In this document: positions 1 to 64,000 of the stretch, in pieces
Position numbering within the stretch: the stretch's first letter is position 1
Layout: every line of letters begins with the position of its first letter
Source: Acidimicrobiales bacterium
GTDB lineage: Bacteria; Actinomycetota; Acidimicrobiia; Acidimicrobiales; JACCXE01
DNA: 64,000 bases
Direction of reading: 5' to 3'
Assembly: GCA_035546775.1 (NCBI GenBank)
Contig: DASZWD010000058.1
Coordinates: forward strand, 1 to 64,000
Translations under genes and position numbers: made by a program
Notes under the pieces: generated by a model
Told to the model about the DNA's origin: nothing
The model's database searches: none
The model's input: only the letters and a program-made list of their open reading frames with translations

Positions 1-716
1 CGCCGCTGCCCGACGGTGACGAGCTCGACGGCCTCCACCGAGCCGACGTCGTTGCCATCGGCGTCGACCACCCGCCCGGCGCGCAGCGGGATGCGGTCGC
101 CGAGAAACGTCTCGCGCCCCCCGGCCTGGGGCAGGAAGCACGTGTCCTGGCTGTCGGGCTTGGCCGCGGTCCGCAGGCCACGCGCCTCGGCGTGCGCCCG
201 CACCTCGGCCTTGGTCATGGCGCCGACGGGCAGCAGTGTGCGCGCCAGCGACGACTGGTCGAGCATGTGCAGCACGTAGGACTGGTCCTTGGCGCGGTCG
301 GCACCGCGCCGCAGCTCGTACGCCCCTGCATCGGTGCGCGTGACGCGCGCGTGATGACCGGTGGCCACCGCGTCGAACCCCAGCTGCATCGCCCGCGCCA
401 GGAAGCGGTCGAACTTCAGGTGCCGGTTGCATTCGATGCACGGGTTGGGCGTACGGCCCTGCGCGTGCGCGTCGAGGTAGGGCGCCACCACGTGGGCGTC
501 GAAGTCGTCGGTGAAGTTGAAGACGTGGTGGTCGATGCCGAGTTGGTGGCACACGCGGCGGGCGTCGTCGACGTCGGCCACCGAGCAACACCCTTGGTCG
601 GACGGTCCGCCCCACAGCTTCATGGTGGCGCCGACGACTTGGTGGCCCTCGTCGAGCAGCAGCGCGGCGGCGACGGAACTGTCGACGCCCCCCGACATGG
701 CGGCGAGCACCTTCAC
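1..716 (-). CDS. mnmA: MnmA, tRNA 2-thiouridylase (partial, 3' end off the window)
   Basis: Cytoplasmic enzyme that adenylates and thiolates U34 of Lys, Glu and Gln tRNAs, using persulfide sulfur from a cysteine desulfurase. Reverse-strand translation begins VKVLAAMSGGVDSSVAAALL, which holds the ATP-pyrophosphatase SGGVDSS loop. The two expected cysteines follow in GRTPNPCIECN and in KPDSQDTCFLP. About 238 codons are visible, against roughly 360 for the family; the C-terminal barrel lies off the window. The GTG start (716-714) overlaps the TGA of the cysteine desulfurase gene in a GTGA junction, so the sulfur donor and its user look translationally coupled. Confidence 0.95.
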   Translation of the reverse strand, partial: MKVLAAMSGGVDSSVAAALLLDEGHQVVGATMKLWGGPSDQGCCSVADVDDARRVCHQLGIDHHVFNFTDDFDAHVVAPYLDAHAQGRTPNPCIECNRHLKFDRFLARAMQLGFDAVATGHHARVTRTDAGAYELRRGADRAKDQSYVLHMLDQSSLARTLLPVGAMTKAEVRAHAEARGLRTAAKPDSQDTCFLPQAGGRETFLGDRIPLRAGRVVDADGNDVGSVEAVELVTVGQR

Positions 717-1810
717 GACGCCCGCGCCCGCAGGTTCTCGATCGCCTTGGGGACGGCGACCAGCGCGGCGTCGACGTCGGCGTCGGTCGACGACCAGCCC
801 AGCGACAACCGCAGCGCACCGCGCGCGGAGGCAACCTCGACGCCCATCGCCGCGAGCACGTGGCTCGGTTCGAGGGCGCCGCTCGCACACGCAGAACCGG
901 CCGACGCGCACACGCCCAACTCGTCGAGGGCGAAGACCAGGGCCTCGCTCTCGACACCGGCGAAGCGCACGTGCGCCGTGCCGGCGGTGTGTTCCGCATC
1001 GGGCGCGGTGACCACGACACCGGGCACCGCACTGGTGAGGCCGCGCAGCAAGCGGTCGCGCAGCGCGCCGACGCGCGCGACTTCCTCGGCGCGCGTGCGC
1101 GCCGTGACGGTTGCCGCCGCCGCCATGCCGACGATGCCCGCCACGTTGTGCGTCCCGGACCGTCGCTCGCGCTCCTGACCGCCGCCGCGCAGCAACGGCG
1201 TCAAGGCCACACCGTCGCGCACGACGAGCGCACCCACTCCCATCGGCCCACCGAACTTGTGGGCGCTGATCGAGATCAGGTCGGCGCATGCCGCCTCACG
1301 CGCCACGTCACGCCAGCAGAACGCCGCCACCGCGTCGGTGTGCAGCAGCACCCCGTCACCGATGGCGGCGCGCACTGCGGCGAGGTCGTTCACAACACCG
1401 GTCTCGTTGTTCGCCAACATGACCGAGACGAGCGCGGCGTCACGCGGGAGCGCCGCGACGTCGACGCGGCCGGCGGCGTCGACGCCGAGGGTTGCACCGC
1501 CGCGCGCTTCGACGGCGTGCAGCACCGCGTGATGCTCGACCGCCGAACACGCGACAGCTCCGTCGTCGGCACCGAAGATCGCCAGGTTGTCGGCTTCGGT
1601 TCCGCCGCCGGTGAACACGACTTCGCCGGCGTCGCAGCCGAGGGCCTCGGCCATGGCGTCGCGCGCGTCTTCGATGGCGGCGCGCGCCGCGCGCGCCAGG
1701 GCGTGCGCCCCGGAAGGGTTGCCGAAGCAGTCCCCGAGGAAGGGCAGCATGGCGGCGGTCGCCTCCGGCCGCATCGGCGAGGACGCCGCGTGGTCGAGGT
1801 AGGTCGTCAC
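713..1810 (-). CDS. iscS: Cysteine desulfurase, NifS/IscS class
   Basis: PLP enzyme of 365 aa that takes sulfur from cysteine as an enzyme persulfide for tRNA thiolation and Fe-S assembly. It starts VTTYLDHAASSPMRPEA. The PLP lysine lies in SISAHKFGGPMGVGAL and the persulfide cysteine in AGSACASGALEPSHVL. The GTG start at 1810 is chosen because it matches the family N terminus (xYLDHAA) and overlaps the upstream stop as GTGA; a longer reading frame upstream only shadows the neighbour. It is coupled to mnmA at its 3' end. The family is certain; the exact subtype (IscS rather than NifS) is inferred from the mnmA linkage. Confidence 0.93.
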   Translation of the reverse strand: MTTYLDHAASSPMRPEATAAMLPFLGDCFGNPSGAHALARAARAAIEDARDAMAEALGCDAGEVVFTGGGTEADNLAIFGADDGAVACSAVEHHAVLHAVEARGGATLGVDAAGRVDVAALPRDAALVSVMLANNETGVVNDLAAVRAAIGDGVLLHTDAVAAFCWRDVAREAACADLISISAHKFGGPMGVGALVVRDGVALTPLLRGGGQERERRSGTHNVAGIVGMAAAATVTARTRAEEVARVGALRDRLLRGLTSAVPGVVVTAPDAEHTAGTAHVRFAGVESEALVFALDELGVCASAGSACASGALEPSHVLAAMGVEVASARGALRLSLGWSSTDADVDAALVAVPKAIENLRARAS

Positions 1811-3006
1811 GCGTCGCCCCACGCCTTCTTCGTCTTGACCGTCACCGGATGATCGGGGAACGCCTTCTTGGCGTCGTTGACGAGCTTGGCGTTGGCGCCC
1901 GCACGCGTCGGCAGCACTTCGGCGCCCGTCGGCGTCAGGCGCCAGTCCGCCACCCGGGGATCGGCGTGCAGCCAGCGCGCCAGCGACGCCCGGCCGTGGG
2001 CGAGAAAGACGCGCGCCCCCTGATGCCCGCACGCGGCGCACGGAGTGTCGTCGATCCGCTCGGCGCGCACGTCGGTGCGCAGGCGCAGCAGCACGGTGCC
2101 CGCCCAGCCGAGGCCGGTCCACACGACCTCCTGGTGCTCGTCCAGCTCGACGTATTCAGCCTCGGGCGTCGTGTGCCAGCCGTACTCGGCGCCGCCGCGG
2201 CACTCGAACCACACCGAGCGCGTCCCCGGCACCGCGGCGGCGAGCCGCAACGCCACCCGCTCGGTCGCACCGAGCTGGGCCAGCCGCTGGGCGACGGCGT
2301 CACCGTTGGGCGCCAGCACCACCGCCAGGCGCAGCGCCGGCCACGTTCCGCTGGCCAGCGCGGCCAGAACGTCGGCCTCGGTGCCGGCCACGATCGACAC
2401 GGCGTGGCGGGCCGCCGCGCTCGCATCGTCGAGGACGGCGAGCGACACGCCGGCGCGACGCGTCCCGCCGCTGAGCTCCCACGCCTCGATCCCGCTCGAC
2501 GCGCCACCGACCAGGGCGACGGTGTCGGCGCGCGTCACGCCGAGCGCCCGCAGCCACTGGGTCCCGATGCCGGCGAGGCGCACGAGGTCGGCGGCGGAGG
2601 CTCCGAGCGGCACGCCGTCGGCGTTGAAGAAATGGACGGGGCGGTACAGCGGCTCGATGGCGCGCAGGAACGCGTCCCACCGGCCCCACGTCGACGCCCA
2701 GAAGGTCCGGAAACGCAAGTAGGGCCGTCCCGAGCGGATCAGGCCTTGGCGGGTCGGGCGCAGCACGTAGTCGGCGGCGCTGTCGAGTTCGTCGAGACCC
2801 ACCGGCGAAACCGCCTGGAGATCGGCGAGCGAGCGGAACCCACCGCCCACAATCCCGGCCTCGGAGATGCGCGTGCGCGCCGCCTCGCTGTGCGGGTACA
2901 GCTCACGCCGCAGGTAGTTGACGACCATGCGGTCGCGGCCAGCCGGTCGGTTCAGCAGCGGCGCCACGAACGACAACGCTACCGAAGGCATCGCAAAACG
3001 CGGCAC
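1807..3006 (-). CDS. Adenylate-forming-ligase-like protein (PaaK-like), function unknown
   Basis: 399 aa. The layout weakly resembles phenylacetate-CoA ligase/AMP-forming enzymes: an N-terminal segment with WGRWDAFLRAIEPLY, a Gly-rich VALVGGASSGIEAWE region, and a C-terminal PCAACGHQGARVFL segment like the Cys-rich turn of PaaK proteins. The canonical SSGTTG phosphate loop is absent, so catalysis is doubtful. It sits upstream of the cysteine desulfurase with a GTGA overlap and 23-32 bp from the divergent galT. The start could also be one of the internal Met codons near residues 6 or 27. The family call is tentative; no function is assigned. Confidence 0.55.
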   Translation of the reverse strand: MPRFAMPSVALSFVAPLLNRPAGRDRMVVNYLRRELYPHSEAARTRISEAGIVGGGFRSLADLQAVSPVGLDELDSAADYVLRPTRQGLIRSGRPYLRFRTFWASTWGRWDAFLRAIEPLYRPVHFFNADGVPLGASAADLVRLAGIGTQWLRALGVTRADTVALVGGASSGIEAWELSGGTRRAGVSLAVLDDASAAARHAVSIVAGTEADVLAALASGTWPALRLAVVLAPNGDAVAQRLAQLGATERVALRLAAAVPGTRSVWFECRGGAEYGWHTTPEAEYVELDEHQEVVWTGLGWAGTVLLRLRTDVRAERIDDTPCAACGHQGARVFLAHGRASLARWLHADPRVADWRLTPTGAEVLPTRAGANAKLVNDAKKAFPDHPVTVKTKKAWGDA

Positions 3007-3038
3007 CGCCGCGTCAGGACGGTAACGTCGTGCGCGTT

Positions 3039-4028
3039 ATGAGTCAGCTGCGGCTGGATCCGTTGACCGGGCGATGGGTTGTCATCGCCGCGGAACGCGC
3101 CGCTCGACCCGATGCGTTCGTCCGGCCCAGCCTCGACGTGCAGGCCGACCCCTCGCGTTGCCCGTTCTGTCCGGGCAACGAAGAGTCGACGCCGCCGGCG
3201 CTCGAGACGTACGGCCCAAACGGATCGTGGCTCGTGCGCGTGGTGCCCAACCTTTATCCGGCTTTCGCCGGCGACGAACCGATGGCGGTCACGACGCTGG
3301 GGCCGGTCTTCACCCAGGCCCCGGCCAGCGGCATCCACGAAGTCCTCGTCTTGTCTCCCGAGCACAACACGCCGTGGGCCCAGCTGTCCGACGCCCAGGC
3401 CGGGCTGGTCATGGCCGCTATCCGCGATCGCGTGGCCGAACACGCCTCGACCGCCGGGCTGCGCTACAGCCAGGTCATCGTCAACAGCGGCCGTGAAGCC
3501 GGCGCGTCGCTCGAGCACCCGCACGCGCAGTTGCTGGGCATGCCCTTCGTGCCGCGGGAGGTGGCCGACGAGCAGGCGGGCTTCGCCCGCTTCGAGGGCA
3601 ACTGCCTGCTGTGCACGGTGGCAGAAGCCGAACAGGACGTCACCCACCGCGTCGTGCAGGACGACGAGCGGGCCCTGGCGATCTGCCCGTTCTGGAGCGG
3701 CACGCCCTACGAAATGCTCATCCTGCCCAAGACGCACGACGCGCACATCCATCGCGCGCAGCCCCTCGACATCGCCGCGGTCGGCCGCGCCATCCGGGAT
3801 TGCCTGATTCGCCTCGAGTCGACCGTCGGAACCGTCGCCTACAACGTCGTGTTCCACGCCGCGCCGTACCGGGCGTCGGGCGGCTTCCACTGGCACGTGC
3901 ACCTGCTGCCGAAGCTCACGACGCGCGCGGGGTTCGAGCTCGGCACGGGCGTGCCGATCAACCTCGTCGCCCCCGAAGACGCCGCCGGCGCGCTGCGCGC
4001 CAACGACGTCACCGCCGCCGCGTCCTAG
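3039..4028 (+). CDS. galT: Galactose-1-phosphate uridylyltransferase (GalT/HIT superfamily)
   Basis: Transfers UMP between UDP-glucose and galactose-1-phosphate (Leloir pathway), or acts as a related sugar-nucleotide transferase. About 329 aa. Visible features are the zinc-type CPFCPGNEESTPP near the N terminus, the catalytic histidine motif in EAGASLEHPHAQLLG (HPHAQ instead of the usual HPHGQ) and the second HIT-fold signature GGFHWHVHLLPKL. The ATG at 3039 gives the family-typical start MSQLRLDPLTGRWVVIA. A GTG at 3030, 10 nt after AGGA, would add three residues and is the alternative. The stop directly abuts the next gene. No other Leloir gene is in the window, so the in vivo substrate is inferred. 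Confidence 0.85.
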   Translation: MSQLRLDPLTGRWVVIAAERAARPDAFVRPSLDVQADPSRCPFCPGNEESTPPALETYGPNGSWLVRVVPNLYPAFAGDEPMAVTTLGPVFTQAPASGIHEVLVLSPEHNTPWAQLSDAQAGLVMAAIRDRVAEHASTAGLRYSQVIVNSGREAGASLEHPHAQLLGMPFVPREVADEQAGFARFEGNCLLCTVAEAEQDVTHRVVQDDERALAICPFWSGTPYEMLILPKTHDAHIHRAQPLDIAAVGRAIRDCLIRLESTVGTVAYNVVFHAAPYRASGGFHWHVHLLPKLTTRAGFELGTGVPINLVAPEDAAGALRANDVTAAAS

Positions 4029-4478
4029 GTGCGCTTCCGCGGCGAAATCGACGTCGCCGCACCGCGCGCCGTCACGTGGAGCGCGCTCGCCGACATCGCC
4101 TCGCACGTGGAATGGATGGTCGACGCCGAGTCGATCACCTTCGTCACCGATCAGAGATCGGGCGTCGGCACCGCGTTCGACTGCGTCACCCGGGTCGGCC
4201 CGCTGCGGACCACCGACAAGATGACGGTGACGGAATGGGACGACGGCCGGCGCATGGGGGTGAGTCACAACGGCGTCGTGCGTGGCTCGGGCGTCTTCGA
4301 ACTCACGGACTCGGGGCCCGGCGCCACCCGATTGGCCTGGACCGAGGACCTGCGGTTCCCGCGCTACCTCGGCGGGAACCTCACCGCCTGGGTGGCGAAA
4401 CCGGTGCTTCGTCGCATTTGGCGGGGGAATTTGCGACGGTTTGCCCAACGAACGGCAAGTGCGTATCTCTCCAGTTGA
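4029..4478 (+). CDS. SRPBCC (START-like) superfamily protein
   Basis: 149 aa, beginning MRFRGEIDVAAPRAVTWSAL, the typical first strand and helix of a polyketide cyclase/START-like ligand-binding fold. It continues with a DIASHVEWM segment and ends in a long C-terminal amphipathic helix (VLRRIWRGNLRRFAQRT). Such proteins bind hydrophobic ligands in a helix-grip cavity; the ligand cannot be read from sequence. The GTG start directly follows the galT TAG, so the two genes should be co-transcribed and possibly re-initiated. A link to sugar metabolism is not supported beyond position. Confidence 0.75.
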   Translation: MRFRGEIDVAAPRAVTWSALADIASHVEWMVDAESITFVTDQRSGVGTAFDCVTRVGPLRTTDKMTVTEWDDGRRMGVSHNGVVRGSGVFELTDSGPGATRLAWTEDLRFPRYLGGNLTAWVAKPVLRRIWRGNLRRFAQRTASAYLSS

Positions 4479-4538
4479 TACTAGTTATCTCAGCAAACTG
4501 TTTGATGGATGCAAATTCAGGTTTCAGAATCGTGAACG

Positions 4539-4787
4539 GTGTACGAAGCCTGGAAAGACAACGCCGCTTGCAAGGGTCGCACGGAGCTTTTCTTCGCGCC
4601 GGCCGGCGAGCGTGAGGAACCCCGCATCCGCCGTGAGGCACTCGCCAAGGCGATCTGCCTGACGTGCCCGGTGCTGCTGCCCTGCCGTGACCACGCCCGT
4701 GGTCAAGGCGAGCTCGGCTACTGGGGTGGCGAGAACGACGACGAGCGTCGCGTCGCCCGCCGCAATCTCCGCAGGATGGCTTCGTAG
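4539..4787 (+). CDS. WhiB-family Fe-S transcriptional regulator
   Basis: 82 aa and actinobacteria-specific. The four cluster cysteines are visible: one in DNAACKGR, a CxxC pair in AICLTCPVLLPC, and the fourth Cys six residues later. The family beta-turn GYWGGENDDER and a basic C-terminal helix (RRVARRNLRRM) follow. WhiB proteins bind a 4Fe-4S cluster and act with sigma factors. The GTG start at 4539 lacks a clear ribosome site; the preceding 60 bp are unusually AT-rich for this genome and probably carry the promoter, which suggests a leaderless or short-leader mRNA. Which WhiB subclass this is cannot be settled here. Confidence 0.92.
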   Translation: MYEAWKDNAACKGRTELFFAPAGEREEPRIRREALAKAICLTCPVLLPCRDHARGQGELGYWGGENDDERRVARRNLRRMAS

Positions 4788-4806
4788 CGACGTTTCAGTC
4801 GTAGAG

Positions 4807-5580
4807 CTATCGACCTTCGAAGGTCGCCTTGCCGGGGCCGTTGGCGAGAAAGCTGGCGACCCCGGTTTTCGCGTCTGAGGTCCGGAACACCTCGACGAAG
4901 TTCTCCTGCTCGATCGTGAGCCCGACGCCGAGTTCGCGTTCGAGGCCGCGGTCGATGGCGTCTTTGGCCAGCGCCTGACCCACGACCGCGCCCTGCGCCA
5001 GGCTCGCCGCGTACTCACGCGCCGAGCTCAGCACGGCATCGGCCGCCACGACCCGGTCGACCAGGCCGATCGCCAGTGCTTCCTCGGCGGTCACCTGGCG
5101 GCCCGTGAAGATGATGTCCTTCGCCTTCGCCGGACCGACGAGGCGCGCCAAGCGCTGCGTCCCACCGCCGCCGGGGATGATGCCGAGGAGGATCTCGGGC
5201 TGACCGAGCTTGGCGTTCTCTGCGCAGAAGCGGAAGTCGCACGCCAGCGCCAGCTCGCAGCCGCCTCCGAGGGCGTAACCGTTGATGGCCGCGATCGTGG
5301 GACGCGGGATGGCCGCGACTGCGTCGAGCGCGGCGCGGAACTTGCCGCCGATCAGTGCCGCCTCCTGCGGTCCGGAGAACTCGCTGATCTCGGCGCCGGC
5401 GGCGAAGATGCGCTCGCCACCCCACACGACCACCGCACCAGGCGGCTCGGCGGTCAGCTCGCGGGCGGCGGCGTGCAACTCGTCGAGCAAAGCGGTCGAC
5501 AGCGCATTCATCTTCGGGCGGTCGAGGCGTACGACGGCGACGCCGTCGTCTCCCCGCTCCACGGTGACGAACTCAGGCAT
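4807..5580 (-). CDS. Enoyl-CoA hydratase/isomerase (crotonase family)
   Basis: 257 aa, full length for the crotonase fold. It hydrates or isomerises enoyl-CoA in beta-oxidation or a related acyl-CoA route. Visible are the oxyanion-hole segments IFAAGAEISEFSG and NGYALGGGCELALACDF and the signature GQPEILLGIIPGGGGTQRL. The C-terminal trimerisation helix ends in a short FLANGPGKATFEGR. Its start overlaps the end of meaB by 8 bp, which suggests co-expression with acyl-CoA mutase maturation, for example in a branched-chain or propionate pathway. Exact substrate unknown. Confidence 0.9.
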   Translation of the reverse strand: MPEFVTVERGDDGVAVVRLDRPKMNALSTALLDELHAAARELTAEPPGAVVVWGGERIFAAGAEISEFSGPQEAALIGGKFRAALDAVAAIPRPTIAAINGYALGGGCELALACDFRFCAENAKLGQPEILLGIIPGGGGTQRLARLVGPAKAKDIIFTGRQVTAEEALAIGLVDRVVAADAVLSSAREYAASLAQGAVVGQALAKDAIDRGLERELGVGLTIEQENFVEVFRTSDAKTGVASFLANGPGKATFEGR

Positions 5581-6532
5581 CGGGCATCTCCTCGAGGATC
5601 GTTTCGGCGGCGGTGTAGGGGTCGACTTGACCCGCCGTCACGCGGCGGCACAGCGCGGCGCCGGCGTCGGACCGCAGCGCGGCGGCGGCGCGGGCTTCGA
5701 TCGTGCGCACGATGATCTCGTGCACTTCGGTGGTGGCCCGCGTCGCCTGTCGCCGTGCGAGCTCGCCGGTCGACGCGATGTGGGCGCGGTGCTTCTCGAT
5801 CGCTTCCCACAACTCGCCGGCGCCCTCGTTCTTGGCGGCGACGGTCTCGACGATCGGCGGGCGCCACGGTCCCGGCGCGGTGTGCATGTCGAGCATGGCT
5901 TCGAGGTCGCGGCGCACCTCGGCGACGCCGGGCCGGTCGGCCTTGTTGATCACGAACACGTCGGCCACCTCGAGCAGCCCAGCCTTGTTGGCCTGCACCG
6001 CGTCGCCCCAACCGGGGTTGACGACGACAACGGTGGTGTCGGCCGCGCCCGCAATCTCGACTTCGACCTGGCCGACGCCGACGGTTTCGATCAGCACCGT
6101 CGGATAGCCGGCGGCAGCCAGCACGCGCGCCGCTTCGGGCGTCGCCAGCGACAGGCCGCCGATGTGGCCCCGGGTCGCCATCGAGCGGATGAACACGCCG
6201 TCGTCGGTGGCGTGATCCTGCATACGGACGCGGTCGCCGAGGATGGCGCCGTTGGTGAACGGCGACGACGGGTCGATCGCCAGCACGCCGACGCGTTCGC
6301 CCGTCGTGGTGCGGATGTGGCGTACGAGGGCGTTGGTGAGGGTGGACTTGCCGGCGCCGGGCGCACCGGTGAGACCGATCAGGCTGGCGTCTTTGGCCGC
6401 CGACCAGGTGAGGCGGCTCACCGCCGTCGCCGGGTCACCGCCGCGTTCGACCAACGAAATCAGGCGAGCGATGGCGCCGCGGTCGCCGCCGCGCGCCGCA
6501 GTGAGCAGTTCGGCCGGGTCGCTGACGCGCAC
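5573..6532 (-). CDS. meaB: MeaB/ArgK-type GTPase, acyl-CoA mutase chaperone
   Basis: 319 aa G3E P-loop GTPase that guards and reactivates adenosylcobalamin-dependent methylmalonyl-CoA-type mutases. Visible are the Walker A loop GLTGAPGAGKSTLTNALV, the switch region with VGVLAIDPSSPFTNGAILGD and RMQDHATDDGVFIRSMATRG, the VGVGQVEVEIAGAADTTVVV segment and the guanine-specificity NKAD. The GTG start gives MRVSDPAELLTAARGGDR. A candidate client, an acyl-CoA mutase large subunit, lies about 7 kb away at 13870-15498. The gene overlaps the enoyl-CoA hydratase and follows the NifU-like gene by 10 bp. Confidence 0.93.
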   Translation of the reverse strand: MRVSDPAELLTAARGGDRGAIARLISLVERGGDPATAVSRLTWSAAKDASLIGLTGAPGAGKSTLTNALVRHIRTTTGERVGVLAIDPSSPFTNGAILGDRVRMQDHATDDGVFIRSMATRGHIGGLSLATPEAARVLAAAGYPTVLIETVGVGQVEVEIAGAADTTVVVVNPGWGDAVQANKAGLLEVADVFVINKADRPGVAEVRRDLEAMLDMHTAPGPWRPPIVETVAAKNEGAGELWEAIEKHRAHIASTGELARRQATRATTEVHEIIVRTIEARAAAALRSDAGAALCRRVTAGQVDPYTAAETILEEMPDA

Positions 6533-6542
6533 CCGCAGGAGG

Positions 6543-6800
6543 CTAAAAGCCCGAGGGGTCTACGTCGAAATCGATGCCCTTGGCCCGCACCTCGGTGAGG
6601 CCTTCGACGCGATCCTTGAGGATGCGCTCCACACCCTGCTTGAGCGTCATCGTGGACATCGGGCAGCTGCCGCACGCCCCCATCAGCTCGACGTCGAGCA
6701 CACCGGTCGCTTCGTCGAGATTCAAGATGCGAATGTCACCGCCGTCGGACTGCAGGGCAGGACGGATGGCATCGAGAGCTTCGAGAACAGCGGTTTCCAC
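6543..6800 (-). CDS. NifU C-terminal-domain Fe-S scaffold protein (Nfu-like)
   Basis: 85 aa single-domain protein with the Nfu signature: SDGGDIRILNLDEATGVLDV followed by the cluster-binding CxxC in MGACGSCPMSTMTLKQGVER. It carries or transfers a 4Fe-4S cluster to apo-proteins in the cytoplasm. The GTG start at 6800 lies 7 bp after the murA stop. Together with the cysteine desulfurase and mnmA in the same window it fits a general Fe-S/sulfur trafficking role; the specific client is unknown. Confidence 0.92.
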   Translation of the reverse strand: METAVLEALDAIRPALQSDGGDIRILNLDEATGVLDVELMGACGSCPMSTMTLKQGVERILKDRVEGLTEVRAKGIDFDVDPSGF

Positions 6801-6807
6801 GAGTGGT

Positions 6808-8109
6808 TCAACCTTTTCCGGAGGGAACTTCTTCCCAGCCTACGTCAGCACCCAGCGCCCGTAACGAAGCCACGAGGTCGGCGTAGCCCCGTTCGACGTG
6901 GTGGGCGTCGTGCACCACCGTCGTGCCGTCGGCCGCCAGGCCCGCCAACACGAGCGCCGCGCCGGCCCGGATGTCGTGCGCCCGGATCGGCGCGCCCGAC
7001 AGCCGGGGCACGCCCCGCACGACGGCGTGATGGCCTTGGGTGCGGATGTCGGCGCCCATGCGGACAAGTTCGGCGACATAGGCGTAGCGGTTGGCGCCGT
7101 ACACGTTCTCGGTGACGATCGCCACGCCGTCGGACACCGTCAGCAGCGTCAGCAGGAATGGCTTGTAGTCGGTGGCGATGCCGGGATACGGCAGCGTCGA
7201 GACGTCGGCGGCGCGGGGCCGCCCTTCGCTCGTGACCCAGATTCCGCTCCCTTCGGCCCCGCCGTCCACCGACGACATGTGCACACCCATCTCGCCCAGC
7301 TTCTCGGCGAGCATGTCCATGTGCTCGAGGCGGGCGCCGCGGATCGTGATGCCGCCCTCCGCTAGGCCCACCGCCGTGGCGTAGGTGGCCGCCTCGACGC
7401 GGTCGGGAATCACGACGTGCTCCGTTGGGTGCAGGTCGTCGACGCCCTCGATGGTGAGCGTGGAGGTGTCCTTGCCGTCGATGCGCGCTCCCATCGCCGT
7501 CAGCAGGTCGACGAGGTCGCCGATCTCGGGTTCGCGGGCCGCGTTGTCGAGCACCGTCGTCCCCTTGGCCAGCACGGAGGCCATAAGGAGGTTCTCGGTC
7601 GCGCCCACGCTCGGGTAGTCGAGATTGATGCGGCCACCGCGCAGGCGGTCGGCGCGGGCGTCGAGGTCGCCGTGGCGCACCACGATGTCGGCACCAAGGG
7701 CTTCGAGGCCCTTGATGTGCATGTCGATCGGGCGCGAGCCGAAGTCGTCGCCGCCCGGCATCGGAACCTTCGCCCGGCCGAAGCGCGCCAGCAGCGGGCC
7801 GAGGACGACGATCGACGCCCGGATGCGCTCGGCGAGTTCGTAGGGGGCTTCGGGCTGGCAATCCGTCGGCACGTCGAGGACGAGCGACGACTCCGACTCC
7901 AGACCGCTGCGGTCCACGACGACACCCATGGCGGAGAGCACGTCGCCCATCACGGTGACGTCCTCGATGGCGGCAACGTTGGAGATCACGTGGCGGCCCG
8001 GCGCCAGCAGCGTCGCCGCCATGCACTTGAGCACCGAGTTCTTGGCCCCCGAAACGGCGACGTCACCCGATAACGGCGCGCCGGAACGAACGACGATGCG
8101 GCGCGACAT
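6808..8109 (-). CDS. murA: UDP-N-acetylglucosamine 1-carboxyvinyltransferase (MurA)
   Basis: 433 aa. First committed step of peptidoglycan synthesis: it transfers enolpyruvyl from PEP to UDP-GlcNAc. The N terminus has RSGAPLSGDVAVSGAKNS, with the substrate-binding Lys and Asn. The active-site loop reads PMPGGDDFGSRPIDMH: the position of the usual catalytic Cys (Cys115 in E. coli, GGCAIGARP) is Asp121. The same change in mycobacterial MurA gives intrinsic fosfomycin resistance. The ATG at 8109 gives the canonical N terminus and leaves 22 bp to the divergent MFS gene; a longer frame to 8256 would run into that gene and is rejected. Confidence 0.96.
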   Translation of the reverse strand: MSRRIVVRSGAPLSGDVAVSGAKNSVLKCMAATLLAPGRHVISNVAAIEDVTVMGDVLSAMGVVVDRSGLESESSLVLDVPTDCQPEAPYELAERIRASIVVLGPLLARFGRAKVPMPGGDDFGSRPIDMHIKGLEALGADIVVRHGDLDARADRLRGGRINLDYPSVGATENLLMASVLAKGTTVLDNAAREPEIGDLVDLLTAMGARIDGKDTSTLTIEGVDDLHPTEHVVIPDRVEAATYATAVGLAEGGITIRGARLEHMDMLAEKLGEMGVHMSSVDGGAEGSGIWVTSEGRPRAADVSTLPYPGIATDYKPFLLTLLTVSDGVAIVTENVYGANRYAYVAELVRMGADIRTQGHHAVVRGVPRLSGAPIRAHDIRAGAALVLAGLAADGTTVVHDAHHVERGYADLVASLRALGADVGWEEVPSGKG

Positions 8110-8131
8110 ACGGAAAGTATGGTGCCCAACA

Positions 8132-9655
8132 ATGCGAGTGCGTGAACGCAGCGCCACGCTCTCGCGTGAGCAGCTCGACGCCGTGTTGCAGCCGCGTACC
8201 GTGACCGTGACCGAAGTCCGCGACGGCGAGCACGACTTCGTGGCGACCGACAGCATGGCGGGCCGCTACCGCCGCTCCGTCGCGTTCGAACCGCTCGACG
8301 ACGGCCGCTTCCGGGTGCGCCAGCGCGTCGAGATCGGCACCTCCGGGAACATGGGCATGTGGGAGGTGCTGTTCGGCCCCATGCTCGCCGGTCACCTCGG
8401 CCGTATCGGCGTCAACGACAAACCGCCGTTCTGGTACCCGCCCGATCAAGTCGACGACCGCGCCATCGGCGTGCTGGCGCGGGTGTCGACCGTGGCGTTC
8501 GTGCTCGGCTACCTCGGCACGCTGCTGACGCAGACCATCACCTACGCCGCCCAGGAGTTCGGCGCCAACAAGGCGGCCCAGGGCGTCGCTCTGGCGTCGG
8601 TGCGCGTCGACGTGGCTCTCGCCCTGCCGCTCGCTTTTCTCGCCGATCGCAAGGGCCGGCGGTGGTTGCTCGTCAACGGCGTAACCGTCGCCTGCGGACT
8701 CACCGCCCTGGGCGCGCTGGCGCCCAACCTCATCGGGCTCACGGCCGCTCAGATCCTCGCCCGCGGCGTCACCAGCGCCTGCGTCGTCACCACCGGCGTG
8801 ATCATCGCCGAGGAGATGCCCGCCGGGGCGCGGGCGTGGGCGACGAGCCTGGCGACGATGGCCGGCTTCGTCGGCGGCGGGCTCGCCGTTTTGGCATTGC
8901 CGCTCGCCGACGTGTCGACGCGCTCGTGGCGCCTGCTCTACGCGTTGCCGCTGGTGTTCATCCCACTGTCGCGCCGCGTCGGGAACCGCATCGAAGAGAC
9001 CCACCGCTTCGTCGTGCACGCCGCCAACCGCGTGTCGATCGCCAAGACCCGCGACGTGATGCGCCACCACCGCGGCCGCTTCCTGCTGATCGGCGGCTCC
9101 GCGCTGCTGCTCTCGCTCTTCGCCACGCCGGCCGCGCAGTTCCAGAACGAATGGTTGCGCCACGAGCGCGGGTGGGACGGCGCCCAGATCGCCGCCTTCA
9201 TCACCATCACGTCGATCCCCGGCGCCATCGGCATCATCGTCGGCGGCCGCCTCGCCGAGCGCGGGCGGCGCGCCGTCGGCGCCGTCGCCACCGTCGGCGG
9301 CGTCGGGTTCACCGTCCTGCAGTACTGGGCCTTCGGCGCCATGATCTGGGTCTGGTCGGCACTCGGCTCGGTCATCGGGGCCGCCGCCATCCCGGCGCTG
9401 GGCGTCTACGGCGCCGAGCTGTTCCCGACTGAGGCGCGCGGCGCCGCCAACGGCGGTATCGGCTTGCTGTCACGCATCGGCAGCGTCGTCGGCCTCGTCA
9501 TCGCCGGCGAACTCGGCGACCGCATCGGGCTGTCGCGCGCCATCACCTACCTCGGCGTTGGCCCGCTCATCCTCACGGTGCTCATCCTCGTCGCCTATCC
9601 GGAGACGGCGCACCACACCCTCGAGGATCTCAACCCCGAGGACCGACCCCTCTAA
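8132..9655 (+). CDS. Major facilitator superfamily transporter with an N-terminal soluble domain
   Basis: 507 aa. Residues 1 to about 108 are hydrophilic and look like a small beta-rich domain (VTVTEVRDGEHDFVATDS ... FRVRQRVEIGTSGN), perhaps a START-like ligand domain. About 12 membrane segments follow, with an MFS loop 2-3 signature in LPLAFLADRKGRRWLL and a second-half repeat around IGIIVGGRLAERGRRAVGA. The C terminus ends PETAHHTLEDLNPEDRPL, as in sugar-porter-like MFS proteins. The ATG at 8132 is only 22 bp from the murA start, so the divergent promoters must overlap. A 49-bp palindrome lies 6 bp after the stop. Substrate unknown. Confidence 0.85.
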   Translation: MRVRERSATLSREQLDAVLQPRTVTVTEVRDGEHDFVATDSMAGRYRRSVAFEPLDDGRFRVRQRVEIGTSGNMGMWEVLFGPMLAGHLGRIGVNDKPPFWYPPDQVDDRAIGVLARVSTVAFVLGYLGTLLTQTITYAAQEFGANKAAQGVALASVRVDVALALPLAFLADRKGRRWLLVNGVTVACGLTALGALAPNLIGLTAAQILARGVTSACVVTTGVIIAEEMPAGARAWATSLATMAGFVGGGLAVLALPLADVSTRSWRLLYALPLVFIPLSRRVGNRIEETHRFVVHAANRVSIAKTRDVMRHHRGRFLLIGGSALLLSLFATPAAQFQNEWLRHERGWDGAQIAAFITITSIPGAIGIIVGGRLAERGRRAVGAVATVGGVGFTVLQYWAFGAMIWVWSALGSVIGAAAIPALGVYGAELFPTEARGAANGGIGLLSRIGSVVGLVIAGELGDRIGLSRAITYLGVGPLILTVLILVAYPETAHHTLEDLNPEDRPL

Positions 9656-9661
9656 CGACGC

Positions 9662-9710
9662 AACCCGTACGCGGTATGTGCCCGTCTCGGGCACATACCG
9701 CGTACGGGTT
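9662..9710. terminator. Perfect 49-bp palindrome between convergent genes (bidirectional terminator)
   Basis: Two 23-nt arms (9662-9684 and 9688-9710) are exact reverse complements around a 3-nt loop TCT. It sits between the MFS stop (9655) and the end of the minus-strand secreted protein gene (9733), where a shared terminator is expected. There is no U-tract, as is common in high-GC actinobacteria. Its arms resemble those of the palindrome at 12842-12890. Confidence 0.8.
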
Positions 9711-9732
9711 GGCGGGTGGAACCGTGCTGGCG

Positions 9733-11517
9733 TTAGGCGCCGGCGCGACGCGTGCGAGCGACACGGCGCAGCGCGATCGCCGCCGAGGCGATCAGGCCGA
9801 GCGCCAGCGCCCAGTCCTCGTTGATACCGGTGCGGGCGAGCACGCGGGCGATGACGGTCGTCAGCGAGAAGTTGCCCGACAGGTCGACCTTGGCTTCACC
9901 GATCGCCGAGTCGGGACCGCAGTGCAGTGTGCCCGTGGCGGTCGCGGTGTCCTCGATGCTGCCGCCACCACCGGTGACGTGGGTGACGACCTTGATCACC
10001 TTGGACGCCCCGACCGCGAGGGTTCCCAGGCTCGGGTAACTGGCGGTGGCCGACGTCGTCGAGTGTTTCGTGAACGTCGCGCCGGCGCCTGACTTCGGAT
10101 CGTTGCGTGCATCGGCGCCGTCGATCTCGAAGGTCACGTCGCCGACGGTGCGCTTGATCTCGTCGGTGACGGCGAGGCCCTCGAGCGGGCAGGCGAAGGA
10201 GTTCTTGACGGTGATGGTCGTGACGAAGCGGCCGTCAGGAGCGGTGGCCGAGTTGACCGTCGAAGGCGAGGCGACCTTGCTCACCGGGATAGGGCAGTTG
10301 ACGCCGCCCGAGGGCACCGCCGCCTTGGCCTCCATGTGACCAACGCGGATGTCGGCGAGCGAACCGTCGAGCAGCTTCACGCGCACGACGTCGACCGCGG
10401 CGGAGATCGACGTGCCGTCGGCCGCGATCGAAGGCTTGCTGCTGGCGTCGCCGCCGATGGCGCGGGGATCTTCACCGATGGCGATGTCGGCCACGCCCGG
10501 GATGTTGATCTGGTCGAGACCGGTGGCGCCGAAGATGTCCTGGAACGTCAGGACGTCGGTGACGCTGCCGCCCTGGATGACGCGCAGGATGTCGGTCGTG
10601 GGGCTGATCGGCGTGCCGTCGGTGTTCATGGCGTGGTACTCGACCTTCGACTGGCCGGGAACGCCGGTGGCGGTCGTGGTCAGCACCCATTCGCCGCCGA
10701 CTTCGATCGTGAGCTCGTTGGCCGTGCCGCGGAACAGCGTGATCGGCGCCAGCGTCTGCTCGACCTGGGAAGCAAGGCCGAAACCGCCGGCCGAGTTGGG
10801 CGTGAGGAATTCACGCGACACGGTTTGCACGACGTCGCGGCGACCGGTGTTGGCGTCTGCGCTCAACAGCGGCGCGTTCAGGTCGGGAGCGTTGCCCGAC
10901 CCGGTGTCGACCAGCTGCGCGTCGGCGGTGTAGCCGATGCCGCGGGAGATGTCGCTGCCGAGCACGCAGCTGTCGTCGCTCCAGCGGGCGTCGGACGTGC
11001 CTTGCGCCAGCGAGGCGTAGACGACCGGCGCGGCGTTGACCGGGCCGACCTGCTGGCTGTCGTGCCAGTTCGGCGGCACGCACGAGGCGCTGGCGGGCGA
11101 GCACGGCGCGCTGCCCTCGGACTTGCCGGCCAGGATGATCTGGCCGTCGTCGGGCGGGCTGGCGGCCAGGCCGACCTCGACGCCTTCGCCCTTGCCGTAG
11201 GAGAACTTGTTCGCGCCCGCCGCGGGGTTGATCACCCGGCCGTTCTCGTTGGTGGCCTGCGTGGTGAGGCCCTTGGAGTTGACCGCGGCGCTCGCCAACG
11301 AGATGTCGGCGTTGGCAACGCGTGTCGCGCCCGAGTTCAGCGCGTCCGTGTGCACCGCCGAGCCGATGGCGGAGCCGGAATAGGCCGCCGTGTTGAACGG
11401 AACGCCTGCCGCTTGCGCCGGCGCCAGCCCCGCGATGCCGACATAGGCCGCCAGCATGCCTGCGGCGCCGGCAACCGTGAGACCTTTGCGCCACAGAGTG
11501 CGTGGACGAGACGACAT
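9733..11517 (-). CDS. Secreted cell-wall-anchored protein with LAxTG-type sorting signal
   Basis: 594 aa. Signal peptide with cleavage near APAQAAG, then a large extracellular region of about 360 residues homologous to the protein at 16593-18122 (shared blocks such as GEGVEVGLA, VGPVNAAPVVYASLAQGT, IAIGEDPRA and ADIRVGHMEAKAAVP). A DUF11-like beta-sandwich follows (TTITVKNSFACPLEGLAVTD). The C terminus has LARTG at about 560-564, a hydrophobic helix and an Arg-rich tail, which is the layout of a class E sortase substrate. No sortase gene is in the window. The ATG at 11517 is preceded by AGGAG at good spacing. Function unknown; surface attachment is inferred from the sorting signal. Confidence 0.8.
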   Translation of the reverse strand: MSSRPRTLWRKGLTVAGAAGMLAAYVGIAGLAPAQAAGVPFNTAAYSGSAIGSAVHTDALNSGATRVANADISLASAAVNSKGLTTQATNENGRVINPAAGANKFSYGKGEGVEVGLAASPPDDGQIILAGKSEGSAPCSPASASCVPPNWHDSQQVGPVNAAPVVYASLAQGTSDARWSDDSCVLGSDISRGIGYTADAQLVDTGSGNAPDLNAPLLSADANTGRRDVVQTVSREFLTPNSAGGFGLASQVEQTLAPITLFRGTANELTIEVGGEWVLTTTATGVPGQSKVEYHAMNTDGTPISPTTDILRVIQGGSVTDVLTFQDIFGATGLDQINIPGVADIAIGEDPRAIGGDASSKPSIAADGTSISAAVDVVRVKLLDGSLADIRVGHMEAKAAVPSGGVNCPIPVSKVASPSTVNSATAPDGRFVTTITVKNSFACPLEGLAVTDEIKRTVGDVTFEIDGADARNDPKSGAGATFTKHSTTSATASYPSLGTLAVGASKVIKVVTHVTGGGGSIEDTATATGTLHCGPDSAIGEAKVDLSGNFSLTTVIARVLARTGINEDWALALGLIASAAIALRRVARTRRAGA

Positions 11518-11551
11518 ATCGCTCCTAAGGATCAGACGAAACAACCAAATT

Positions 11552-12112
11552 CTACTTAGGGGAACTCAACAAAAGCCAAGACCCTACGGCTTCGACGACC
11601 TGTTCGTCCTTGTCTCGCAAGCCGTGGTCGCCGCCGTCAATCCATATATGGGTAACGGCGCCTTTAATAGCTTTTGTTGCTTTCTCCAGCTCGTCCGGCG
11701 TACCGAACGCATCGCGTGTACCCGAAACGAACAGACAAGGAACCTCGATCGCCGGAAAGTGTTGAATACGCAGTTGGTCCGGTTTGCCCGGCGGGTGCAG
11801 CGGATAGCTAATGAGCACCAGCGCGGCGGCCGGCAGGCCCTCGGCGACGGCCATCGAACACATGCGCCCGCCCATCGAGCGGCCGCCGAGCGCCACCGAC
11901 GTCGGGCGCACGTTGGCCCGCGTGGCGAGCGCTGCCGCCCCGTCACGTACCGCCTGGATGAGCACCGGCGCCTTGGCCCGCGGGTTCGGAAAGTCCATGC
12001 GCTCGACGACGATGCCCCGCGGCGTCAGGGCGTCGTCGATGGCGACGAGGGCGGGCTGATTGCGGGTCGCGCTGGCGCCCGGCGTGAGCAGCAGCGCCTT
12101 GGGCTTCGTCAC
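11552..12112 (-). CDS. Alpha/beta hydrolase, KANL3/Tex30-like
   Basis: 186 aa small alpha/beta-hydrolase. The nucleophile elbow is in LGGRSMGGRMCSM (Ser), a candidate acid lies in FVSGTRDAFGTPDEL and the His in WIDGGDHGLRDKD. The N-terminal AIDDALTPRGIVVERMDFP and VALGGRSMGG blocks are typical of the small hydrolase family that includes dienelactone-hydrolase-like proteins of unknown substrate. The GTG start at 12112 overlaps the TGA of the J-domain gene as GTGA, so the two are co-translated. Confidence 0.8.
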   Translation of the reverse strand: MTKPKALLLTPGASATRNQPALVAIDDALTPRGIVVERMDFPNPRAKAPVLIQAVRDGAAALATRANVRPTSVALGGRSMGGRMCSMAVAEGLPAAALVLISYPLHPPGKPDQLRIQHFPAIEVPCLFVSGTRDAFGTPDELEKATKAIKGAVTHIWIDGGDHGLRDKDEQVVEAVGSWLLLSSPK

Positions 12113-12813
12113 GCGCTCATCGACAGCAGGATGCGGCGCGCGTCGGTGAGTTCGGTGATGCGCAGGCTCGCATCGATCGACTCTGCCCCGTGGTCGGGGT
12201 GGGCGTCGCGCACGGCGTCCCGGAAGCGGCGCACGACGTCGCTCCGCGCCGGCTGCTCGTCGGGCGCGAATCCGAGCGCGGCGAGCGCCCACGCGGCGTC
12301 GGCGCCGCGCCGGCGGCGGATGTCGGTGATCGGGTCGACCCCGGCGAGGTTGACGAGCAGCTGCTCGCTGGTGCCACCCTCCCAGCGCGACGCCCGCCAC
12401 AGCAGCGCGAAGGCGTTGGGCCGCGCCGCGCTGGTCAACATGCCCGCCGCGTACACGGCCGCGAGGATCTGGGGCAGAGGATGCAGGGCGTCTTCGTACG
12501 CCAGCGTCGCTTCGCCGGTCTCGTCGTCGCGGTAGAGCCGATGGCGGCTGCGCGCCAGGCCGTGGGTGTCGGTCTGGAACCGATGCCGCAGCCGGGGCTG
12601 CGGGATGCGGCGGCGCCGCTCGAGGTCGTCGATCAGCAGGTCGAGGTCGTCGCGCAGGTCCGGCTCGAGCCGGGGCACGAACGTGCCCACGACCGCCGCG
12701 AGCAGCAGCGGCCCGTCCGGGGGATCCGTCGGCAGGAACAGCTCGCCCAGCGCCACTCGCCGCGTCGGAGCCACGATCCGCGAGTGACGAACCTCGAGCT
12801 CAGCGGCCAGCAC
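12109..12813 (-). CDS. C-terminal J-domain (DnaJ-like) protein
   Basis: 234 aa. The last ~60 residues form a J-domain: WALAALGFAPDEQPARSDVV, then a basic helix RRFRDAVRDAHPDHG with the HPD motif that stimulates Hsp70, then ITELTDARRILL. The first ~170 residues are Arg/Asp-rich and unrecognised. It is probably a cytoplasmic Hsp70 co-factor recruiting a specific client. The GTG start is at 12813; the upstream gene is insulated by the palindrome at 12842-12890. The coupled partner is the alpha/beta hydrolase. Confidence 0.7.
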   Translation of the reverse strand: MLAAELEVRHSRIVAPTRRVALGELFLPTDPPDGPLLLAAVVGTFVPRLEPDLRDDLDLLIDDLERRRRIPQPRLRHRFQTDTHGLARSRHRLYRDDETGEATLAYEDALHPLPQILAAVYAAGMLTSAARPNAFALLWRASRWEGGTSEQLLVNLAGVDPITDIRRRRGADAAWALAALGFAPDEQPARSDVVRRFRDAVRDAHPDHGAESIDASLRITELTDARRILLSMSA

Positions 12814-12841
12814 GCTGCGACGCTATCTGCTCGCACCCTCC

Positions 12842-12890
12842 AATCGGTAGGCGGATCGTGCCCGTTCCGGGCACGATCCGCGTACCGATT
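12842..12890 (-). terminator. 49-bp near-perfect palindrome downstream of the acidic repeat protein gene
   Basis: Arms of 23 nt (12842-12864 and 12868-12890) with one mismatch and a 3-nt loop TTC. It lies 6 bp after the stop of the minus-strand gene ending at 12896. The inner arm GTGCCCG...CGGGCAC is identical to that of the palindrome at 9662-9710. Most likely an intrinsic terminator. Confidence 0.75.
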
Positions 12891-12895
12891 CGGGG

Positions 12896-13869
12896 TTAGA
12901 CGTAGTTGGCGAGAATGTGGCGGAGGGTGCGGGCGTCGTCGCCGACGGTATCGGGGTCGCCCTCGGCGTCGAGGGTGTCGGCGATCTTGTTGGCGAGCTC
13001 CTGCACCTGCGCCCACACCCGCGGGTCGAAGCCGAACGGCGCCGGCAGGCCGTCCACGTCGTCGACGGCGACGTAGAACTCCCCCGCCGTCGCTTCGTCG
13101 GCCGGCTTCTGCATCAGCTTGTCGGCGGCGACGTACAGATTGCTCATCGCCGAGTACACCTCTTCGTCGTCGACGTCAGACGCCTCGTCGAAGGACGCCA
13201 GCTCGTCGTCGCCGAAGCCCTCGGGGTTGCGGACCTCCTCGACGTAGCGCTCGATCGCCGGGGCGTCCTCCACGGACACGACGAGGTCGCTGCCGACCTC
13301 CCAGATGTGGCTGATGCCCGCACCCGTCAGCCGCATCGACAGGTGGCGACGCTCCTCGACCGACAGCGTCGAGAGGTCGAACACGATCTCGTCGTCTTCT
13401 TCGTCGGCTTCGGAGATGACTTCCTCGACATCGTCGGACTCGGGAACGTCGACGAGATCGACGGGATGCCCGGCGGCGGCGATCTCGTCGATCACGCCCT
13501 GGACGGCGGTGGCGTCTTCGCTGCCGGCGGTCAGCGTCGTCGAATCGGAGAAGTGATGCCGCACGCCGAGGCCGCTCAGGCGTTCGGAGACCAGCCGGCG
13601 GTTGTCCGGGTCGACCGTCGTCAGGTCGAAGGCGATGTCGACGCCCCGGTCGGCGAACTCGTAGGTGTGCACCGATGCAAATCCCGATCCGTCATTCGTC
13701 GGAACCTCGTAGTCCGCGTTGCCGGCGAGCGACGGCGCTTCGTCCTCCGCCGGCGGCGTTTCGAGGCCGACCGGCTCGACCGGATCCGGATGCAGCCAAC
13801 TGGTCGGCTCGGGCGTCGGCGCCTCGGGCAGCGTGGTCGCGTCGTCGGGTTGGGGCGTGGTCGAGTCAG

Positions 13870-13873
<4 letters not shown>
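12896..13873 (-). CDS. Acidic protein with two tandem ~50-aa domains, function unknown
   Basis: 325 aa, strongly acidic, no signal peptide. A Pro/Asp-rich N-terminal ~70 residues precedes two related units: VDIAFDLTTVDPDNRRLVSE...VIDEI and DEIVFDLSTLSVEERRHLSM...YVEEV. Both have the pattern FDL-[ST]T/L followed by a helix and a strand. The linker is a run of Asp and Glu residues. The C-terminal ~110 residues are helical (VYSAMSNLYVAADKLMQ). The start overlaps the stop of the acyl-CoA mutase gene by 4 bp, so it is co-translated with the mutase. I do not recognise the family; a regulatory or partner role for the mutase is only suggested by position. Confidence 0.7.
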
Positions 13874-15498
<1,625 letters not shown>

Positions 15499-15522
15499 AC
15501 GCCCAAGACTATGGTCGCTGGC

Positions 15523-16515
15523 ATGTCTCCTCAGCAGGCACCTGATCGAAACCTCGCAATGGAACTCGTCCGCGTGACCGAAGCAGCGGCGCTGGCGGCG
15601 TCACGCTTCATGGGACGCGGCGACAAGAACGGGGCGGACGGCGCGGCCGTCGACGCCATGCGCATCGTGCTCGACACCGTGTCGATGGACGGCATCGTCG
15701 TCATCGGCGAAGGCGAGAAGGACGAAGCGCCGATGCTCTACAACGGCGAGCACATCGGCGACGGCTCCCCACCGCAGACCGACATCGCCGTCGACCCCAT
15801 CGACGGCACCACGCTCACCTCGCTCGGCCGCGGCAACGCCATCGCGGTGATCGCGGTGTCAGAGCGCGGAACGATGTTCAACCCGGGTCCGTGCGTGTAC
15901 ATGGACAAGATCGCCGTGGGGCCCGAAGCCAAGGGCGCCATCGACATCGAAGCGCCGATCGCCCACAACCTCGCGGCCGTCGCCAAGGCCAAGGGCGAGA
16001 ACGTACGCGACGTCACCGCCGTCATTCTCGACCGCGACCGCCACGCGGAGCTCATCGCGGAGGTGCGCGCCGCCGGCGCCCGCATCCGCCTCATCAGCGA
16101 CGGCGACGTCGCCGGCGCCATCTCGACCGCCTGGCCCGATTCGGGCGCCGACATCCTCCTCGGTATCGGCGGCACACCCGAAGGCGTCATCACCGCGGCG
16201 GCCCTCAAGTGCATGGGCGGCGAGATCCTCGGCAAGCTCTGGCCCCGCAACGACGACGAGCGCACCGCGGCGCTCGACGCCGGCTACGACCTCGACGCCG
16301 TGCTCACCACCGACGACCTTGTCGGCGGCGACAACTGCTTCTTCGCCGCCACCGGCATCACCGACGGCGAACTGCTCCGGGGCGTGCACTACAACCTCAA
16401 CGGCGCGTCGACCCAGAGCCTCGTGATGCGCTCGAAGTCGGGCACCGTGCGCCTGGTGACCGCCCAGCACCGCCTGACCAAGCTCGCCGAATACTCGTCG
16501 GTGCAGTTCAGCTAA
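15523..16515 (+). CDS. glpX: Class II fructose-1,6-bisphosphatase (GlpX)
   Basis: 330 aa. Hydrolyses fructose-1,6-bisphosphate in gluconeogenesis and is the typical actinobacterial FBPase. Visible are [20 protein letters not shown] at the N terminus, the metal motif [14 protein letters not shown], the core signature [11 protein letters not shown] and the substrate loop [16 protein letters not shown]. The start could be the ATG at 15511 or at 15523; the latter gives the family-like [13 protein letters not shown]. No ribosome site is obvious and the divergent mutase start is at 15498, so both mRNAs may be nearly leaderless. A palindromic terminator follows at 16531. Confidence 0.95.
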
Positions 16516-16530
16516 CTCGCTACATCCCAC

Positions 16531-16577
16531 AACTGGTACTGCCCAGCACCGCAAAGCGGTGCTGGGCAGTACCAGTT
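16531..16577. terminator. Perfect 47-bp palindrome between convergent glpX and secreted-protein genes
   Basis: Arms of 22 nt (16531-16552 and 16556-16577) are exact reverse complements around AAA. It lies between the glpX stop at 16515 and the end of the minus-strand gene at 16593, so it can serve both directions. Architecture is the same as at 9662 and 12842, but the stem sequence is mostly different. Confidence 0.8.
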
Positions 16578-16592
16578 CGTATGTGAGGGCGC

Positions 16593-18122
16593 TTAGCCGA
16601 CGGTGGTCGGTTGCACCCGCTGGGCCGTGGCGGCCTTGGCGTTCGATGGCGCCGTCGTGGTGGGCGGCGACGTGGTGGACGGCGGCGACGTGGTCGACGT
16701 GGTCGGTCCGGCCGTGGTCGTGGTGGTCGGTCCGGCCGTGGTCGTGGTGGTCGGTCCCGCCGTGGTCGTCGTGGTGGGGCCGGCGGTCGTCGTGGTGGTC
16801 GGGGCGACCGTCGTCGACGTCGTGGTGGTCGACGTCGTCGTGGTCGACGTCGAGGTGGTCGTGGTCGTCGGCGACGGGCACGTGAAGCCGCCGTCAGGAA
16901 CCTGGAGGTCGCTCTCGAAGTGACCGATGCGCAGGTCGGCCACCGACGTGCCCAGCGGATCGTCGAGCAAGTCGGCGCGCACGACGTCCATCGCACCGGC
17001 GCCGCGGGTTGCGGTCAGCGTCGGGCTCGACGCCGGGTCCGGGACGCCACCGGGGGCCGTCAGCGCCCGGAAGTCCTCACCGAGGGTGATGCTGCCGAGC
17101 GGGCCGAGCGGGATGTTGAGACCCGTGTTGCCGGTGACCTGCTGGAGGCTGAGGGCCAGCAGCGTCGCACCGCCGGCCGACACGCGGATGACGGTGTCGG
17201 TCGGGTTCATCGGCAGGCCGGTGGTCGGGTCGGTCACGCCGTAGGTCATCGTGGCCGGGTGCACGCCGTCGACGGTCGTGCGGGCATACCACTCGCCGAG
17301 CACTTCGAGTTCGACGGTGCCGCCGGCGGTCGGGCTCTGCACAAGGTCGATCGGCGCGTACGTCTCGTGCACTTCGGACACGAGGCCGTAGTGCGGACCA
17401 CCGCTGGTGTTGCTGTTGGGCACGGCGTAGACGAACGAGTGCGTCTCGATGGCGTTGCGCGTCGGGTCGGTGTCGTCGGTGGCGACGACGGGCGAACCCA
17501 TCGAACCATCGGGCTGGGCGGCGCCGGCGTCGAGCACCTGCACGTCGGCCGCGTAACCGCGGCTGTACGCGATCGGGGCCTGCGGCGTGCTCAGGCACGT
17601 CGACTGCTCCCAGTTGGCCAGCGCGTCGGTGTGCAGCAGCGACGCGAACACGACCGGGTCGCCCGGGACGGGGCCGGCTTCGTGCGACTCGCTGTAGTTC
17701 GGCGGGGCGGTGGCGTTGGCCACGGTTTCGTCGAGGATGCTGCGCGCCGCGTCCGGCACGTTGTCAGCCAAGCCGACGCCGAGGCCTTCACCGCGGGCAG
17801 ACGCGTTCTTTCCGACGAAGGAGGGCGGCGGATTGGTGCCGGGATCCGGCTGCGTCTGGATCGAGTTTTCGTTCAGCCGGCCGCCCGCCACGAAGCCCGA
17901 CGAGTCGGCGTTGACCGCCGAGAACGCGCCTTCGATGTCGACAAGACGCGGGCCGATCGGCGCCGCCTGCAAGGCGTCGAGGTGCAGCGCCGAACCGGAT
18001 GCGTATGCCTTGACGACCTCGTTCGTGGTCACCGTCGAACGACCGACGGTGGCGGCACCGACGAGGTACGCGATGAGCCCCACGCTGAGGGCCCACGCCA
18101 ACCATGTCTTGTTGCGCTTCAA
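16593..18122 (-). CDS. Secreted protein with Thr/Pro-rich C-terminal tail, paralog of the LARTG protein
   Basis: 509 aa. N-terminal signal or anchor helix (WLAWALSVGLIAYLVGAATV), then about 380 residues homologous to the protein at 9733-11517: GEGLGVGLADNVPDAA, EAGPVPGDPVVFASLLHTDA, VIRVSAGG, ITLGEDFRAL and ADLRIGHFESDLQVPDGGF align in order. The last ~90 residues are low-complexity Thr/Pro/Ser, including four copies of TTTTTAGP, as in wall-spanning or glycosylated stalks; there is no LARTG or C-terminal membrane helix. The start is TTG at 18122, preceded by GGAGAGG. Function unknown; extracellular location is inferred. Confidence 0.75.
   Translation of the reverse strand: MKRNKTWLAWALSVGLIAYLVGAATVGRSTVTTNEVVKAYASGSALHLDALQAAPIGPRLVDIEGAFSAVNADSSGFVAGGRLNENSIQTQPDPGTNPPPSFVGKNASARGEGLGVGLADNVPDAARSILDETVANATAPPNYSESHEAGPVPGDPVVFASLLHTDALANWEQSTCLSTPQAPIAYSRGYAADVQVLDAGAAQPDGSMGSPVVATDDTDPTRNAIETHSFVYAVPNSNTSGGPHYGLVSEVHETYAPIDLVQSPTAGGTVELEVLGEWYARTTVDGVHPATMTYGVTDPTTGLPMNPTDTVIRVSAGGATLLALSLQQVTGNTGLNIPLGPLGSITLGEDFRALTAPGGVPDPASSPTLTATRGAGAMDVVRADLLDDPLGTSVADLRIGHFESDLQVPDGGFTCPSPTTTTTSTSTTTTSTTTTSTTVAPTTTTTAGPTTTTTAGPTTTTTAGPTTTTTAGPTTSTTSPPSTTSPPTTTAPSNAKAATAQRVQPTTVG
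16705..16800 (-). repeat. Four tandem 24-bp units coding TTTTTAGP
   Basis: Units begin at 16705, 16729, 16753 and 16777. The first two are identical and the last two diverge at a few bases. They encode the Thr-rich stalk of the secreted protein at 16593-18122. Unit number could vary by slippage between strains. Confidence 0.85.
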
Positions 18123-18259
18123 AGGATTGCCTCTCCAGTCATCCCGTTGCCCCAGATGCGGCCAACTCTACTGGCGCACATACCCAATTGTCGCTATTAG
18201 CTCACCCGAACGGACTAGTTACGTCGGAATCCGGTGTGTGCCCGATTTGGGCGAAATGC

Positions 18260-19003
18260 CTACTGTCGGATCTCGACGGGGACGCCAAGGGGCAGTTTCT
18301 TCGCCAGCATTTCGATGGCGTCGTTGGAGATGCGGATGCAGCCGTGGCTCACGTCCTTGCCCAAACCCGATGGGTCGTTGGTGCCGTGGATGCCGATCAC
18401 GCCCTCGCCGCCCTCGAAATGGAAGATGACGTTGGAGAAGCCCGACAGCCCGTACACGTAGTGCCCGTAGACGGTGTTGGGGTTGGGCGGCTGGAGCAGT
18501 TCCTTGGTGTAGTAGAGGCCGACGGGCGTCTGCGTCTCGGCCTTGCCGATGCCGGCAGGCGTGTCGAGGAAGACCTTGCCGTGGTCGCTGACGATGACCC
18601 GGTGCGCCGCGAGTTCGACGACGATCTTGTAGTAGTGGCTGGTGAGGGTCACGTCGCTGGCGCGTACCCAGCCGTCCGAGCCGTTCGGTCGTACCGGTAG
18701 CAGCACGTGCACCCACCCGGGCTGCTCGTCGCGCTCGAGGAAGGTGAGGGGCGCGCCGTTCTCGTTGGGGTTGGCCAGCGACGTCTTCTTGGGACCGTTG
18801 GGCGCGCTGAACACGTCGATCGACTTCGGGATGGCGGTGGCGACGATCGAGAGGTTGGGATCCTGGGGCGGCACCGTCGTGGCGACCGCCGGGCCGATGG
18901 CGCTGTTCGCCTTCTTGTCGTTCCACGGCGTGCCGACGAGCGCGCCGGCGACGCCGGCGACGATCGCGATGACCGCAAGCGCGGCCGCTGCTCCCCTGCT
19001 CAT
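18260..19003 (-). CDS. L,D-transpeptidase (YkuD domain), membrane-anchored or secreted
   Basis: 247 aa. N-terminal membrane helix (AAAALAVIAIVAGVAGALVG), an SH3-like middle region (PGWVHVLLPVRPNGSDGWVR) and a C-terminal YkuD catalytic domain with IGIHGTNDPSGLGKDVSHGC followed by IRISN, which supplies the His and the nucleophilic Cys. It forms 3-3 peptidoglycan cross-links or attaches proteins to the wall outside the membrane. It follows the 2H/GNAT gene by 18 bp on the same strand and precedes the secreted Thr-rich protein; a functional link to surface-protein attachment is possible but unproven. Confidence 0.92.
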   Translation of the reverse strand: MSRGAAAALAVIAIVAGVAGALVGTPWNDKKANSAIGPAVATTVPPQDPNLSIVATAIPKSIDVFSAPNGPKKTSLANPNENGAPLTFLERDEQPGWVHVLLPVRPNGSDGWVRASDVTLTSHYYKIVVELAAHRVIVSDHGKVFLDTPAGIGKAETQTPVGLYYTKELLQPPNPNTVYGHYVYGLSGFSNVIFHFEGGEGVIGIHGTNDPSGLGKDVSHGCIRISNDAIEMLAKKLPLGVPVEIRQ

Positions 19004-19021
19004 GCGCCTTGAAGCGTAGAG

Positions 19022-19912
19022 CTACAGCACCAGCGAAAACTCATCGGCCGGGTCGACGGTGAAGCCCAGCCGCACGAGGAATCCCGCGATCGTCGCGCCG
19101 CGCGCGGCGCGCACTTCGGTCGCCTGGTGGTCGCGGGCGGCGTCGACGAAGGCGCGCGCCAGCTGGGCGCCGATGCCGGTCCCCCGCGTCTCGGCGATGA
19201 CGACGAGCTCGTCGAGCCAGGCGACGCCGTCGCGGGCGTAGTGGCCGTGTGCCAGTCCGAGAACACGGCCGTCGACCAACGCCTCGACCGACAGCGACCG
19301 GTAGCGACCCATCGTCGCGCCGGCGTGGGTCGGGTAGCGCGTCACCGCGAACGACACCGGCGACGCGCCGATTGTGCGCGTGGTGGGCGACTCCCCCAGC
19401 GGTGCGTCGGCGATCGGGCGCCACACCTTGTCGTCGTCGTCCTGCTCGAGGATCGTCACGGCGTCGAAGCGCACCGGCTCGATGAAGTGGTCGATCGAGG
19501 CCTGGGCGCCGCGGATCACGTCGTCACCGGCGTCGTCGTGCAGCGTGACGTGTGGGACGAAGGGATGGGTGAGTTCCTGCGCGAACGGACCGGCGTCGAG
19601 GGCGTCACGCAGCGCCACGATGCCAGCGAGTCCCGGTCCCGAGACGCGCAAGTACAGCACCGGGGTGACGGGATAGAACGTCTCGAGCGGTCCGACCACG
19701 ACGTCGAGGGGCGCCACGTCGGCGGCCGCGGCGCGCGCCAGCGCGACGGCGTCGTCGATGTCTTCCTCGTGCACGTTCGTCGGTGGCACGAGGGTGACGT
19801 GGGGCGGCACCTGCCCGACGGTGGCGGTGCCGAGGGCGCGGCGGATCCCGTCGATCTCAGGCGCGAGATTGCGCGGAATGAGGAGGGCGACACCAAGCCG
19901 ACGGCGCGGCAC
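19022..19912 (-). CDS. 2H phosphoesterase (2'-5' RNA ligase-like) fused to GNAT acetyltransferase
   Basis: 296 aa. Residues 1 to ~165 carry two His-x-Thr motifs, QVPPHVTLVPPTN and PFVPHVTLHDD, the catalytic pair of 2H phosphoesterases (LigT/CPDase-like). Residues ~185-296 form a GNAT domain with VSVEALVDGR-like strands and the acetyl-CoA loop AETRGTGIGAQLARAFVDAA. The domains are joined by an Asp-rich linker. No stop or frame change separates them, so this is a true fusion. It sits directly after atpC on the same strand (13 bp). A role in RNA end or cyclic-nucleotide metabolism together with acylation is inferred; substrates unknown. Confidence 0.8.
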   Translation of the reverse strand: MPRRRLGVALLIPRNLAPEIDGIRRALGTATVGQVPPHVTLVPPTNVHEEDIDDAVALARAAAADVAPLDVVVGPLETFYPVTPVLYLRVSGPGLAGIVALRDALDAGPFAQELTHPFVPHVTLHDDAGDDVIRGAQASIDHFIEPVRFDAVTILEQDDDDKVWRPIADAPLGESPTTRTIGASPVSFAVTRYPTHAGATMGRYRSLSVEALVDGRVLGLAHGHYARDGVAWLDELVVIAETRGTGIGAQLARAFVDAARDHQATEVRAARGATIAGFLVRLGFTVDPADEFSLVL

Positions 19913-19925
19913 GGTGCGAAGTTAG

Positions 19926-20318
19926 CTACTTACCGAGCGAGGCGAGTTCGATGCGCACTTCGGCGCGGCGCAACGCGGCTTCGGCTTCGCCATCGTGGCC
20001 CGCGCGCATCTTCGCCTCGGCCGCTTCCTTGGCGCGACGGGCGCGCTCGACGTCGATGTGGTCGACGAGTTCGGCGACGTCCGACAGGATGATCACGTGG
20101 TTGTCGCGCACCTCGACGAAGCCACCGTGCACCGCGATGTGCTCGGTGCCGCCACCGGTCAGGTTGACCTTCACGATGCCGATGCCGAGCGTGCCGATGA
20201 AGGGCGCGTGGCCGGTGAGGAAGGCGATGTCGCCTCCCTCGGCCCGGCACACGACCATGTCGGCTTCACCCGAGAACAGAATGCGCTCGGGCGAGACGAC
20301 CTCGACCTGCATCGACAC
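19926..20318 (-). CDS. atpC: F1-ATP synthase epsilon subunit
   Basis: 130 aa. Central-stalk subunit that couples c-ring rotation and can inhibit ATP hydrolysis. The N-terminal beta-sandwich has VEVVSPERILFSGEADMVV and GGDIAFLTGHAPFIGTLGIG. A two-helix C terminus (VERARRAKEAAEAKM ... EAALRRAEVRIELASL) is present, so the inhibitory arm is retained. It starts 2 bp after the atpD stop and is the last gene of the operon. Confidence 0.95.
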   Translation of the reverse strand: MSMQVEVVSPERILFSGEADMVVCRAEGGDIAFLTGHAPFIGTLGIGIVKVNLTGGGTEHIAVHGGFVEVRDNHVIILSDVAELVDHIDVERARRAKEAAEAKMRAGHDGEAEAALRRAEVRIELASLGK

Positions 20319-20320
20319 CT

Positions 20321-22730
<2,410 letters not shown>

Positions 22731-22734
22731 TGCC

Positions 22735-24261
22735 TTACTCCGCCGCGGTGACCGACGGCACGAAGCGACCCTTGAAGTCTTCGACCGCCTTTTTGATGTC
22801 GTCTTCGGGGTAGTCGCCGCCCTTGATGGCGTCGAGGATGGCGCCGCCGCGGGCGCGCACGTCGGCGAGCAGTTCGGTCTCGAAGCGACGGACGTCGGCG
22901 ACGTCGAGGTCGTCGAGATAGCCGTTGGTACCGGCGTAGATCGAGATGACCTGCTCCTGCACCGGCATGGGCTGGCCGTTGGTCTGCTTCAGCAACTCGA
23001 CGAGGCGACGGCCGCGGTCGATCAGCTGCTGGCTGGCCTTGTCCAACTCGGCGCCGAAGCCGGCGAAAGCTTCGAGCTCACGGAAGTTGGCGAGGTCGAG
23101 CTTGAGACCACCGGCGACCGACTTCATCGCCTTGATCTGCGCCGATCCGCCGACTCGGGACACCGAGGTGCCCACGTTCATCGCCGGGCGCACGCCCGAG
23201 TTGAACAGGTCGAGGTCCAAGAAGATCTGGCCGTCGGTGATCGAGATCACGTTGGTCGGGATGTAGGCCGAGATGTCGCCGGCCTTGGTCTCGATGACGG
23301 GCAGGGCCGTGAGCGAACCGCCGCCGAGTTCCTTGGACAGGCGGGCCGCACGCTCGAGCAGGCGGCTGTGGAGGTAGAAGACGTCGCCCGGGTACGCCTC
23401 GCGGCCCGGCGGGCGGCGCAGCAGCAGCGACATGGCGCGGTAGGCCTCGGCCTGCTTGGACAGGTCGTCGTAGACGATGAGCGCCGACTCGCCGTTCTCC
23501 ATCCAGTGCTGGCCCATGGCGCAGCCCGAGTACGGAGCGAGGTACTTGAACGGGGGCGGGTCCGACGCCGAAGCGTTGACCACGACGGTGTACTCCATGG
23601 CGCCGGCGGCTTCGAGGGTGGCGACGAGCTCGGCGACGGTGGAGGCCTTCTGGCCCACGCCGACGTAGATGCACTTCACGCCGAGACCCTTCTGGTTGAT
23701 GATCGTGTCGACGGCGACGGAGGTCTTGCCCGTCTTGCGGTCGCCGATGATCAGCTCGCGCTGGCCACGGCCGATCGGCGTCATGGCGTCGATGACCTTG
23801 ATGCCGGTCTGCAGTGCCTGCTTCACCGGCTGGCGGTCGACGACGCCGGGCGCCTGGATCTCGACGCGGCGGATGATGTCCTGTGGGATCGGGCCCTTGC
23901 CGTCGAGCGGGTTGCCGAGCGGGTCGACGACGCGGCCGAGCAGGCCGTCGCCGACGGCGATCTCGAGGATGCGGCCGGTGGCCTTGACGACCTGGCCTTC
24001 CTCGATGTGCTGCGCGTCACCGAGGATGACGGCACCGATCGACTCTTCGTCGAGGTTGAGGGCGATGCCCATGACGCCGCCCTCGAACTCGAGCAGCTCG
24101 TTGACGCCGGCCGACGGGAGGCCGCCGACGCGGGCGATGCCGTCGCCGACCTCGACGACGCGGCCGACCTGGGCCGCCGCCGTCTGGGGCGTGTAGCCCT
24201 CGAGGCGCTTGCGCAGCGCGGCCGCGATGTCGTCGGATTCGATGTTGAACGAAAGGGACAC
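22735..24261 (-). CDS. atpA: F1-ATP synthase alpha subunit
   Basis: 508 aa non-catalytic nucleotide-binding subunit. Walker A-like [20 protein letters not shown], the [20 protein letters not shown] segment and the arginine-finger region [20 protein letters not shown] are visible. N terminus [20 protein letters not shown] is standard. It starts 3 bp after atpH. Nothing is missing. Confidence 0.97.
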
Positions 24262-24264
24262 GGA

Positions 24265-24789
24265 CTACACGCTTTCCTTGAGTTGATCGAGACGGCGACG
24301 CACGGTGCCGTCGATGACCGTGTCGCCCACCTGGGCGACGATGCCGCCGAGCACGGTCGGGTCGACCGTGACCTTGACGGTGATCTTCTTGCCGGTCTCT
24401 TTACCGAGCGCCGCGGCGAGACGCGCCTTCTGGTCGTCGTCGAGCGGCGTGGCCGAGCGAACCTCGGCAACCGCCTCGGCCCGCGAGTCGGCGGCCTTGG
24501 CGATGAAGGCGTCGATGATCGCCGGGAGTTCACGACCGCGGCCAGCTCCCACCACAAAGCTGACCAGCGACGTCGTGACGGGGTGAGCACGCGAGCCGAG
24601 GAGATCCTCGACGATGCCCTGCCGCAGATCGGCGGGGATCGCTTGGTCGGTCAGCGTCGTACGCAACGCGTCGTTGGACTCGAGCGTGCGCGCCACGGCG
24701 TGCAACTCGTCCTCGACGGCCGCGACTGCATCTTCGGCGTTGGCGACCGCGTAGAACGCGTCCGCGTAACCCTCAGCTCGTGCACTCAT
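24265..24789 (-). CDS. atpH: F1-ATP synthase delta subunit
   Basis: 174 aa. Peripheral-stalk cap joining F1 to the b dimer. N-terminal helical domain GYADAFYAVANAEDAVAAVE and the C-terminal signature KVTVDPTVLGGIVAQVGDTV followed by IDGTVRRRLDQL are typical. The ATG at 24789 shares one base with the atpF stop (TAATG), so translation is probably coupled. Unlike Mycobacterium, delta is not fused to a second b subunit. Confidence 0.94.
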   Translation of the reverse strand: MSARAEGYADAFYAVANAEDAVAAVEDELHAVARTLESNDALRTTLTDQAIPADLRQGIVEDLLGSRAHPVTTSLVSFVVGAGRGRELPAIIDAFIAKAADSRAEAVAEVRSATPLDDDQKARLAAALGKETGKKITVKVTVDPTVLGGIVAQVGDTVIDGTVRRRLDQLKESV

Positions 24790-25436
24790 TAGGAATTCCC
24801 GAGGTTGTTGATGTAGTTGTCGATCAGCTGGCGGTTGGTGGCGTCGTCGAGACTGCGCTCGACCACCTTCTCCGCCAGGGCAATGGTGAGGTCGCCGACC
24901 TGCGCCTGCAGTTCCTGGATGGCGCGGGCCTTGCCGGCTTCGACGTCCTCGCGGCCCTTGGCCTTGACCTCGTTGGCCTCGGCTTCGGCGCGGGCGATGA
25001 TGTCGGCGCGGACGGCTTCGGCCGCCGTGCGGGCTTCGTCGACGATGCGCGCCGCTTCGGCCTTGGCATCGGCCACCGACGCCTGGTACTGCGCCAGGGT
25101 CGAGGCGGCCTCGGCCTTGAGACGGTCGGCCTCGTCGATCTCGCCACGAATGCGTTCCGTGCGGTCGTTCATGCCCTTCTTGATCGCGGGGAACGCGAGC
25201 TTGCTGAGCACGGCCAACACCACGAGGAACGCACCGCCGCCCCACAGCAACTCGTTGGTGTCAGGCAGCAACGGGTTGGGCGACTTCTGGCAGTCGTCGA
25301 CGGACTTGCCGTCTTCGAGCAGCTTGATGCAGTGCTCTTCGGGCTCACCGGCGGGCTTGGCCGAGGCCGGGTGGGCGACGACGAGCAGCGATCCGGCCGC
25401 GATGCCCACAGCTGCGAGCAGGTGACGAATGCGCAT
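24789..25436 (-). CDS. atpF: Fo-ATP synthase b subunit with N-terminal signal-like extension
   Basis: 215 aa. Residues ~62-85 form the membrane anchor (LLWGGGAFLVVLAVLSKLAF), followed by a long charged coiled coil of about 120 residues (AEAEANEVKAKGREDVEAGK). In front lies an extra ~60 residues that read as a cleavable signal peptide (HLLAAVGIAAGSLLVVAHPA, then SA-KP) plus a short outside loop with two Cys (EEHCIKLLEDGKSVDDCQ). Normal b subunits start directly with the anchor helix. It lies between atpE and atpH. Confidence 0.93.
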   Translation of the reverse strand: MRIRHLLAAVGIAAGSLLVVAHPASAKPAGEPEEHCIKLLEDGKSVDDCQKSPNPLLPDTNELLWGGGAFLVVLAVLSKLAFPAIKKGMNDRTERIRGEIDEADRLKAEAASTLAQYQASVADAKAEAARIVDEARTAAEAVRADIIARAEAEANEVKAKGREDVEAGKARAIQELQAQVGDLTIALAEKVVERSLDDATNRQLIDNYINNLGNS

Positions 25437-25450
25437 GTGCGTATCTCCTC

Positions 25451-25762
<312 letters not shown>

Positions 25763-26539
25763 TTAGTGGTGGTCGGGAACAGTCATGGCCAGGCCGGTGA
25801 AGACCGCGGCGAGGATGGTGAAGATGTAGGCCTGCAGGAAGGCCACGAGGATCTCGAAGCCCGTCAGCGCCGCCAGCAGGGCGAAGGGCAGGACCGCGCC
25901 GGCCTTCGACAGCCCGCCGAGGGCGTGCGACTCGAAGAGGCCGGCGGCGAGAGCGCCGAAGCTCACGAGGATCAAGTGGCCGGCGAAGAGGTTGGCGAAG
26001 AGTCGGACCATGAGGGCGAAGGGCCGCACGATGAGGTCCGAGATGAGGTTGATCGGCGTGAGGATGATGTAGATCGGCTTGGGGACGCCGGGGGGGAACA
26101 TGATGTGCTTGAAGTAGCCCCACAGGCCCTGACGGGCGATGCCCATGATGTTGTAGATGAACCACACGAGCACGGCCATGAACATCGGCAGGGCGATGCG
26201 GGCGTTCGGCGGCATCTGGGCCAGCGGCAGGACCTCGAAGAGGTTCAGGGCGAAGATGAACGAGAAGACCGTCAGCAGGAACGGGGCGAAGGGCAGGCCG
26301 TCGGGACCCATCGTCTGCAGGATGATGCCGCTCTCGATGAAGTCGACGGCCATCTCGGCGACGTTTTGCACACCGCGAGGCACGAGCTCGCCCTTGCGGC
26401 CCGCCATGTAGAACACGATCACGCCGATCGCCGCGATCAGCATGAGGATCACGACCTTGTTGATCGCGAAGGCACCGTGGCCCCAGATGGCGGGCCAGTT
26501 GAAGAGTTCTGCTGTAGGCGGAACGTCCAACGCAAACAT
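25763..26539 (-). CDS. atpB: Fo-ATP synthase a subunit
   Basis: 258 aa with five to six membrane helices. The essential stator Arg lies in ALMVRLFANLFAGHLILVSF and the last helices carry ALTGFEILVAFLQAYIFTIL. A GAGGAG ribosome site precedes the ATG, and the preceding atpI TAG directly abuts it (TAGATG). It forms the proton half-channels next to the c-ring. Confidence 0.96.
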   Translation of the reverse strand: MFALDVPPTAELFNWPAIWGHGAFAINKVVILMLIAAIGVIVFYMAGRKGELVPRGVQNVAEMAVDFIESGIILQTMGPDGLPFAPFLLTVFSFIFALNLFEVLPLAQMPPNARIALPMFMAVLVWFIYNIMGIARQGLWGYFKHIMFPPGVPKPIYIILTPINLISDLIVRPFALMVRLFANLFAGHLILVSFGALAAGLFESHALGGLSKAGAVLPFALLAALTGFEILVAFLQAYIFTILAAVFTGLAMTVPDHH

Positions 26540-26956
26540 CTATGCGTCTCCTCTACGAGGCTTGAGGCCCGGATAGGCCAGGGACAACGAGACGTAACGG
26601 GTCTCCCAAAACAGGAGGCCGAGGTGCGTCACGACGATGGCGACACCGAAGGGCACCTTGCTGATCCAGCTGATGTGGCCGGCGATGGTGATGGCGGCCA
26701 GCACCATCAGCATGCGGACGACGAAGCCGCCCAGCACGAACATCATGATGAAGGACTGCGGCAGCGTCGTGGACTTGCGCACGACCGCCGCCGACGCGGC
26801 GAAGTTGATCAACACGACGACAAGCGCGGCGAGCACCGAGATGGCGCCGTGAAGGCCCCAGCCGATGGCGCCGAGAGCGACGAGCACGGGGCTCGCCAGC
26901 AGGCCGCGGCGGGCCATGTCCACCACGATGTCGCGCTGCGGGTTGACCGTCGTCAC
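26540..26956 (-). CDS. atpI: AtpI-like ATP synthase assembly/accessory membrane protein
   Basis: 138 aa with four predicted membrane helices (SPVLVALGAIGWGLHGAISV, VVLINFAASAAVV, FIMMFVLGGFVVRMLMVLAA, FGVAIVVTHLGLLFW). Matches the small 'subunit I' proteins encoded ahead of atpB, thought to help c-ring assembly or Mg2+ supply. The GTG at 26956 overlaps the TGA of the preceding atpZ-like gene (GTGA); another GTG 9 bp upstream is possible. Confidence 0.8.
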   Translation of the reverse strand: MTTVNPQRDIVVDMARRGLLASPVLVALGAIGWGLHGAISVLAALVVVLINFAASAAVVRKSTTLPQSFIMMFVLGGFVVRMLMVLAAITIAGHISWISKVPFGVAIVVTHLGLLFWETRYVSLSLAYPGLKPRRGDA

Positions 26957-27261
26957 TTCGTCCACGGCTTGCCCTCCTCCCGCTTGCGCATCTCCGCCTG
27001 GTAGGCGAGGTACATCCGGTACGACTCGCTGGCGAGGCCGAGGACGCCGAACACGATGGCGAACAGCGGCTGGGTGTGGGTCCGGCCGTCGAGCAGGAAG
27101 CCGAAGAAGGCGAGGACCAGCGGCGTGACGACGAGCTGGATGGCACGCGTGCTGGCGTCGCTGAAACCTTCGTAGAGGGGGCGGTTGTCGGCACGGGGCG
27201 AGACCGTCACGGCGCTGAGGATTCGTGCTCCCCATCCCTTCCGCCGCTCTACTCGCTGCAT
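26953..27261 (-). CDS. atpZ: AtpZ/AtpI-family small membrane protein, first gene of the atp operon
   Basis: 102 aa with two membrane helices (STRAIQLVVTPLVLAFFGFL and FAIVFGVLGLASESYRMYLA) separated by LDGRTHTQP, the typical AtpZ hairpin. AtpZ/AtpI proteins form a Ca/Mg channel or assembly aid for ATP synthase. The ATG at 27261 follows a GGGGAAGG site and begins MQRVERRKGWGARILSAV; a longer frame upstream falls in the presumed promoter. Confidence 0.75.
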   Translation of the reverse strand: MQRVERRKGWGARILSAVTVSPRADNRPLYEGFSDASTRAIQLVVTPLVLAFFGFLLDGRTHTQPLFAIVFGVLGLASESYRMYLAYQAEMRKREEGKPWTK

Positions 27262-27385
27262 GCCTTCCCCTGTCCTCCAAAACTGAGGTTTTGACCTTGT
27301 GAAACTTTTCTCAATGTAAGCCAAAGCCTGCGGGCGCGCAAACTTTTCGAAACAGAAATTTTCGGGGAAGTACCGGCCGGGGAGG
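27262..27385 (-). promoter_or_regulatory. Leader/promoter region of the atp operon
   Basis: 124 bp between the wecA stop and atpZ, clearly richer in A/T than the surroundings. On the minus strand it holds AAAATTTC, a TACATT -10-like hexamer near 27315, and a small AAAAC-GTTTT hairpin just before the ribosome site. No other gap in the wecA-atpC run is long enough for the operon promoter. Confidence 0.45.
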
Positions 27386-28555
27386 CTAGTTGGCGGGCGT
27401 CTTTTCCTGCCACTGCGACGCGGGGTGGTTCGCCTTGCTCTTGTCGCGGATGCCCGGGTGGAACAGCGTGTAGAGCGCGAGGCCGAGGGCGCCAGCGGCG
27501 AAGGGCACCACCCGGTTGAGTACCTGCTTGTCGCCGGTCACGAACGTCGGGGCGAGGATGAAGCCCGACAGCAGCGCCGTCCACGCCCACAGGATGAACA
27601 CCGCGCGCCGCTGGCCGTGGCCGAGGCGCACCAGGCGGTGGTGGATGTGTTCGGCGTCGGCGCCCCCCACTCCCGATCTTCGGTACGAGCGGCGCACGAT
27701 GGAGAACGCGACGTCGAGGATCGGCACGCCGAGGATGAACAGTGGGATGAAGATCGGGGCGTAGAAGAAGTAGGTCTGTCCGCTGAACTGGTCCGCGATG
27801 CGGCCCCCGACCACCAGGGTCGACGCGGCCATCAGCACGCCGAGGAGGTAGGCGCCGCTGTCGGCCATGAACACCTTGGCCGGGTTCACGTTGTGGGGCA
27901 GGTAGCCCAGGCACAGGCCACACGCGATCACCGCCAGCAGCGGCCCCATGTTCTCGGGGGCGAGGAGGCCGCCGTCGGAGAGGCGCTGCGCGTAGATCGT
28001 GAACGCCGCCGCCGCGATGGCGACCACCCCGGCGGCGAGGCCGTCGAGGCCGTCGATGAGGTTGATCGCCTGGGTCATGCCGGCGACCCACAGCACCGTC
28101 ATGAGCGGGGCGACGTCGGGGGCGAGCACCACGAACCCTGCGAACGGGATCCGGAAGTAGAACATCGACAGGCCGAACATGTACATGACCGACGCGCCGA
28201 GCACGACGCCGGCCAGCTTCGCCGGCGGCGACAGATCTCGCAGATCGTCGATGAACTGGATGCCCACGATGATCGTGGCGCCGAGCACGACGCCGAGCGG
28301 TTCGGACGAGTCCCGGAACACGCCGCGGAAGAACGGCAGGAACCAGGCGACGAGCATCACGATCAGGAAGGCGCCGAACATGGCGACGCCGCTGGCGTTG
28401 GGCACCACGTTGGTGTGGATGTCGCGGTCGCGCAGGCCGGGTCGTTTGACGATGCCGTGCTTGGTGGCGAAGCCCCGCCACGCCCAGTTGAGCCCGTAGC
28501 TGGCGGCCGCCGAGATCGCGAGGATCAGCGAATAGGCAGTCGCCGCCGAGGTCAT
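27386..28555 (-). CDS. wecA: Undecaprenyl-phosphate GlcNAc/sugar-1-phosphate transferase (WecA/Rfe-like)
   Basis: 389 aa polytopic membrane enzyme of the MraY/WecA family, which loads a sugar-1-phosphate onto decaprenyl or undecaprenyl phosphate to start wall-polysaccharide synthesis. Motifs: QFIDDLRDLSPPAK (Mg-binding Asp pair), AINLIDGLDGLAAGVVAIAA and the cytoplasmic His motif AEHIHHRLVRLGHGQR. The HIHHRL motif favours WecA over MraY. The position ahead of the atp operon matches rfe in Mycobacterium. The start at 28555 is 11 bp from the glyA end. Confidence 0.9.
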   Translation of the reverse strand: MTSAATAYSLILAISAAASYGLNWAWRGFATKHGIVKRPGLRDRDIHTNVVPNASGVAMFGAFLIVMLVAWFLPFFRGVFRDSSEPLGVVLGATIIVGIQFIDDLRDLSPPAKLAGVVLGASVMYMFGLSMFYFRIPFAGFVVLAPDVAPLMTVLWVAGMTQAINLIDGLDGLAAGVVAIAAAAFTIYAQRLSDGGLLAPENMGPLLAVIACGLCLGYLPHNVNPAKVFMADSGAYLLGVLMAASTLVVGGRIADQFSGQTYFFYAPIFIPLFILGVPILDVAFSIVRRSYRRSGVGGADAEHIHHRLVRLGHGQRRAVFILWAWTALLSGFILAPTFVTGDKQVLNRVVPFAAGALGLALYTLFHPGIRDKSKANHPASQWQEKTPAN

Positions 28556-28565
28556 CGGCGCGACG

Positions 28566-29810
28566 CTACTTAGAGGGGTAGGGCGGGAACTTGGCGCACA
28601 GTTCGTTGACTCCCTTGCGCACGGTGGCGAGCGTGTCGGCTTCGTCCCGGCCGCGCAGGGCCTCGCCGATGAGCCGGGCGATGACCGGCATCTCGGACTC
28701 GGTCATGCCGGTGGTCGTGACCGCCGCGGTGCCGATACGCAAGCCGCTGGTGACGAAGGGCGACCGCGGGTCGTCGGGGATCGTGTTCTTGTTGAGCGTG
28801 ATGCCGGCGTTGTCGAGCGTTTCCTGGGCGATCTTGCCGGTCAATTCTTCGTCGAAGGTGCGCAGGTCGACGAGCATGAGGTGGTTGTCGGTGCCGCCGC
28901 TGACGATGCGGAACCCCTCCCCCGCCAGCGCCTCGGCCAGGGCGCGGGCGTTGCGCACGATCTGCTCGGCGTAGGCCGTGAACTCGGGCTGGCTCGCCTC
29001 GTGGAACGCCACGGCCTTCGCCGCGATCACGTGCTCGAGGGGACCGCCCTGGAGGCCGGGGAACACGGCGGAGTCGATTTTCTTGCCGATCTCGGGGGTG
29101 GCGCTGAGGATGCAGCCGCCGCGGGGGCCGCGCAGCGTCTTGTGCGTCGTGAAGGTGACGACGTCGGCGTAGGGCATCGGGTTCGGGTGCGCGCCGCCGA
29201 CGATGAGCCCGGCGATATGGGCGGCGTCGAACATGAACAGCGCACCGACCGAATCGGCGATCTTGCGCAGCGGTTCGGGTTCGATGATGCGGCTGTAGGC
29301 CGTCGCCCCGGCCACGATCATCTTCGGGCGGTGCTCCTCGGCCAGCGACGCGATCTGGTCGTAGTCGAGGCGCTCGTCGGACGGGCTGAGGCCGTAGGGG
29401 ACGAAGTTGTACAGCCGGCCCGAGATGTTGACGTCCTTGCCGTGGGTGAGGTGGCCACCGTGGTCGAGGCTGAGGCCGAGCACGGTGTCGCCGGGCTGCA
29501 ACAGCGCCAGGTACACGGCCACGTTGGCGTTGGCGCCGGAGTGAGGCTGCACGTTGGCGTGGACGGCGGCGTCGCCGAACAGCGCCTTGATGCGCTCGAT
29601 GGCGAGGGCTTCGACCTCGTCGACGACCTGGTTGCCGCCGTAGTAGCGCTTGCCGGGATACCCCTCGGAGTACTTGTTGGTGAGGACCGATCCCGTCGCC
29701 GCCATCACCGCCTCCGAGGCGAAGTTCTCCGACGCGATCAGCTGGAGCGTCGTCATCTGACGCTCCTTCTCGCGGGCGATGAGGTCGAATACGGCGTCGT
29801 CGTTTTGCAT
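28566..29810 (-). CDS. glyA: Serine hydroxymethyltransferase
   Basis: 414 aa PLP enzyme that interconverts serine and glycine with tetrahydrofolate. Visible are [38 protein letters not shown], the PLP lysine in [16 protein letters not shown] and the C-terminal [15 protein letters not shown]. The ATG at 29810 overlaps the rpiB stop as ATGA. A longer frame upstream (to 30209) is a shadow of rpiB. Confidence 0.97.
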
Positions 29811-30253
29811 CAGTTCTCGTTTTCGATGTCGGCGATTTGCTGGAGGCGGGCGACGTGGCGGCCGCCTTCGAACTCGGTGGTCAGCCACACGGCGAGGATC
29901 TCCTCGGCCAGGCCGGGCGCCACGATGCGCCCGCCCATCGACAGCACGTTGGCGTCGTTGTGGAGGCGACTCATCTTGGCGGTGTAGAGGTCGTTGCACA
30001 GGGCGGCCCGCACGCCTCTGACCTTGTTGGCGGCGATCTGCTCGCCCTGGCCGCTGCCGCCGAGCACGATGCCGCGGTCGGCGTCGCCGCGGGCGACAGC
30101 GCGGCCCACCGCGGCGCAGATCGGCGGGTAGTCCACCGAGTCCGCGCTGAACGTTCCGATGTCGTCCACGTCGTGGCCGGCCGCGTGCAGCGCGGCGACG
30201 AGATGGCACTTGAGGTCGAAGCCGGCGTGGTCCGAACCGATGGTGATCTTCAT
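29810..30253 (-). CDS. rpiB: Ribose-5-phosphate isomerase B
   Basis: 147 aa. Interconverts ribulose-5-P and ribose-5-P in the pentose phosphate route. N terminus [20 protein letters not shown], the [20 protein letters not shown] loop (Ser where LacA/RpiB usually have Cys or Thr), [20 protein letters not shown] and [10 protein letters not shown] are typical. Start ATG 30253 overlaps the phosphatase stop; the end overlaps glyA. Confidence 0.93.
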
Positions 30254-30804
30254 CAGGAGGCCGCCCGTCGCGCCTGGTCGCCGAGGTTCGGCAGCCACGT
30301 GGCGACGCGGGTCAAGAGGCCGTCGAGCTGCCACGCCGTTTCCTCGTAGCGGGAACGGGGCTTGCCGACGGGATCGGCGACGTCGTCGTTGGGGTCGCCC
30401 TTCACGTAGTCGGCGAGCTGGCGGCCGACGTGGAGCTCGGCGAGCGACGCGTGCGGGTTGGCTTCGATGCGGCGCGCCAGTTCGCGCAGGGTGAAGGTGC
30501 GCTCGAAGGCCGGCGACGAGGTGACGACGACCTCGCGCAGGTGCTCGCGCGCCATGCAGATGATCAGGTCAGCGCCATCCACGATGCTGCGATCGAGGCG
30601 ACGGCTGACGTGCCCCGTGATGTCGACGCCGCGGTCGGCGCACACGCTGACGGCGTGGTCCGTCGCCGGGGCGCCGCCCTGCATGATCCCGGCCGACGAC
30701 ACGTGCACGTCGAGGTCCGAGCCCTCGACGCGGTGGCGCAGGATGCCCTCGGCCATCGGCGAGCGGCACTGGTTGGCGGTGCAAACGATGAGAACGTTGA
30801 TCAG
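30253..30804 (-). CDS. Low-molecular-weight protein-tyrosine phosphatase, apparent CTG start
   Basis: 183 aa. The phosphate loop CTANQCRS fits C-x5-R-S and opens the protein ([20 protein letters not shown]); the general-acid Asp lies in [13 protein letters not shown]. The fold is a cytoplasmic arsenate-reductase/LMW-PTPase. A TAG sits in frame three codons upstream, and the only codon able to give the family N terminus is CTG at 30804. A Met start at 30756 would delete the catalytic loop and is rejected. It overlaps rpiB by 1 bp. It could act on Tyr phosphates of wall or exopolysaccharide enzymes, by family analogy only. Confidence 0.85.
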
Positions 30805-30840
30805 GCGATTCTACGGGGCCGTCTCGTAAGTTCTGCACCC

Positions 30841-32343
30841 ATGGCTTTGGATCCCCGCACGCCGGTCGTGGTTGGCGTTGGCCAGCTCATGCGCAAGCCG
30901 ACGGTCGACGACCTCGACGGCATCGGCGACAACATCCAAATGATGGCCGAGGCCGCCCGGCGCGCCGCGCAGGACTCGGGCGCCGGCGATCCGACCAAGT
31001 TCCTGGCTTCGGTGCAGTCGGTGCGGACCGTGGCGGTGATGTCGTGGCGGCTCAAGCACCCATCGGGTGCCCTGGCCGCCGCCATCGACGCCGACCCGAA
31101 GCAGTTCCAGCAGTCGACCGTGGGCGGCAACAGCCCCCAGATGTTGATGACGAGCGCGGCGAACGACATCCTCTCGGGCAAGGTCGACTCCGTCCTCATC
31201 GCCGGCTCCGAGGCCTTCCTCACCCGGCGCCGGGCGTCCCAGGCCGGCGTCACGCTGCCGTGGGGGTCGGCGGAGAGCGAAGCGCCGATGGCCGAAGTCG
31301 TCGGTCACGACCGCAACGGCTCGAACGACGTCGAGATGTCGGTCGGCTTGATGATGCCGACGCAGGTCTACCCGCTGTTCGAGAACGGTCTGCGCGGTCG
31401 AGCCCCCGACGGCCCGCTCGCCCACGAGGTCCGCGTCTCGGAGATGTGGCAGCGCTTCAACGTCGTGGCCCAGTCGAACCCGTACGCGTGGTCGCCCGAG
31501 CCGATGACGGCCGAGGAGATCCGCACGCCGAGTGACGACAACCGCTACATCGGTTACCCGTACACCAAGTACCAGAACGCCAACATGACCGTCGACCAGG
31601 CCGCGGCGCTGCTGGTGTGCTCTGTCGAGGCCGCGCAGGCGGCCGGGATCCCCGAGGACAAGTGGGTGTTCCCGTGGTCGGGTTCGGACTGCAACGACCA
31701 CTGGTTCGTGTCCGAGCGCGCCAACCTCTACAGCGCTCCCGCCGTCGGCTTCAACGCCCGCGCCGCGCTCGGCCTCGCCGGCATCGGCATGGACGACGTG
31801 AACCACATCGAGATCTACTCGTGCTTCCCGTGCATGGTGCAGATGAGCGCCAACGAGATGGGCATCGACCCCTTCGGCGACCCGCGGCCGCTCACGCAGA
31901 CCGGCGGCCTGTGCTTCTTCGGCGGGCCGGGCAACAACTACACGACCCATGGCATCGCGTCGATGGTCGAGCGCCTGCGCGCCGAGCCGGGGATCGGCCT
32001 CGTCACCGGCAACGGCTGGTATTCGACGAAGCACTCGCTCGGGATCTACTCGACCACTCCGCCGGCGACGCCGTTCCGGTCGGCCAACCCGCAGCCGGAG
32101 CTGAACGCGACGCCCCAGACCAAGCTGGTCGACGAGTACGACGGCGCCGGCACGCTGGAGTCCTTCGTCGTGATGCACGAGCGCGACGGCTCCCCCGCGA
32201 TGGGCACCGTCGCCGTGCGCGTCGGCGACGACTCCCGCACGTGGGCGACGACGACCGACCGCGATTTCATCGCCTGGCTCGAGTCGGGCGAACCGGTCGT
32301 GGGAACGGCCGTGACCGTGAAGGACCGCGCGATCACTCGATGA
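30841..32343 (+). CDS. Thiolase-like protein lacking the usual catalytic cysteine
   Basis: 500 aa, two thiolase half-domains (VVVGVGQLMRKPTVDDLDG ... and HIEIYSCFPCMVQMSANEMG). At the position of the nucleophilic Cys (normally xCxSGxxA) it reads STVGGNSPQMLMTSAANDI; the NEAF motif is replaced by YSCFP and the C-terminal CxGHP by CFFGGPGNNYTTHG. This pattern is seen in actinobacterial 'acetyl-CoA acetyltransferase' relatives of sterol/SCP-type thiolases whose activity is not simple beta-ketothiolysis. The ATG start at 30841 is 36 bp from the divergent phosphatase gene. Acyl-CoA-related function is inferred. Confidence 0.8.
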   Translation: MALDPRTPVVVGVGQLMRKPTVDDLDGIGDNIQMMAEAARRAAQDSGAGDPTKFLASVQSVRTVAVMSWRLKHPSGALAAAIDADPKQFQQSTVGGNSPQMLMTSAANDILSGKVDSVLIAGSEAFLTRRRASQAGVTLPWGSAESEAPMAEVVGHDRNGSNDVEMSVGLMMPTQVYPLFENGLRGRAPDGPLAHEVRVSEMWQRFNVVAQSNPYAWSPEPMTAEEIRTPSDDNRYIGYPYTKYQNANMTVDQAAALLVCSVEAAQAAGIPEDKWVFPWSGSDCNDHWFVSERANLYSAPAVGFNARAALGLAGIGMDDVNHIEIYSCFPCMVQMSANEMGIDPFGDPRPLTQTGGLCFFGGPGNNYTTHGIASMVERLRAEPGIGLVTGNGWYSTKHSLGIYSTTPPATPFRSANPQPELNATPQTKLVDEYDGAGTLESFVVMHERDGSPAMGTVAVRVGDDSRTWATTTDRDFIAWLESGEPVVGTAVTVKDRAITR

Positions 32344-32371
32344 CCAAGGACGGACGGGTAAGACTCGCGTC

Positions 32372-34642
32372 ATGTTCCGCCGTTTTGTCCAACTCGTCGC
32401 GCTCGCAGCACTGATTGCAAGCCTCCTCGCGTTAAGCGGCCCGCGAGCGAGCGCCTCGTCACCGAACCAGTTCTTCGCACCCGAACTGAGCGCCATCTAC
32501 AACGGTGCCGTCGTCACCGCGGGGGATCGTGCCTTCTTCGTTTCGCAATGGACAAACGATCCCTATGCGCTTTGGGTAAGCGACGGAACGAAGGCTGGGA
32601 CATCGCGGCTCACGACTGGAAATCCTCAGGGTTCGCCGACCCGCCAGGACTTGTTTGCCGTCGGTTCCACTCTTTACTTCTGGTCTACGGCACCCGAGAC
32701 CGGCATGGAGTTGTGGAAGAGCGACGGCACGGCAGCAGGCACGTCGCTCGTCAAGGACATCAATCCGGGTAGCGCCAGCTCGGTTTATGCCGGCGGCGAG
32801 TGGCCCGTGGCCTTCAACGGCAAGCTGTATTTCGCGGCGGACGACGGCGTCCATGGACGCGAGTTATGGGTGTCGGACGGCACGTCTGACGGAACCACGA
32901 TGGTTAAGGACATCGACCCGGGGGCGTCGAGTTCCGGTCCGGCAATCATGCAAGTTGCGGCGGGAACGATCTGGTTTCACGCGGACGACGGGTCGGTCGG
33001 CGCCGAACTTTGGAAGAGCGACGGGTCGACAGCCGGTACATCACTGGTGAAAGACATTGCTGCCGGAGCGACTTCGTCCGGCCTCGGCGCCTTCACCGCG
33101 TTCGCAGGCAAGGTGTACTTCGGCGCGGCGGAACCGAGCCACGGCGAGGAGCTGTGGGCGACAGACGGCACCTCCGATGGCACCACCATGGTCAAGGACA
33201 TCAACCCAGGCGCGGGCAGCGGCACGGGCGGGTTGCTCCATCCGTTGTCGTCGACCCTTGCGGTATTCGCCGCCGACGATGGCGTGCACGGGACTGAATT
33301 GTGGAAGACCGACGGTACGACCAACGGCACAACGATGCTCAAGGACATCAACGTGCCATCGACCCAAGTTGGTGGTGAGGAGCCAGGATCGGACCCGTCG
33401 ATCGGCAACGCGTCCGGTGGCAAGACAGTCTTCTACGCGAACGATGGCACGAACGGCCCCCAGCCTTGGGTTTCGGACGGCACACTCCCAGGCACGTTTG
33501 CGCTCGCGAACATTCCGCAAAATCCGTGCTGCTCAAGCGTCGCGCCATCGCTAATCGATGGCGAGTGGTATTGGGCGTCGCCGAGCGACTTTTGGCGAAC
33601 AGACGGCACGGTCGCGGGCACGAAGTCGACCCCGACCGCCGCGGGTACGTGGGGTGTCCAATTCCAAAAACTCAACGGCCTGATTCTCGCCAGCGCCTCG
33701 CAAGCGCTCTGGCGCATCGGCACGCCACCACTTGTGGTTACCACCGGCAACGGAGCGCCGGTCCAACTGGCGACGTTCGCGCGCAACGGCAGCGAGATGG
33801 AGCGCACAGCGCCGTACGGCGACTTCGGTGGCGGCGCGTCGGTCGCCCAAGGCGACGTCAACGGTGACGGTGTGCTCGACATCATCGTGGGAGCTGGTCC
33901 AGGTGGCGGGCCTCACGTGCAGGTGTTCAGCGGGGTCGACAACTCGGTGTTGCGCAGCTTCTACGCGTACGCGTCCGGTTTCACCGGCGGTGTGTTCGTC
34001 GCCGCCGGTGACATCAACGGCGACGGCAAAGCCGACATCATCACCGGCGTCGGCCCCGGCGGCGGACCCCACGTCCAAGCCTTTAGCGGCGCCGACAACA
34101 CCGTGCTGCGCAGCTTCTACGCCTACGCCCCCGCCTTCACCGGCGGCGTCCGCGTCGGCGCCGCCGACATCAACGGCGACGGCAAAGCCGACATCATCAC
34201 CGGCGCCGGCCCCGGCGGCGGGCCTCACGTGCAGGTCTTCAGCGGCGCCGACAACTCAGTGTTGCGCAGCTTCTACGCGTACGCGCCCGGTTTCACCGGC
34301 GGTGTGTATCTCGGTGGCGGTGACATCAACGGCGACGGCAAAGCCGACATCATCACCGGCGTTGGCCCCGGCGGCGGACCCCACGTCCAAGCCTTCAGCG
34401 GCGCAGACAACACCGTGCTGCGCAGCTTCTACGCCTACGCCCCCGCCTTCACCGGCGGCGTCCGCGTCGGCGCCGCCGACCTCAACGGCGACGGCAAAGC
34501 CGACATCATCACCGGCGCCGGGCCCGGCGGCGGACCCCACGTCCAAGCCTTCAGCGGCGCCGACAACACCGTGCTTGACAGCTTCTTCGCCTACCCGCCG
34601 AGCTTCACCGGCGGAGTTTTCCCGGCGTCGATCGGCCGATAA
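32372..34642 (+). CDS. Secreted protein: ELWxxDGT repeats plus FG-GAP/VCBS-like repeats
   Basis: 756 aa. Signal peptide (LVALAALIASLLALSGPRAS). Residues ~60-440 hold about eight ELW-type repeats of ~48 aa (ELWKSDGTAAGTSLVKDI, ELWVSDGTSDGTTMVKDI and so on), a beta-propeller fold. Residues ~490-756 hold five 52-aa repeats with Ca-binding-like DxNxDGxxD loops (GDINGDGKADIITGVGPGGG, PHVQAFSG). Both types occur in large extracellular adhesins. No membrane anchor or sorting signal is present, so it may be released. The ATG at 32372 is 28 bp after the thiolase-like gene. Confidence 0.85.
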   Translation: MFRRFVQLVALAALIASLLALSGPRASASSPNQFFAPELSAIYNGAVVTAGDRAFFVSQWTNDPYALWVSDGTKAGTSRLTTGNPQGSPTRQDLFAVGSTLYFWSTAPETGMELWKSDGTAAGTSLVKDINPGSASSVYAGGEWPVAFNGKLYFAADDGVHGRELWVSDGTSDGTTMVKDIDPGASSSGPAIMQVAAGTIWFHADDGSVGAELWKSDGSTAGTSLVKDIAAGATSSGLGAFTAFAGKVYFGAAEPSHGEELWATDGTSDGTTMVKDINPGAGSGTGGLLHPLSSTLAVFAADDGVHGTELWKTDGTTNGTTMLKDINVPSTQVGGEEPGSDPSIGNASGGKTVFYANDGTNGPQPWVSDGTLPGTFALANIPQNPCCSSVAPSLIDGEWYWASPSDFWRTDGTVAGTKSTPTAAGTWGVQFQKLNGLILASASQALWRIGTPPLVVTTGNGAPVQLATFARNGSEMERTAPYGDFGGGASVAQGDVNGDGVLDIIVGAGPGGGPHVQVFSGVDNSVLRSFYAYASGFTGGVFVAAGDINGDGKADIITGVGPGGGPHVQAFSGADNTVLRSFYAYAPAFTGGVRVGAADINGDGKADIITGAGPGGGPHVQVFSGADNSVLRSFYAYAPGFTGGVYLGGGDINGDGKADIITGVGPGGGPHVQAFSGADNTVLRSFYAYAPAFTGGVRVGAADLNGDGKADIITGAGPGGGPHVQAFSGADNTVLDSFFAYPPSFTGGVFPASIGR
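33860..34636 (+). repeat. Five 156-bp units in the secreted repeat gene, with a 312-bp higher-order period
   Basis: Homologous points at 34031, 34187, 34343 and 34499 are exactly 156 bp apart. Units two apart (312 bp) are nearly identical over more than 150 bp, while adjacent units differ more. This indicates recent duplication of a two-unit block within the gene. The first unit (from about 33860) is the most diverged. Confidence 0.85.
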
Positions 34643-34648
34643 CGACTG

Positions 34649-35170
34649 TCACAAGAAGACTGCGCCCGGGCGCAGGACGCGGATCGGGTCCTGCGTGGCG
34701 TCGACGACCGTCGACGGCTGACCGTTGCGGGTGCCGCCGTCGAGGAGCGGGATGTCGCCGAGCGCGGCGCGCACTTCGGCGGCCGTCGTGCAGGGCGGCT
34801 GGCCGTGCTTGTTGGCGCTGGTGGTGATCAGCGGGCCGGTGGCGCGGATGAGGGCGCGCAGGTCGTCGTCGTCGGGACAGCGCAGACCGATGGTGGTGGC
34901 GTCGCCGCCGAGGTCCCACGCCGCCGACGCCTCCGTGCGGGTGCCGACGATCGTGAGCGCGCCCGGCCAGTAATGCGTGAGGTCGACGGCGAAGGTGGCG
35001 TAGCGGGCCGCGTCCTCGGGATCGGCGATGAGGACCGGCAATGCCACCTCGGTCGGGCGTTCCTTGAGCGCGAACAGCGCGGCGCTGTGGCCCACCGTCA
35101 CGGCGACGCCGTAGACGGTGTCGGTCGGGATTGCGACGACCTCCCCGCGCGCCAGGGCGTCGGCTACCAC
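34649..35170 (-). CDS. tsaC: Threonylcarbamoyl-AMP synthase (Sua5/YrdC/TsaC)
   Basis: 173 aa. Makes L-threonylcarbamoyladenylate for the t6A37 modification of ANN-decoding tRNAs. N-terminal VVAIPTDTVYGVAVTVGHSA and the conserved LITTSANKHGQPPCTTAAEV fit the YrdC fold. The GTG start at 35170 overlaps the prmC stop by 7 bp. It lacks the C-terminal Sua5 domain. It lies 6 bp from the convergent stop of the secreted repeat gene. Confidence 0.92.
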   Translation of the reverse strand: MVADALARGEVVAIPTDTVYGVAVTVGHSAALFALKERPTEVALPVLIADPEDAARYATFAVDLTHYWPGALTIVGTRTEASAAWDLGGDATTIGLRCPDDDDLRALIRATGPLITTSANKHGQPPCTTAAEVRAALGDIPLLDGGTRNGQPSTVVDATQDPIRVLRPGAVFL

Positions 35171-36024
35171 TTGCCCACCGTGCAGCGCGGCCGGCCGACG
35201 AGGTCGTTGTGCGTGGAGACGTCTTCGGCGCCGCCGGCGCGCATGAGTTGCTGGATCGCGTCGCCCTGGTCGGGCGCATGCTCGACCACCAGCGCGCCGG
35301 GGCGCGCCAGCCAATCAGGGGTGGCGGCCACGATGCGGCGGATGTCGTCGAGGCCGTCGTGGCCGGCGACGAGCGCGGATGCCGGTTCCCAGTCGGCGAC
35401 TTCGGCGGGCAGCGCGTCGGTGGTGCGCACGTAGGGCGGGTTGCTCACGACGAGGGTGATCATGCCCATGAGCGCGTCGGGCAGCGCGTCGAACCAGTCG
35501 CCGTGCTTGAGGTCGACGCGGCCGATCGCGGCCTGGCCAAGGCCGATGAGGTTGAGCCGGGCGACCTCGAGGGCGTCGGCCGACGCGTCGGTGGCCCACA
35601 CGTGGGCGTCGGGCACTTCCTTGGCAATCGACAGCGCGATCGCACCCGAACCGGTGCCGAGGTCGACCACGGTCGGCGCCTCGTTGGTGTAGCGCAGGGC
35701 GCGCAGGGCGGCGAGCGCCACCTCGACGACCCATTCGGTCTCGGGACGCGGGATGAGGACCCGGCGGTCGACGTACAGGTCGAGCTGGCGGAAGCCCCAC
35801 GCGCCGAGCACGTACTGGAGTGGTTCGCCGGCGCGGCGGCGCTCCACGCGCTGGTCGATCGACGCCTGGCACTTGGCGTTGACGACCTCGTCGCCGTGGG
35901 CGATCAGCTCGGCGGCGTTCCAGTCGGCGACGTGGCCGACGATGAGGCGCGCGTCGCGCTCACCGACGACGCGGGCGGCCGCGGCGATCGCCTCGTTCCA
36001 GGTCTGGGTGGTGCTAGTGCTCAC
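35164..36024 (-). CDS. prmC: Peptide chain release factor N5-glutamine methyltransferase
   Basis: 286 aa SAM-dependent enzyme that methylates the GGQ glutamine of release factors. The N-terminal helical domain ends in RRAGEPLQYVLGAWGFRQLD; the SAM loop is VVDLGTGSGAIALSIAKEVP and the catalytic motif VVSNPPYVRTTDAL holds NPPY. The GTG start at 36024 overlaps the prfA stop by 11 bp, so enzyme and substrate are co-translated. Confidence 0.96.
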   Translation of the reverse strand: MSTSTTQTWNEAIAAAARVVGERDARLIVGHVADWNAAELIAHGDEVVNAKCQASIDQRVERRRAGEPLQYVLGAWGFRQLDLYVDRRVLIPRPETEWVVEVALAALRALRYTNEAPTVVDLGTGSGAIALSIAKEVPDAHVWATDASADALEVARLNLIGLGQAAIGRVDLKHGDWFDALPDALMGMITLVVSNPPYVRTTDALPAEVADWEPASALVAGHDGLDDIRRIVAATPDWLARPGALVVEHAPDQGDAIQQLMRAGGAEDVSTHNDLVGRPRCTVGKW

Positions 36025-37078
36025 CGGCGAGTTGGCGGGCGCGCTCTTCGGCGACCAGCGCGTCGCTCACTTCGTCGAGCTCGCCCATGAGCACACGGTC
36101 GAGCTTGTAGATCGTGAGGCCGATGCGGTGGTCGGTGACGCGGTTTTCCTTGTAGTTGTAGGTGCGGATCTTCTCGCCCCGCCCGCCGCTGCCGACCTGG
36201 GACTTGCGGGCGTCGGACAGCTCGGCTTCCTGCTTGTCCTGCTCGGCCTTGAGCAGCCGGGCGCGCAACACCTGGAGCGCCTTGGCCCGGTTCTGGATCT
36301 GGCTCTTCTCATCCTGCATCGACACGACGAGTCCCGTCGGCAGGTGGGTGATGCGCACCGCCGAGTCGGTGGTGTTCACCGACTGACCGCCGGGGCCCGA
36401 CGAGCGGTACACGTCGATCTTGAGGTCCTTCTCTTCGATCTGGACGTCGACTTCTTCGGCCTCGGGCAGCACCGTGACGGTGGCGGCCGACGTGTGGATG
36501 CGGCCCTGGCTTTCGGTAGCGGGCACCCGTTGCACGCGGTGGGCGCCGCCCTCGAACTTCATGTGAGTCCAGACGTTGTCGCCCTTGATCATGAACGCCA
36601 CTTCGTTGAAGCCACCCTTGTCCGACGGGTCGGAGCCGAGCACCTCGACCTTCCACTTCATGCGATCCGCGTAGCGCGTGTACATGTCGAAGAGGTCCTT
36701 CGCCCACAGGTTCGCCTCTTCACCGCCTTCGGCGCCCCGGATCTCGACGATCACGTTGCGCCCGGCGTTGGGATCCGGCGGCAGCAGCAGGACCTTCAGT
36801 TCGGCGTCGAGCGACTCGATGCGCTTCTCGGCGTCGTCGACTTCGGCCCGCATGACGTCGCGGTCTTCACCGGTGGCTTCCTTGAGCATCTCCTTGGCCG
36901 CCTCGAGATCCTCGTGCGCCCGTTCGTAGGCGCGGGCGGCCCGCACGATCGGATCGAGTTCCTTGTGCCGGCGCGACAGGTCCCGCAGCACCTTGGGATC
37001 GCTGGCAACGTCGGGCGCGGCGAGGCGCGACTCGACGTCGGTGAATTCGTCTTCGAGCATTCGCAGGCGGTCGCGCAC
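36014..37078 (-). CDS. prfA: Peptide chain release factor 1
   Basis: 354 aa. Terminates translation at UAA and UAG. The GGQ peptidyl-hydrolase loop is in YRSSGPGGQSVNTTDSAVRI, and the codon-reading region lies upstream in the RIHTSAATVTVLPEAEEVD-containing domain. N terminus RDRLRMLEDEFTDVESRLAA is standard with GTG at 37078; the longer frame to 37375 shadows the next gene. Confidence 0.96.
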   Translation of the reverse strand: MRDRLRMLEDEFTDVESRLAAPDVASDPKVLRDLSRRHKELDPIVRAARAYERAHEDLEAAKEMLKEATGEDRDVMRAEVDDAEKRIESLDAELKVLLLPPDPNAGRNVIVEIRGAEGGEEANLWAKDLFDMYTRYADRMKWKVEVLGSDPSDKGGFNEVAFMIKGDNVWTHMKFEGGAHRVQRVPATESQGRIHTSAATVTVLPEAEEVDVQIEEKDLKIDVYRSSGPGGQSVNTTDSAVRITHLPTGLVVSMQDEKSQIQNRAKALQVLRARLLKAEQDKQEAELSDARKSQVGSGGRGEKIRTYNYKENRVTDHRIGLTIYKLDRVLMGELDEVSDALVAEERARQLAGEH

Positions 37079-37082
37079 GCGA

Positions 37083-38024
37083 TCAGTCTCCCAGAGCCGG
37101 CCAGTTGTTCGGAACTGTGACCACGCGTGCCGGTCGCTTGAGCGCGGCGGCGAGGCGGTAGGTGTTCGGCAGCGCGTCAGCTTCGGGCACGACCAGGACG
37201 AGTTCGGCGGCCGGCGAATGCTGTCCGCGGGCGTCGGCTGCCGACGGCACCAGGTCAGGGTCGACCCCGACGGAGAACGCGACGACGACGCCATCGCCGA
37301 CCGCCGGCGCGATGCCGGCGTCGCGCAGATCGGCGCGTGGCGTCGGCGGCGCCACCGGCGTGAGCGGCCCCACACCCACGAGCTCCGGGTGACGCACCGC
37401 GATCCAGCGCAGCCACCGCTCGCGGGCGAGATTCGTCATCGGGCTCGGCGGCGCGTCGGCGCGTCGCCCGGCGTTCACCCGCGCCGCGAGGTCTTCGAGG
37501 GTGGCGGCGGAGTTGGCCATGCGGTGCGCCTCGCGGTCGTGCTTGCCGACCCCGACGGCGACCTCGCCGTCCTCCACCCGCCCGATCTCGAGCCCCCGCA
37601 CCTCGAAGCGTGTGACCCCGTCCTCCACCACGATGTCGACCCCCTCGGGCGCCGCCACCCCGTTCTGTGAAGGATCTTCCGTGTCAGATACGGGAGATCC
37701 TTCACAGAAGTGCAGGGTGGTGCCGTCGACGGAGTACACCTCGATGGTGGCGGGGGACGCGAAGTAGGTGGCTTGGCGGGCGATGACGCGGGCGGCGGCG
37801 TCGTCGTCGGTAATGACGACGAGCCGGTCAGGGACGTCGGCTTTGAGGGCGACGGCCAATGGTCCGCCGAGGCCGCCGCTCTCGGTCAGCACCCACAGCG
37901 TTCCGTCGCCGGACGCGGCGGCGCCGCCGGGAAACCCCAGCGGCGTCAGACCGGTTGCCCCCGCAGATGCAGCGAGGGCCTTGAGCTTGGCTGCATTCAG
38001 GCGGGCCCGTGTGGACGGGTCCAC
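37083..38024 (-). CDS. Conserved-looking hypothetical protein carrying an internal 47-bp palindrome
   Basis: 313 aa, no signal peptide or membrane segment, Ala/Val/Asp-rich. N-terminal half has TLWVLTESGGLGGPLAVALK and DRLVVITDDDAAARVIARQA, like a nucleotide-binding or lyase fold; the second half has LARERWLRWIAVRHPELVGV. I do not recognise the family. The gene lies between rpmE (6 bp gap) and prfA (4 bp gap) in a translation-related operon. The segment coding FCEGSPVSDTEDPSQN is an inverted repeat at DNA level (37663-37709), suggesting an inserted element kept in frame. GTG start at 38024. Confidence 0.7.
   Translation of the reverse strand: MDPSTRARLNAAKLKALAASAGATGLTPLGFPGGAAASGDGTLWVLTESGGLGGPLAVALKADVPDRLVVITDDDAAARVIARQATYFASPATIEVYSVDGTTLHFCEGSPVSDTEDPSQNGVAAPEGVDIVVEDGVTRFEVRGLEIGRVEDGEVAVGVGKHDREAHRMANSAATLEDLAARVNAGRRADAPPSPMTNLARERWLRWIAVRHPELVGVGPLTPVAPPTPRADLRDAGIAPAVGDGVVVAFSVGVDPDLVPSAADARGQHSPAAELVLVVPEADALPNTYRLAAALKRPARVVTVPNNWPALGD
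37663..37709. repeat. 47-bp palindrome inside a coding sequence
   Basis: Arms 37663-37684 and 37688-37709 pair over 22 nt (15 outer pairs perfect, two G-T wobbles inside) around CAG. Size, arm length and 3-nt loop match the intergenic palindromes at 9662, 12842 and 16531, but this one lies within the open frame of 37083-38024. Arm sequence differs from the others. Confidence 0.8.
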
Positions 38025-38030
38025 CGGCAG

Positions 38031-38252
38031 CTAGTCCTTCTTCTTCGAACCCTGCTTGCCGTACCGGCGCTGGAAGCGCTCGACGCGGCCGCCGGTGTCG
38101 ACGAGCTTTTGCTTGCCCGTGTAAAAGGGGTGGCACTCGTTGCACAACTCTGCGTGCAGCTCGTTCTTGGTGGAACGGGTGGTGAAGGTGTTGCCGCACG
38201 AGCAGACGACCTTCGCCTCGGTGTATTCGGGGTGGATTCCGGTCTTGGGCAT
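38031..38252 (-). CDS. rpmE: 50S ribosomal protein L31 (zinc-binding type)
   Basis: 73 aa. Zn ligands: Cys-x-Cys in [12 protein letters not shown] and Cys-x2-Cys in [19 protein letters not shown]. The C terminus is Lys-rich ([12 protein letters not shown]). The Zn-type L31 is the one used under zinc-replete growth; no Zn-independent paralog is in the window. It follows rho by about 20 bp. Confidence 0.97.
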
Positions 38253-38272
38253 GGGGTTGTCTCCTTAACGGC

Positions 38273-40123
<1,851 letters not shown>

Positions 40124-40326
40124 TTACACCTCACAATGGATTAAGGACAGGCTGCGGCCGTGGCTTGCGCGAGCGATGACTTGCGCGAGCGGTGCAACCA
40201 GGAGGAGCACTTCCGCCGGTTTCGAAAAAACCGTGCGGCCGGTGCGATGCACACCCTAGCACTCTCCGGGTACAACCGGACTTATCGGCGGTTCATTCCC
40301 CCAGGTGGACCGTAACGTGGGCGGCA
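40124..40326 (-). promoter_or_regulatory. rho leader and divergent promoter region
   Basis: 203 bp between the starts of rho (minus) and the antiporter (plus). It contains two direct copies of CTTGCGCGAGCG (near 40164 and 40181), a CTGCGGCCG...CGGCCGGTGCG pairing and an A-run at 40225. Long rho leaders are often used for Rho autoregulation; that role here is inferred, no gene is seen. Confidence 0.4.
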
Positions 40327-41484
40327 ATGGGCTACGGGGCGCTAGCGCTGGTCATCGCGGCGGGACTCGTCGGACCGCTAGTCGCCGCAGTGGGGCGCTT
40401 CGCCCCGCCGGTCGTCGTCGGCGAGCTCGCCGCCGGCGTCGTGCTCGGCCGCACCGGACTCGATTGGGTCCACGGATCCGACCCGTTGCTGTCCGGGTTG
40501 GCGAGCATCGGCTTCGTGCTGCTGATGTTCGTCGTCGGCACGCACCTGCCGGTCCGCGACCCAAACCTGCGGGCGGCCGCGGCGCGCGGCGCGGGGGTGG
40601 CGGCCACCGTCGGGGCTGCGGCGGCGATCGTCGGCGTCGCGTTGGCGCCCACCGTGAGCCTTCACCGGCCCGCCGTGTTGGCCGTGTTGATCGCCGCCAG
40701 CTCGGGCGCCGTTGCCCTACCCGTGCTCCAGTCACTCCCGGCGGACCGCACCGTCGTGGTAACGACCGCGTGGATCGCGCTGGCCGACGTGGCGACGGTT
40801 CTGACGCTGCCCTTCGTCCTGGCCGTGGGCTCGGTGCCGCGCGCGTTGTTGGGCGGCGTCCTCGTCCTCCTGAGCGGCGCCGCGCTGTACGTGGCGCTGA
40901 GCAGCGCGCGCGACAGCCCCGCCGTGCGCCGCCTGCGCCATCTCTCACACGACCGCGGTTGGGGCGTCGACCTGCGGGTGTCGCTCCTCGCGTTGTTCGT
41001 CGCCGCGTGGATCGCAACGCGCTTTGGCACCTCGATTCTCGTCGCCGGATTCGCGATGGGCGCGGCGGTGGCGTTCGTCGGCGAACCGCGGCGCGTCGCG
41101 CAACAACTCGTCGGTCTCGGCGAGGGGTTTGCCATCCCGGTGTTCTTCGTCCACCTGGGAGCGCAGCTCGACCTGCGCGGCTTGCTGCATTCGCCGAGCG
41201 CGCTGCGCCTCGCCGTGGTAATCGCGGCGGCGTCACTTGTGGTGCACGTTCTGGCCTCTCTGGCCTGGCGCCTCCCGGTCGCCAGTGGGCTGCTGAGCAG
41301 CGCCCAACTCGGTGTGCCCTCAGCCGTGGCCACCATCGGGCTGCAGACGAAGCAGCTCACCGCGACCGACGCCGCCGCGGTGATGGCGTCGGTCCTCGTG
41401 ACCCTCGCCGCCTGTGCCTTGGGCGCCGCACTGCTCGGCAATCGTGGCCAGCTTCCGGACCTGACGGCGCCACATCCCACGTGA
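40327..41484 (+). CDS. Cation/proton antiporter, CPA2 (KefB/NapA-like) family
   Basis: 385 aa with about 12 membrane segments and no C-terminal RCK/TrkA domain. N-terminal VVGELAAGVVLGRTGLDWVH is the CPA2 opening; a polar break in ATRFGTSILVAGFAMGAAVA and PVFFVHLGAQLDLRGLL correspond to the core helices. It sits where thrB lies in the Mycobacterium thr-rho cluster. Exchanges Na+ or K+ for H+ by family; ion not determined. Start ATG 40327. Confidence 0.85.
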   Translation: MGYGALALVIAAGLVGPLVAAVGRFAPPVVVGELAAGVVLGRTGLDWVHGSDPLLSGLASIGFVLLMFVVGTHLPVRDPNLRAAAARGAGVAATVGAAAAIVGVALAPTVSLHRPAVLAVLIAASSGAVALPVLQSLPADRTVVVTTAWIALADVATVLTLPFVLAVGSVPRALLGGVLVLLSGAALYVALSSARDSPAVRRLRHLSHDRGWGVDLRVSLLALFVAAWIATRFGTSILVAGFAMGAAVAFVGEPRRVAQQLVGLGEGFAIPVFFVHLGAQLDLRGLLHSPSALRLAVVIAAASLVVHVLASLAWRLPVASGLLSSAQLGVPSAVATIGLQTKQLTATDAAAVMASVLVTLAACALGAALLGNRGQLPDLTAPHPT

Positions 41485-41499
41485 TGCTTGACTAGCCGC

Positions 41500-42048
41500 G
41501 TGAACGTCCGACGAGTAGTGACCGGACACGACGCGTCCGGCAAGTCCGTGTTCGTGAGCGACGAAGAGGTCGAGCCCTTCGCCCCGATGCTCCAACCCGA
41601 GGCGGAGTTCCACCGCATCTGGGGCGGTGACGCCGCGCCCAAGTTCCCGGGCGACGGGAGCCAGCCGGCGCACGCCACCTACTTCCCGCCCATCGGCGGC
41701 TTTCGCTTCGGGTTCTTCAGCCTGCCGCCTGACGACGCCGAGCCGCCGGCGGACCTCGATGTCGGTGCCGCCATCGCCGAGATGAACCTGCGCCTGCCCG
41801 GCATGCTCGGGTACATGGACGCGACCGATCCCGGCATGCACACCACCGACACGATCGACTTCGAAGTCGTGCTCGAAGGCACGGTGACCCTCGAGCTCGA
41901 CGACGGCGCCATCGTGACCCTGCATCCGGGCGACACGGTCGTGCAGAACGGCACGCGGCACCGATGGGGCAACCCGGGCAAGACGACGGCGCGCCTCGCG
42001 GTCTTCATGGTCGGGGCGAATCATGCGGGCGTACCGCCCCGCGCCTAA
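41500..42048 (+). CDS. Cupin-domain protein
   Basis: 182 aa. The C-terminal half is a cupin barrel: MHTTDTIDFEVVLEGTVTLE (His and Glu in motif 1) and DGAIVTLHPGDTVVQNGTRH followed by RWGNPG (motif 2 His). The N-terminal half has a FPPIGGFRFGFFSLPP segment. Related small cupins occur beside antiporters and dioxygenase-like genes but have no fixed function. GTG start at 41500, 15 bp after the antiporter, so co-transcribed; thrC follows 12 bp later. Confidence 0.8.
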   Translation: MNVRRVVTGHDASGKSVFVSDEEVEPFAPMLQPEAEFHRIWGGDAAPKFPGDGSQPAHATYFPPIGGFRFGFFSLPPDDAEPPADLDVGAAIAEMNLRLPGMLGYMDATDPGMHTTDTIDFEVVLEGTVTLELDDGAIVTLHPGDTVVQNGTRHRWGNPGKTTARLAVFMVGANHAGVPPRA

Positions 42049-42060
42049 TACCGTGGCGGC

Positions 42061-43386
42061 GTGAGGTACCACGCCGAGTTCCGCTGCTTCGCCGGTTGTC
42101 CGGGTAGCTGGCCCGTGACCCAGGCCATCTACGCGTGCCCGACGTGCGGCGGGTTGCTCCAGGTCGTGCACGACGTCGACGCGCTGCGTGACCGCAGCGG
42201 ACCGGCGTGGATGCGCCTCTTCGACGAGCGCTACCGCCAGAACGTGTGGCCGTACGGCTCGGGTGTGTGGGGCAAGCGCGAGTGGGTCATGCCCGAGATC
42301 GCCGACGACGACATCGTGTCGATGTACGAAGGCGGCACCAACCTGTTCTGGGCCGAGCGCTACGGCAAGCAGATCGGCGTCGAAGACCTGTGGGTGAAGA
42401 TGTGCGGCAACTCGCACTCGGGATCGTTCAAGGACCTCGGCATGACGGTGCTCGTCAGTGTCGTGCGCAAGGCGATCAACGAAGGCCTCAAGGTCAAGGC
42501 GATCGCCTGCGCGTCGACCGGCGACACCAGCGCGGCGCTCGCCGCCTACGGTGCCGCCGCGGGCCTCCCCGTCGTCGTACTGTTGCCCCGCGGCATGATC
42601 TCGACGGCGCAACTGGTGCAGCCGTTGGCGCACGGCGCGCTCGTGCTCGGCCTCGACACCGACTTCGACGGCTGCATGGCCATCGTGAAGCAGCTTGCTG
42701 CCGAAGGTCTCGTATACCTCGCCAACTCGATGAACCCGCTGCGGCTCGAAGGCCAGAAGACGGTCGGCATCGAGATCGTCGAGCAGTTCGACTGGCAGGT
42801 GCCCGACTGGATCATCCTGCCGAGCGGCAACCTCGGCAACGCGTCAGCGCTCTACGAGGGCTTCCAGATGATGCAGGAGCTCGGCGTCGTCTCGCGCCTG
42901 CCCCGCCTGGTCGTGGCGCAGGCCGAGAACGCCAACCCGATGTACCGCGCCTGGAAAGCAGGCCGCAAAGAGGTCGACCCCATCAAGGCTCAGCCGACGC
43001 TCGCCACCGCGATCCAGATCGGCAACCCGGTCTCGGCGCCGCGGGCGATGCAGGCGCTTGACGCGATGAACGGTGTGGTCGAGCAGGCCTCGGAGAACGA
43101 ACTCGCCGAGGCCGCGGCGCGCGCCGATCGCACCGGCATGTACACGTGCCCGCACACCGCCGTCGCCCTCGCCGTGCTCGAGAAGCTCGTGAACGCCGGC
43201 ACCATCCCGCATGACGACAAGGTCGTCGCCATCTCGACGGCGAGCGGCCTCAAGTTCACGGAGTTCAAGGTCGGCTACCACGAGCGCTCGCTGCCCGGCA
43301 TCGACGCGACCCAGGCCAACGCGCCGGTCAACCTCGCCGCCGACTACGGCGCGGTCGTCGACGCGATTACCTCTCGGTTCCAATAA
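42061..43386 (+). CDS. thrC: Threonine synthase with N-terminal zinc-ribbon-like segment
   Basis: 441 aa PLP enzyme converting O-phosphohomoserine to threonine. N-terminal [12 protein letters not shown] ... [17 protein letters not shown] contains two CxxC-type pairs, a short zinc ribbon typical of this ThrC branch. The PLP lysine is in [15 protein letters not shown] and the phosphate loop in [22 protein letters not shown] start at 42061. Its stop overlaps the convergent hom gene by 20 bp. Confidence 0.94.
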
Positions 43387-44653
43387 CGCGGAGGATGCCG
43401 CCGACGCTGCGGACGGCGTCGAGGTCGCGCAGATCCCGCAGCGTCGCCTGCACGTCGGCTTCGCGGGCCACGTGGGTGATGAACACCAGGCGAGCCTCGT
43501 CGCCGAGGCCCTGCTGTTCCATCGACTGGATCGACACGCCGTGGCCGCCGAGGATCCCGGCCACCGACGCCAGTACGCCGGGTTGATCGGCCACGTCGAG
43601 GGCGAGGTAGTACTGCGAGCGCAGGTCGTCGACCGACCTGAGCTTGGGTGGCGACAGCACCGGCGCCCGTCCCGTGCCGCCGATCGACAGGTTGTGGGCG
43701 GCGTCGATCAGGTCGCCGAGCAAGGCGCTGCTCGTCGGCAGCGCGCCGGCGCCGCGGCCGTAGAACATCAGCTCGCCCACGGCTTCGCCTTCGATGAACA
43801 CGGCGTTGAACGAGTCGCGCACGCTGGCGAGCGGGTGCGTCGCCGGCACCATCGCCGGATGCACGCGCACGGCGACCTGCCCGTCGACCAGCTCGGCGAT
43901 GCCGAGCAGCTTGACCACATAGCCGAGGCGTTGCGCGAAGGCGATGTCGGTGTCGGTGATGCGCCGGATGCCTTCGCAGTAGACGTCGTCGAGCGCCACG
44001 CCGACACCGAAGGCGATGCTGGCGATGATCGCCACCTTGGCGCCGGCGTCGAGGCCGTCGACATCGGCGGTGGGGTCGGGTTCGGCGTAGCCGAGACGCT
44101 GCGCCTCGGCGAGCGCATCGTCGTAGGTGGCGGCGTCTTCGGTCATGCGGGTGAGGATGAAGTTCGTCGTGCCGTTGACGATGCCCATGATCCGCACGAT
44201 CGGTTCGCCCGCCAGCGACTCGCGCAGCGGGCGGATGAGCGGGATGCCGCCGGCGACCGCGGCTTCGAACAGCAAGTCGCGCCGGGCATCGGCGGCCGCG
44301 GCGAACAACTCAAGGCCGCGCTTGGCGATCAACTCCTTGTTGGCGGTGACGACCGGCTTGCCCGACGCCAGCGCGGCGCGCACCAGTTCGTCGGCGGCGT
44401 CAAGCACGCCCATGATCTCGACGACGACGTCGACGTCGTCGGCGGTCACGAGCGCGTGCCCGTCGGTGGTGAGGACGCCTGGGTCGAGTTCGGGCGGACG
44501 CGGCTTGTCGAGATCGCGCACCAGCACGCGCGTCACCTCGAGCCGGATGCCGGTGCGGGCTTCGATGTCGTCGGCTTCGCGCGCCAGGAGGCTCACGAGC
44601 GCGCCACCGACGTTGCCGCACCCCAGCATCCCGACGCGCACCGCTCGCTTCAT
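43367..44653 (-). CDS. hom: Homoserine dehydrogenase with C-terminal ACT domain
   Basis: 428 aa. Reduces aspartate semialdehyde to homoserine, for threonine and methionine. Rossmann loop [20 protein letters not shown], the [15 protein letters not shown] segment, catalytic region [17 protein letters not shown] and the C-terminal ACT domain ([20 protein letters not shown]) for threonine feedback are visible. Start ATG 44653 gives [11 protein letters not shown]; the longer frame is a shadow of lysA's end. It is 10 bp after lysA. Confidence 0.96.
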
Positions 44654-44663
44654 CGGGGTCACG

Positions 44664-45938
44664 CTACTGATCCAGGCGCAGCAGGTCGTCCAGGGTTTCG
44701 CGGCGTACCACGACGCGGGCAACGCCGTCGCGCACGAACACGACGGCTGGCCGGGTCACTTTGTTGTAGTTCGACGCCATCGAGTAGCCGTAGGCACCCG
44801 TGACCGGCGTGGCGATGATGTCGCCCACACCCATGTCGATCGGGACGCGGGCGTCGCGCACGATCACGTCGCCCGACTCGCAGTGCTTGCCCACGAGCGT
44901 GACCGTCCAGTCGCGGTCGGCGTCGACGCAGCGCGGCAGGAACGTGTCGTAGCCGCTGCCGTAGAGGACTGGGCGCGGGTTGTCGCTCATACCGCCGTCG
45001 ACCGCCACATAGGTGCGGATGCCGGCGAGTTCCTTGATCGTGCCGACGCGGTAGAGCGTCAACGCCGTGGGACCGACGATGGCGCGACCGGGCTCGGCGG
45101 TGATGTGGACCGCGGCGTCGATGCCGACGCGGCGCGCCGCCGCCTTCACCGTCGCGCCCCACTGCGCGATGGTCGGGCCTTCCTCGTTGGGCATGTAGGC
45201 CACGCCGAGTCCGCCGCCGATGCACAGCTCCTCGACGCCGGTGGCCTTCACGAGGTCGGCGAGGATGACGACTTCCTGCTCGAACCCGGCCGTCATGAAG
45301 ATCTGGCTGCCGATGTGGGAGTGGAGCCCGACGAGGTCGACGGGCATGGTGGCGAGGCGGGCGATGGCGTCGGCGGCCGCGCCGCTGGCGAGCGAGAAGC
45401 CGAACTTGGAGTCCTCCTGCCCGGTCATCACGTACTCGTGGGTGTGCGCCTCGATGCCCGGCGTCACCCGCACCAGCACGCGGGGCCGTAGGTCGGGACG
45501 CTCCTTGAGCAGGTCGCCGAGGCGGTCCATCTCATCGAAGGAATCGACGACGATGCGACCGACGCCGACGTCGAGGGCGCGGGCGAGCTCGGCTTCGGAT
45601 TTGTTGTTGCCATGCAGGACGAGGCGGTCGGCGGGCACCCCGGACGCGAGGGCAACGTGCATCTCGCCCGCCGTGCTCACGTCGATACACATGCCTTCCT
45701 CGTGCGCCAAGCGCGCCATCGCCTTGCATAGGAAGGCCTTGGACGCGTAGGCGACGCCGTCGCCGAAGGCTGCGACCGCGGCGCGCGCCCGGTCGCGAAT
45801 GTCGTCTTCGTCGTAGACGAACAGCGGGGTGCCGAACTCGTTGGCGAGGTCGAGCACGTCGAGGCCGGCGACGAGCAGGTGGCCATCAGGGTCGACTGAC
45901 GCGTTCGCCGACAAGAGCTTTCGGGGAATCGCCGTCAT
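44664..45938 (-). CDS. lysA: Diaminopimelate decarboxylase
   Basis: 424 aa PLP fold-III decarboxylase giving lysine from meso-DAP. The PLP lysine is in GVAYASKAFLCKAMARLAHE, the glycine loop in CIGGGLGVAYMPNEEG, and the second-subunit Cys-containing active-site region in VGKHCESGDVIVRD. ATG start at 45938, 21 bp from the divergent argS. Together with hom it fits the lysA-thrA pair of actinobacteria. Confidence 0.96.
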   Translation of the reverse strand: MTAIPRKLLSANASVDPDGHLLVAGLDVLDLANEFGTPLFVYDEDDIRDRARAAVAAFGDGVAYASKAFLCKAMARLAHEEGMCIDVSTAGEMHVALASGVPADRLVLHGNNKSEAELARALDVGVGRIVVDSFDEMDRLGDLLKERPDLRPRVLVRVTPGIEAHTHEYVMTGQEDSKFGFSLASGAAADAIARLATMPVDLVGLHSHIGSQIFMTAGFEQEVVILADLVKATGVEELCIGGGLGVAYMPNEEGPTIAQWGATVKAAARRVGIDAAVHITAEPGRAIVGPTALTLYRVGTIKELAGIRTYVAVDGGMSDNPRPVLYGSGYDTFLPRCVDADRDWTVTLVGKHCESGDVIVRDARVPIDMGVGDIIATPVTGAYGYSMASNYNKVTRPAVVFVRDGVARVVVRRETLDDLLRLDQ

Positions 45939-45959
45939 CCGTGCGAAATTAGTGACCCC

Positions 45960-47681
45960 ATGGCCGGATCACCGTCTCCATTTGCCGTGCTCGCGACGCG
46001 GCTGTCCGAAGCAATCGCTGCGGCGTTCGGTTCCGAGTACGCCGGCGAGGACCCGGTCCTGCGCCCCAGCCAGCACGCCGACGCCCAGGCGAACGCCGCG
46101 ATGGCGCTGGCCAAGCGCGTCGGGCAGTCGCCCCGCGACGTCGCCGGCGCCATCGTGGAGCACGCCGCGCTCGACGATCTGGTGGAACGAACCGAGATCG
46201 CCGGGCCCGGCTTCATCAACGTGTGGCTCCGGCCCTCCGCGCTCGCCGCCGCAGTGGCAACGATCGCCAGCGACGTGCGCGCCGGTATCGCCCACGTCGG
46301 CGCCCCCGAGCGCGTCGTGATCGACTACTCGAGCCCGACGATCACCAAGGAGATGCACGTCGGCCATCTCCGCACGACAATCATCGGCGACTCGCTGGTC
46401 CGGATCTTCGAGTTCCAGGGCCACACGGTCGTACGGCAGAACCACTACGGGGACTGGGGCACGAGTTACGGCATGCTGCTGGAGCGGTTCATCGAGCGGC
46501 GCGACGCCGGTGACGAGCCGAGCCTCGACGACCTCAACGCCTTCTACAAGGAGGCCAACGCGTTGTTCACCGGCGACGAAGCGTTCGCCGCCCGGGCGCG
46601 GGCGCGCGTGGTGGCGCTGCAGTCGGGCGACGAAGAGAGCCTGGCGGTGTGGCGGCGTTTCGTCGACACGGCCCACGCGCACAACGTGGCGATCTACAAC
46701 CGCCTCGGCGTGTTGCTCGTCGACGAAGACGTCAAGCCCGAGAGTTGGTACAACGGCGACTTCGCCGACACCGCCGCGGAACTCGAACGCCTCGGCGTCG
46801 CCGTCGTCGACGACGGGGCGCTGTGCGTATTCGTGGAGGGCTACGACGCGCCGTTGATGATCCGCAAGTCCGACGGCGGGTGGGGCTACGGCGTGAGCGA
46901 CGTGGCGGCAATCCGTCATCGCCTGCTCGACCTGCACGGCACGCGCCTCGTCTACGTGGTGGACACGCGCCAGAGCCAGCACCTGCACCAGGTGTTCCGC
47001 ACCGCCGAGATGGCCGGATGGCTCGTGCCGCCGGCGCGCGCCGAGCACGTCAACTTCGGCACGATCCTCGGAACCGACGGCAAGCCGCTCAAGTCACGTT
47101 CCGGCGACACGCCGAAGCTGAACGAGATGCTCGACGAAGCCGTCGAGCGCGCCGCCGCGGTGGTCGACGCCAAGAACCCCGACCTCGACGGCGACACCCG
47201 GGCATCCGTCGCCCGCGCCGTCGGCATCGGCGCGGTGAAGTACGCCGACCTCCAGACCGAACGGATCAAGGACTACACGTTCGACCTCGACCGCATGGTT
47301 GCCTTCGACGGCAACACGGGCCCGTATCTCCAGTACGCCCACGCCCGCATCAAATCGATCTTCCGGCGCGCCGAGATGACCGAGGCTGACGTCGCCGGCG
47401 CGACCGTCGCCATCGCCGAACCGCAGGAACGCGCCTTGGCCATCGCGCTCGTCGGTTTCGCCGACGCCGTCGACGCCGCCGGCGAGGCCTCGGCGCCCCA
47501 CAAGCTGTGCACGTACCTCTTCGACCTGGCGCAGGCCTTTACGTCGTTCTACGAGGCGTGCCCGGTGCTCAAGGCCGACGACGCCACCCGCGACTCGCGG
47601 TTGGTGCTGTGCGCCGCGACTGCCACGACGCTGCGCATCGGCCTCGGCCTGCTCGGTATCGAGGCCCCCGAACAGCTCTAA
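45960..47681 (+). CDS. argS: Arginyl-tRNA synthetase
   Basis: 573 aa class I synthetase. N-terminal additional domain, HIGH-type motif in SPTITKEMHVGHLRTTIIGD, KMSKS-like TDGKPLKSRSGDTPKLNEML and the C-terminal DALR anticodon-binding domain (AHKL-type HKLCTYLFDLAQAFTSFYEA). ATG at 45960. An imperfect palindrome follows the stop at once. A tRNA-Arg gene lies 480 bp downstream. Confidence 0.96.
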   Translation: MAGSPSPFAVLATRLSEAIAAAFGSEYAGEDPVLRPSQHADAQANAAMALAKRVGQSPRDVAGAIVEHAALDDLVERTEIAGPGFINVWLRPSALAAAVATIASDVRAGIAHVGAPERVVIDYSSPTITKEMHVGHLRTTIIGDSLVRIFEFQGHTVVRQNHYGDWGTSYGMLLERFIERRDAGDEPSLDDLNAFYKEANALFTGDEAFAARARARVVALQSGDEESLAVWRRFVDTAHAHNVAIYNRLGVLLVDEDVKPESWYNGDFADTAAELERLGVAVVDDGALCVFVEGYDAPLMIRKSDGGWGYGVSDVAAIRHRLLDLHGTRLVYVVDTRQSQHLHQVFRTAEMAGWLVPPARAEHVNFGTILGTDGKPLKSRSGDTPKLNEMLDEAVERAAAVVDAKNPDLDGDTRASVARAVGIGAVKYADLQTERIKDYTFDLDRMVAFDGNTGPYLQYAHARIKSIFRRAEMTEADVAGATVAIAEPQERALAIALVGFADAVDAAGEASAPHKLCTYLFDLAQAFTSFYEACPVLKADDATRDSRLVLCAATATTLRIGLGLLGIEAPEQL

Positions 47682-47684
47682 CCA

Positions 47685-47737
47685 CGCTTCTGGTGTCTCC
47701 ACGACAGAAAGACCCTTCTGTCGTTACACCAGAAGCG
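47685..47737. terminator. Imperfect palindrome between convergent argS and receiver-protein gene
   Basis: Left arm 47685-47709 and right arm 47716-47737 pair over 21 bp with a bulge (outer 12 and inner 9 perfect) around AGACCC. It lies between two converging stops (47681 and 47740) and probably ends both transcripts. Looser than the palindromes with 3-nt loops. Confidence 0.7.
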
Positions 47738-47739
47738 GC

Positions 47740-48111
47740 TTAGGTGCCCTCGATCAGGGCGATGACCCGGTCGAGGAGTTCGAGCGGGTCGAAGGGCTTG
47801 GTGATGTATTCGTCGGCGCCCGTCGCCATGCCGGCGCCGAGGTCGCCGGCTTGCGCCTTGGCCGACAGGAGGACGACGGGGATGCTCGCCGTTTCCGGAT
47901 CCGCCTTGAGTTCGGCGGCGACAGTCAGGCCGTCCTTTTTCGGCATCATCACGTCGAGGAGGATGCAGTCGGGGTTCTCCGCCCGGGCGGCCGCCAGCCC
48001 GGCGACGCCGTCGTCCGCGATGACGACCTTCCAGCCCTCCATCTCGAAGTTCACCTGGAGGAGACGCTGGATGACGGGGTCGTCGTCGACGACGAGAACC
48101 TTCCTGGGCAC
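47740..48111 (-). CDS. Stand-alone response-regulator receiver (CheY-like)
   Basis: 123 aa single receiver domain. Acidic pair in VLVVDDDPVIQRLLQVNF, phospho-acceptor Asp in DCILLDVMMPKKDGLTVAAE, Thr/Ser and Lys in VVLLSAKAQ and YITKPFDPLELLDRV. No output domain, so it must act by protein contact. No kinase is adjacent; the PAS-PAS-REC protein at 50714 and the cyclase nearby are possible partners only by location. Confidence 0.93.
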   Translation of the reverse strand: MPRKVLVVDDDPVIQRLLQVNFEMEGWKVVIADDGVAGLAAARAENPDCILLDVMMPKKDGLTVAAELKADPETASIPVVLLSAKAQAGDLGAGMATGADEYITKPFDPLELLDRVIALIEGT

Positions 48112-48161
48112 CTCCGCATCGTAAGCAAGAACGGCGGGCCGCTACGCTTCCAACCCCCACT

Positions 48162-48233
48162 GCCCTCGTAGCTCAGGGGATAGAGCATCGGCCTCCGGAG
48201 CCGGGTGCGAAGGTTCGAATCCTTCCGAGGGCG
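48162..48233 (+). tRNA. tRNA-Arg (anticodon CCG)
   Basis: 72 nt without encoded CCA. Acceptor stem GCCCTCG/CGAGGGC, D stem GCTC/GAGC, anticodon stem TCGGC/GCCGG with loop CTCCGGA (anticodon CCG at positions 34-36), T stem GAAGG/CCTTC with loop TTCGAAT. It reads CGG codons. Its 3' half is repeated twice downstream. Confidence 0.95.
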
Positions 48234-48392
48234 CAAAGCGCGCAGAGCATCGGGCAGCCCCGATGCTCTGGGTCGCCGGAGGTTCGAATCCTTCCGAGGG
48301 CGCAAAAGCGCGCAGAGCATCGGGCAGCCCCGATGCTCTGGGTCGCCGGAGGTTCGAATCCTTCCGAGGGCGCAAAAGCGCGCAGAGCATCG
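48234..48392 (+). repeat. Tandem 70-bp repeats: hairpin plus copies of the tRNA-Arg 3' half
   Basis: Period 70 bp: units start at 48241 and 48311, with a 12-bp start of a third unit at 48381. Each unit has a 12-bp stem with loop CAGC (48243-48270 in unit 1) built from AGAGCATCGG, a string also present in the tRNA D/anticodon region. It then has GGTTCGAATCCTTCCGAGGG, the tRNA T-arm and acceptor 3' strand, at 48281 and 48351 (intact tRNA copy at 48212). The 5' half of the tRNA is missing, so these are not functional tRNAs. Confidence 0.9.
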
Positions 48393-48685
48393 GCCCCATC
48401 CGCGCCATCGCAGCCTTCACGCTTGCCGGCGCCCTCACGTTCTTGGCGTGGAAGCGCCCGCGAGAAGGCGGAAGCCTGCTGGTCGTTGTCGGACTGCTCC
48501 CTGCGCTGACAGTGCTGCGAGTCCACGGCGGCCAGTCGTCGCTCATCGCCGCGAGTACGCCGGCGTTCGTCGCCGGCTGCCTCTTCGTCGTCTCCGCGTT
48601 CCTCGCACCCGACGACCCACAGCGCACCGCTACGTCGCGCCGGAGCGCTCGACGTCCGGGGGCGTCGCCCTCCGCGGCTCACTGA
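48392..48685 (+). pseudogene. Possible 5'-truncated small membrane protein gene
   Basis: An open frame continues from the repeat array into about 97 codons with membrane-like stretches AIAAFTLAGALTFLAWKR, GGSLLVVVGLLPALTVLRV and FVAGCLFVVSAFLA, unlike the shadow frames nearby. No ATG or GTG lies between the end of the repeat and the first hydrophobic segment; only a TTG (48443) or a start inside the repeat is available. The real 5' end may have been lost to the repeat expansion. Low confidence; it overlaps the 3' end of the DUF2127 gene. Confidence 0.35.
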
Positions 48686-49178
48686 GCCGTTTGTTCTTCC
48701 GCCAGTCGTGCCACACCAGGCACACCACGACGAGGTCGAACGCCGTGAGGACCGCGAGGCTGATCGACGGCAGGTGCACGAAGCGGTACGACTGGTACGC
48801 GATGAACGAGCCGAGAAAGCCGATCAGCGTCGGATACGCCCACTGGTAGCCGCGGAACAACGCGACCACGAGCACGACTTTCACCGCGCCGTGCGAAAAC
48901 AGGTAGGCGGCGCCGAATCCGCGCTGGTGTTCGAGCCCCTGCCCAGCGCGCACGAGATGGCGCGCCACGAAGTCGTGCGGGTCCGACGACAGCTCCGAGC
49001 GCGTCGCCGCCACGATGGCGTTGGTCAAAACGTGCGCCGGCACGGCGAGCAGGACGATCCCCCCCATCAGTTCGATCGCGCCGTCAATCGCCTTGACGAC
49101 GAGCGTGGCGCGCAACGAACGGGCGAGAACCGGCCCAGCGGAGCCGGCGTCAGTGGACTTCTCCGGCGGCGCGACCAT
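48630..49178 (-). CDS. DUF2127 family membrane protein
   Basis: 182 aa with about four membrane segments (TLVVKAIDGAIELMGGIVLL, SHGAVKVVLVVALFR, TLIGFLGSFIAYQSYRFV, LAVLTAFDLVVVCLVW). The conserved HLVRAGQGLEHQRGFGAAYL and LFSHGAVK stretch identifies DUF2127. Function of the family is unknown. ATG at 49178 (MVAPPEKSTDAGSAG); divergent from the cyclase gene 26 bp away. Confidence 0.85.
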   Translation of the reverse strand: MVAPPEKSTDAGSAGPVLARSLRATLVVKAIDGAIELMGGIVLLAVPAHVLTNAIVAATRSELSSDPHDFVARHLVRAGQGLEHQRGFGAAYLFSHGAVKVVLVVALFRGYQWAYPTLIGFLGSFIAYQSYRFVHLPSISLAVLTAFDLVVVCLVWHDWRKNKRLSEPRRATPPDVERSGAT

Positions 49179-49204
49179 CGGGTCGAAACGTACGCTGCTG
49201 CGCA

Positions 49205-50710
49205 GTGGAGGGGAACGAGCGGGTCCGGCGGATCGAGCGCGACGTCGCACGCCGGGTGCTCGGCGCCAACCTGCTGGTGAACTCGGTCAGCATCGCTGCA
49301 GGGATCGTCGCCGGACTCACGATCCACAAGCTGCCGGACGGGCGCAGTCCCGTCGGGCCGATGGCGCTCATTCTCGGTGGCTCCATCCCCTACTTCGCGC
49401 TGTGGGCCTTCGCCAGCCGACTCGTTACGGCGCGCCGGCTGCGGCCGGCGATCGGTTGGATCCTCGAACGGCGGTCGCCGTCGATCGGCGAGACGCTGGC
49501 GCTCGCCCGGCAGCCGTCACAGCAGACGCAGGTGATGTTCGCCGCCTGGCTCGTGGGCGCACCGCTCATCGGCTTCGACGTGGCGCGCTATGTGCCCTGG
49601 CCCGTCGCGTTCGCCAGCGCGACGCTGTTCGCGCTGGCCGGCACCGTCGCGCTGATGGTCGGCCGGCTCAACGTCGAGGCCTACCTGCGCCCGGTGCTCG
49701 CCGAGGCACTCGACGGCGGCACGCTGCCGAGCGATTCGACATCGAGCGTGCTGCCACGCCTGCTGGGCTCGTGGATGTTCGGCTCGGCCGCGTATCTGCT
49801 CGGCGTGATCGTCACGCTGGTGGCGTCGAAAGCGGCGCACATCGACATGACCTACACCGCCGCCGCCATCGCGGCGATCGGCCTCGCGGTCGGTGCGACG
49901 ACGACTATCCGCTCGGCCATCGGCGTGAGCAATCGCGTTGCCGTGCTGCGCGCCGCGCAGCGCGAAGTGGAAGCCGGCGCCCTCGACACGCGCGTCGACG
50001 TCGACGACGCGGGCGAGCTCGGTCGCCTGCAAGCGGGCTTCAACCGCATGGTCGAAGGGTTGGCGCAACGGAGACTCGTGGAGGACCTGTTCGGCCGCCA
50101 CGTCGGCGTCGACGTTGCTCGCCGCGCCGTGCTCGGCGGCGTCGGCAACCTGGCGGGCGAGGAGCGCACGGTCAGCGTGTTGTTCGTCGACATCGTCGGG
50201 TCGACGTCGATGACCCAGCACGTGTCACCCAGCCGCGTCATCGAGTTGCTGAACGTCTTCTTCACCGAAGTCATCGACTGTGCGGCCGTGCACGGCGGGT
50301 GGGTGAACAAGTTCGAAGGCGACGGCGCGCTGTGCATCTTCGGGGCGCCCGAGGAACTGGCGGATCACGCCGGCAGCGCGCTACGAGCGGCGGCCGACCT
50401 GCGGGCGCGCCTCGACAAGCTCACGGAGGCCGAACCGGTACTGCGCGCCGCCATCGGTGTGTCGACGGGTCCGGCGGTCGCCGGCAACGTCGGCAACGAG
50501 TCGCGTTACGAGTACACAGTCATCGGCGACGCGGTGAACGAAGCGGCGCGGTTGTCCGAAGTCGCCAAGACGAAGCCGGGACTGTTGTTGGTGAGCACTC
50601 GCACGATGGAAGCGTGCGACGGCTACTCGGACTGCTGGGTGGCCGAGCGCCGCATCCGCCTGCGCGGCCACGAGGACACGACGACGGCCTTCACGTGGTT
50701 GGGGCCGTAG
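49205..50710 (+). CDS. Membrane class III adenylate cyclase with HAMP domain
   Basis: 501 aa. About six membrane segments in residues 20-240, HAMP domain (~245-300, TRVDVDDAGELGRLQAGFNR), then the cyclase domain. Metal Asp residues are in VSVLFVDIVGSTSMTQHVSP and in NKFEGDGALCIFGAP, with the adenine-selecting Lys in NKFEGD and Asn/Arg transition-state residues in GDAVNEAARLSEVAK. All catalytic residues are present, so cAMP synthesis is likely. Same design as the mycobacterial Rv1318c-type cyclases. GTG start. Confidence 0.93.
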   Translation: MEGNERVRRIERDVARRVLGANLLVNSVSIAAGIVAGLTIHKLPDGRSPVGPMALILGGSIPYFALWAFASRLVTARRLRPAIGWILERRSPSIGETLALARQPSQQTQVMFAAWLVGAPLIGFDVARYVPWPVAFASATLFALAGTVALMVGRLNVEAYLRPVLAEALDGGTLPSDSTSSVLPRLLGSWMFGSAAYLLGVIVTLVASKAAHIDMTYTAAAIAAIGLAVGATTTIRSAIGVSNRVAVLRAAQREVEAGALDTRVDVDDAGELGRLQAGFNRMVEGLAQRRLVEDLFGRHVGVDVARRAVLGGVGNLAGEERTVSVLFVDIVGSTSMTQHVSPSRVIELLNVFFTEVIDCAAVHGGWVNKFEGDGALCIFGAPEELADHAGSALRAAADLRARLDKLTEAEPVLRAAIGVSTGPAVAGNVGNESRYEYTVIGDAVNEAARLSEVAKTKPGLLLVSTRTMEACDGYSDCWVAERRIRLRGHEDTTTAFTWLGP

Positions 50711-50713
50711 CGG

Positions 50714-52207
50714 TCAGACGGCGGTCGGCAGCATCTCGTTGATGGTCGACAGCACGCCCATCAGGCTGCCACCTTTCTCGATGTAGGCGTCGGCGCCGGC
50801 GAGCAGCGCCGGCTGACGCATGCGGGCGCCGTCGAAGCCCGACAACACGATGATCTTGGCGTTCGGCAGCTTGTTGCGGATCACGGGCAGCGCCTCGAGG
50901 CCGTCCATCACCGGCATGGCGAGGTCCAGCACGACGACGTCGGGGGTGAGCTCGTCGGCCAACGCGATTGCCGCTTGGCCGTCGACCGCCTCGCCCACGA
51001 CCTCGAACGAACCGTCGGCGTTGAACACGCGGCGCAGCAGAACACGAATGTCGCGCGCGTCGTCGACGAGCAGCACGCGGTGCACCGGCAAGTGCTTCGA
51101 CCGATCTTCGGCGGCCGGGAGTTCGGGCAGCGCGGGGACGGCGGGACGCGCCCGCTCAAGTTCGCCGGCGTCGAAGTCGTTGTCCGTGCCGGCGAGCAAG
51201 TCGTTCATCATCAGGCGCGCCGAGGTGACCGTACGTCGCAACGCGGCGTGGGCCGCTTCCTCGTAGCCCGCTTCGAAGGCGTACAACGCGGCCGACAAGC
51301 CCTGCACGACGTTGTCGTTGATCTCGAGGGCGTGCCGGCGCCGCACTTCGGCGTCGTGGAGGCGCAGGGCGAACTCGGCGGCACGCTTGCGCTCGGTGAT
51401 GTCGCGCACGAACGCCGCGACCATCGTGCCCTCGCCGTTGCGCAACACCCCAAGGCTGATGTCGACGGGTACCTCTGATCCGTCCTTGCGCCGGGCGATG
51501 ACTTCGAGCGCCGTTCCCATCGGCCGAGCCACGGGGCAACCCATGTAGGCGGCGCGGTGCACGCGGTGCGCCAACCTGAGTCGCTCCGGAATGAGCATCT
51601 CGATGTGCTGGCCGATGAGTTCCTCGGGTGCGTACCCGAACAGTTCTTCGGTGCGCTCGTTGATTTGGTGAATGGCGCCAGCGCGGTCGACAACGATCAG
51701 CGCGTCCGGTGACGCCTCGACGAGCGACGCGAAGCGAGCGCTGACGCGTTGCGCCTCCTCCTCGGCGCGCCGCTGTTCGGTGATGTCGCGGCAGATGCCG
51801 TACATCCGTATCGGGTTGCCATCGTCGTCGACCGCGACCTCGCCGTACGAGTCGAGAATGCGCACCTCGCCGGTCGGGCGCACGATGCGTTCCTCCATGT
51901 GGTACGGCTCGTGGGTCTGGAAGGCGCGCATGTGCACCGCCTTCACCTTCTCGCGATCGTCCGGATGGATGAACTCCATGAACTTCTCGTACGACGCGTT
52001 GAACGACTGCGGCTCAGTGCCGTAGATCCGGTAGAGCTCGTCACTCCACGAGTTCGTGTCGTTGACGATGTGCCAGTCGTAACTGCCCATCGAGCCGACG
52101 CGTTGCGCCTCGGCCAAACGGGCCTCGTTACGTCGTGACTCTTCGAGGGCGCGCTCTGTCATCTCCAGCAGCGCCTCGTAGCGATGCTGTTCGTCCTCCA
52201 CGCTCAC
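50714..52207 (-). CDS. PAS-PAS-receiver protein with degenerate histidine-kinase dimerisation helix
   Basis: 497 aa, soluble. PAS 1 (~30-150, SDELYRIYGTEPQSFNASYE), PAS 2 (~160-285, FASLVEASPDALIVVDRAGA), a helix HALEINDNVVQGLSAALYAF that matches HisKA_3 dimerisation helices but has Asn where the phospho-His should be, no HATPase domain, and a C-terminal receiver (VLLVDDARDIRVLLRRVFNA; Asp in VVVLDLAMPVMDGL). It cannot be a self-sufficient kinase; it probably senses through PAS and is phosphorylated by another kinase. GTG start at 52207. Confidence 0.88.
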   Translation of the reverse strand: MSVEDEQHRYEALLEMTERALEESRRNEARLAEAQRVGSMGSYDWHIVNDTNSWSDELYRIYGTEPQSFNASYEKFMEFIHPDDREKVKAVHMRAFQTHEPYHMEERIVRPTGEVRILDSYGEVAVDDDGNPIRMYGICRDITEQRRAEEEAQRVSARFASLVEASPDALIVVDRAGAIHQINERTEELFGYAPEELIGQHIEMLIPERLRLAHRVHRAAYMGCPVARPMGTALEVIARRKDGSEVPVDISLGVLRNGEGTMVAAFVRDITERKRAAEFALRLHDAEVRRRHALEINDNVVQGLSAALYAFEAGYEEAAHAALRRTVTSARLMMNDLLAGTDNDFDAGELERARPAVPALPELPAAEDRSKHLPVHRVLLVDDARDIRVLLRRVFNADGSFEVVGEAVDGQAAIALADELTPDVVVLDLAMPVMDGLEALPVIRNKLPNAKIIVLSGFDGARMRQPALLAGADAYIEKGGSLMGVLSTINEMLPTAV

Positions 52208-52243
52208 ACCAATCGGTCACGCAGAATTCATCGTTAACAACAC

Positions 52244-52270
52244 CCGCGCAACTTTCTCAACACTGCGCGG
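52244..52270 (-). terminator. Short hairpin after the lipoprotein gene
   Basis: On the minus strand CCGCGCA pairs with TGCGCGG across 13 nt, and is followed by TGTTGTTAAC, the most T-rich stretch nearby. It lies 6-32 bp after the stop of the lipoprotein gene and before the start of the PAS-PAS-receiver gene. Weak but well placed. Confidence 0.4.
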
Positions 52271-52275
52271 AGGCG

Positions 52276-53148
52276 TTACCCCGCTTGGCGTAGGAGATCC
52301 TGGAGGTCGGCGACGTCGCTGGCCGCCGGCACCGCCACGTCGACCGTTTTGCCGAAGTCGTACATCTCTTGCGTGATGCTGAGCGTGCCCTTGAACGGGT
52401 TGGTCGCGGCGGCCTGCGCGGACGACAGGCACGGCGGGAGCTTCAAGTTGGCCGTGTCGACGGTCTGCTTGAAGCGGCGCATGCGCCCGTCGCTGTCGAG
52501 CCACACGTCGACGTTCTGCACCGGGTTGGCGTAGAACGACGCCAGTTGCTGGATCGTCTTCTTCGCGTCGGCCGACGCGTTGTCGGCCACCTTGTTCAGA
52601 TTGACCTCGACTTGGTAGTGCGTCGTGTTCGTGCCGCGGACCGATTCATTCCCGGCCGCCGTGACCTTGTCGGCGGCGTCGAGGATGCGCAGTCCCGACG
52701 TCGGGTCCCCGGATTGGTTCTTCAGCAGCGCAGTGAAGTCGATGTCGGGGCACACACTCTTCATGGCCGCACCGACGTCGAGCTTGAGCCAGTGCTTTCC
52801 CGTCTCCTGGGCCATCTGCGGGATCTTCATGTACTCGACGAAGGAGTCGCCGACGTCCATGATCGCTTCGATCGTGCCGGTGCCGCCCGGGATACCGAGC
52901 TTGGACGCGTCCACCTCGATCGAGCCCAGGTGGTGGTCGAAGTCGAAGGCTCCGTCGAAGGACGTATTCGAGAGCGCACCCTGGCCGCCGGCGATGGTCA
53001 CCGTCATCGCCGCCGTCCGGGCGGACTGCGTTTTGTTCGCCGCCGCCTGCACGGCTTCGAGCGGTGTCGCCTTGGACCCTCCACCACACGCACCCCCGGC
53101 GAGTGCGGCAAACAACAGGACGGCGACCGGTGTCTGGAGTCGGGGCAT
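52276..53148 (-). CDS. Putative lipoprotein, LppX/LprG-like
   Basis: 290 aa. Lipobox LAGGAC after a short hydrophobic signal (PVAVLLFAALAGGACGGGSK). The rest is a mixed alpha/beta domain (TAAMTVTIAGGQGALSNTSF, VDVWLDSDGRMRRFKQTVDT) as in the LolA-like lipid-binding lipoproteins of actinobacteria. Likely anchored on the outer face of the membrane; ligand unknown. It follows the phosphoesterase gene by 21 bp. Confidence 0.8.
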   Translation of the reverse strand: MPRLQTPVAVLLFAALAGGACGGGSKATPLEAVQAAANKTQSARTAAMTVTIAGGQGALSNTSFDGAFDFDHHLGSIEVDASKLGIPGGTGTIEAIMDVGDSFVEYMKIPQMAQETGKHWLKLDVGAAMKSVCPDIDFTALLKNQSGDPTSGLRILDAADKVTAAGNESVRGTNTTHYQVEVNLNKVADNASADAKKTIQQLASFYANPVQNVDVWLDSDGRMRRFKQTVDTANLKLPPCLSSAQAAATNPFKGTLSITQEMYDFGKTVDVAVPAASDVADLQDLLRQAG

Positions 53149-53169
53149 GTCCGGACTGTAACGACCGCT

Positions 53170-54753
53170 TTAGTCGCTCTGCACCGTCTTGAGCAGTTCT
53201 GGGCGCGAGTGCAGGAAGCTGTCCTCGAACTTCCAGTCGGTTCGGATGCCGAACTTCTCGTACCAGCCGGCCTCGAGAAGCTTCTGGACGCCGCTCGGAT
53301 CCTTTTCGCCGAACTTGCTGCCACCGGGCAGCGGGTTGTGCGGCACCGGGATCGGCGGCAGCGGCCATGACGGCAGACCCGAGATGTGGCCGGCGATCGG
53401 GAAGTTCAGCGGGTCAGACGCTTCGGTGTTGATCGTGATGTTGGCGGTGTCGATCGCCGACTTCCGCCACGCGGTCAACGGCGCGCTGTAGGGGGTGAAC
53501 GCGTGCTCGGGTTGGAAGCTACGGAAGGCTCCGAAGGCGCGCTCGATCGAATTCGTCGCCCGCATGCGCGTCGTCAGGTACGGCAGGTTCCAGTTGTCGG
53601 CGATGAACTTGTTGATCGACGTGTGCTCGAACAGTGTGTGGTCGACCGCTCCGGCGCGGTGCGTCCAGGGGCTCACGATCATCGACGGGATGCGGAAGCC
53701 CAGCTGACCGAAGTCGTCCTCGCCGCCGGGGTCCTTCGGCGTGCCGCGATCGTCGGCCAGCCGGGGCGGGTCGACGTGGTCGAAGAAGCCGCCCCATTCG
53801 TCGTAGGTGATGACGAGCGCGCCCTGGCGGTAATGCCGCGAGTTCACGAACGCCTCGGTGATGTCGGACAGGAACGTCTGCCCGAGCCGGAGGTCCGAGT
53901 GCGGATGGTCGTCGTTGCCGAACTCGTTCGTGTTGAAGAACGGGTTGATGAACGAAACGGCCGGCAGCGTGCCGGTCTCACACGCGGCGAAGTAATCGCT
54001 GACATGGCGGAGCCGGTTCACGTGCCGCGCGCCCCAGTACGCCAGCTCCGGCAGGTTGGAGTAGTAACAAGCGGCGCTGACGTTGAAGCGGTCGTAGAGG
54101 TCCCACATCGTCGACCACGTCCAACCGAGGGCCCAGTCGTGGTGGCCCTTAGCGGCGTACTCCGGTGGGGTCTTGTTGTCCTTGAGTCCCCCGGACTGGC
54201 TCGAGTGCAGGTAGTACCGGTTCGGTTCGGTCGGACCCAGTAATGAACAGTGCCAGCGGTCATAGGTCTGGTACTGCCGGACGAGCTGGGCGAACACCGG
54301 CACGTCGACGGCGTCGTAGTAACTGAGGCTGAACTCGTCGTTCTTCGTCTTGGGATCAAGCCATCCGTTGACGCGTCCGAGGGCGCGCTCGGCGCGACCT
54401 CCGTCCCAGCTGTGTGACGGATCGGCGAACCCGCGCCCGTGGAAGTTCTGCCGACCGTTGGCGCCCCAGTTGGCCGTCGTACGCGTCTGGCCGACGTGGC
54501 CCGGGCGCAGATCGGGGAACGTCTGCACCTGACGGCCGTCGAAGGCCGGGTTCTCCTTGCCGTACCAGCCGAGCAAGTGGTCGACCGATCGGTTCTCCTG
54601 CATGACGATCACGATGTGCTTGATCGGCGTGCGTGTGGCGCGCCCGGGTATGACGCGCTTGATCAGATGAAACGCCGCGTTGTTGTGCACGTGCGTTGCC
54701 GCGACGCCCCCAGCGGCAGCCTTCAAGAAAGTCCTGCGGTCCACGCTCCCCAT
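53170..54753 (-). CDS. Tat-exported phosphoesterase (phospholipase C/acid phosphatase family)
   Basis: 527 aa. Twin-arginine signal MGSVDRRTFLKAAAGGVAA. The phosphoesterase-family opening HIVIVMQENRSVDHLLGWYG holds the metal/nucleophile site; further motifs are NPFFNTNEFGNDDHPHSD, LVITYDEWGGFFDHVDPPR and RIPSMIVSPWT. Cleaves phosphodiesters or phospholipids outside the cell by family. ATG at 54753; the longer frame up to 55650 overlaps the metallo-beta-lactamase gene and is rejected. Confidence 0.92.
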   Translation of the reverse strand: MGSVDRRTFLKAAAGGVAATHVHNNAAFHLIKRVIPGRATRTPIKHIVIVMQENRSVDHLLGWYGKENPAFDGRQVQTFPDLRPGHVGQTRTTANWGANGRQNFHGRGFADPSHSWDGGRAERALGRVNGWLDPKTKNDEFSLSYYDAVDVPVFAQLVRQYQTYDRWHCSLLGPTEPNRYYLHSSQSGGLKDNKTPPEYAAKGHHDWALGWTWSTMWDLYDRFNVSAACYYSNLPELAYWGARHVNRLRHVSDYFAACETGTLPAVSFINPFFNTNEFGNDDHPHSDLRLGQTFLSDITEAFVNSRHYRQGALVITYDEWGGFFDHVDPPRLADDRGTPKDPGGEDDFGQLGFRIPSMIVSPWTHRAGAVDHTLFEHTSINKFIADNWNLPYLTTRMRATNSIERAFGAFRSFQPEHAFTPYSAPLTAWRKSAIDTANITINTEASDPLNFPIAGHISGLPSWPLPPIPVPHNPLPGGSKFGEKDPSGVQKLLEAGWYEKFGIRTDWKFEDSFLHSRPELLKTVQSD

Positions 54754-54779
54754 GCAAGCGAGGGTAAATGAACTGACGG

Positions 54780-55664
54780 CTAATACGGAATCGCGTCGAG
54801 GGAAACTTCGTCGGGACCAACGTCGATGGTCATGCCCTCCCACGCCGAGGACACGCATTGCTCGCCGTCGCCGCCCCACAACCGGCACGCGTCGTCGTTC
54901 AGCAGATCGAGTTCGGCATCGGTGTGGTACGGGTCGTGGTGGAAGAGCACCAAGTGACCGACTTCGGCCTTTTGGGCGAACGCCACCACGTGCCCGATCG
55001 CCGAGTGGCCCCACCCCGCGTGGCGCGGGTATTCGTCGTCGCCGTACTGCGCGTCGTGTAGCAACACATCGGCCTCGCGCGCCAGCCCGTGGCCGCTGAT
55101 CCAGTCGGCAGGTTGTAGCGCGAGATCGAGGCCAGCGATGCCGGGTTCGTGATCGGGTAAGTACACAATCGACCGGCCCTTCTCCTCGACGCGGTAGCCG
55201 ACGGTGGGGCCCTGGTGCGTCACCAGCGACGCGCGCACGGTCATGCCTCCGATCTCGACGGGATCGGTCGGCGCGTCGTGGAACGTGAGTTGGCACGGGA
55301 TGTCGGCCACGCGCACGGGAAACAGCGGCGGCGACATGTACGTCGCGATCCGGTCGGCGAGGGGCTGCACCGGCGACGCCGGTCCCCAAACGTGCACCTC
55401 GGCGTCGGGCGCAAAGAGCGGCCGGAAGAAGCCGAGCCCTTGCAGGTGATCCATGTGCAGGTGCGTGAGGAAAACGTGAATTTGCTTCACGCCGTCCTCG
55501 ACCATCTGCACACCGAGCGGCCGCATGCCAGTGCCAGCGTCGAGGACGACCGCTTCGCCACCGGTACCGGTTATCGCGACACACGACGTGTTGCCGCCGT
55601 AGCGCATCGTTTCGGGTCCTGGCGCAGCGACCGAGCCCCGGCAGCCCCACACCCGGGCTCTCAA
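54780..55664 (-). CDS. Metallo-beta-lactamase-fold hydrolase
   Basis: 294 aa. The HxHxDH metal motif is in FLTHLHMDHLQGLGF; further ligands lie in LVTHQGPTVGYR, VLLHDAQYGDDEYPRHAGWG and VLFHHDPYHTD. The N terminus ARVWGCRGSVAAPGPETMRY is typical of the phosphodiesterase/RNase-Z-like branch of MBL proteins. The start is TTG at 55664, overlapping the PAS-gene TGA as TTGA; a GTG 12 bp on is the alternative. Probably a cyclic-nucleotide or phosphodiester hydrolase; substrate unknown. Confidence 0.85.
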   Translation of the reverse strand: MRARVWGCRGSVAAPGPETMRYGGNTSCVAITGTGGEAVVLDAGTGMRPLGVQMVEDGVKQIHVFLTHLHMDHLQGLGFFRPLFAPDAEVHVWGPASPVQPLADRIATYMSPPLFPVRVADIPCQLTFHDAPTDPVEIGGMTVRASLVTHQGPTVGYRVEEKGRSIVYLPDHEPGIAGLDLALQPADWISGHGLAREADVLLHDAQYGDDEYPRHAGWGHSAIGHVVAFAQKAEVGHLVLFHHDPYHTDAELDLLNDDACRLWGGDGEQCVSSAWEGMTIDVGPDEVSLDAIPY

Positions 55665-56071
55665 GCCTTTGCCTCCCAGAACACGGTGAGCACGCCGTGC
55701 ATCTCGCCGGTGTGGCCGAACAAGGGATAAGCGGTGATCTCCCACGCCACCTTGGCCCCGCCGTCGAGCGGCGTCGCCAGCAGCCGGCTGTGCGCCGGCT
55801 CGCGCTGGTTGAAGGCGATGCCCGGCGGTGAGTCGCGCTTGCGCAGCGGCTCGCCGTTGAGGCCCTCGAGGTTGAGCATGTTGCCGAAGTCCGCGGCAGT
55901 GACTTGCCCCAACTCGGCGTACGTCTTGCCCAGCATCAGCTCGGCCGCTTCGTTGAAGAACACGAGCATGCCGTTGGCGTCGATGAGGAACATCGGCGTC
56001 GCCAGGTTCGCCGCCAGCTCGCGGGCGAGGATGAGCGGAAGGCTGCGCGGCGCGCCGTCGGCCTCGGTCAT
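55661..56071 (-). CDS. Single PAS-domain protein
   Basis: 136 aa. One PAS fold: ARELAANLATPMFLIDANGM, LVFFNEAAELMLGKTYAELG and the closing strand AWEITAYPLFGHTGEMHGVL. No output domain. The stop overlaps the start of the metallo-beta-lactamase gene, so sensor and enzyme are co-translated. ATG at 56071, 37 bp from the divergent SRPBCC gene. Confidence 0.8.
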   Translation of the reverse strand: MTEADGAPRSLPLILARELAANLATPMFLIDANGMLVFFNEAAELMLGKTYAELGQVTAADFGNMLNLEGLNGEPLRKRDSPPGIAFNQREPAHSRLLATPLDGGAKVAWEITAYPLFGHTGEMHGVLTVFWEAKA

Positions 56072-56107
56072 GGAGCGGAGGTTACGTGCCGATGCCAAGC
56101 TCGCGCT

Positions 56108-56572
56108 GTGGACCTCGTCACACACAAGACGCTGCAGTTCGCGCGACCGCGCGCCGACGTGTGGTCGGCGATGGGTGACGTCGGCTCGTACCAGCGATGG
56201 TGGCCGTGGTTACGCAGCTTCGAGGCGCGGGCGCTGGCTTCGGGCGAGGCGTGGCACTGCACCGTGCGACCGCCTCTCCCCTACACCGTGAAGTTCACCA
56301 TCGCCTTCGAAGACGTCGTGGCCGAGCGGTACGCGCAGGCCCACGTGTCAGGCGACGTCGCCGGCGACGCCACGCTCACCCTCGACGACACCGATCTTGG
56401 GTGCGTCGTGGTGGTGCGCTCGAATCTGTCGCCGCGCTCGACGTTCTTGCGCTTGCTCGCCTCGACCTTCCCGCCCGTGGCGCGCTACGGCCACGACTGG
56501 GTCTTGTCGACGGGCGCCGACCAATTCGCCATGCGCGCCCTCAATGCTGATGAGCGGGACACCACCACGTAG
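56108..56572 (+). CDS. SRPBCC superfamily protein
   Basis: 154 aa helix-grip protein: KTLQFARPRADVWSAMGDVG, EAWHCTVRPPLPYTVKFTIA, ending in RLLASTFPPVARYGHDWVLS. Similar in kind to, but distinct from, the protein at 4029. GTG start at 56108. Its 3' end overlaps the convergent DNA-glycosylase gene by 32 bp. Ligand unknown. Confidence 0.8.
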   Translation: MDLVTHKTLQFARPRADVWSAMGDVGSYQRWWPWLRSFEARALASGEAWHCTVRPPLPYTVKFTIAFEDVVAERYAQAHVSGDVAGDATLTLDDTDLGCVVVVRSNLSPRSTFLRLLASTFPPVARYGHDWVLSTGADQFAMRALNADERDTTT

Positions 56573-57317
56573 TGCGCCCGCCGACGGTGGCCCGCGCCAG
56601 CGCCGCCCCGTCTTTCGGGCACCGTCCTCCTGGTTTTCGGTGGGCGATCAAGTCGCCGGTGTGTGACCCGCCGCGCTTGTGCAGGTCGCGCAGCGTCGCC
56701 TTGAGGTGCTTGAAGAGGGTCTTGATCTCGGGCGGTGCGAGCGACCGCGCCGGGCGGTCGGGTGCAAGACCGGCGCGCCACAGCGTCTCGTCGGCGATGA
56801 GGTTGCCGATGCCGGCGAGGCGGTGCTGCGTCATCAGGCGCGCCTTGAGCGGCGCGTCGGACGCCAGCACGGCGGTGAAGTCCTTCAGCGACACTGCGTC
56901 GGCGTCGTGGCCCATCCGCGCCTCGTGCGGGTCGAGCGACACGCCGCCGAGGCGGCGCGGGTCGTTTATGACGAGTCGGGATCCGTCGGTGAACGTGAGG
57001 GCAAAGCGATCCCACGCCGGGTCCTTGCGCTTGCTCGAATAGATCAGTTCGTCGACGCCCTCGACTCCGTCGACGATCAGCCGGCCGGTCATGCCGAAGC
57101 GCATGCCGATCGTCGGGCCGTCGGTGTCGACCAGCAGCAGCTTGCCGATGCGTCGCGTGCCGGTGATCGTCTTGCCCTTGAGCACGCGGGCGATCGTGCG
57201 CGGGCTGGTCCCGTCCTTGAGATACCAGGCGTCGGGCGCGTGCACTTTGGCAATCGTGCGCCCGAGCACGCGATCGGCCACGCGCCGGTACGCCTCGATC
57301 TCGACCATCTCGGGCAC
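56541..57317 (-). CDS. Fpg/Nei-family DNA glycosylase-like protein with altered zinc finger
   Basis: 258 aa. N-terminal Pro2-Glu3 and Glu6 (MPEMVEIEAYRRVADRVLGR) fit the bifunctional glycosylase/AP-lyase active site. The H2TH region GIGNLIADETLWRAGLAPDR is present. The C-terminal zinc finger normally CxxC-x16-CxxC reads RCPKDGAALARA ... TTWWCPAHQH: the second Cys is Asp and the last is His, so zinc binding is doubtful. Likely removes oxidised bases; substrate range cannot be assigned. Confidence 0.88.
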   Translation of the reverse strand: MPEMVEIEAYRRVADRVLGRTIAKVHAPDAWYLKDGTSPRTIARVLKGKTITGTRRIGKLLLVDTDGPTIGMRFGMTGRLIVDGVEGVDELIYSSKRKDPAWDRFALTFTDGSRLVINDPRRLGGVSLDPHEARMGHDADAVSLKDFTAVLASDAPLKARLMTQHRLAGIGNLIADETLWRAGLAPDRPARSLAPPEIKTLFKHLKATLRDLHKRGGSHTGDLIAHRKPGGRCPKDGAALARATVGGRTTWWCPAHQH

Positions 57318-57330
57318 GTCACCGGTTTAG

Positions 57331-57367
57331 CCTCTTCGTTGGCGCCCTACGGGCGCACAACGAGAGG
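57331..57367. repeat. 37-bp imperfect palindrome between divergent Fpg-like and cbs genes
   Basis: Left 57331-57347 and right 57351-57367 arms (CCTCT...AGAGG outside, GCGCCC/GGGCGC inside, small mismatches) around TAC. It lies in the only shared upstream region of the Fpg-like gene and cbs, so it could be an operator, or a member of the palindrome set seen elsewhere in the window. Confidence 0.5.
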
Positions 57368-57404
57368 AGCCTCACAGTCTGGACGGCTCGCTTACGCTCG
57401 CTCT

Positions 57405-58778
57405 ATGGCAGAGATGGAAGTCGCCAACTCGCTGCTCGACCTCGTCGGTAATACGCCGCTCGTGCGCCTTGACCGTATGGGCAAGGACCTGTCGTGCACC
57501 TTGCTGGCCAAGCTCGAGTTCCTGAACGCCGGGGGCAGCGTCAAGGACCGACCGGCCGTGGCCATGATCGACGCCGCCGAGCGCGATGGTCGCCTCAAAC
57601 CGGGCGGGACGATCGTCGAGCCGACGTCGGGCAACACCGGCGTGGGTCTCGCCATCGTGGCGGCCCGTCGCGGCTATCGCTGCGTGTTCATCATGCCGGA
57701 CAAGATGGCGCCCGAGAAGATCGCGCTCCTGCGCGCGTACGGCGCCGAAGTCATCGTGTGCCCGACGGCGGTATCGCCGGAGCATCCCGACAGCTACTAC
57801 TCCGTGTCCAACCGCTTGGCGAACGAGATCCCCAACGCGTTCAAGCCGGACCAGTACTCGAATCCGGCGAACCCGCAGTCGCACTTCGAGTCGACCGGCC
57901 CCGAGATCTGGCGCCAGACCGCTGGGCGCATCACGCACTTCGTCGCCGGCATCGGCACCGGCGGCACGATCAGCGGCACGGGCCGTTTCCTCAAGTCGCA
58001 GGACGCCAACGTGCAGATCATCGGGGCTGATCCCGAAGGCTCCGTGTATTCCGGCGGGTCGGGCCGGCCGTATCTCGTCGAAGGCATCGGCGAGGACTTC
58101 TGGCCCACGACCTATGACCCGTCGGTGGTCGACCGCGTCGTCATGGTGAGCGACCGCGACAGCTTCCTCACCGCGCGGCGCGTCACGCGCGAGGAAGGCA
58201 TCCTCGTGGGCGGCTCGGCCGGCACCGCGGTGTGGGCGGCGGTCCAAGTGGGCCGTGAGTTGTCGCACGACGACGTGATGGTGGTGCTCATTCCCGACTC
58301 GGGGCGCGGCTACCTGTCGAAGCTCTACAACGACGGGTGGATGGCCGACTTCGGCTTCCTGCGCGCGTCGGGCCAAACCGTCGCCGACGTGCTGGCGCGC
58401 AAGGGCCGCGACATCCCCGAACTCGTGCACGTGCACCCGGACGAGACGGTCCGCGCCGCCATCGAGATCCTGCGTGAGTTCGGGGTCTCGCAGATGCCGG
58501 TGGTGTCGCACGAACCGCCGGTGGTCGCCGCCGAAGTGCGCGGCGCGGTGCACGAACGCGACCTGCTCGACGCCGCGTTCAAGGACCCGTCGGTGCTCGA
58601 CGGGCCGCTCGAGAAGGTGATGGGGCCCGCGCTACCGATGCTCGGCGGCGGCGAGCCCGTCGAGGACGCGGTCGCCGCGCTCGAAGCGTCGTCGGCCATC
58701 GTCGTGCTCGACGGCGGGCACCCCGTTGGGATCCTGACGCGCTCGGACCTGCTCGAGTTCCTGGTGAATCGCCAATGA
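57405..58778 (+). CDS. cbs: Cystathionine beta-synthase with C-terminal CBS-domain pair
   Basis: 457 aa. PLP fold-II enzyme joining serine (or O-acetylserine) and homocysteine. The PLP lysine is in NAGGSVKDRPAVAMIDAAER and the substrate loop in EPTSGNTGVGLAIVAARRGY; PLP-phosphate loop GIGTGGTISGTGRFL. Residues ~335-457 form two CBS motifs (VHVHPDETVRAAIEILREFG ... GGHPVGILTRSDLLEFL), which may bind a nucleotide or SAM. ATG at 57405. It overlaps metB by 4 bp (ATGA), so the two transsulfuration steps are coupled. Confidence 0.94.
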   Translation: MAEMEVANSLLDLVGNTPLVRLDRMGKDLSCTLLAKLEFLNAGGSVKDRPAVAMIDAAERDGRLKPGGTIVEPTSGNTGVGLAIVAARRGYRCVFIMPDKMAPEKIALLRAYGAEVIVCPTAVSPEHPDSYYSVSNRLANEIPNAFKPDQYSNPANPQSHFESTGPEIWRQTAGRITHFVAGIGTGGTISGTGRFLKSQDANVQIIGADPEGSVYSGGSGRPYLVEGIGEDFWPTTYDPSVVDRVVMVSDRDSFLTARRVTREEGILVGGSAGTAVWAAVQVGRELSHDDVMVVLIPDSGRGYLSKLYNDGWMADFGFLRASGQTVADVLARKGRDIPELVHVHPDETVRAAIEILREFGVSQMPVVSHEPPVVAAEVRGAVHERDLLDAAFKDPSVLDGPLEKVMGPALPMLGGGEPVEDAVAALEASSAIVVLDGGHPVGILTRSDLLEFLVNRQ

Positions 58779-59860
58779 GCGCGTTCGAAACGCGGGCGGT
58801 ACACGCCGGGTGGGAGCCTGATCCGGTCACCGGGGCGGTCGTGCCACCGATCAACCTCTCGACGACTTACGCCCAGCGCTCACCGGCCGATCCCTGCGGC
58901 GACTTCGAGTACTCGCGCTCGGGCAACCCGACGCGCGCAGTGCTCGAACGGGCACTCGCAGAACTCGAAGGCGGCGCGCACGGGTTCGCCTTTGCGAGCG
59001 GCCTCGCGGCCGAAGACGCCGTGCTGCGCACGCTTCCGTCGGGCGCGCGCGTTGTCATCCCACACGACGCGTATGGCGGCACGTACCGGCTGATCGCGCG
59101 CGTGCACGCGCTGGCGGGCCTGCAGTTCGAAGCCGTCGACCTCGGCGATCCGGCGGCGCTGAACCGCGCGGTCACCGACGACACCGCGCTGGTGTGGTGC
59201 GAGACCCCGACCAACCCGACGCTCGCCGTCGTCGACATCGGCAACGTCGCGGCGGTGGCGCACGGCGCGGGTGCGCTCCTCGTCGTCGACAACACCTTCG
59301 CCACGCCGTACCTGCAGCAGCCGCTGTCGCAGGGCGCCGACGTCGTCGTGCACTCGTCGACCAAGTATCTCGGCGGGCACTCCGACGTCGTCGGTGGCGC
59401 GGTCGTTGTGAACGACGACGAATTGGCGGCACGCCTGCGGTTCCTGCAGAACGCGACGGGCGCGGTGCCCGCGCCCTTCGACTGCTGGCTCGTGCTGCGC
59501 GGCCTGCGCACCCTCGCAGTGCGCGTCGAGCGCCAGCAGGAGAACGCGCGTGCCGTCGCCGCGTATCTCGAGACCGACCGCAACGTGAGCAAGGTCCTCT
59601 ACCCCGGTTTCGGCGGGATGGTGTCCTTCCTCCACGCCGGCGGCGAGGAGGGCGCCGTCGACGTGTGTAAGCGCACACGACTGTTCACGCTGGCGGAGAG
59701 CCTCGGCGCCGTCGAGTCGCTCATCGAGCACCCGGGCCGGATGACGCACGCGTCCGTCGCCGGCACCTCGAACGAGGTCGACGCTGCGCTGGTCCGGCTC
59801 TCGTGCGGCATCGAACACCAGGACGACTTGATCGCCGACCTCGCGCAAGCTCTGGCGTGA
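58775..59860 (+). CDS. metB: Cystathionine gamma-synthase/lyase with a shortened loop
   Basis: 361 aa PLP fold-I enzyme. The PLP lysine is in VVVHSSTKYLGGHSDVVGGA; FEYSRSGNPTRAVLERALAE and VESLIEHPGRMTHASVAGTS are typical. Against usual members (~380 aa) the stretch between KVLYPG and GFGGMVSF is about 17 residues shorter: the LPSHPxHxxAxxQMx part is missing. With cbs upstream it could run either forward or reverse transsulfuration. The GTGA end overlaps the next gene. Confidence 0.92.
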   Translation: MSAFETRAVHAGWEPDPVTGAVVPPINLSTTYAQRSPADPCGDFEYSRSGNPTRAVLERALAELEGGAHGFAFASGLAAEDAVLRTLPSGARVVIPHDAYGGTYRLIARVHALAGLQFEAVDLGDPAALNRAVTDDTALVWCETPTNPTLAVVDIGNVAAVAHGAGALLVVDNTFATPYLQQPLSQGADVVVHSSTKYLGGHSDVVGGAVVVNDDELAARLRFLQNATGAVPAPFDCWLVLRGLRTLAVRVERQQENARAVAAYLETDRNVSKVLYPGFGGMVSFLHAGGEEGAVDVCKRTRLFTLAESLGAVESLIEHPGRMTHASVAGTSNEVDAALVRLSCGIEHQDDLIADLAQALA

Positions 59861-60762
59861 CTGACCCCGCCGCGCTCGCGCGCCCGCGGTGGCGTGGCCA
59901 GCCGCACCGTCTCGAGGTCTGGTACGCCACCTTCACCGACGCGGACGAAACCGGCTACTGGATCCACTACGAGACGGTCGCCCCCACCACCGGAGACCCG
60001 TATACCCACGGGTGGGCCGCGGTGTTCCCCGTAGAGGGCGCGCCGCGGGTCGAACGGTTCGGCCCGGACCGGCCCACCGACGCGGCCGACGTCGCACGCG
60101 GCATCCTCCGTGGCCGCGCCGGCGCAGTGGAGTGGGACGTCAGCTTCGACGACACGAGCTCACCGTTGTGGACGTTCCCCCGCCGCGTCTGGGAACGCGA
60201 ACTGCTGCCCGCGGCACAGATCGTGCCGTGGCCCCGCGCCACGTTCCGCGGCACGGTCAGCGTGGACGGAACCGCGAAGCCGATCTCGGCGCGCGGCGCC
60301 GTGGCGCGGATCTACGGACACGGCAACGCGCACCGCTGGTGTTGGCTGCACGCCGATCTCGGCGACGGCGCCGTCGTGGAACTCGTGGCCGCCACCGCGC
60401 ACCGGCGCGGACTGCAGCAACTGCCGATGGTGACGATGCTGCAGCTCCGTGTGCCGGGAGCGGGCGACTGGCCGCGCCTGTCGCTGGCGGCGGCTCCCCT
60501 GTTACGGGCGCATCATCACGAAGACGGATTCGTCGTGGGCGGCGTGGTCGGGCGCCGGCGCGTCGGCATCAACGTGCACTGGCCTCACGACCAGTCCGTC
60601 ACGCTGCAGTACGTCGATCCGAACGGAGATACGGCGACGTGCACCAACTCCGAGCGCGCGTCGGCCAAGGTGGTGCTACAGAAGTGGCGAGGCAAGTGGC
60701 AGACCGAACGGTCGTGGCAGGTCGAACACAGCGCCCACGCCGAGATCGGCCGTCGGCCGTAA
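59857..60762 (+). CDS. Possible lipocalin-like (AttH/CrtC-type) beta-barrel protein
   Basis: 301 aa, no signal peptide. Repeated Trp/Tyr-rich strands (HRLEVWYATFTDADETGYWI, GWAAVFPVEGAPRVERFG, RWCWLHADLGDGAVVELVAA) suggest a two-barrel fold as in AttH/hydroxyneurosporene-synthase-like proteins, but the similarity is only by eye. GTG start at 59857 overlaps metB by 4 bp. Function unknown; stop is 4 bp from the convergent secreted LamG gene. Confidence 0.5.
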   Translation: MTDPAALARPRWRGQPHRLEVWYATFTDADETGYWIHYETVAPTTGDPYTHGWAAVFPVEGAPRVERFGPDRPTDAADVARGILRGRAGAVEWDVSFDDTSSPLWTFPRRVWERELLPAAQIVPWPRATFRGTVSVDGTAKPISARGAVARIYGHGNAHRWCWLHADLGDGAVVELVAATAHRRGLQQLPMVTMLQLRVPGAGDWPRLSLAAAPLLRAHHHEDGFVVGGVVGRRRVGINVHWPHDQSVTLQYVDPNGDTATCTNSERASAKVVLQKWRGKWQTERSWQVEHSAHAEIGRRP

Positions 60763-60765
60763 CCG

Positions 60766-62733
60766 TTAACTGCGAGCGGCGTAATGCGCGGCGACCTGCG
60801 CGCCCGACAGCGCGTAGTCGTACAGCGCGACGTCGTCGAGTGAACCCGTGAGGTGTTCGTTGAACCGATCGCTGCCCAGCTGAAGCGGGGATGAAGCATT
60901 CGAGTTGATCGTGATCGTCTGGGTGACGAGTAGCACGCCGTCGACGTAGATCTTGCCGGTCGCGCCGTCGTAAGTGAACACGGCATGGTGGAAACTACCG
61001 TCGCTCAGATTCGTCGTGTTGGCGTGCACGGTGTTCCCCGTCGCGAGCCAATACTCGATGCTCGTTCCGTTCGACGGCAGCGCAAACAGCGCGTCCTGCG
61101 ACTGACCCCACGCCACGAGCGCGTCGTACTGCAACGCCGTGCGTTTGAACCACACTTCGATCGATCGCGCCGCGCCGCCGACGGGATGGAACACGGACGT
61201 CGCCGTCGCAATCGGACCGGCGTTGGCACCGGTACTCGCATGGTCTCCGTCGCCGAGCGCGCCGCCGGCCGCGTGCGTGATCCCACTGGTGCCGTATGTC
61301 AACGCCCGACCGTTGCCCGAATAGTCCTGCGCGCTGAATAGGTCATTCCAGTAGCCCATGGGCTCGTCGAGGCGCCAATACGCCAGCGGACCGTCCGCGA
61401 CGACCACCGATCGGTAGGACGCGCCCGTGCCCGCCGTCGTCGCCGTGACCGCGGCCGACGCAGGGCTTTCGCCGTAGATCGAATAGGCGCTCACGGTGAA
61501 CGAGTACGTCGCTGCGCCGTCGAGGCTCGTGAAGGTCGCCGTCGTCGACGGACTCGTCACCGGGCGTGTCGCGACCAACGTTGTCCCGAGATAGGCGCGG
61601 ACGACGTAAGTGACCGGGACCGGACTCGTGACGGCATTCCAGCTCAGGCTCGCCGAGCGGTTGCCGGGCGTCGCGGTGAGCCCCGTGGGCGGTGAGGTCG
61701 TGGCCAGACCGGACGCCGCGAAGTGCGCGGCCACCTTCGCCGCGGACAACGCCGTCGGGTAGATCGCGACTTCGTCGAGGCTGCCGTTCCATGCGAAGCC
61801 ACCGCTGTCATTGCCAAGGCGCAACGTCGCGTTGACTGGCGTGTTCAGCGAACCCGTCTGCGTCCCGACGAACACGCCGTCGTAGTAGTTCCTGAGGGTC
61901 GTGCCGTCGTACGTCACCGCCACGTAGTGCCACAGGTTGTCGTTTTGATTGGGTGTGGCCGGCGCGCCGCCGAGGCTCGCGATTCCCAGCGACGAGCCGT
62001 TCGCGCGTAACGGGTTCCCTCCGTAATCCACGAGCGTGTTGCCCGCGGCCGACGTCTTGAACCACAGTTCCCACGTGCGCGGCGCGTTGCCCGTCGGCAA
62101 GCCAGCTCCTCCTGAACGGGACGCGGGTGTACCGCCGCCGTTCGAGATGATCGCCGTGTCGTTGTCTCCGACGGTCCCGGCGACGCCGTACGTCACAAAC
62201 GCCGGCTGGTATGTCGCGTCCTGGGCGTGACCTGACGAGTCCAACGCCACCGTGCCACTCGCCTCACCCAGGCGGTAGTAGACGCTCGGCGAGTCCGACA
62301 GAACCGTCGCGCGGTACGCAGCGACCGTGGCCGAGGCACTCTTGGAGCTTTCGGCGCCCAACCAGTTGTTCTGGACGGGCTGCACCGACCACACCCAGGT
62401 CCCTGCGGGCACACTGGCTTCGACACAGCTGAGTGCGGTGATCACGCCCGTACAACCCGCCCCGATCGCTTGTTCTTGCAGCGTCGCGCCGTCGAAGCGG
62501 CGCACGACGTAACCGTTCACGGCGGGGCCGCCACCGGCAAACGTGCTGGCGGTCCAACTGACTGTCGCTGACGCACCGTTGACGGACACGGTCGGGGTAT
62601 TCCCCGCCGGCATCAAGCGCGCCCTCGTCGACGCGGCGCCGGGCCCCGTCGCCGTCCAGGACGCGCTGGCCGGCAGCGCGGCGGTAACTACGCCGAGCGC
62701 GACAACAACCAGTGCGATCGTCCGCCGGTTCAC
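60766..62733 (-). CDS. Secreted protein: Fn3-LamG-Fn3-LamG
   Basis: 655 aa. Signal peptide (TIALVVVALGVVTAALPASA). Then Fn3-like (~45-125, NTPTVSVNGASATVSWTAST), concanavalin/LamG domain (YYRLGEASGTVALDSSGHAQ, ~150-345), Fn3 (PPTGLTATPGNRSASLSWNA, ~345-435) and a second LamG (AYWRLDEPMGYWNDLFSAQD, ~450-655). Each LamG ends with the D[EV]VAIY/LYxxALS motif. GTG at 62733 overlaps the upstream gene as GTGA. Probably glycan- or protein-binding at the surface; no anchor seen. Confidence 0.85.
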   Translation of the reverse strand: MNRRTIALVVVALGVVTAALPASASWTATGPGAASTRARLMPAGNTPTVSVNGASATVSWTASTFAGGGPAVNGYVVRRFDGATLQEQAIGAGCTGVITALSCVEASVPAGTWVWSVQPVQNNWLGAESSKSASATVAAYRATVLSDSPSVYYRLGEASGTVALDSSGHAQDATYQPAFVTYGVAGTVGDNDTAIISNGGGTPASRSGGAGLPTGNAPRTWELWFKTSAAGNTLVDYGGNPLRANGSSLGIASLGGAPATPNQNDNLWHYVAVTYDGTTLRNYYDGVFVGTQTGSLNTPVNATLRLGNDSGGFAWNGSLDEVAIYPTALSAAKVAAHFAASGLATTSPPTGLTATPGNRSASLSWNAVTSPVPVTYVVRAYLGTTLVATRPVTSPSTTATFTSLDGAATYSFTVSAYSIYGESPASAAVTATTAGTGASYRSVVVADGPLAYWRLDEPMGYWNDLFSAQDYSGNGRALTYGTSGITHAAGGALGDGDHASTGANAGPIATATSVFHPVGGAARSIEVWFKRTALQYDALVAWGQSQDALFALPSNGTSIEYWLATGNTVHANTTNLSDGSFHHAVFTYDGATGKIYVDGVLLVTQTITINSNASSPLQLGSDRFNEHLTGSLDDVALYDYALSGAQVAAHYAARS

Positions 62734-63491
62734 GGGATCCGGACCGTCCGATTGAGCCGACCACTCGTCGCCGCCGGGTCGTAGGACGCGTCTCCGGCGA
62801 ACACCACTGAGTAGTGAGACGGCAGCAGCGGCGCTGGGCCGCTGCACCGGCCGCGCCCGTGCATGTCGGTCGTGAGCGTGCATACGAGCTTGCTCCCTAC
62901 GAGGAACCGAAGGGTGCGGCCGACCACGCCCGCCTGCCCGCCCGACTCGAACAACGACGCGTCGACCTCCGCTGTGCGCGCGGCGGTGAGGCGCACGACC
63001 AGCCGTGCGTCGTGCACCACCACGGAAGTCGGCAGTGGGAAGCGCACTCCGTGCCCGCTGAAGCTCAACGTGAACTTCGCGCCCTGGCACGCGTCGGTGA
63101 CGCCGGTCGCCATCGATACCGTTACCGGGATAACCGTGGTGGCGTTCCCGCCGACGAGCGTCGAGGCGGAGAATCCGGGCGATGACACCGCCGCCTTCGG
63201 GCAATTCGACTTGTCGACGCCGACAACGGCGACCGCTAGATCGGTGATGCGCAGCGAGTAGCTGTTCGTGTTGTGCACCGCGAGCGGCAACGACAGCATG
63301 GCGCCGGGAAAGAGACCTTCAACCGATCCGCCGATCGTGAACGGGCCCGCGGTGGGGCTTCCCGTCGCCGAAGCGAGGCGCGACGGCAGTCGCCGGCCGT
63401 TGCCTTCGGACTGGAGCACCAGGCCGAAGGCAACCGCGGCGACCACGAGGAGCACTCGCACGCATGACGCGCCGACGCGTGTCGCGGACAT
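62730..63491 (-). CDS. Secreted protein with DACQG motif plus C-terminal Ig-like part
   Basis: 253 aa. N-terminal hydrophobic segment (VRVLLVVAAVAFGLVLQSEG). Residues ~50-150 align with the smaller protein at 63529: NTNSYSLRITDLAVAVVGVD, then GVTDACQGAKFTLSFSGHGV against VDACQGLVFTIPVTLSGHSA. Residues ~160-253 resemble a bacterial Ig-like/filamin-type module (LVCTLTTDMHGRGRCSGPAP, YSVVFAGDASYDPAATSG). ATG at 63491. No family recognised; likely extracellular. Confidence 0.7.
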   Translation of the reverse strand: MSATRVGASCVRVLLVVAAVAFGLVLQSEGNGRRLPSRLASATGSPTAGPFTIGGSVEGLFPGAMLSLPLAVHNTNSYSLRITDLAVAVVGVDKSNCPKAAVSSPGFSASTLVGGNATTVIPVTVSMATGVTDACQGAKFTLSFSGHGVRFPLPTSVVVHDARLVVRLTAARTAEVDASLFESGGQAGVVGRTLRFLVGSKLVCTLTTDMHGRGRCSGPAPLLPSHYSVVFAGDASYDPAATSGRLNRTVRIP

Positions 63492-63528
63492 CGCTACGCC
63501 GAAACGGGTGACGAACCGGTGAAAGGGA

Positions 63529-63993
63529 CTACGGGGCGCTGTGGCCGCTGAGGGTGACCGGGATCGTGAACACGAGCCCCTGACAGGCGTCGACCGACGC
63601 CGTCGACATCGCGGCCGCACCCGTGAGCGTCACGGTCGATTCGCCGCCGGCCGGTACCGTCCAGGTGCCGGTCTGGTCGGAGTAGGTGACGCTGTTCGAG
63701 TTGTCGCACGTCGCGTTGCCCGACGAGATCGAAGCGCTCGCCGTCTGCGCGATGCCCGTGACGACGACGTCGTACGGATTCGGATTTGCGATCCGGACGA
63801 GGACGTCGCCACTCCCGCCGGGATACAGCTGAGCCGTCGTCGTAGCCGACACGTCCACGGTCGAAAGCGCTTGCGCGGTCCGCGCCTTGGTGTAACCGCT
63901 CCCGGCGCCCGACGCGGTCCATGCGGCGAAGGCCACACCGGTAGCGGCGAAGGCGACCGAAGCCGCGGCAATGACAGAAAGCTTCCGCTTCAT
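63529..63993 (-). CDS. Small secreted protein, DACQG family
   Basis: 154 aa. Signal peptide MKRKLSVIAAASVAFAATGV, cleavage near AFA-AW. The mature start AWTASGAGSGYTKART resembles SWTATGPGAASTRARL of the LamG protein two genes on. It then is a beta-sandwich with ANPNPYDVVVTGIAQTASAS and the terminal VDACQGLVFTIPVTLSGHS. Possibly a TasA/SipW-type or pilin-like surface subunit, a guess from size and signal type only. It starts 7 bp inside the window edge; more of the cluster may lie outside. Confidence 0.65.
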   Translation of the reverse strand: MKRKLSVIAAASVAFAATGVAFAAWTASGAGSGYTKARTAQALSTVDVSATTTAQLYPGGSGDVLVRIANPNPYDVVVTGIAQTASASISSGNATCDNSNSVTYSDQTGTWTVPAGGESTVTLTGAAAMSTASVDACQGLVFTIPVTLSGHSAP

Positions 63994-64000
63994 GTTGGAT

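Follow-up and report, generated by a model that had tools for sequence, protein, structure and literature searches.

Why should an intact tRNA gene be followed by a short array of units that resemble its own 3' part? Such an array lies behind tRNA-Arg(CCG) in the window, a 64,000-nucleotide stretch of the genome of an Acidimicrobiales bacterium (contig DASZWD010000058.1, positions 1 to 64,000), and an earlier note made from the sequence alone had proposed that it might have arisen from repeated integration and excision or from slippage. We favor the reading, with a probability of roughly 0.6, that the array formed in this lineage when a partial duplication of the tRNA expanded in tandem by slippage or unequal recombination, and that it contains a template-switched palindrome.

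Anatomy of the array

The parent of the array is an intact tRNA-Arg(CCG) gene on the plus strand (48162 to 48234), recognized by ARAGORN and by Rfam (RF00005, 65.3 bits). It is followed on the same strand by a unit of 69 bp (48235 to 48303), a unit of 70 bp (48304 to 48373), and a 20-bp stub of a truncated third unit (AAAAGCGCGCAGAGCATCGG; 48374 to 48393), which confirms the two full units and partial third described earlier. Each full unit consists of a linker, a hairpin, a variable-loop-like stretch, a T-arm, and an acceptor 3' strand, and reads as an A-run, GCGCG, the hairpin CAGAGCATCGGG-CAGC-CCCGATGCTCTG, GGTCGCC, and a copy of the tRNA 3' part, which is located at 48278 to 48303 in unit 1 and is made up of the T-arm GGAGG-TTCGAAT-CCTTC followed by CGAGGGC-GC. 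The spacer is AAA in unit 1 and AAAA in unit 2, and the two units are otherwise identical. Tandem Repeats Finder delimits a repeat of period 70 from 48211 to 48393 (2.6 copies, 99% match), the first copy of which lies inside the tRNA; the units stand head to tail, and the tRNA trailer belongs to the repeated block. The two bases that follow the stub, CC, agree with the tRNA and not with the unit.

The hairpin of unit 1 (48243 to 48270) has 12-bp arms (48243 to 48254 and 48259 to 48270) around the loop CAGC, and that of unit 2 is found at 48313 to 48340. Its 5' arm contains the tRNA string AGAGCATCGG, which comprises the D-stem 3' strand and the anticodon-stem 5' strand of the tRNA, and its 3' arm is an inverted copy of the same string. 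The proposal that a tRNA D/anticodon string and its inverse form a 12-bp hairpin thus holds, both in the sequence and in folding against shuffled sequences (see below). The T-arm and the acceptor 3' strand had been called exact copies; this is correct for the acceptor 3' strand (8/8 positions), and the T-arm has one changed T-stem base (17/18). The copying of the T-arm and acceptor end was likewise rightly seen, but the copy is larger: in a gapped alignment, the match between unit and tRNA starts at the D-stem 3' strand (AGAGCATCGG) and extends to the 3' end, and a longer stretch, which includes the inverted copy of AGAGCATCGG, takes the place of the anticodon segment. Neither the 5' acceptor strand of the tRNA nor its D 5' strand is represented in the units, which therefore cannot form a cloverleaf and are not tRNAs; ARAGORN and Rfam both return the parent tRNA only and find no further tRNA in the array. 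The search of the genome for the 70-bp unit, suggested earlier, revealed no second locus in 3.75 Mb.

A possible route to the array

Tandem duplication followed by expansion would account for the way the units follow one another head to tail, for their identity, for the repetition of the trailer, and for the patchy distribution described below. A duplication of ~61 bp, from the D-arm to the trailer, may first have placed a copy of the 3' two-thirds of tRNA-Arg behind the intact gene. In this copy, an inverted duplicate of the neighboring D/anticodon 5' string would then have taken the place of the anticodon segment, probably through hairpin-templated template switching, so that a 12-bp palindrome was created and the anticodon destroyed. 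Such switching is known from quasi-palindrome correction, where it yields perfect palindromes. The altered unit would have been duplicated again, by slippage or unequal recombination, and a later deletion may have cut the last copy and fused the stub to the interior of the neighboring DUF7670 gene. We infer both the order of these events and the template switch. A selected function is not needed to explain the array.

The draft assembly contains 75 contigs and the two units are nearly identical, as might be expected if short reads had produced a spurious or miscounted repeat, but we consider such an artifact very improbable: the two spacers differ by one base, the flanks are unique, and arrays of the same kind are present in many assemblies, including complete Escherichia coli genomes.

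Gene context and distribution among relatives

To the left of the tRNA are argS and a response-regulator gene, and the other neighbors encode DUF7670, DUF2127, and a cyclase. The DUF7670 membrane-protein remnant (48395 to 48607, plus strand) matches positions 43 to 113 of the 118 positions of PF24709, with ~42 N-terminal residues missing, and the match, at profile position 43, starts 2 bp after the end of the array. The gene thus appears to be truncated at the array, which is suggestive only, since the N-terminus is likewise unmatched in a relative (G024). Its open frame extends upstream through the array by chance.

The response regulator is conserved beside the orthologous tRNA in four genomes belonging to other genera of the order, and argS is conserved in two of these four. 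None of the window's genes to the right of the tRNA is found behind the tRNA in those genomes, placing a synteny break at the tRNA 3' end. The earlier note had held that an array fixed across distant relatives would speak against its reading; relatives instead lack the array, which is absent behind ~20 of their tRNA-Arg(CCG/CCT) genes, including the four CCG loci that share the response-regulator neighbor. The other genome of the same genus (77% complete) has no recognizable copy of this tRNA.

Two further tRNA-Arg(CCG) loci deserve mention. In another genus, an exact 14-nt copy of the tRNA 3' end is present 4 nt behind the orthologous tRNA (L014, the same as L306 2056-2150). A decayed array was found behind a tRNA-Arg(CCG) gene in L048; its gene context is different (MgtC-like and PhoU-like neighbors, by reading), and it was therefore rejected as an orthologous array and taken as independent.

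Integration as the main rival

The main rival to tandem expansion is scarring by an old integration event, in which an element recombining in the T-loop/acceptor part of tRNA-Arg would have left attachment-site copies joined to upstream sequence from the element itself (the hairpin half), these copies would have multiplied, and the element would have been lost. We give this account some weight because of the synteny break and the conservation of the 3' part, although we judge it unlikely overall. Consistent with it, synteny is kept up to the tRNA, with nothing shared to its right, a 5'-truncated gene abuts the array, and the units directly repeat a near-exact tRNA 3' part joined to an upstream half that differs, as in displaced attachment-site fragments. 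There are also precedents. That integration can give rise to fragments of tRNA genes is established (PMC9897764), and in Dehalococcoides over a dozen direct repeats of the ssrA 3' end derive from stacked islands (PMC3146451). The present array resembles the Dehalococcoides repeats in that the T-loop-to-end part of a tRNA-type gene recurs several times downstream, with divergent sequence upstream of the core, but the ssrA copies flank genomic islands and are separated by genes and recombinases (PMC3146451), whereas the copies here are 69 to 70 bp apart with no genes between them. Similarly, integration-derived tRNA fragments (PMC9897764; Islander) share the 3' tRNA part without a 5' strand, but they are single displaced copies at element ends, in contrast to the short head-to-tail array observed here.

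Against integration, no element was seen among the genes beside the repeats, and a search of contig C58 for tyrosine integrases (PF00589) gave no match; in two relatives, the contigs that carry the orthologous tRNA likewise had no integrase match. No viral contig carried the 23-nt core of the tRNA 3' segment (0 contigs), which would have marked a mobile element elsewhere. Moreover, the repeats include the trailer, and the upstream half can itself be aligned with the D/anticodon region of the tRNA. A phage origin was rejected as well: the viral loci with T-arm triplets that we examined held no array of this kind, and those with similar units proved to be coding sequence or low-complexity repeats that did not start in a tRNA. 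In a close relative, an integrative element with CCGATGCTCTGGGTCGCCGGAGGTTCGAATCC at its end would be a candidate for having left such a scar. Of the two origins proposed earlier, slippage thus fits best and integration has no direct support, even though synteny breaks at the tRNA 3' end.

Comparison with the tyrT repeats of Escherichia coli

Tandem repeats beside the tyrosine tRNA of E. coli (tyrT; RtT RNA, rttR, tpr) have long been known and are usually treated as a curiosity; a mark of this repeat type is that the tRNA transcript gives rise to a stable small RNA. As in the array described here, an intact tRNA is followed immediately by tandem units whose 3' ends reproduce that of the tRNA, but the tyrT units are 178 bp long, of other sequence, and include only 19 nt of the tRNA. 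Behind tyrV of E. coli K-12, we found three such 178-bp units, each with the last 19 nt of tRNA-Tyr and no mismatch. Among 60 places sampled from the 5375 E. coli genomes with a match (L196), the tRNA-Tyr RtT place spanned ~267, 445, 623, 801, and 1084 bp, among other lengths, corresponding to 0, 1, 2, 3, and 4 annotated RtT units, respectively; the 1084-bp span contains an extra tRNA-Tyr. Arrays of the E. coli type can therefore expand or shrink by whole units, down to complete absence. Slippage-type expansion is the best fit to the Acidimicrobiales array because its repeat takes in the trailer, its head-to-tail units are identical, and the tyrT repeats vary by whole 178-bp units. By likeness to tyrT, where unit number is also small and is variable, the present locus may likewise change its copy number by whole units. 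The array does not belong to the Rfam RtT family, as the RtT covariance model gave no match and RF00005 (tRNA) alone passed the gathering score in the window.

Independent arrays beside other tRNA genes

The tyrT repeat has independent counterparts behind many tRNAs. Besides the locus studied here, independent arrays occur behind tRNA-Met (L044), tRNA-Trp (L174), tRNA-Ala (L176), tRNA-Val (L177), tRNA-Ser (L070 and L084), tRNA-Leu (L123), and tRNA-Glu (L074). Two T-arm motifs closer together than two tRNA genes allow were found in 13 of 198 genomes of the class, compared with 1 for a reversed-pattern control, and in most cases the first T-arm lay within a tRNA called by ARAGORN. A stricter pattern of three T-arms was matched in 6/396 genomes of the phylum and 8/395 genomes of the class (reversed-pattern control, 0); by inspection, these matches include other repeats (L175, L308, L309, and L314), so that true arrays under this pattern are nearer 1% of genomes. 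Overall, at most a few per cent of genomes carry such an array, of independent origin, beside another tRNA gene. In a scan of species genomes, the matches listed included further arrays in Patescibacteria, Omnitrophota, and Actinomycetota, along with many unrelated compact tRNA-like clusters. We found no general description of such arrays in the open literature, and absence there is not proof that none exists.

To compare unit and parent, we used five loci with both a parent tRNA and an array that had been picked by the T-arm only (L173, L311, L174, L176, and L177). L313, a poor case, was omitted from the count, and an earlier comparison of acceptor conservation was not used for this claim, being partly circular through its 80% filter on the acceptor strand. 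In the five loci, ~96 of 100 acceptor 3'-strand positions are identical to the parent, the tRNA 5' strand is absent from the units, and the anticodon segment is altered in every case. After a duplication, simple decay would be expected to spread changes evenly, so that this asymmetry speaks against our preferred reading and would be better accounted for by gene conversion, by selection, or by a chimeric (attachment-site) origin. The contrast between a kept acceptor end and a changed anticodon lends itself to tests that set slippage, integration scarring, and RNA function against one another.

Folding and a possible RNA role

The unit is predicted to be strongly structured: none of 200 shuffles was as stable (z = -3.4), and the linker segment deviates further from its shuffles (z = -4.7). 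When the full transcript is folded as a cloverleaf plus unit hairpins, its energy is -122.5 kcal/mol, compared with an unconstrained optimum of -125.6 kcal/mol (a gap of 3.1 kcal/mol). If read through, the units would form a structured 3' trailer of the tRNA transcript. The unit hairpins were ruled out as intrinsic terminators, as no T-run stands behind them.

By analogy with RtT RNA, each unit (hairpin plus T-arm) might be a released small RNA or a decoy for tRNA-processing or -modifying enzymes; the earlier note had also raised tRNA-like fragments as a possible product. A structure far stronger than that of shuffles, a fold with cloverleaf and hairpins close to the optimum, and a 3' part that is better kept than the remainder in the five arrays are consistent with this suggestion, as is the intact T-arm of the unit, which contains GUUC, a motif reported for TruB (PMC11623569). 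We nevertheless consider such a role improbable. The array is not conserved in relatives, and E. coli strains with zero RtT units exist. Furthermore, a strong hairpin is present in only some comparable arrays: linkers from 17 of 18 selected array loci were folded against shuffles, and only those of the present array, of L070, and, marginally, of L074 were clearly more stable. The lack of excess structure in most of the 17 argues against the hairpin as a conserved functional part, and we rejected it as a general one. One could also speculate that arrays of T-arm and acceptor 3' strand with a destroyed anticodon have arisen repeatedly next to unrelated tRNA genes and that selection maintains them, whether as small RNAs linked to the tRNA, as decoys for T-arm-binding enzymes, or as spare landing sites that divert integrases from the tRNA, an idea to which we assign a low probability.

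Consequences for annotation and related clusters

Such arrays yield false tRNA calls and open frames that are not genes. In L044, ARAGORN calls two tRNA-Gly(gcc) genes inside the half-tRNA array behind tRNA-Met, which are artifacts of the array. In the window, three minus-strand open frames (48051-48320, 48142-48627, and 48173-48682) are antisense to the units and built from them, and their RKDSNLR, GFEP, and RIRT motifs are reverse-complemented T-arms; these frames are likely to be annotated as false proteins.

Related arrangements were observed elsewhere. L045 carries two tRNA-Arg-like 3' parts (1130-1310), each with a perfect hairpin of 9 bp behind it (GGCAACGCC TCC GGCGTTGCC; truncated in the second copy), and no intact tRNA was found beside this array. 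Seven loci on Flavobacteriaceae contigs (L075, L115, L131, L079, L087, L113, and L128) contain compact clusters of unusual short tRNA-like genes, mostly unrecognized by ARAGORN, with T-arms spaced 64 to 68 bp apart.
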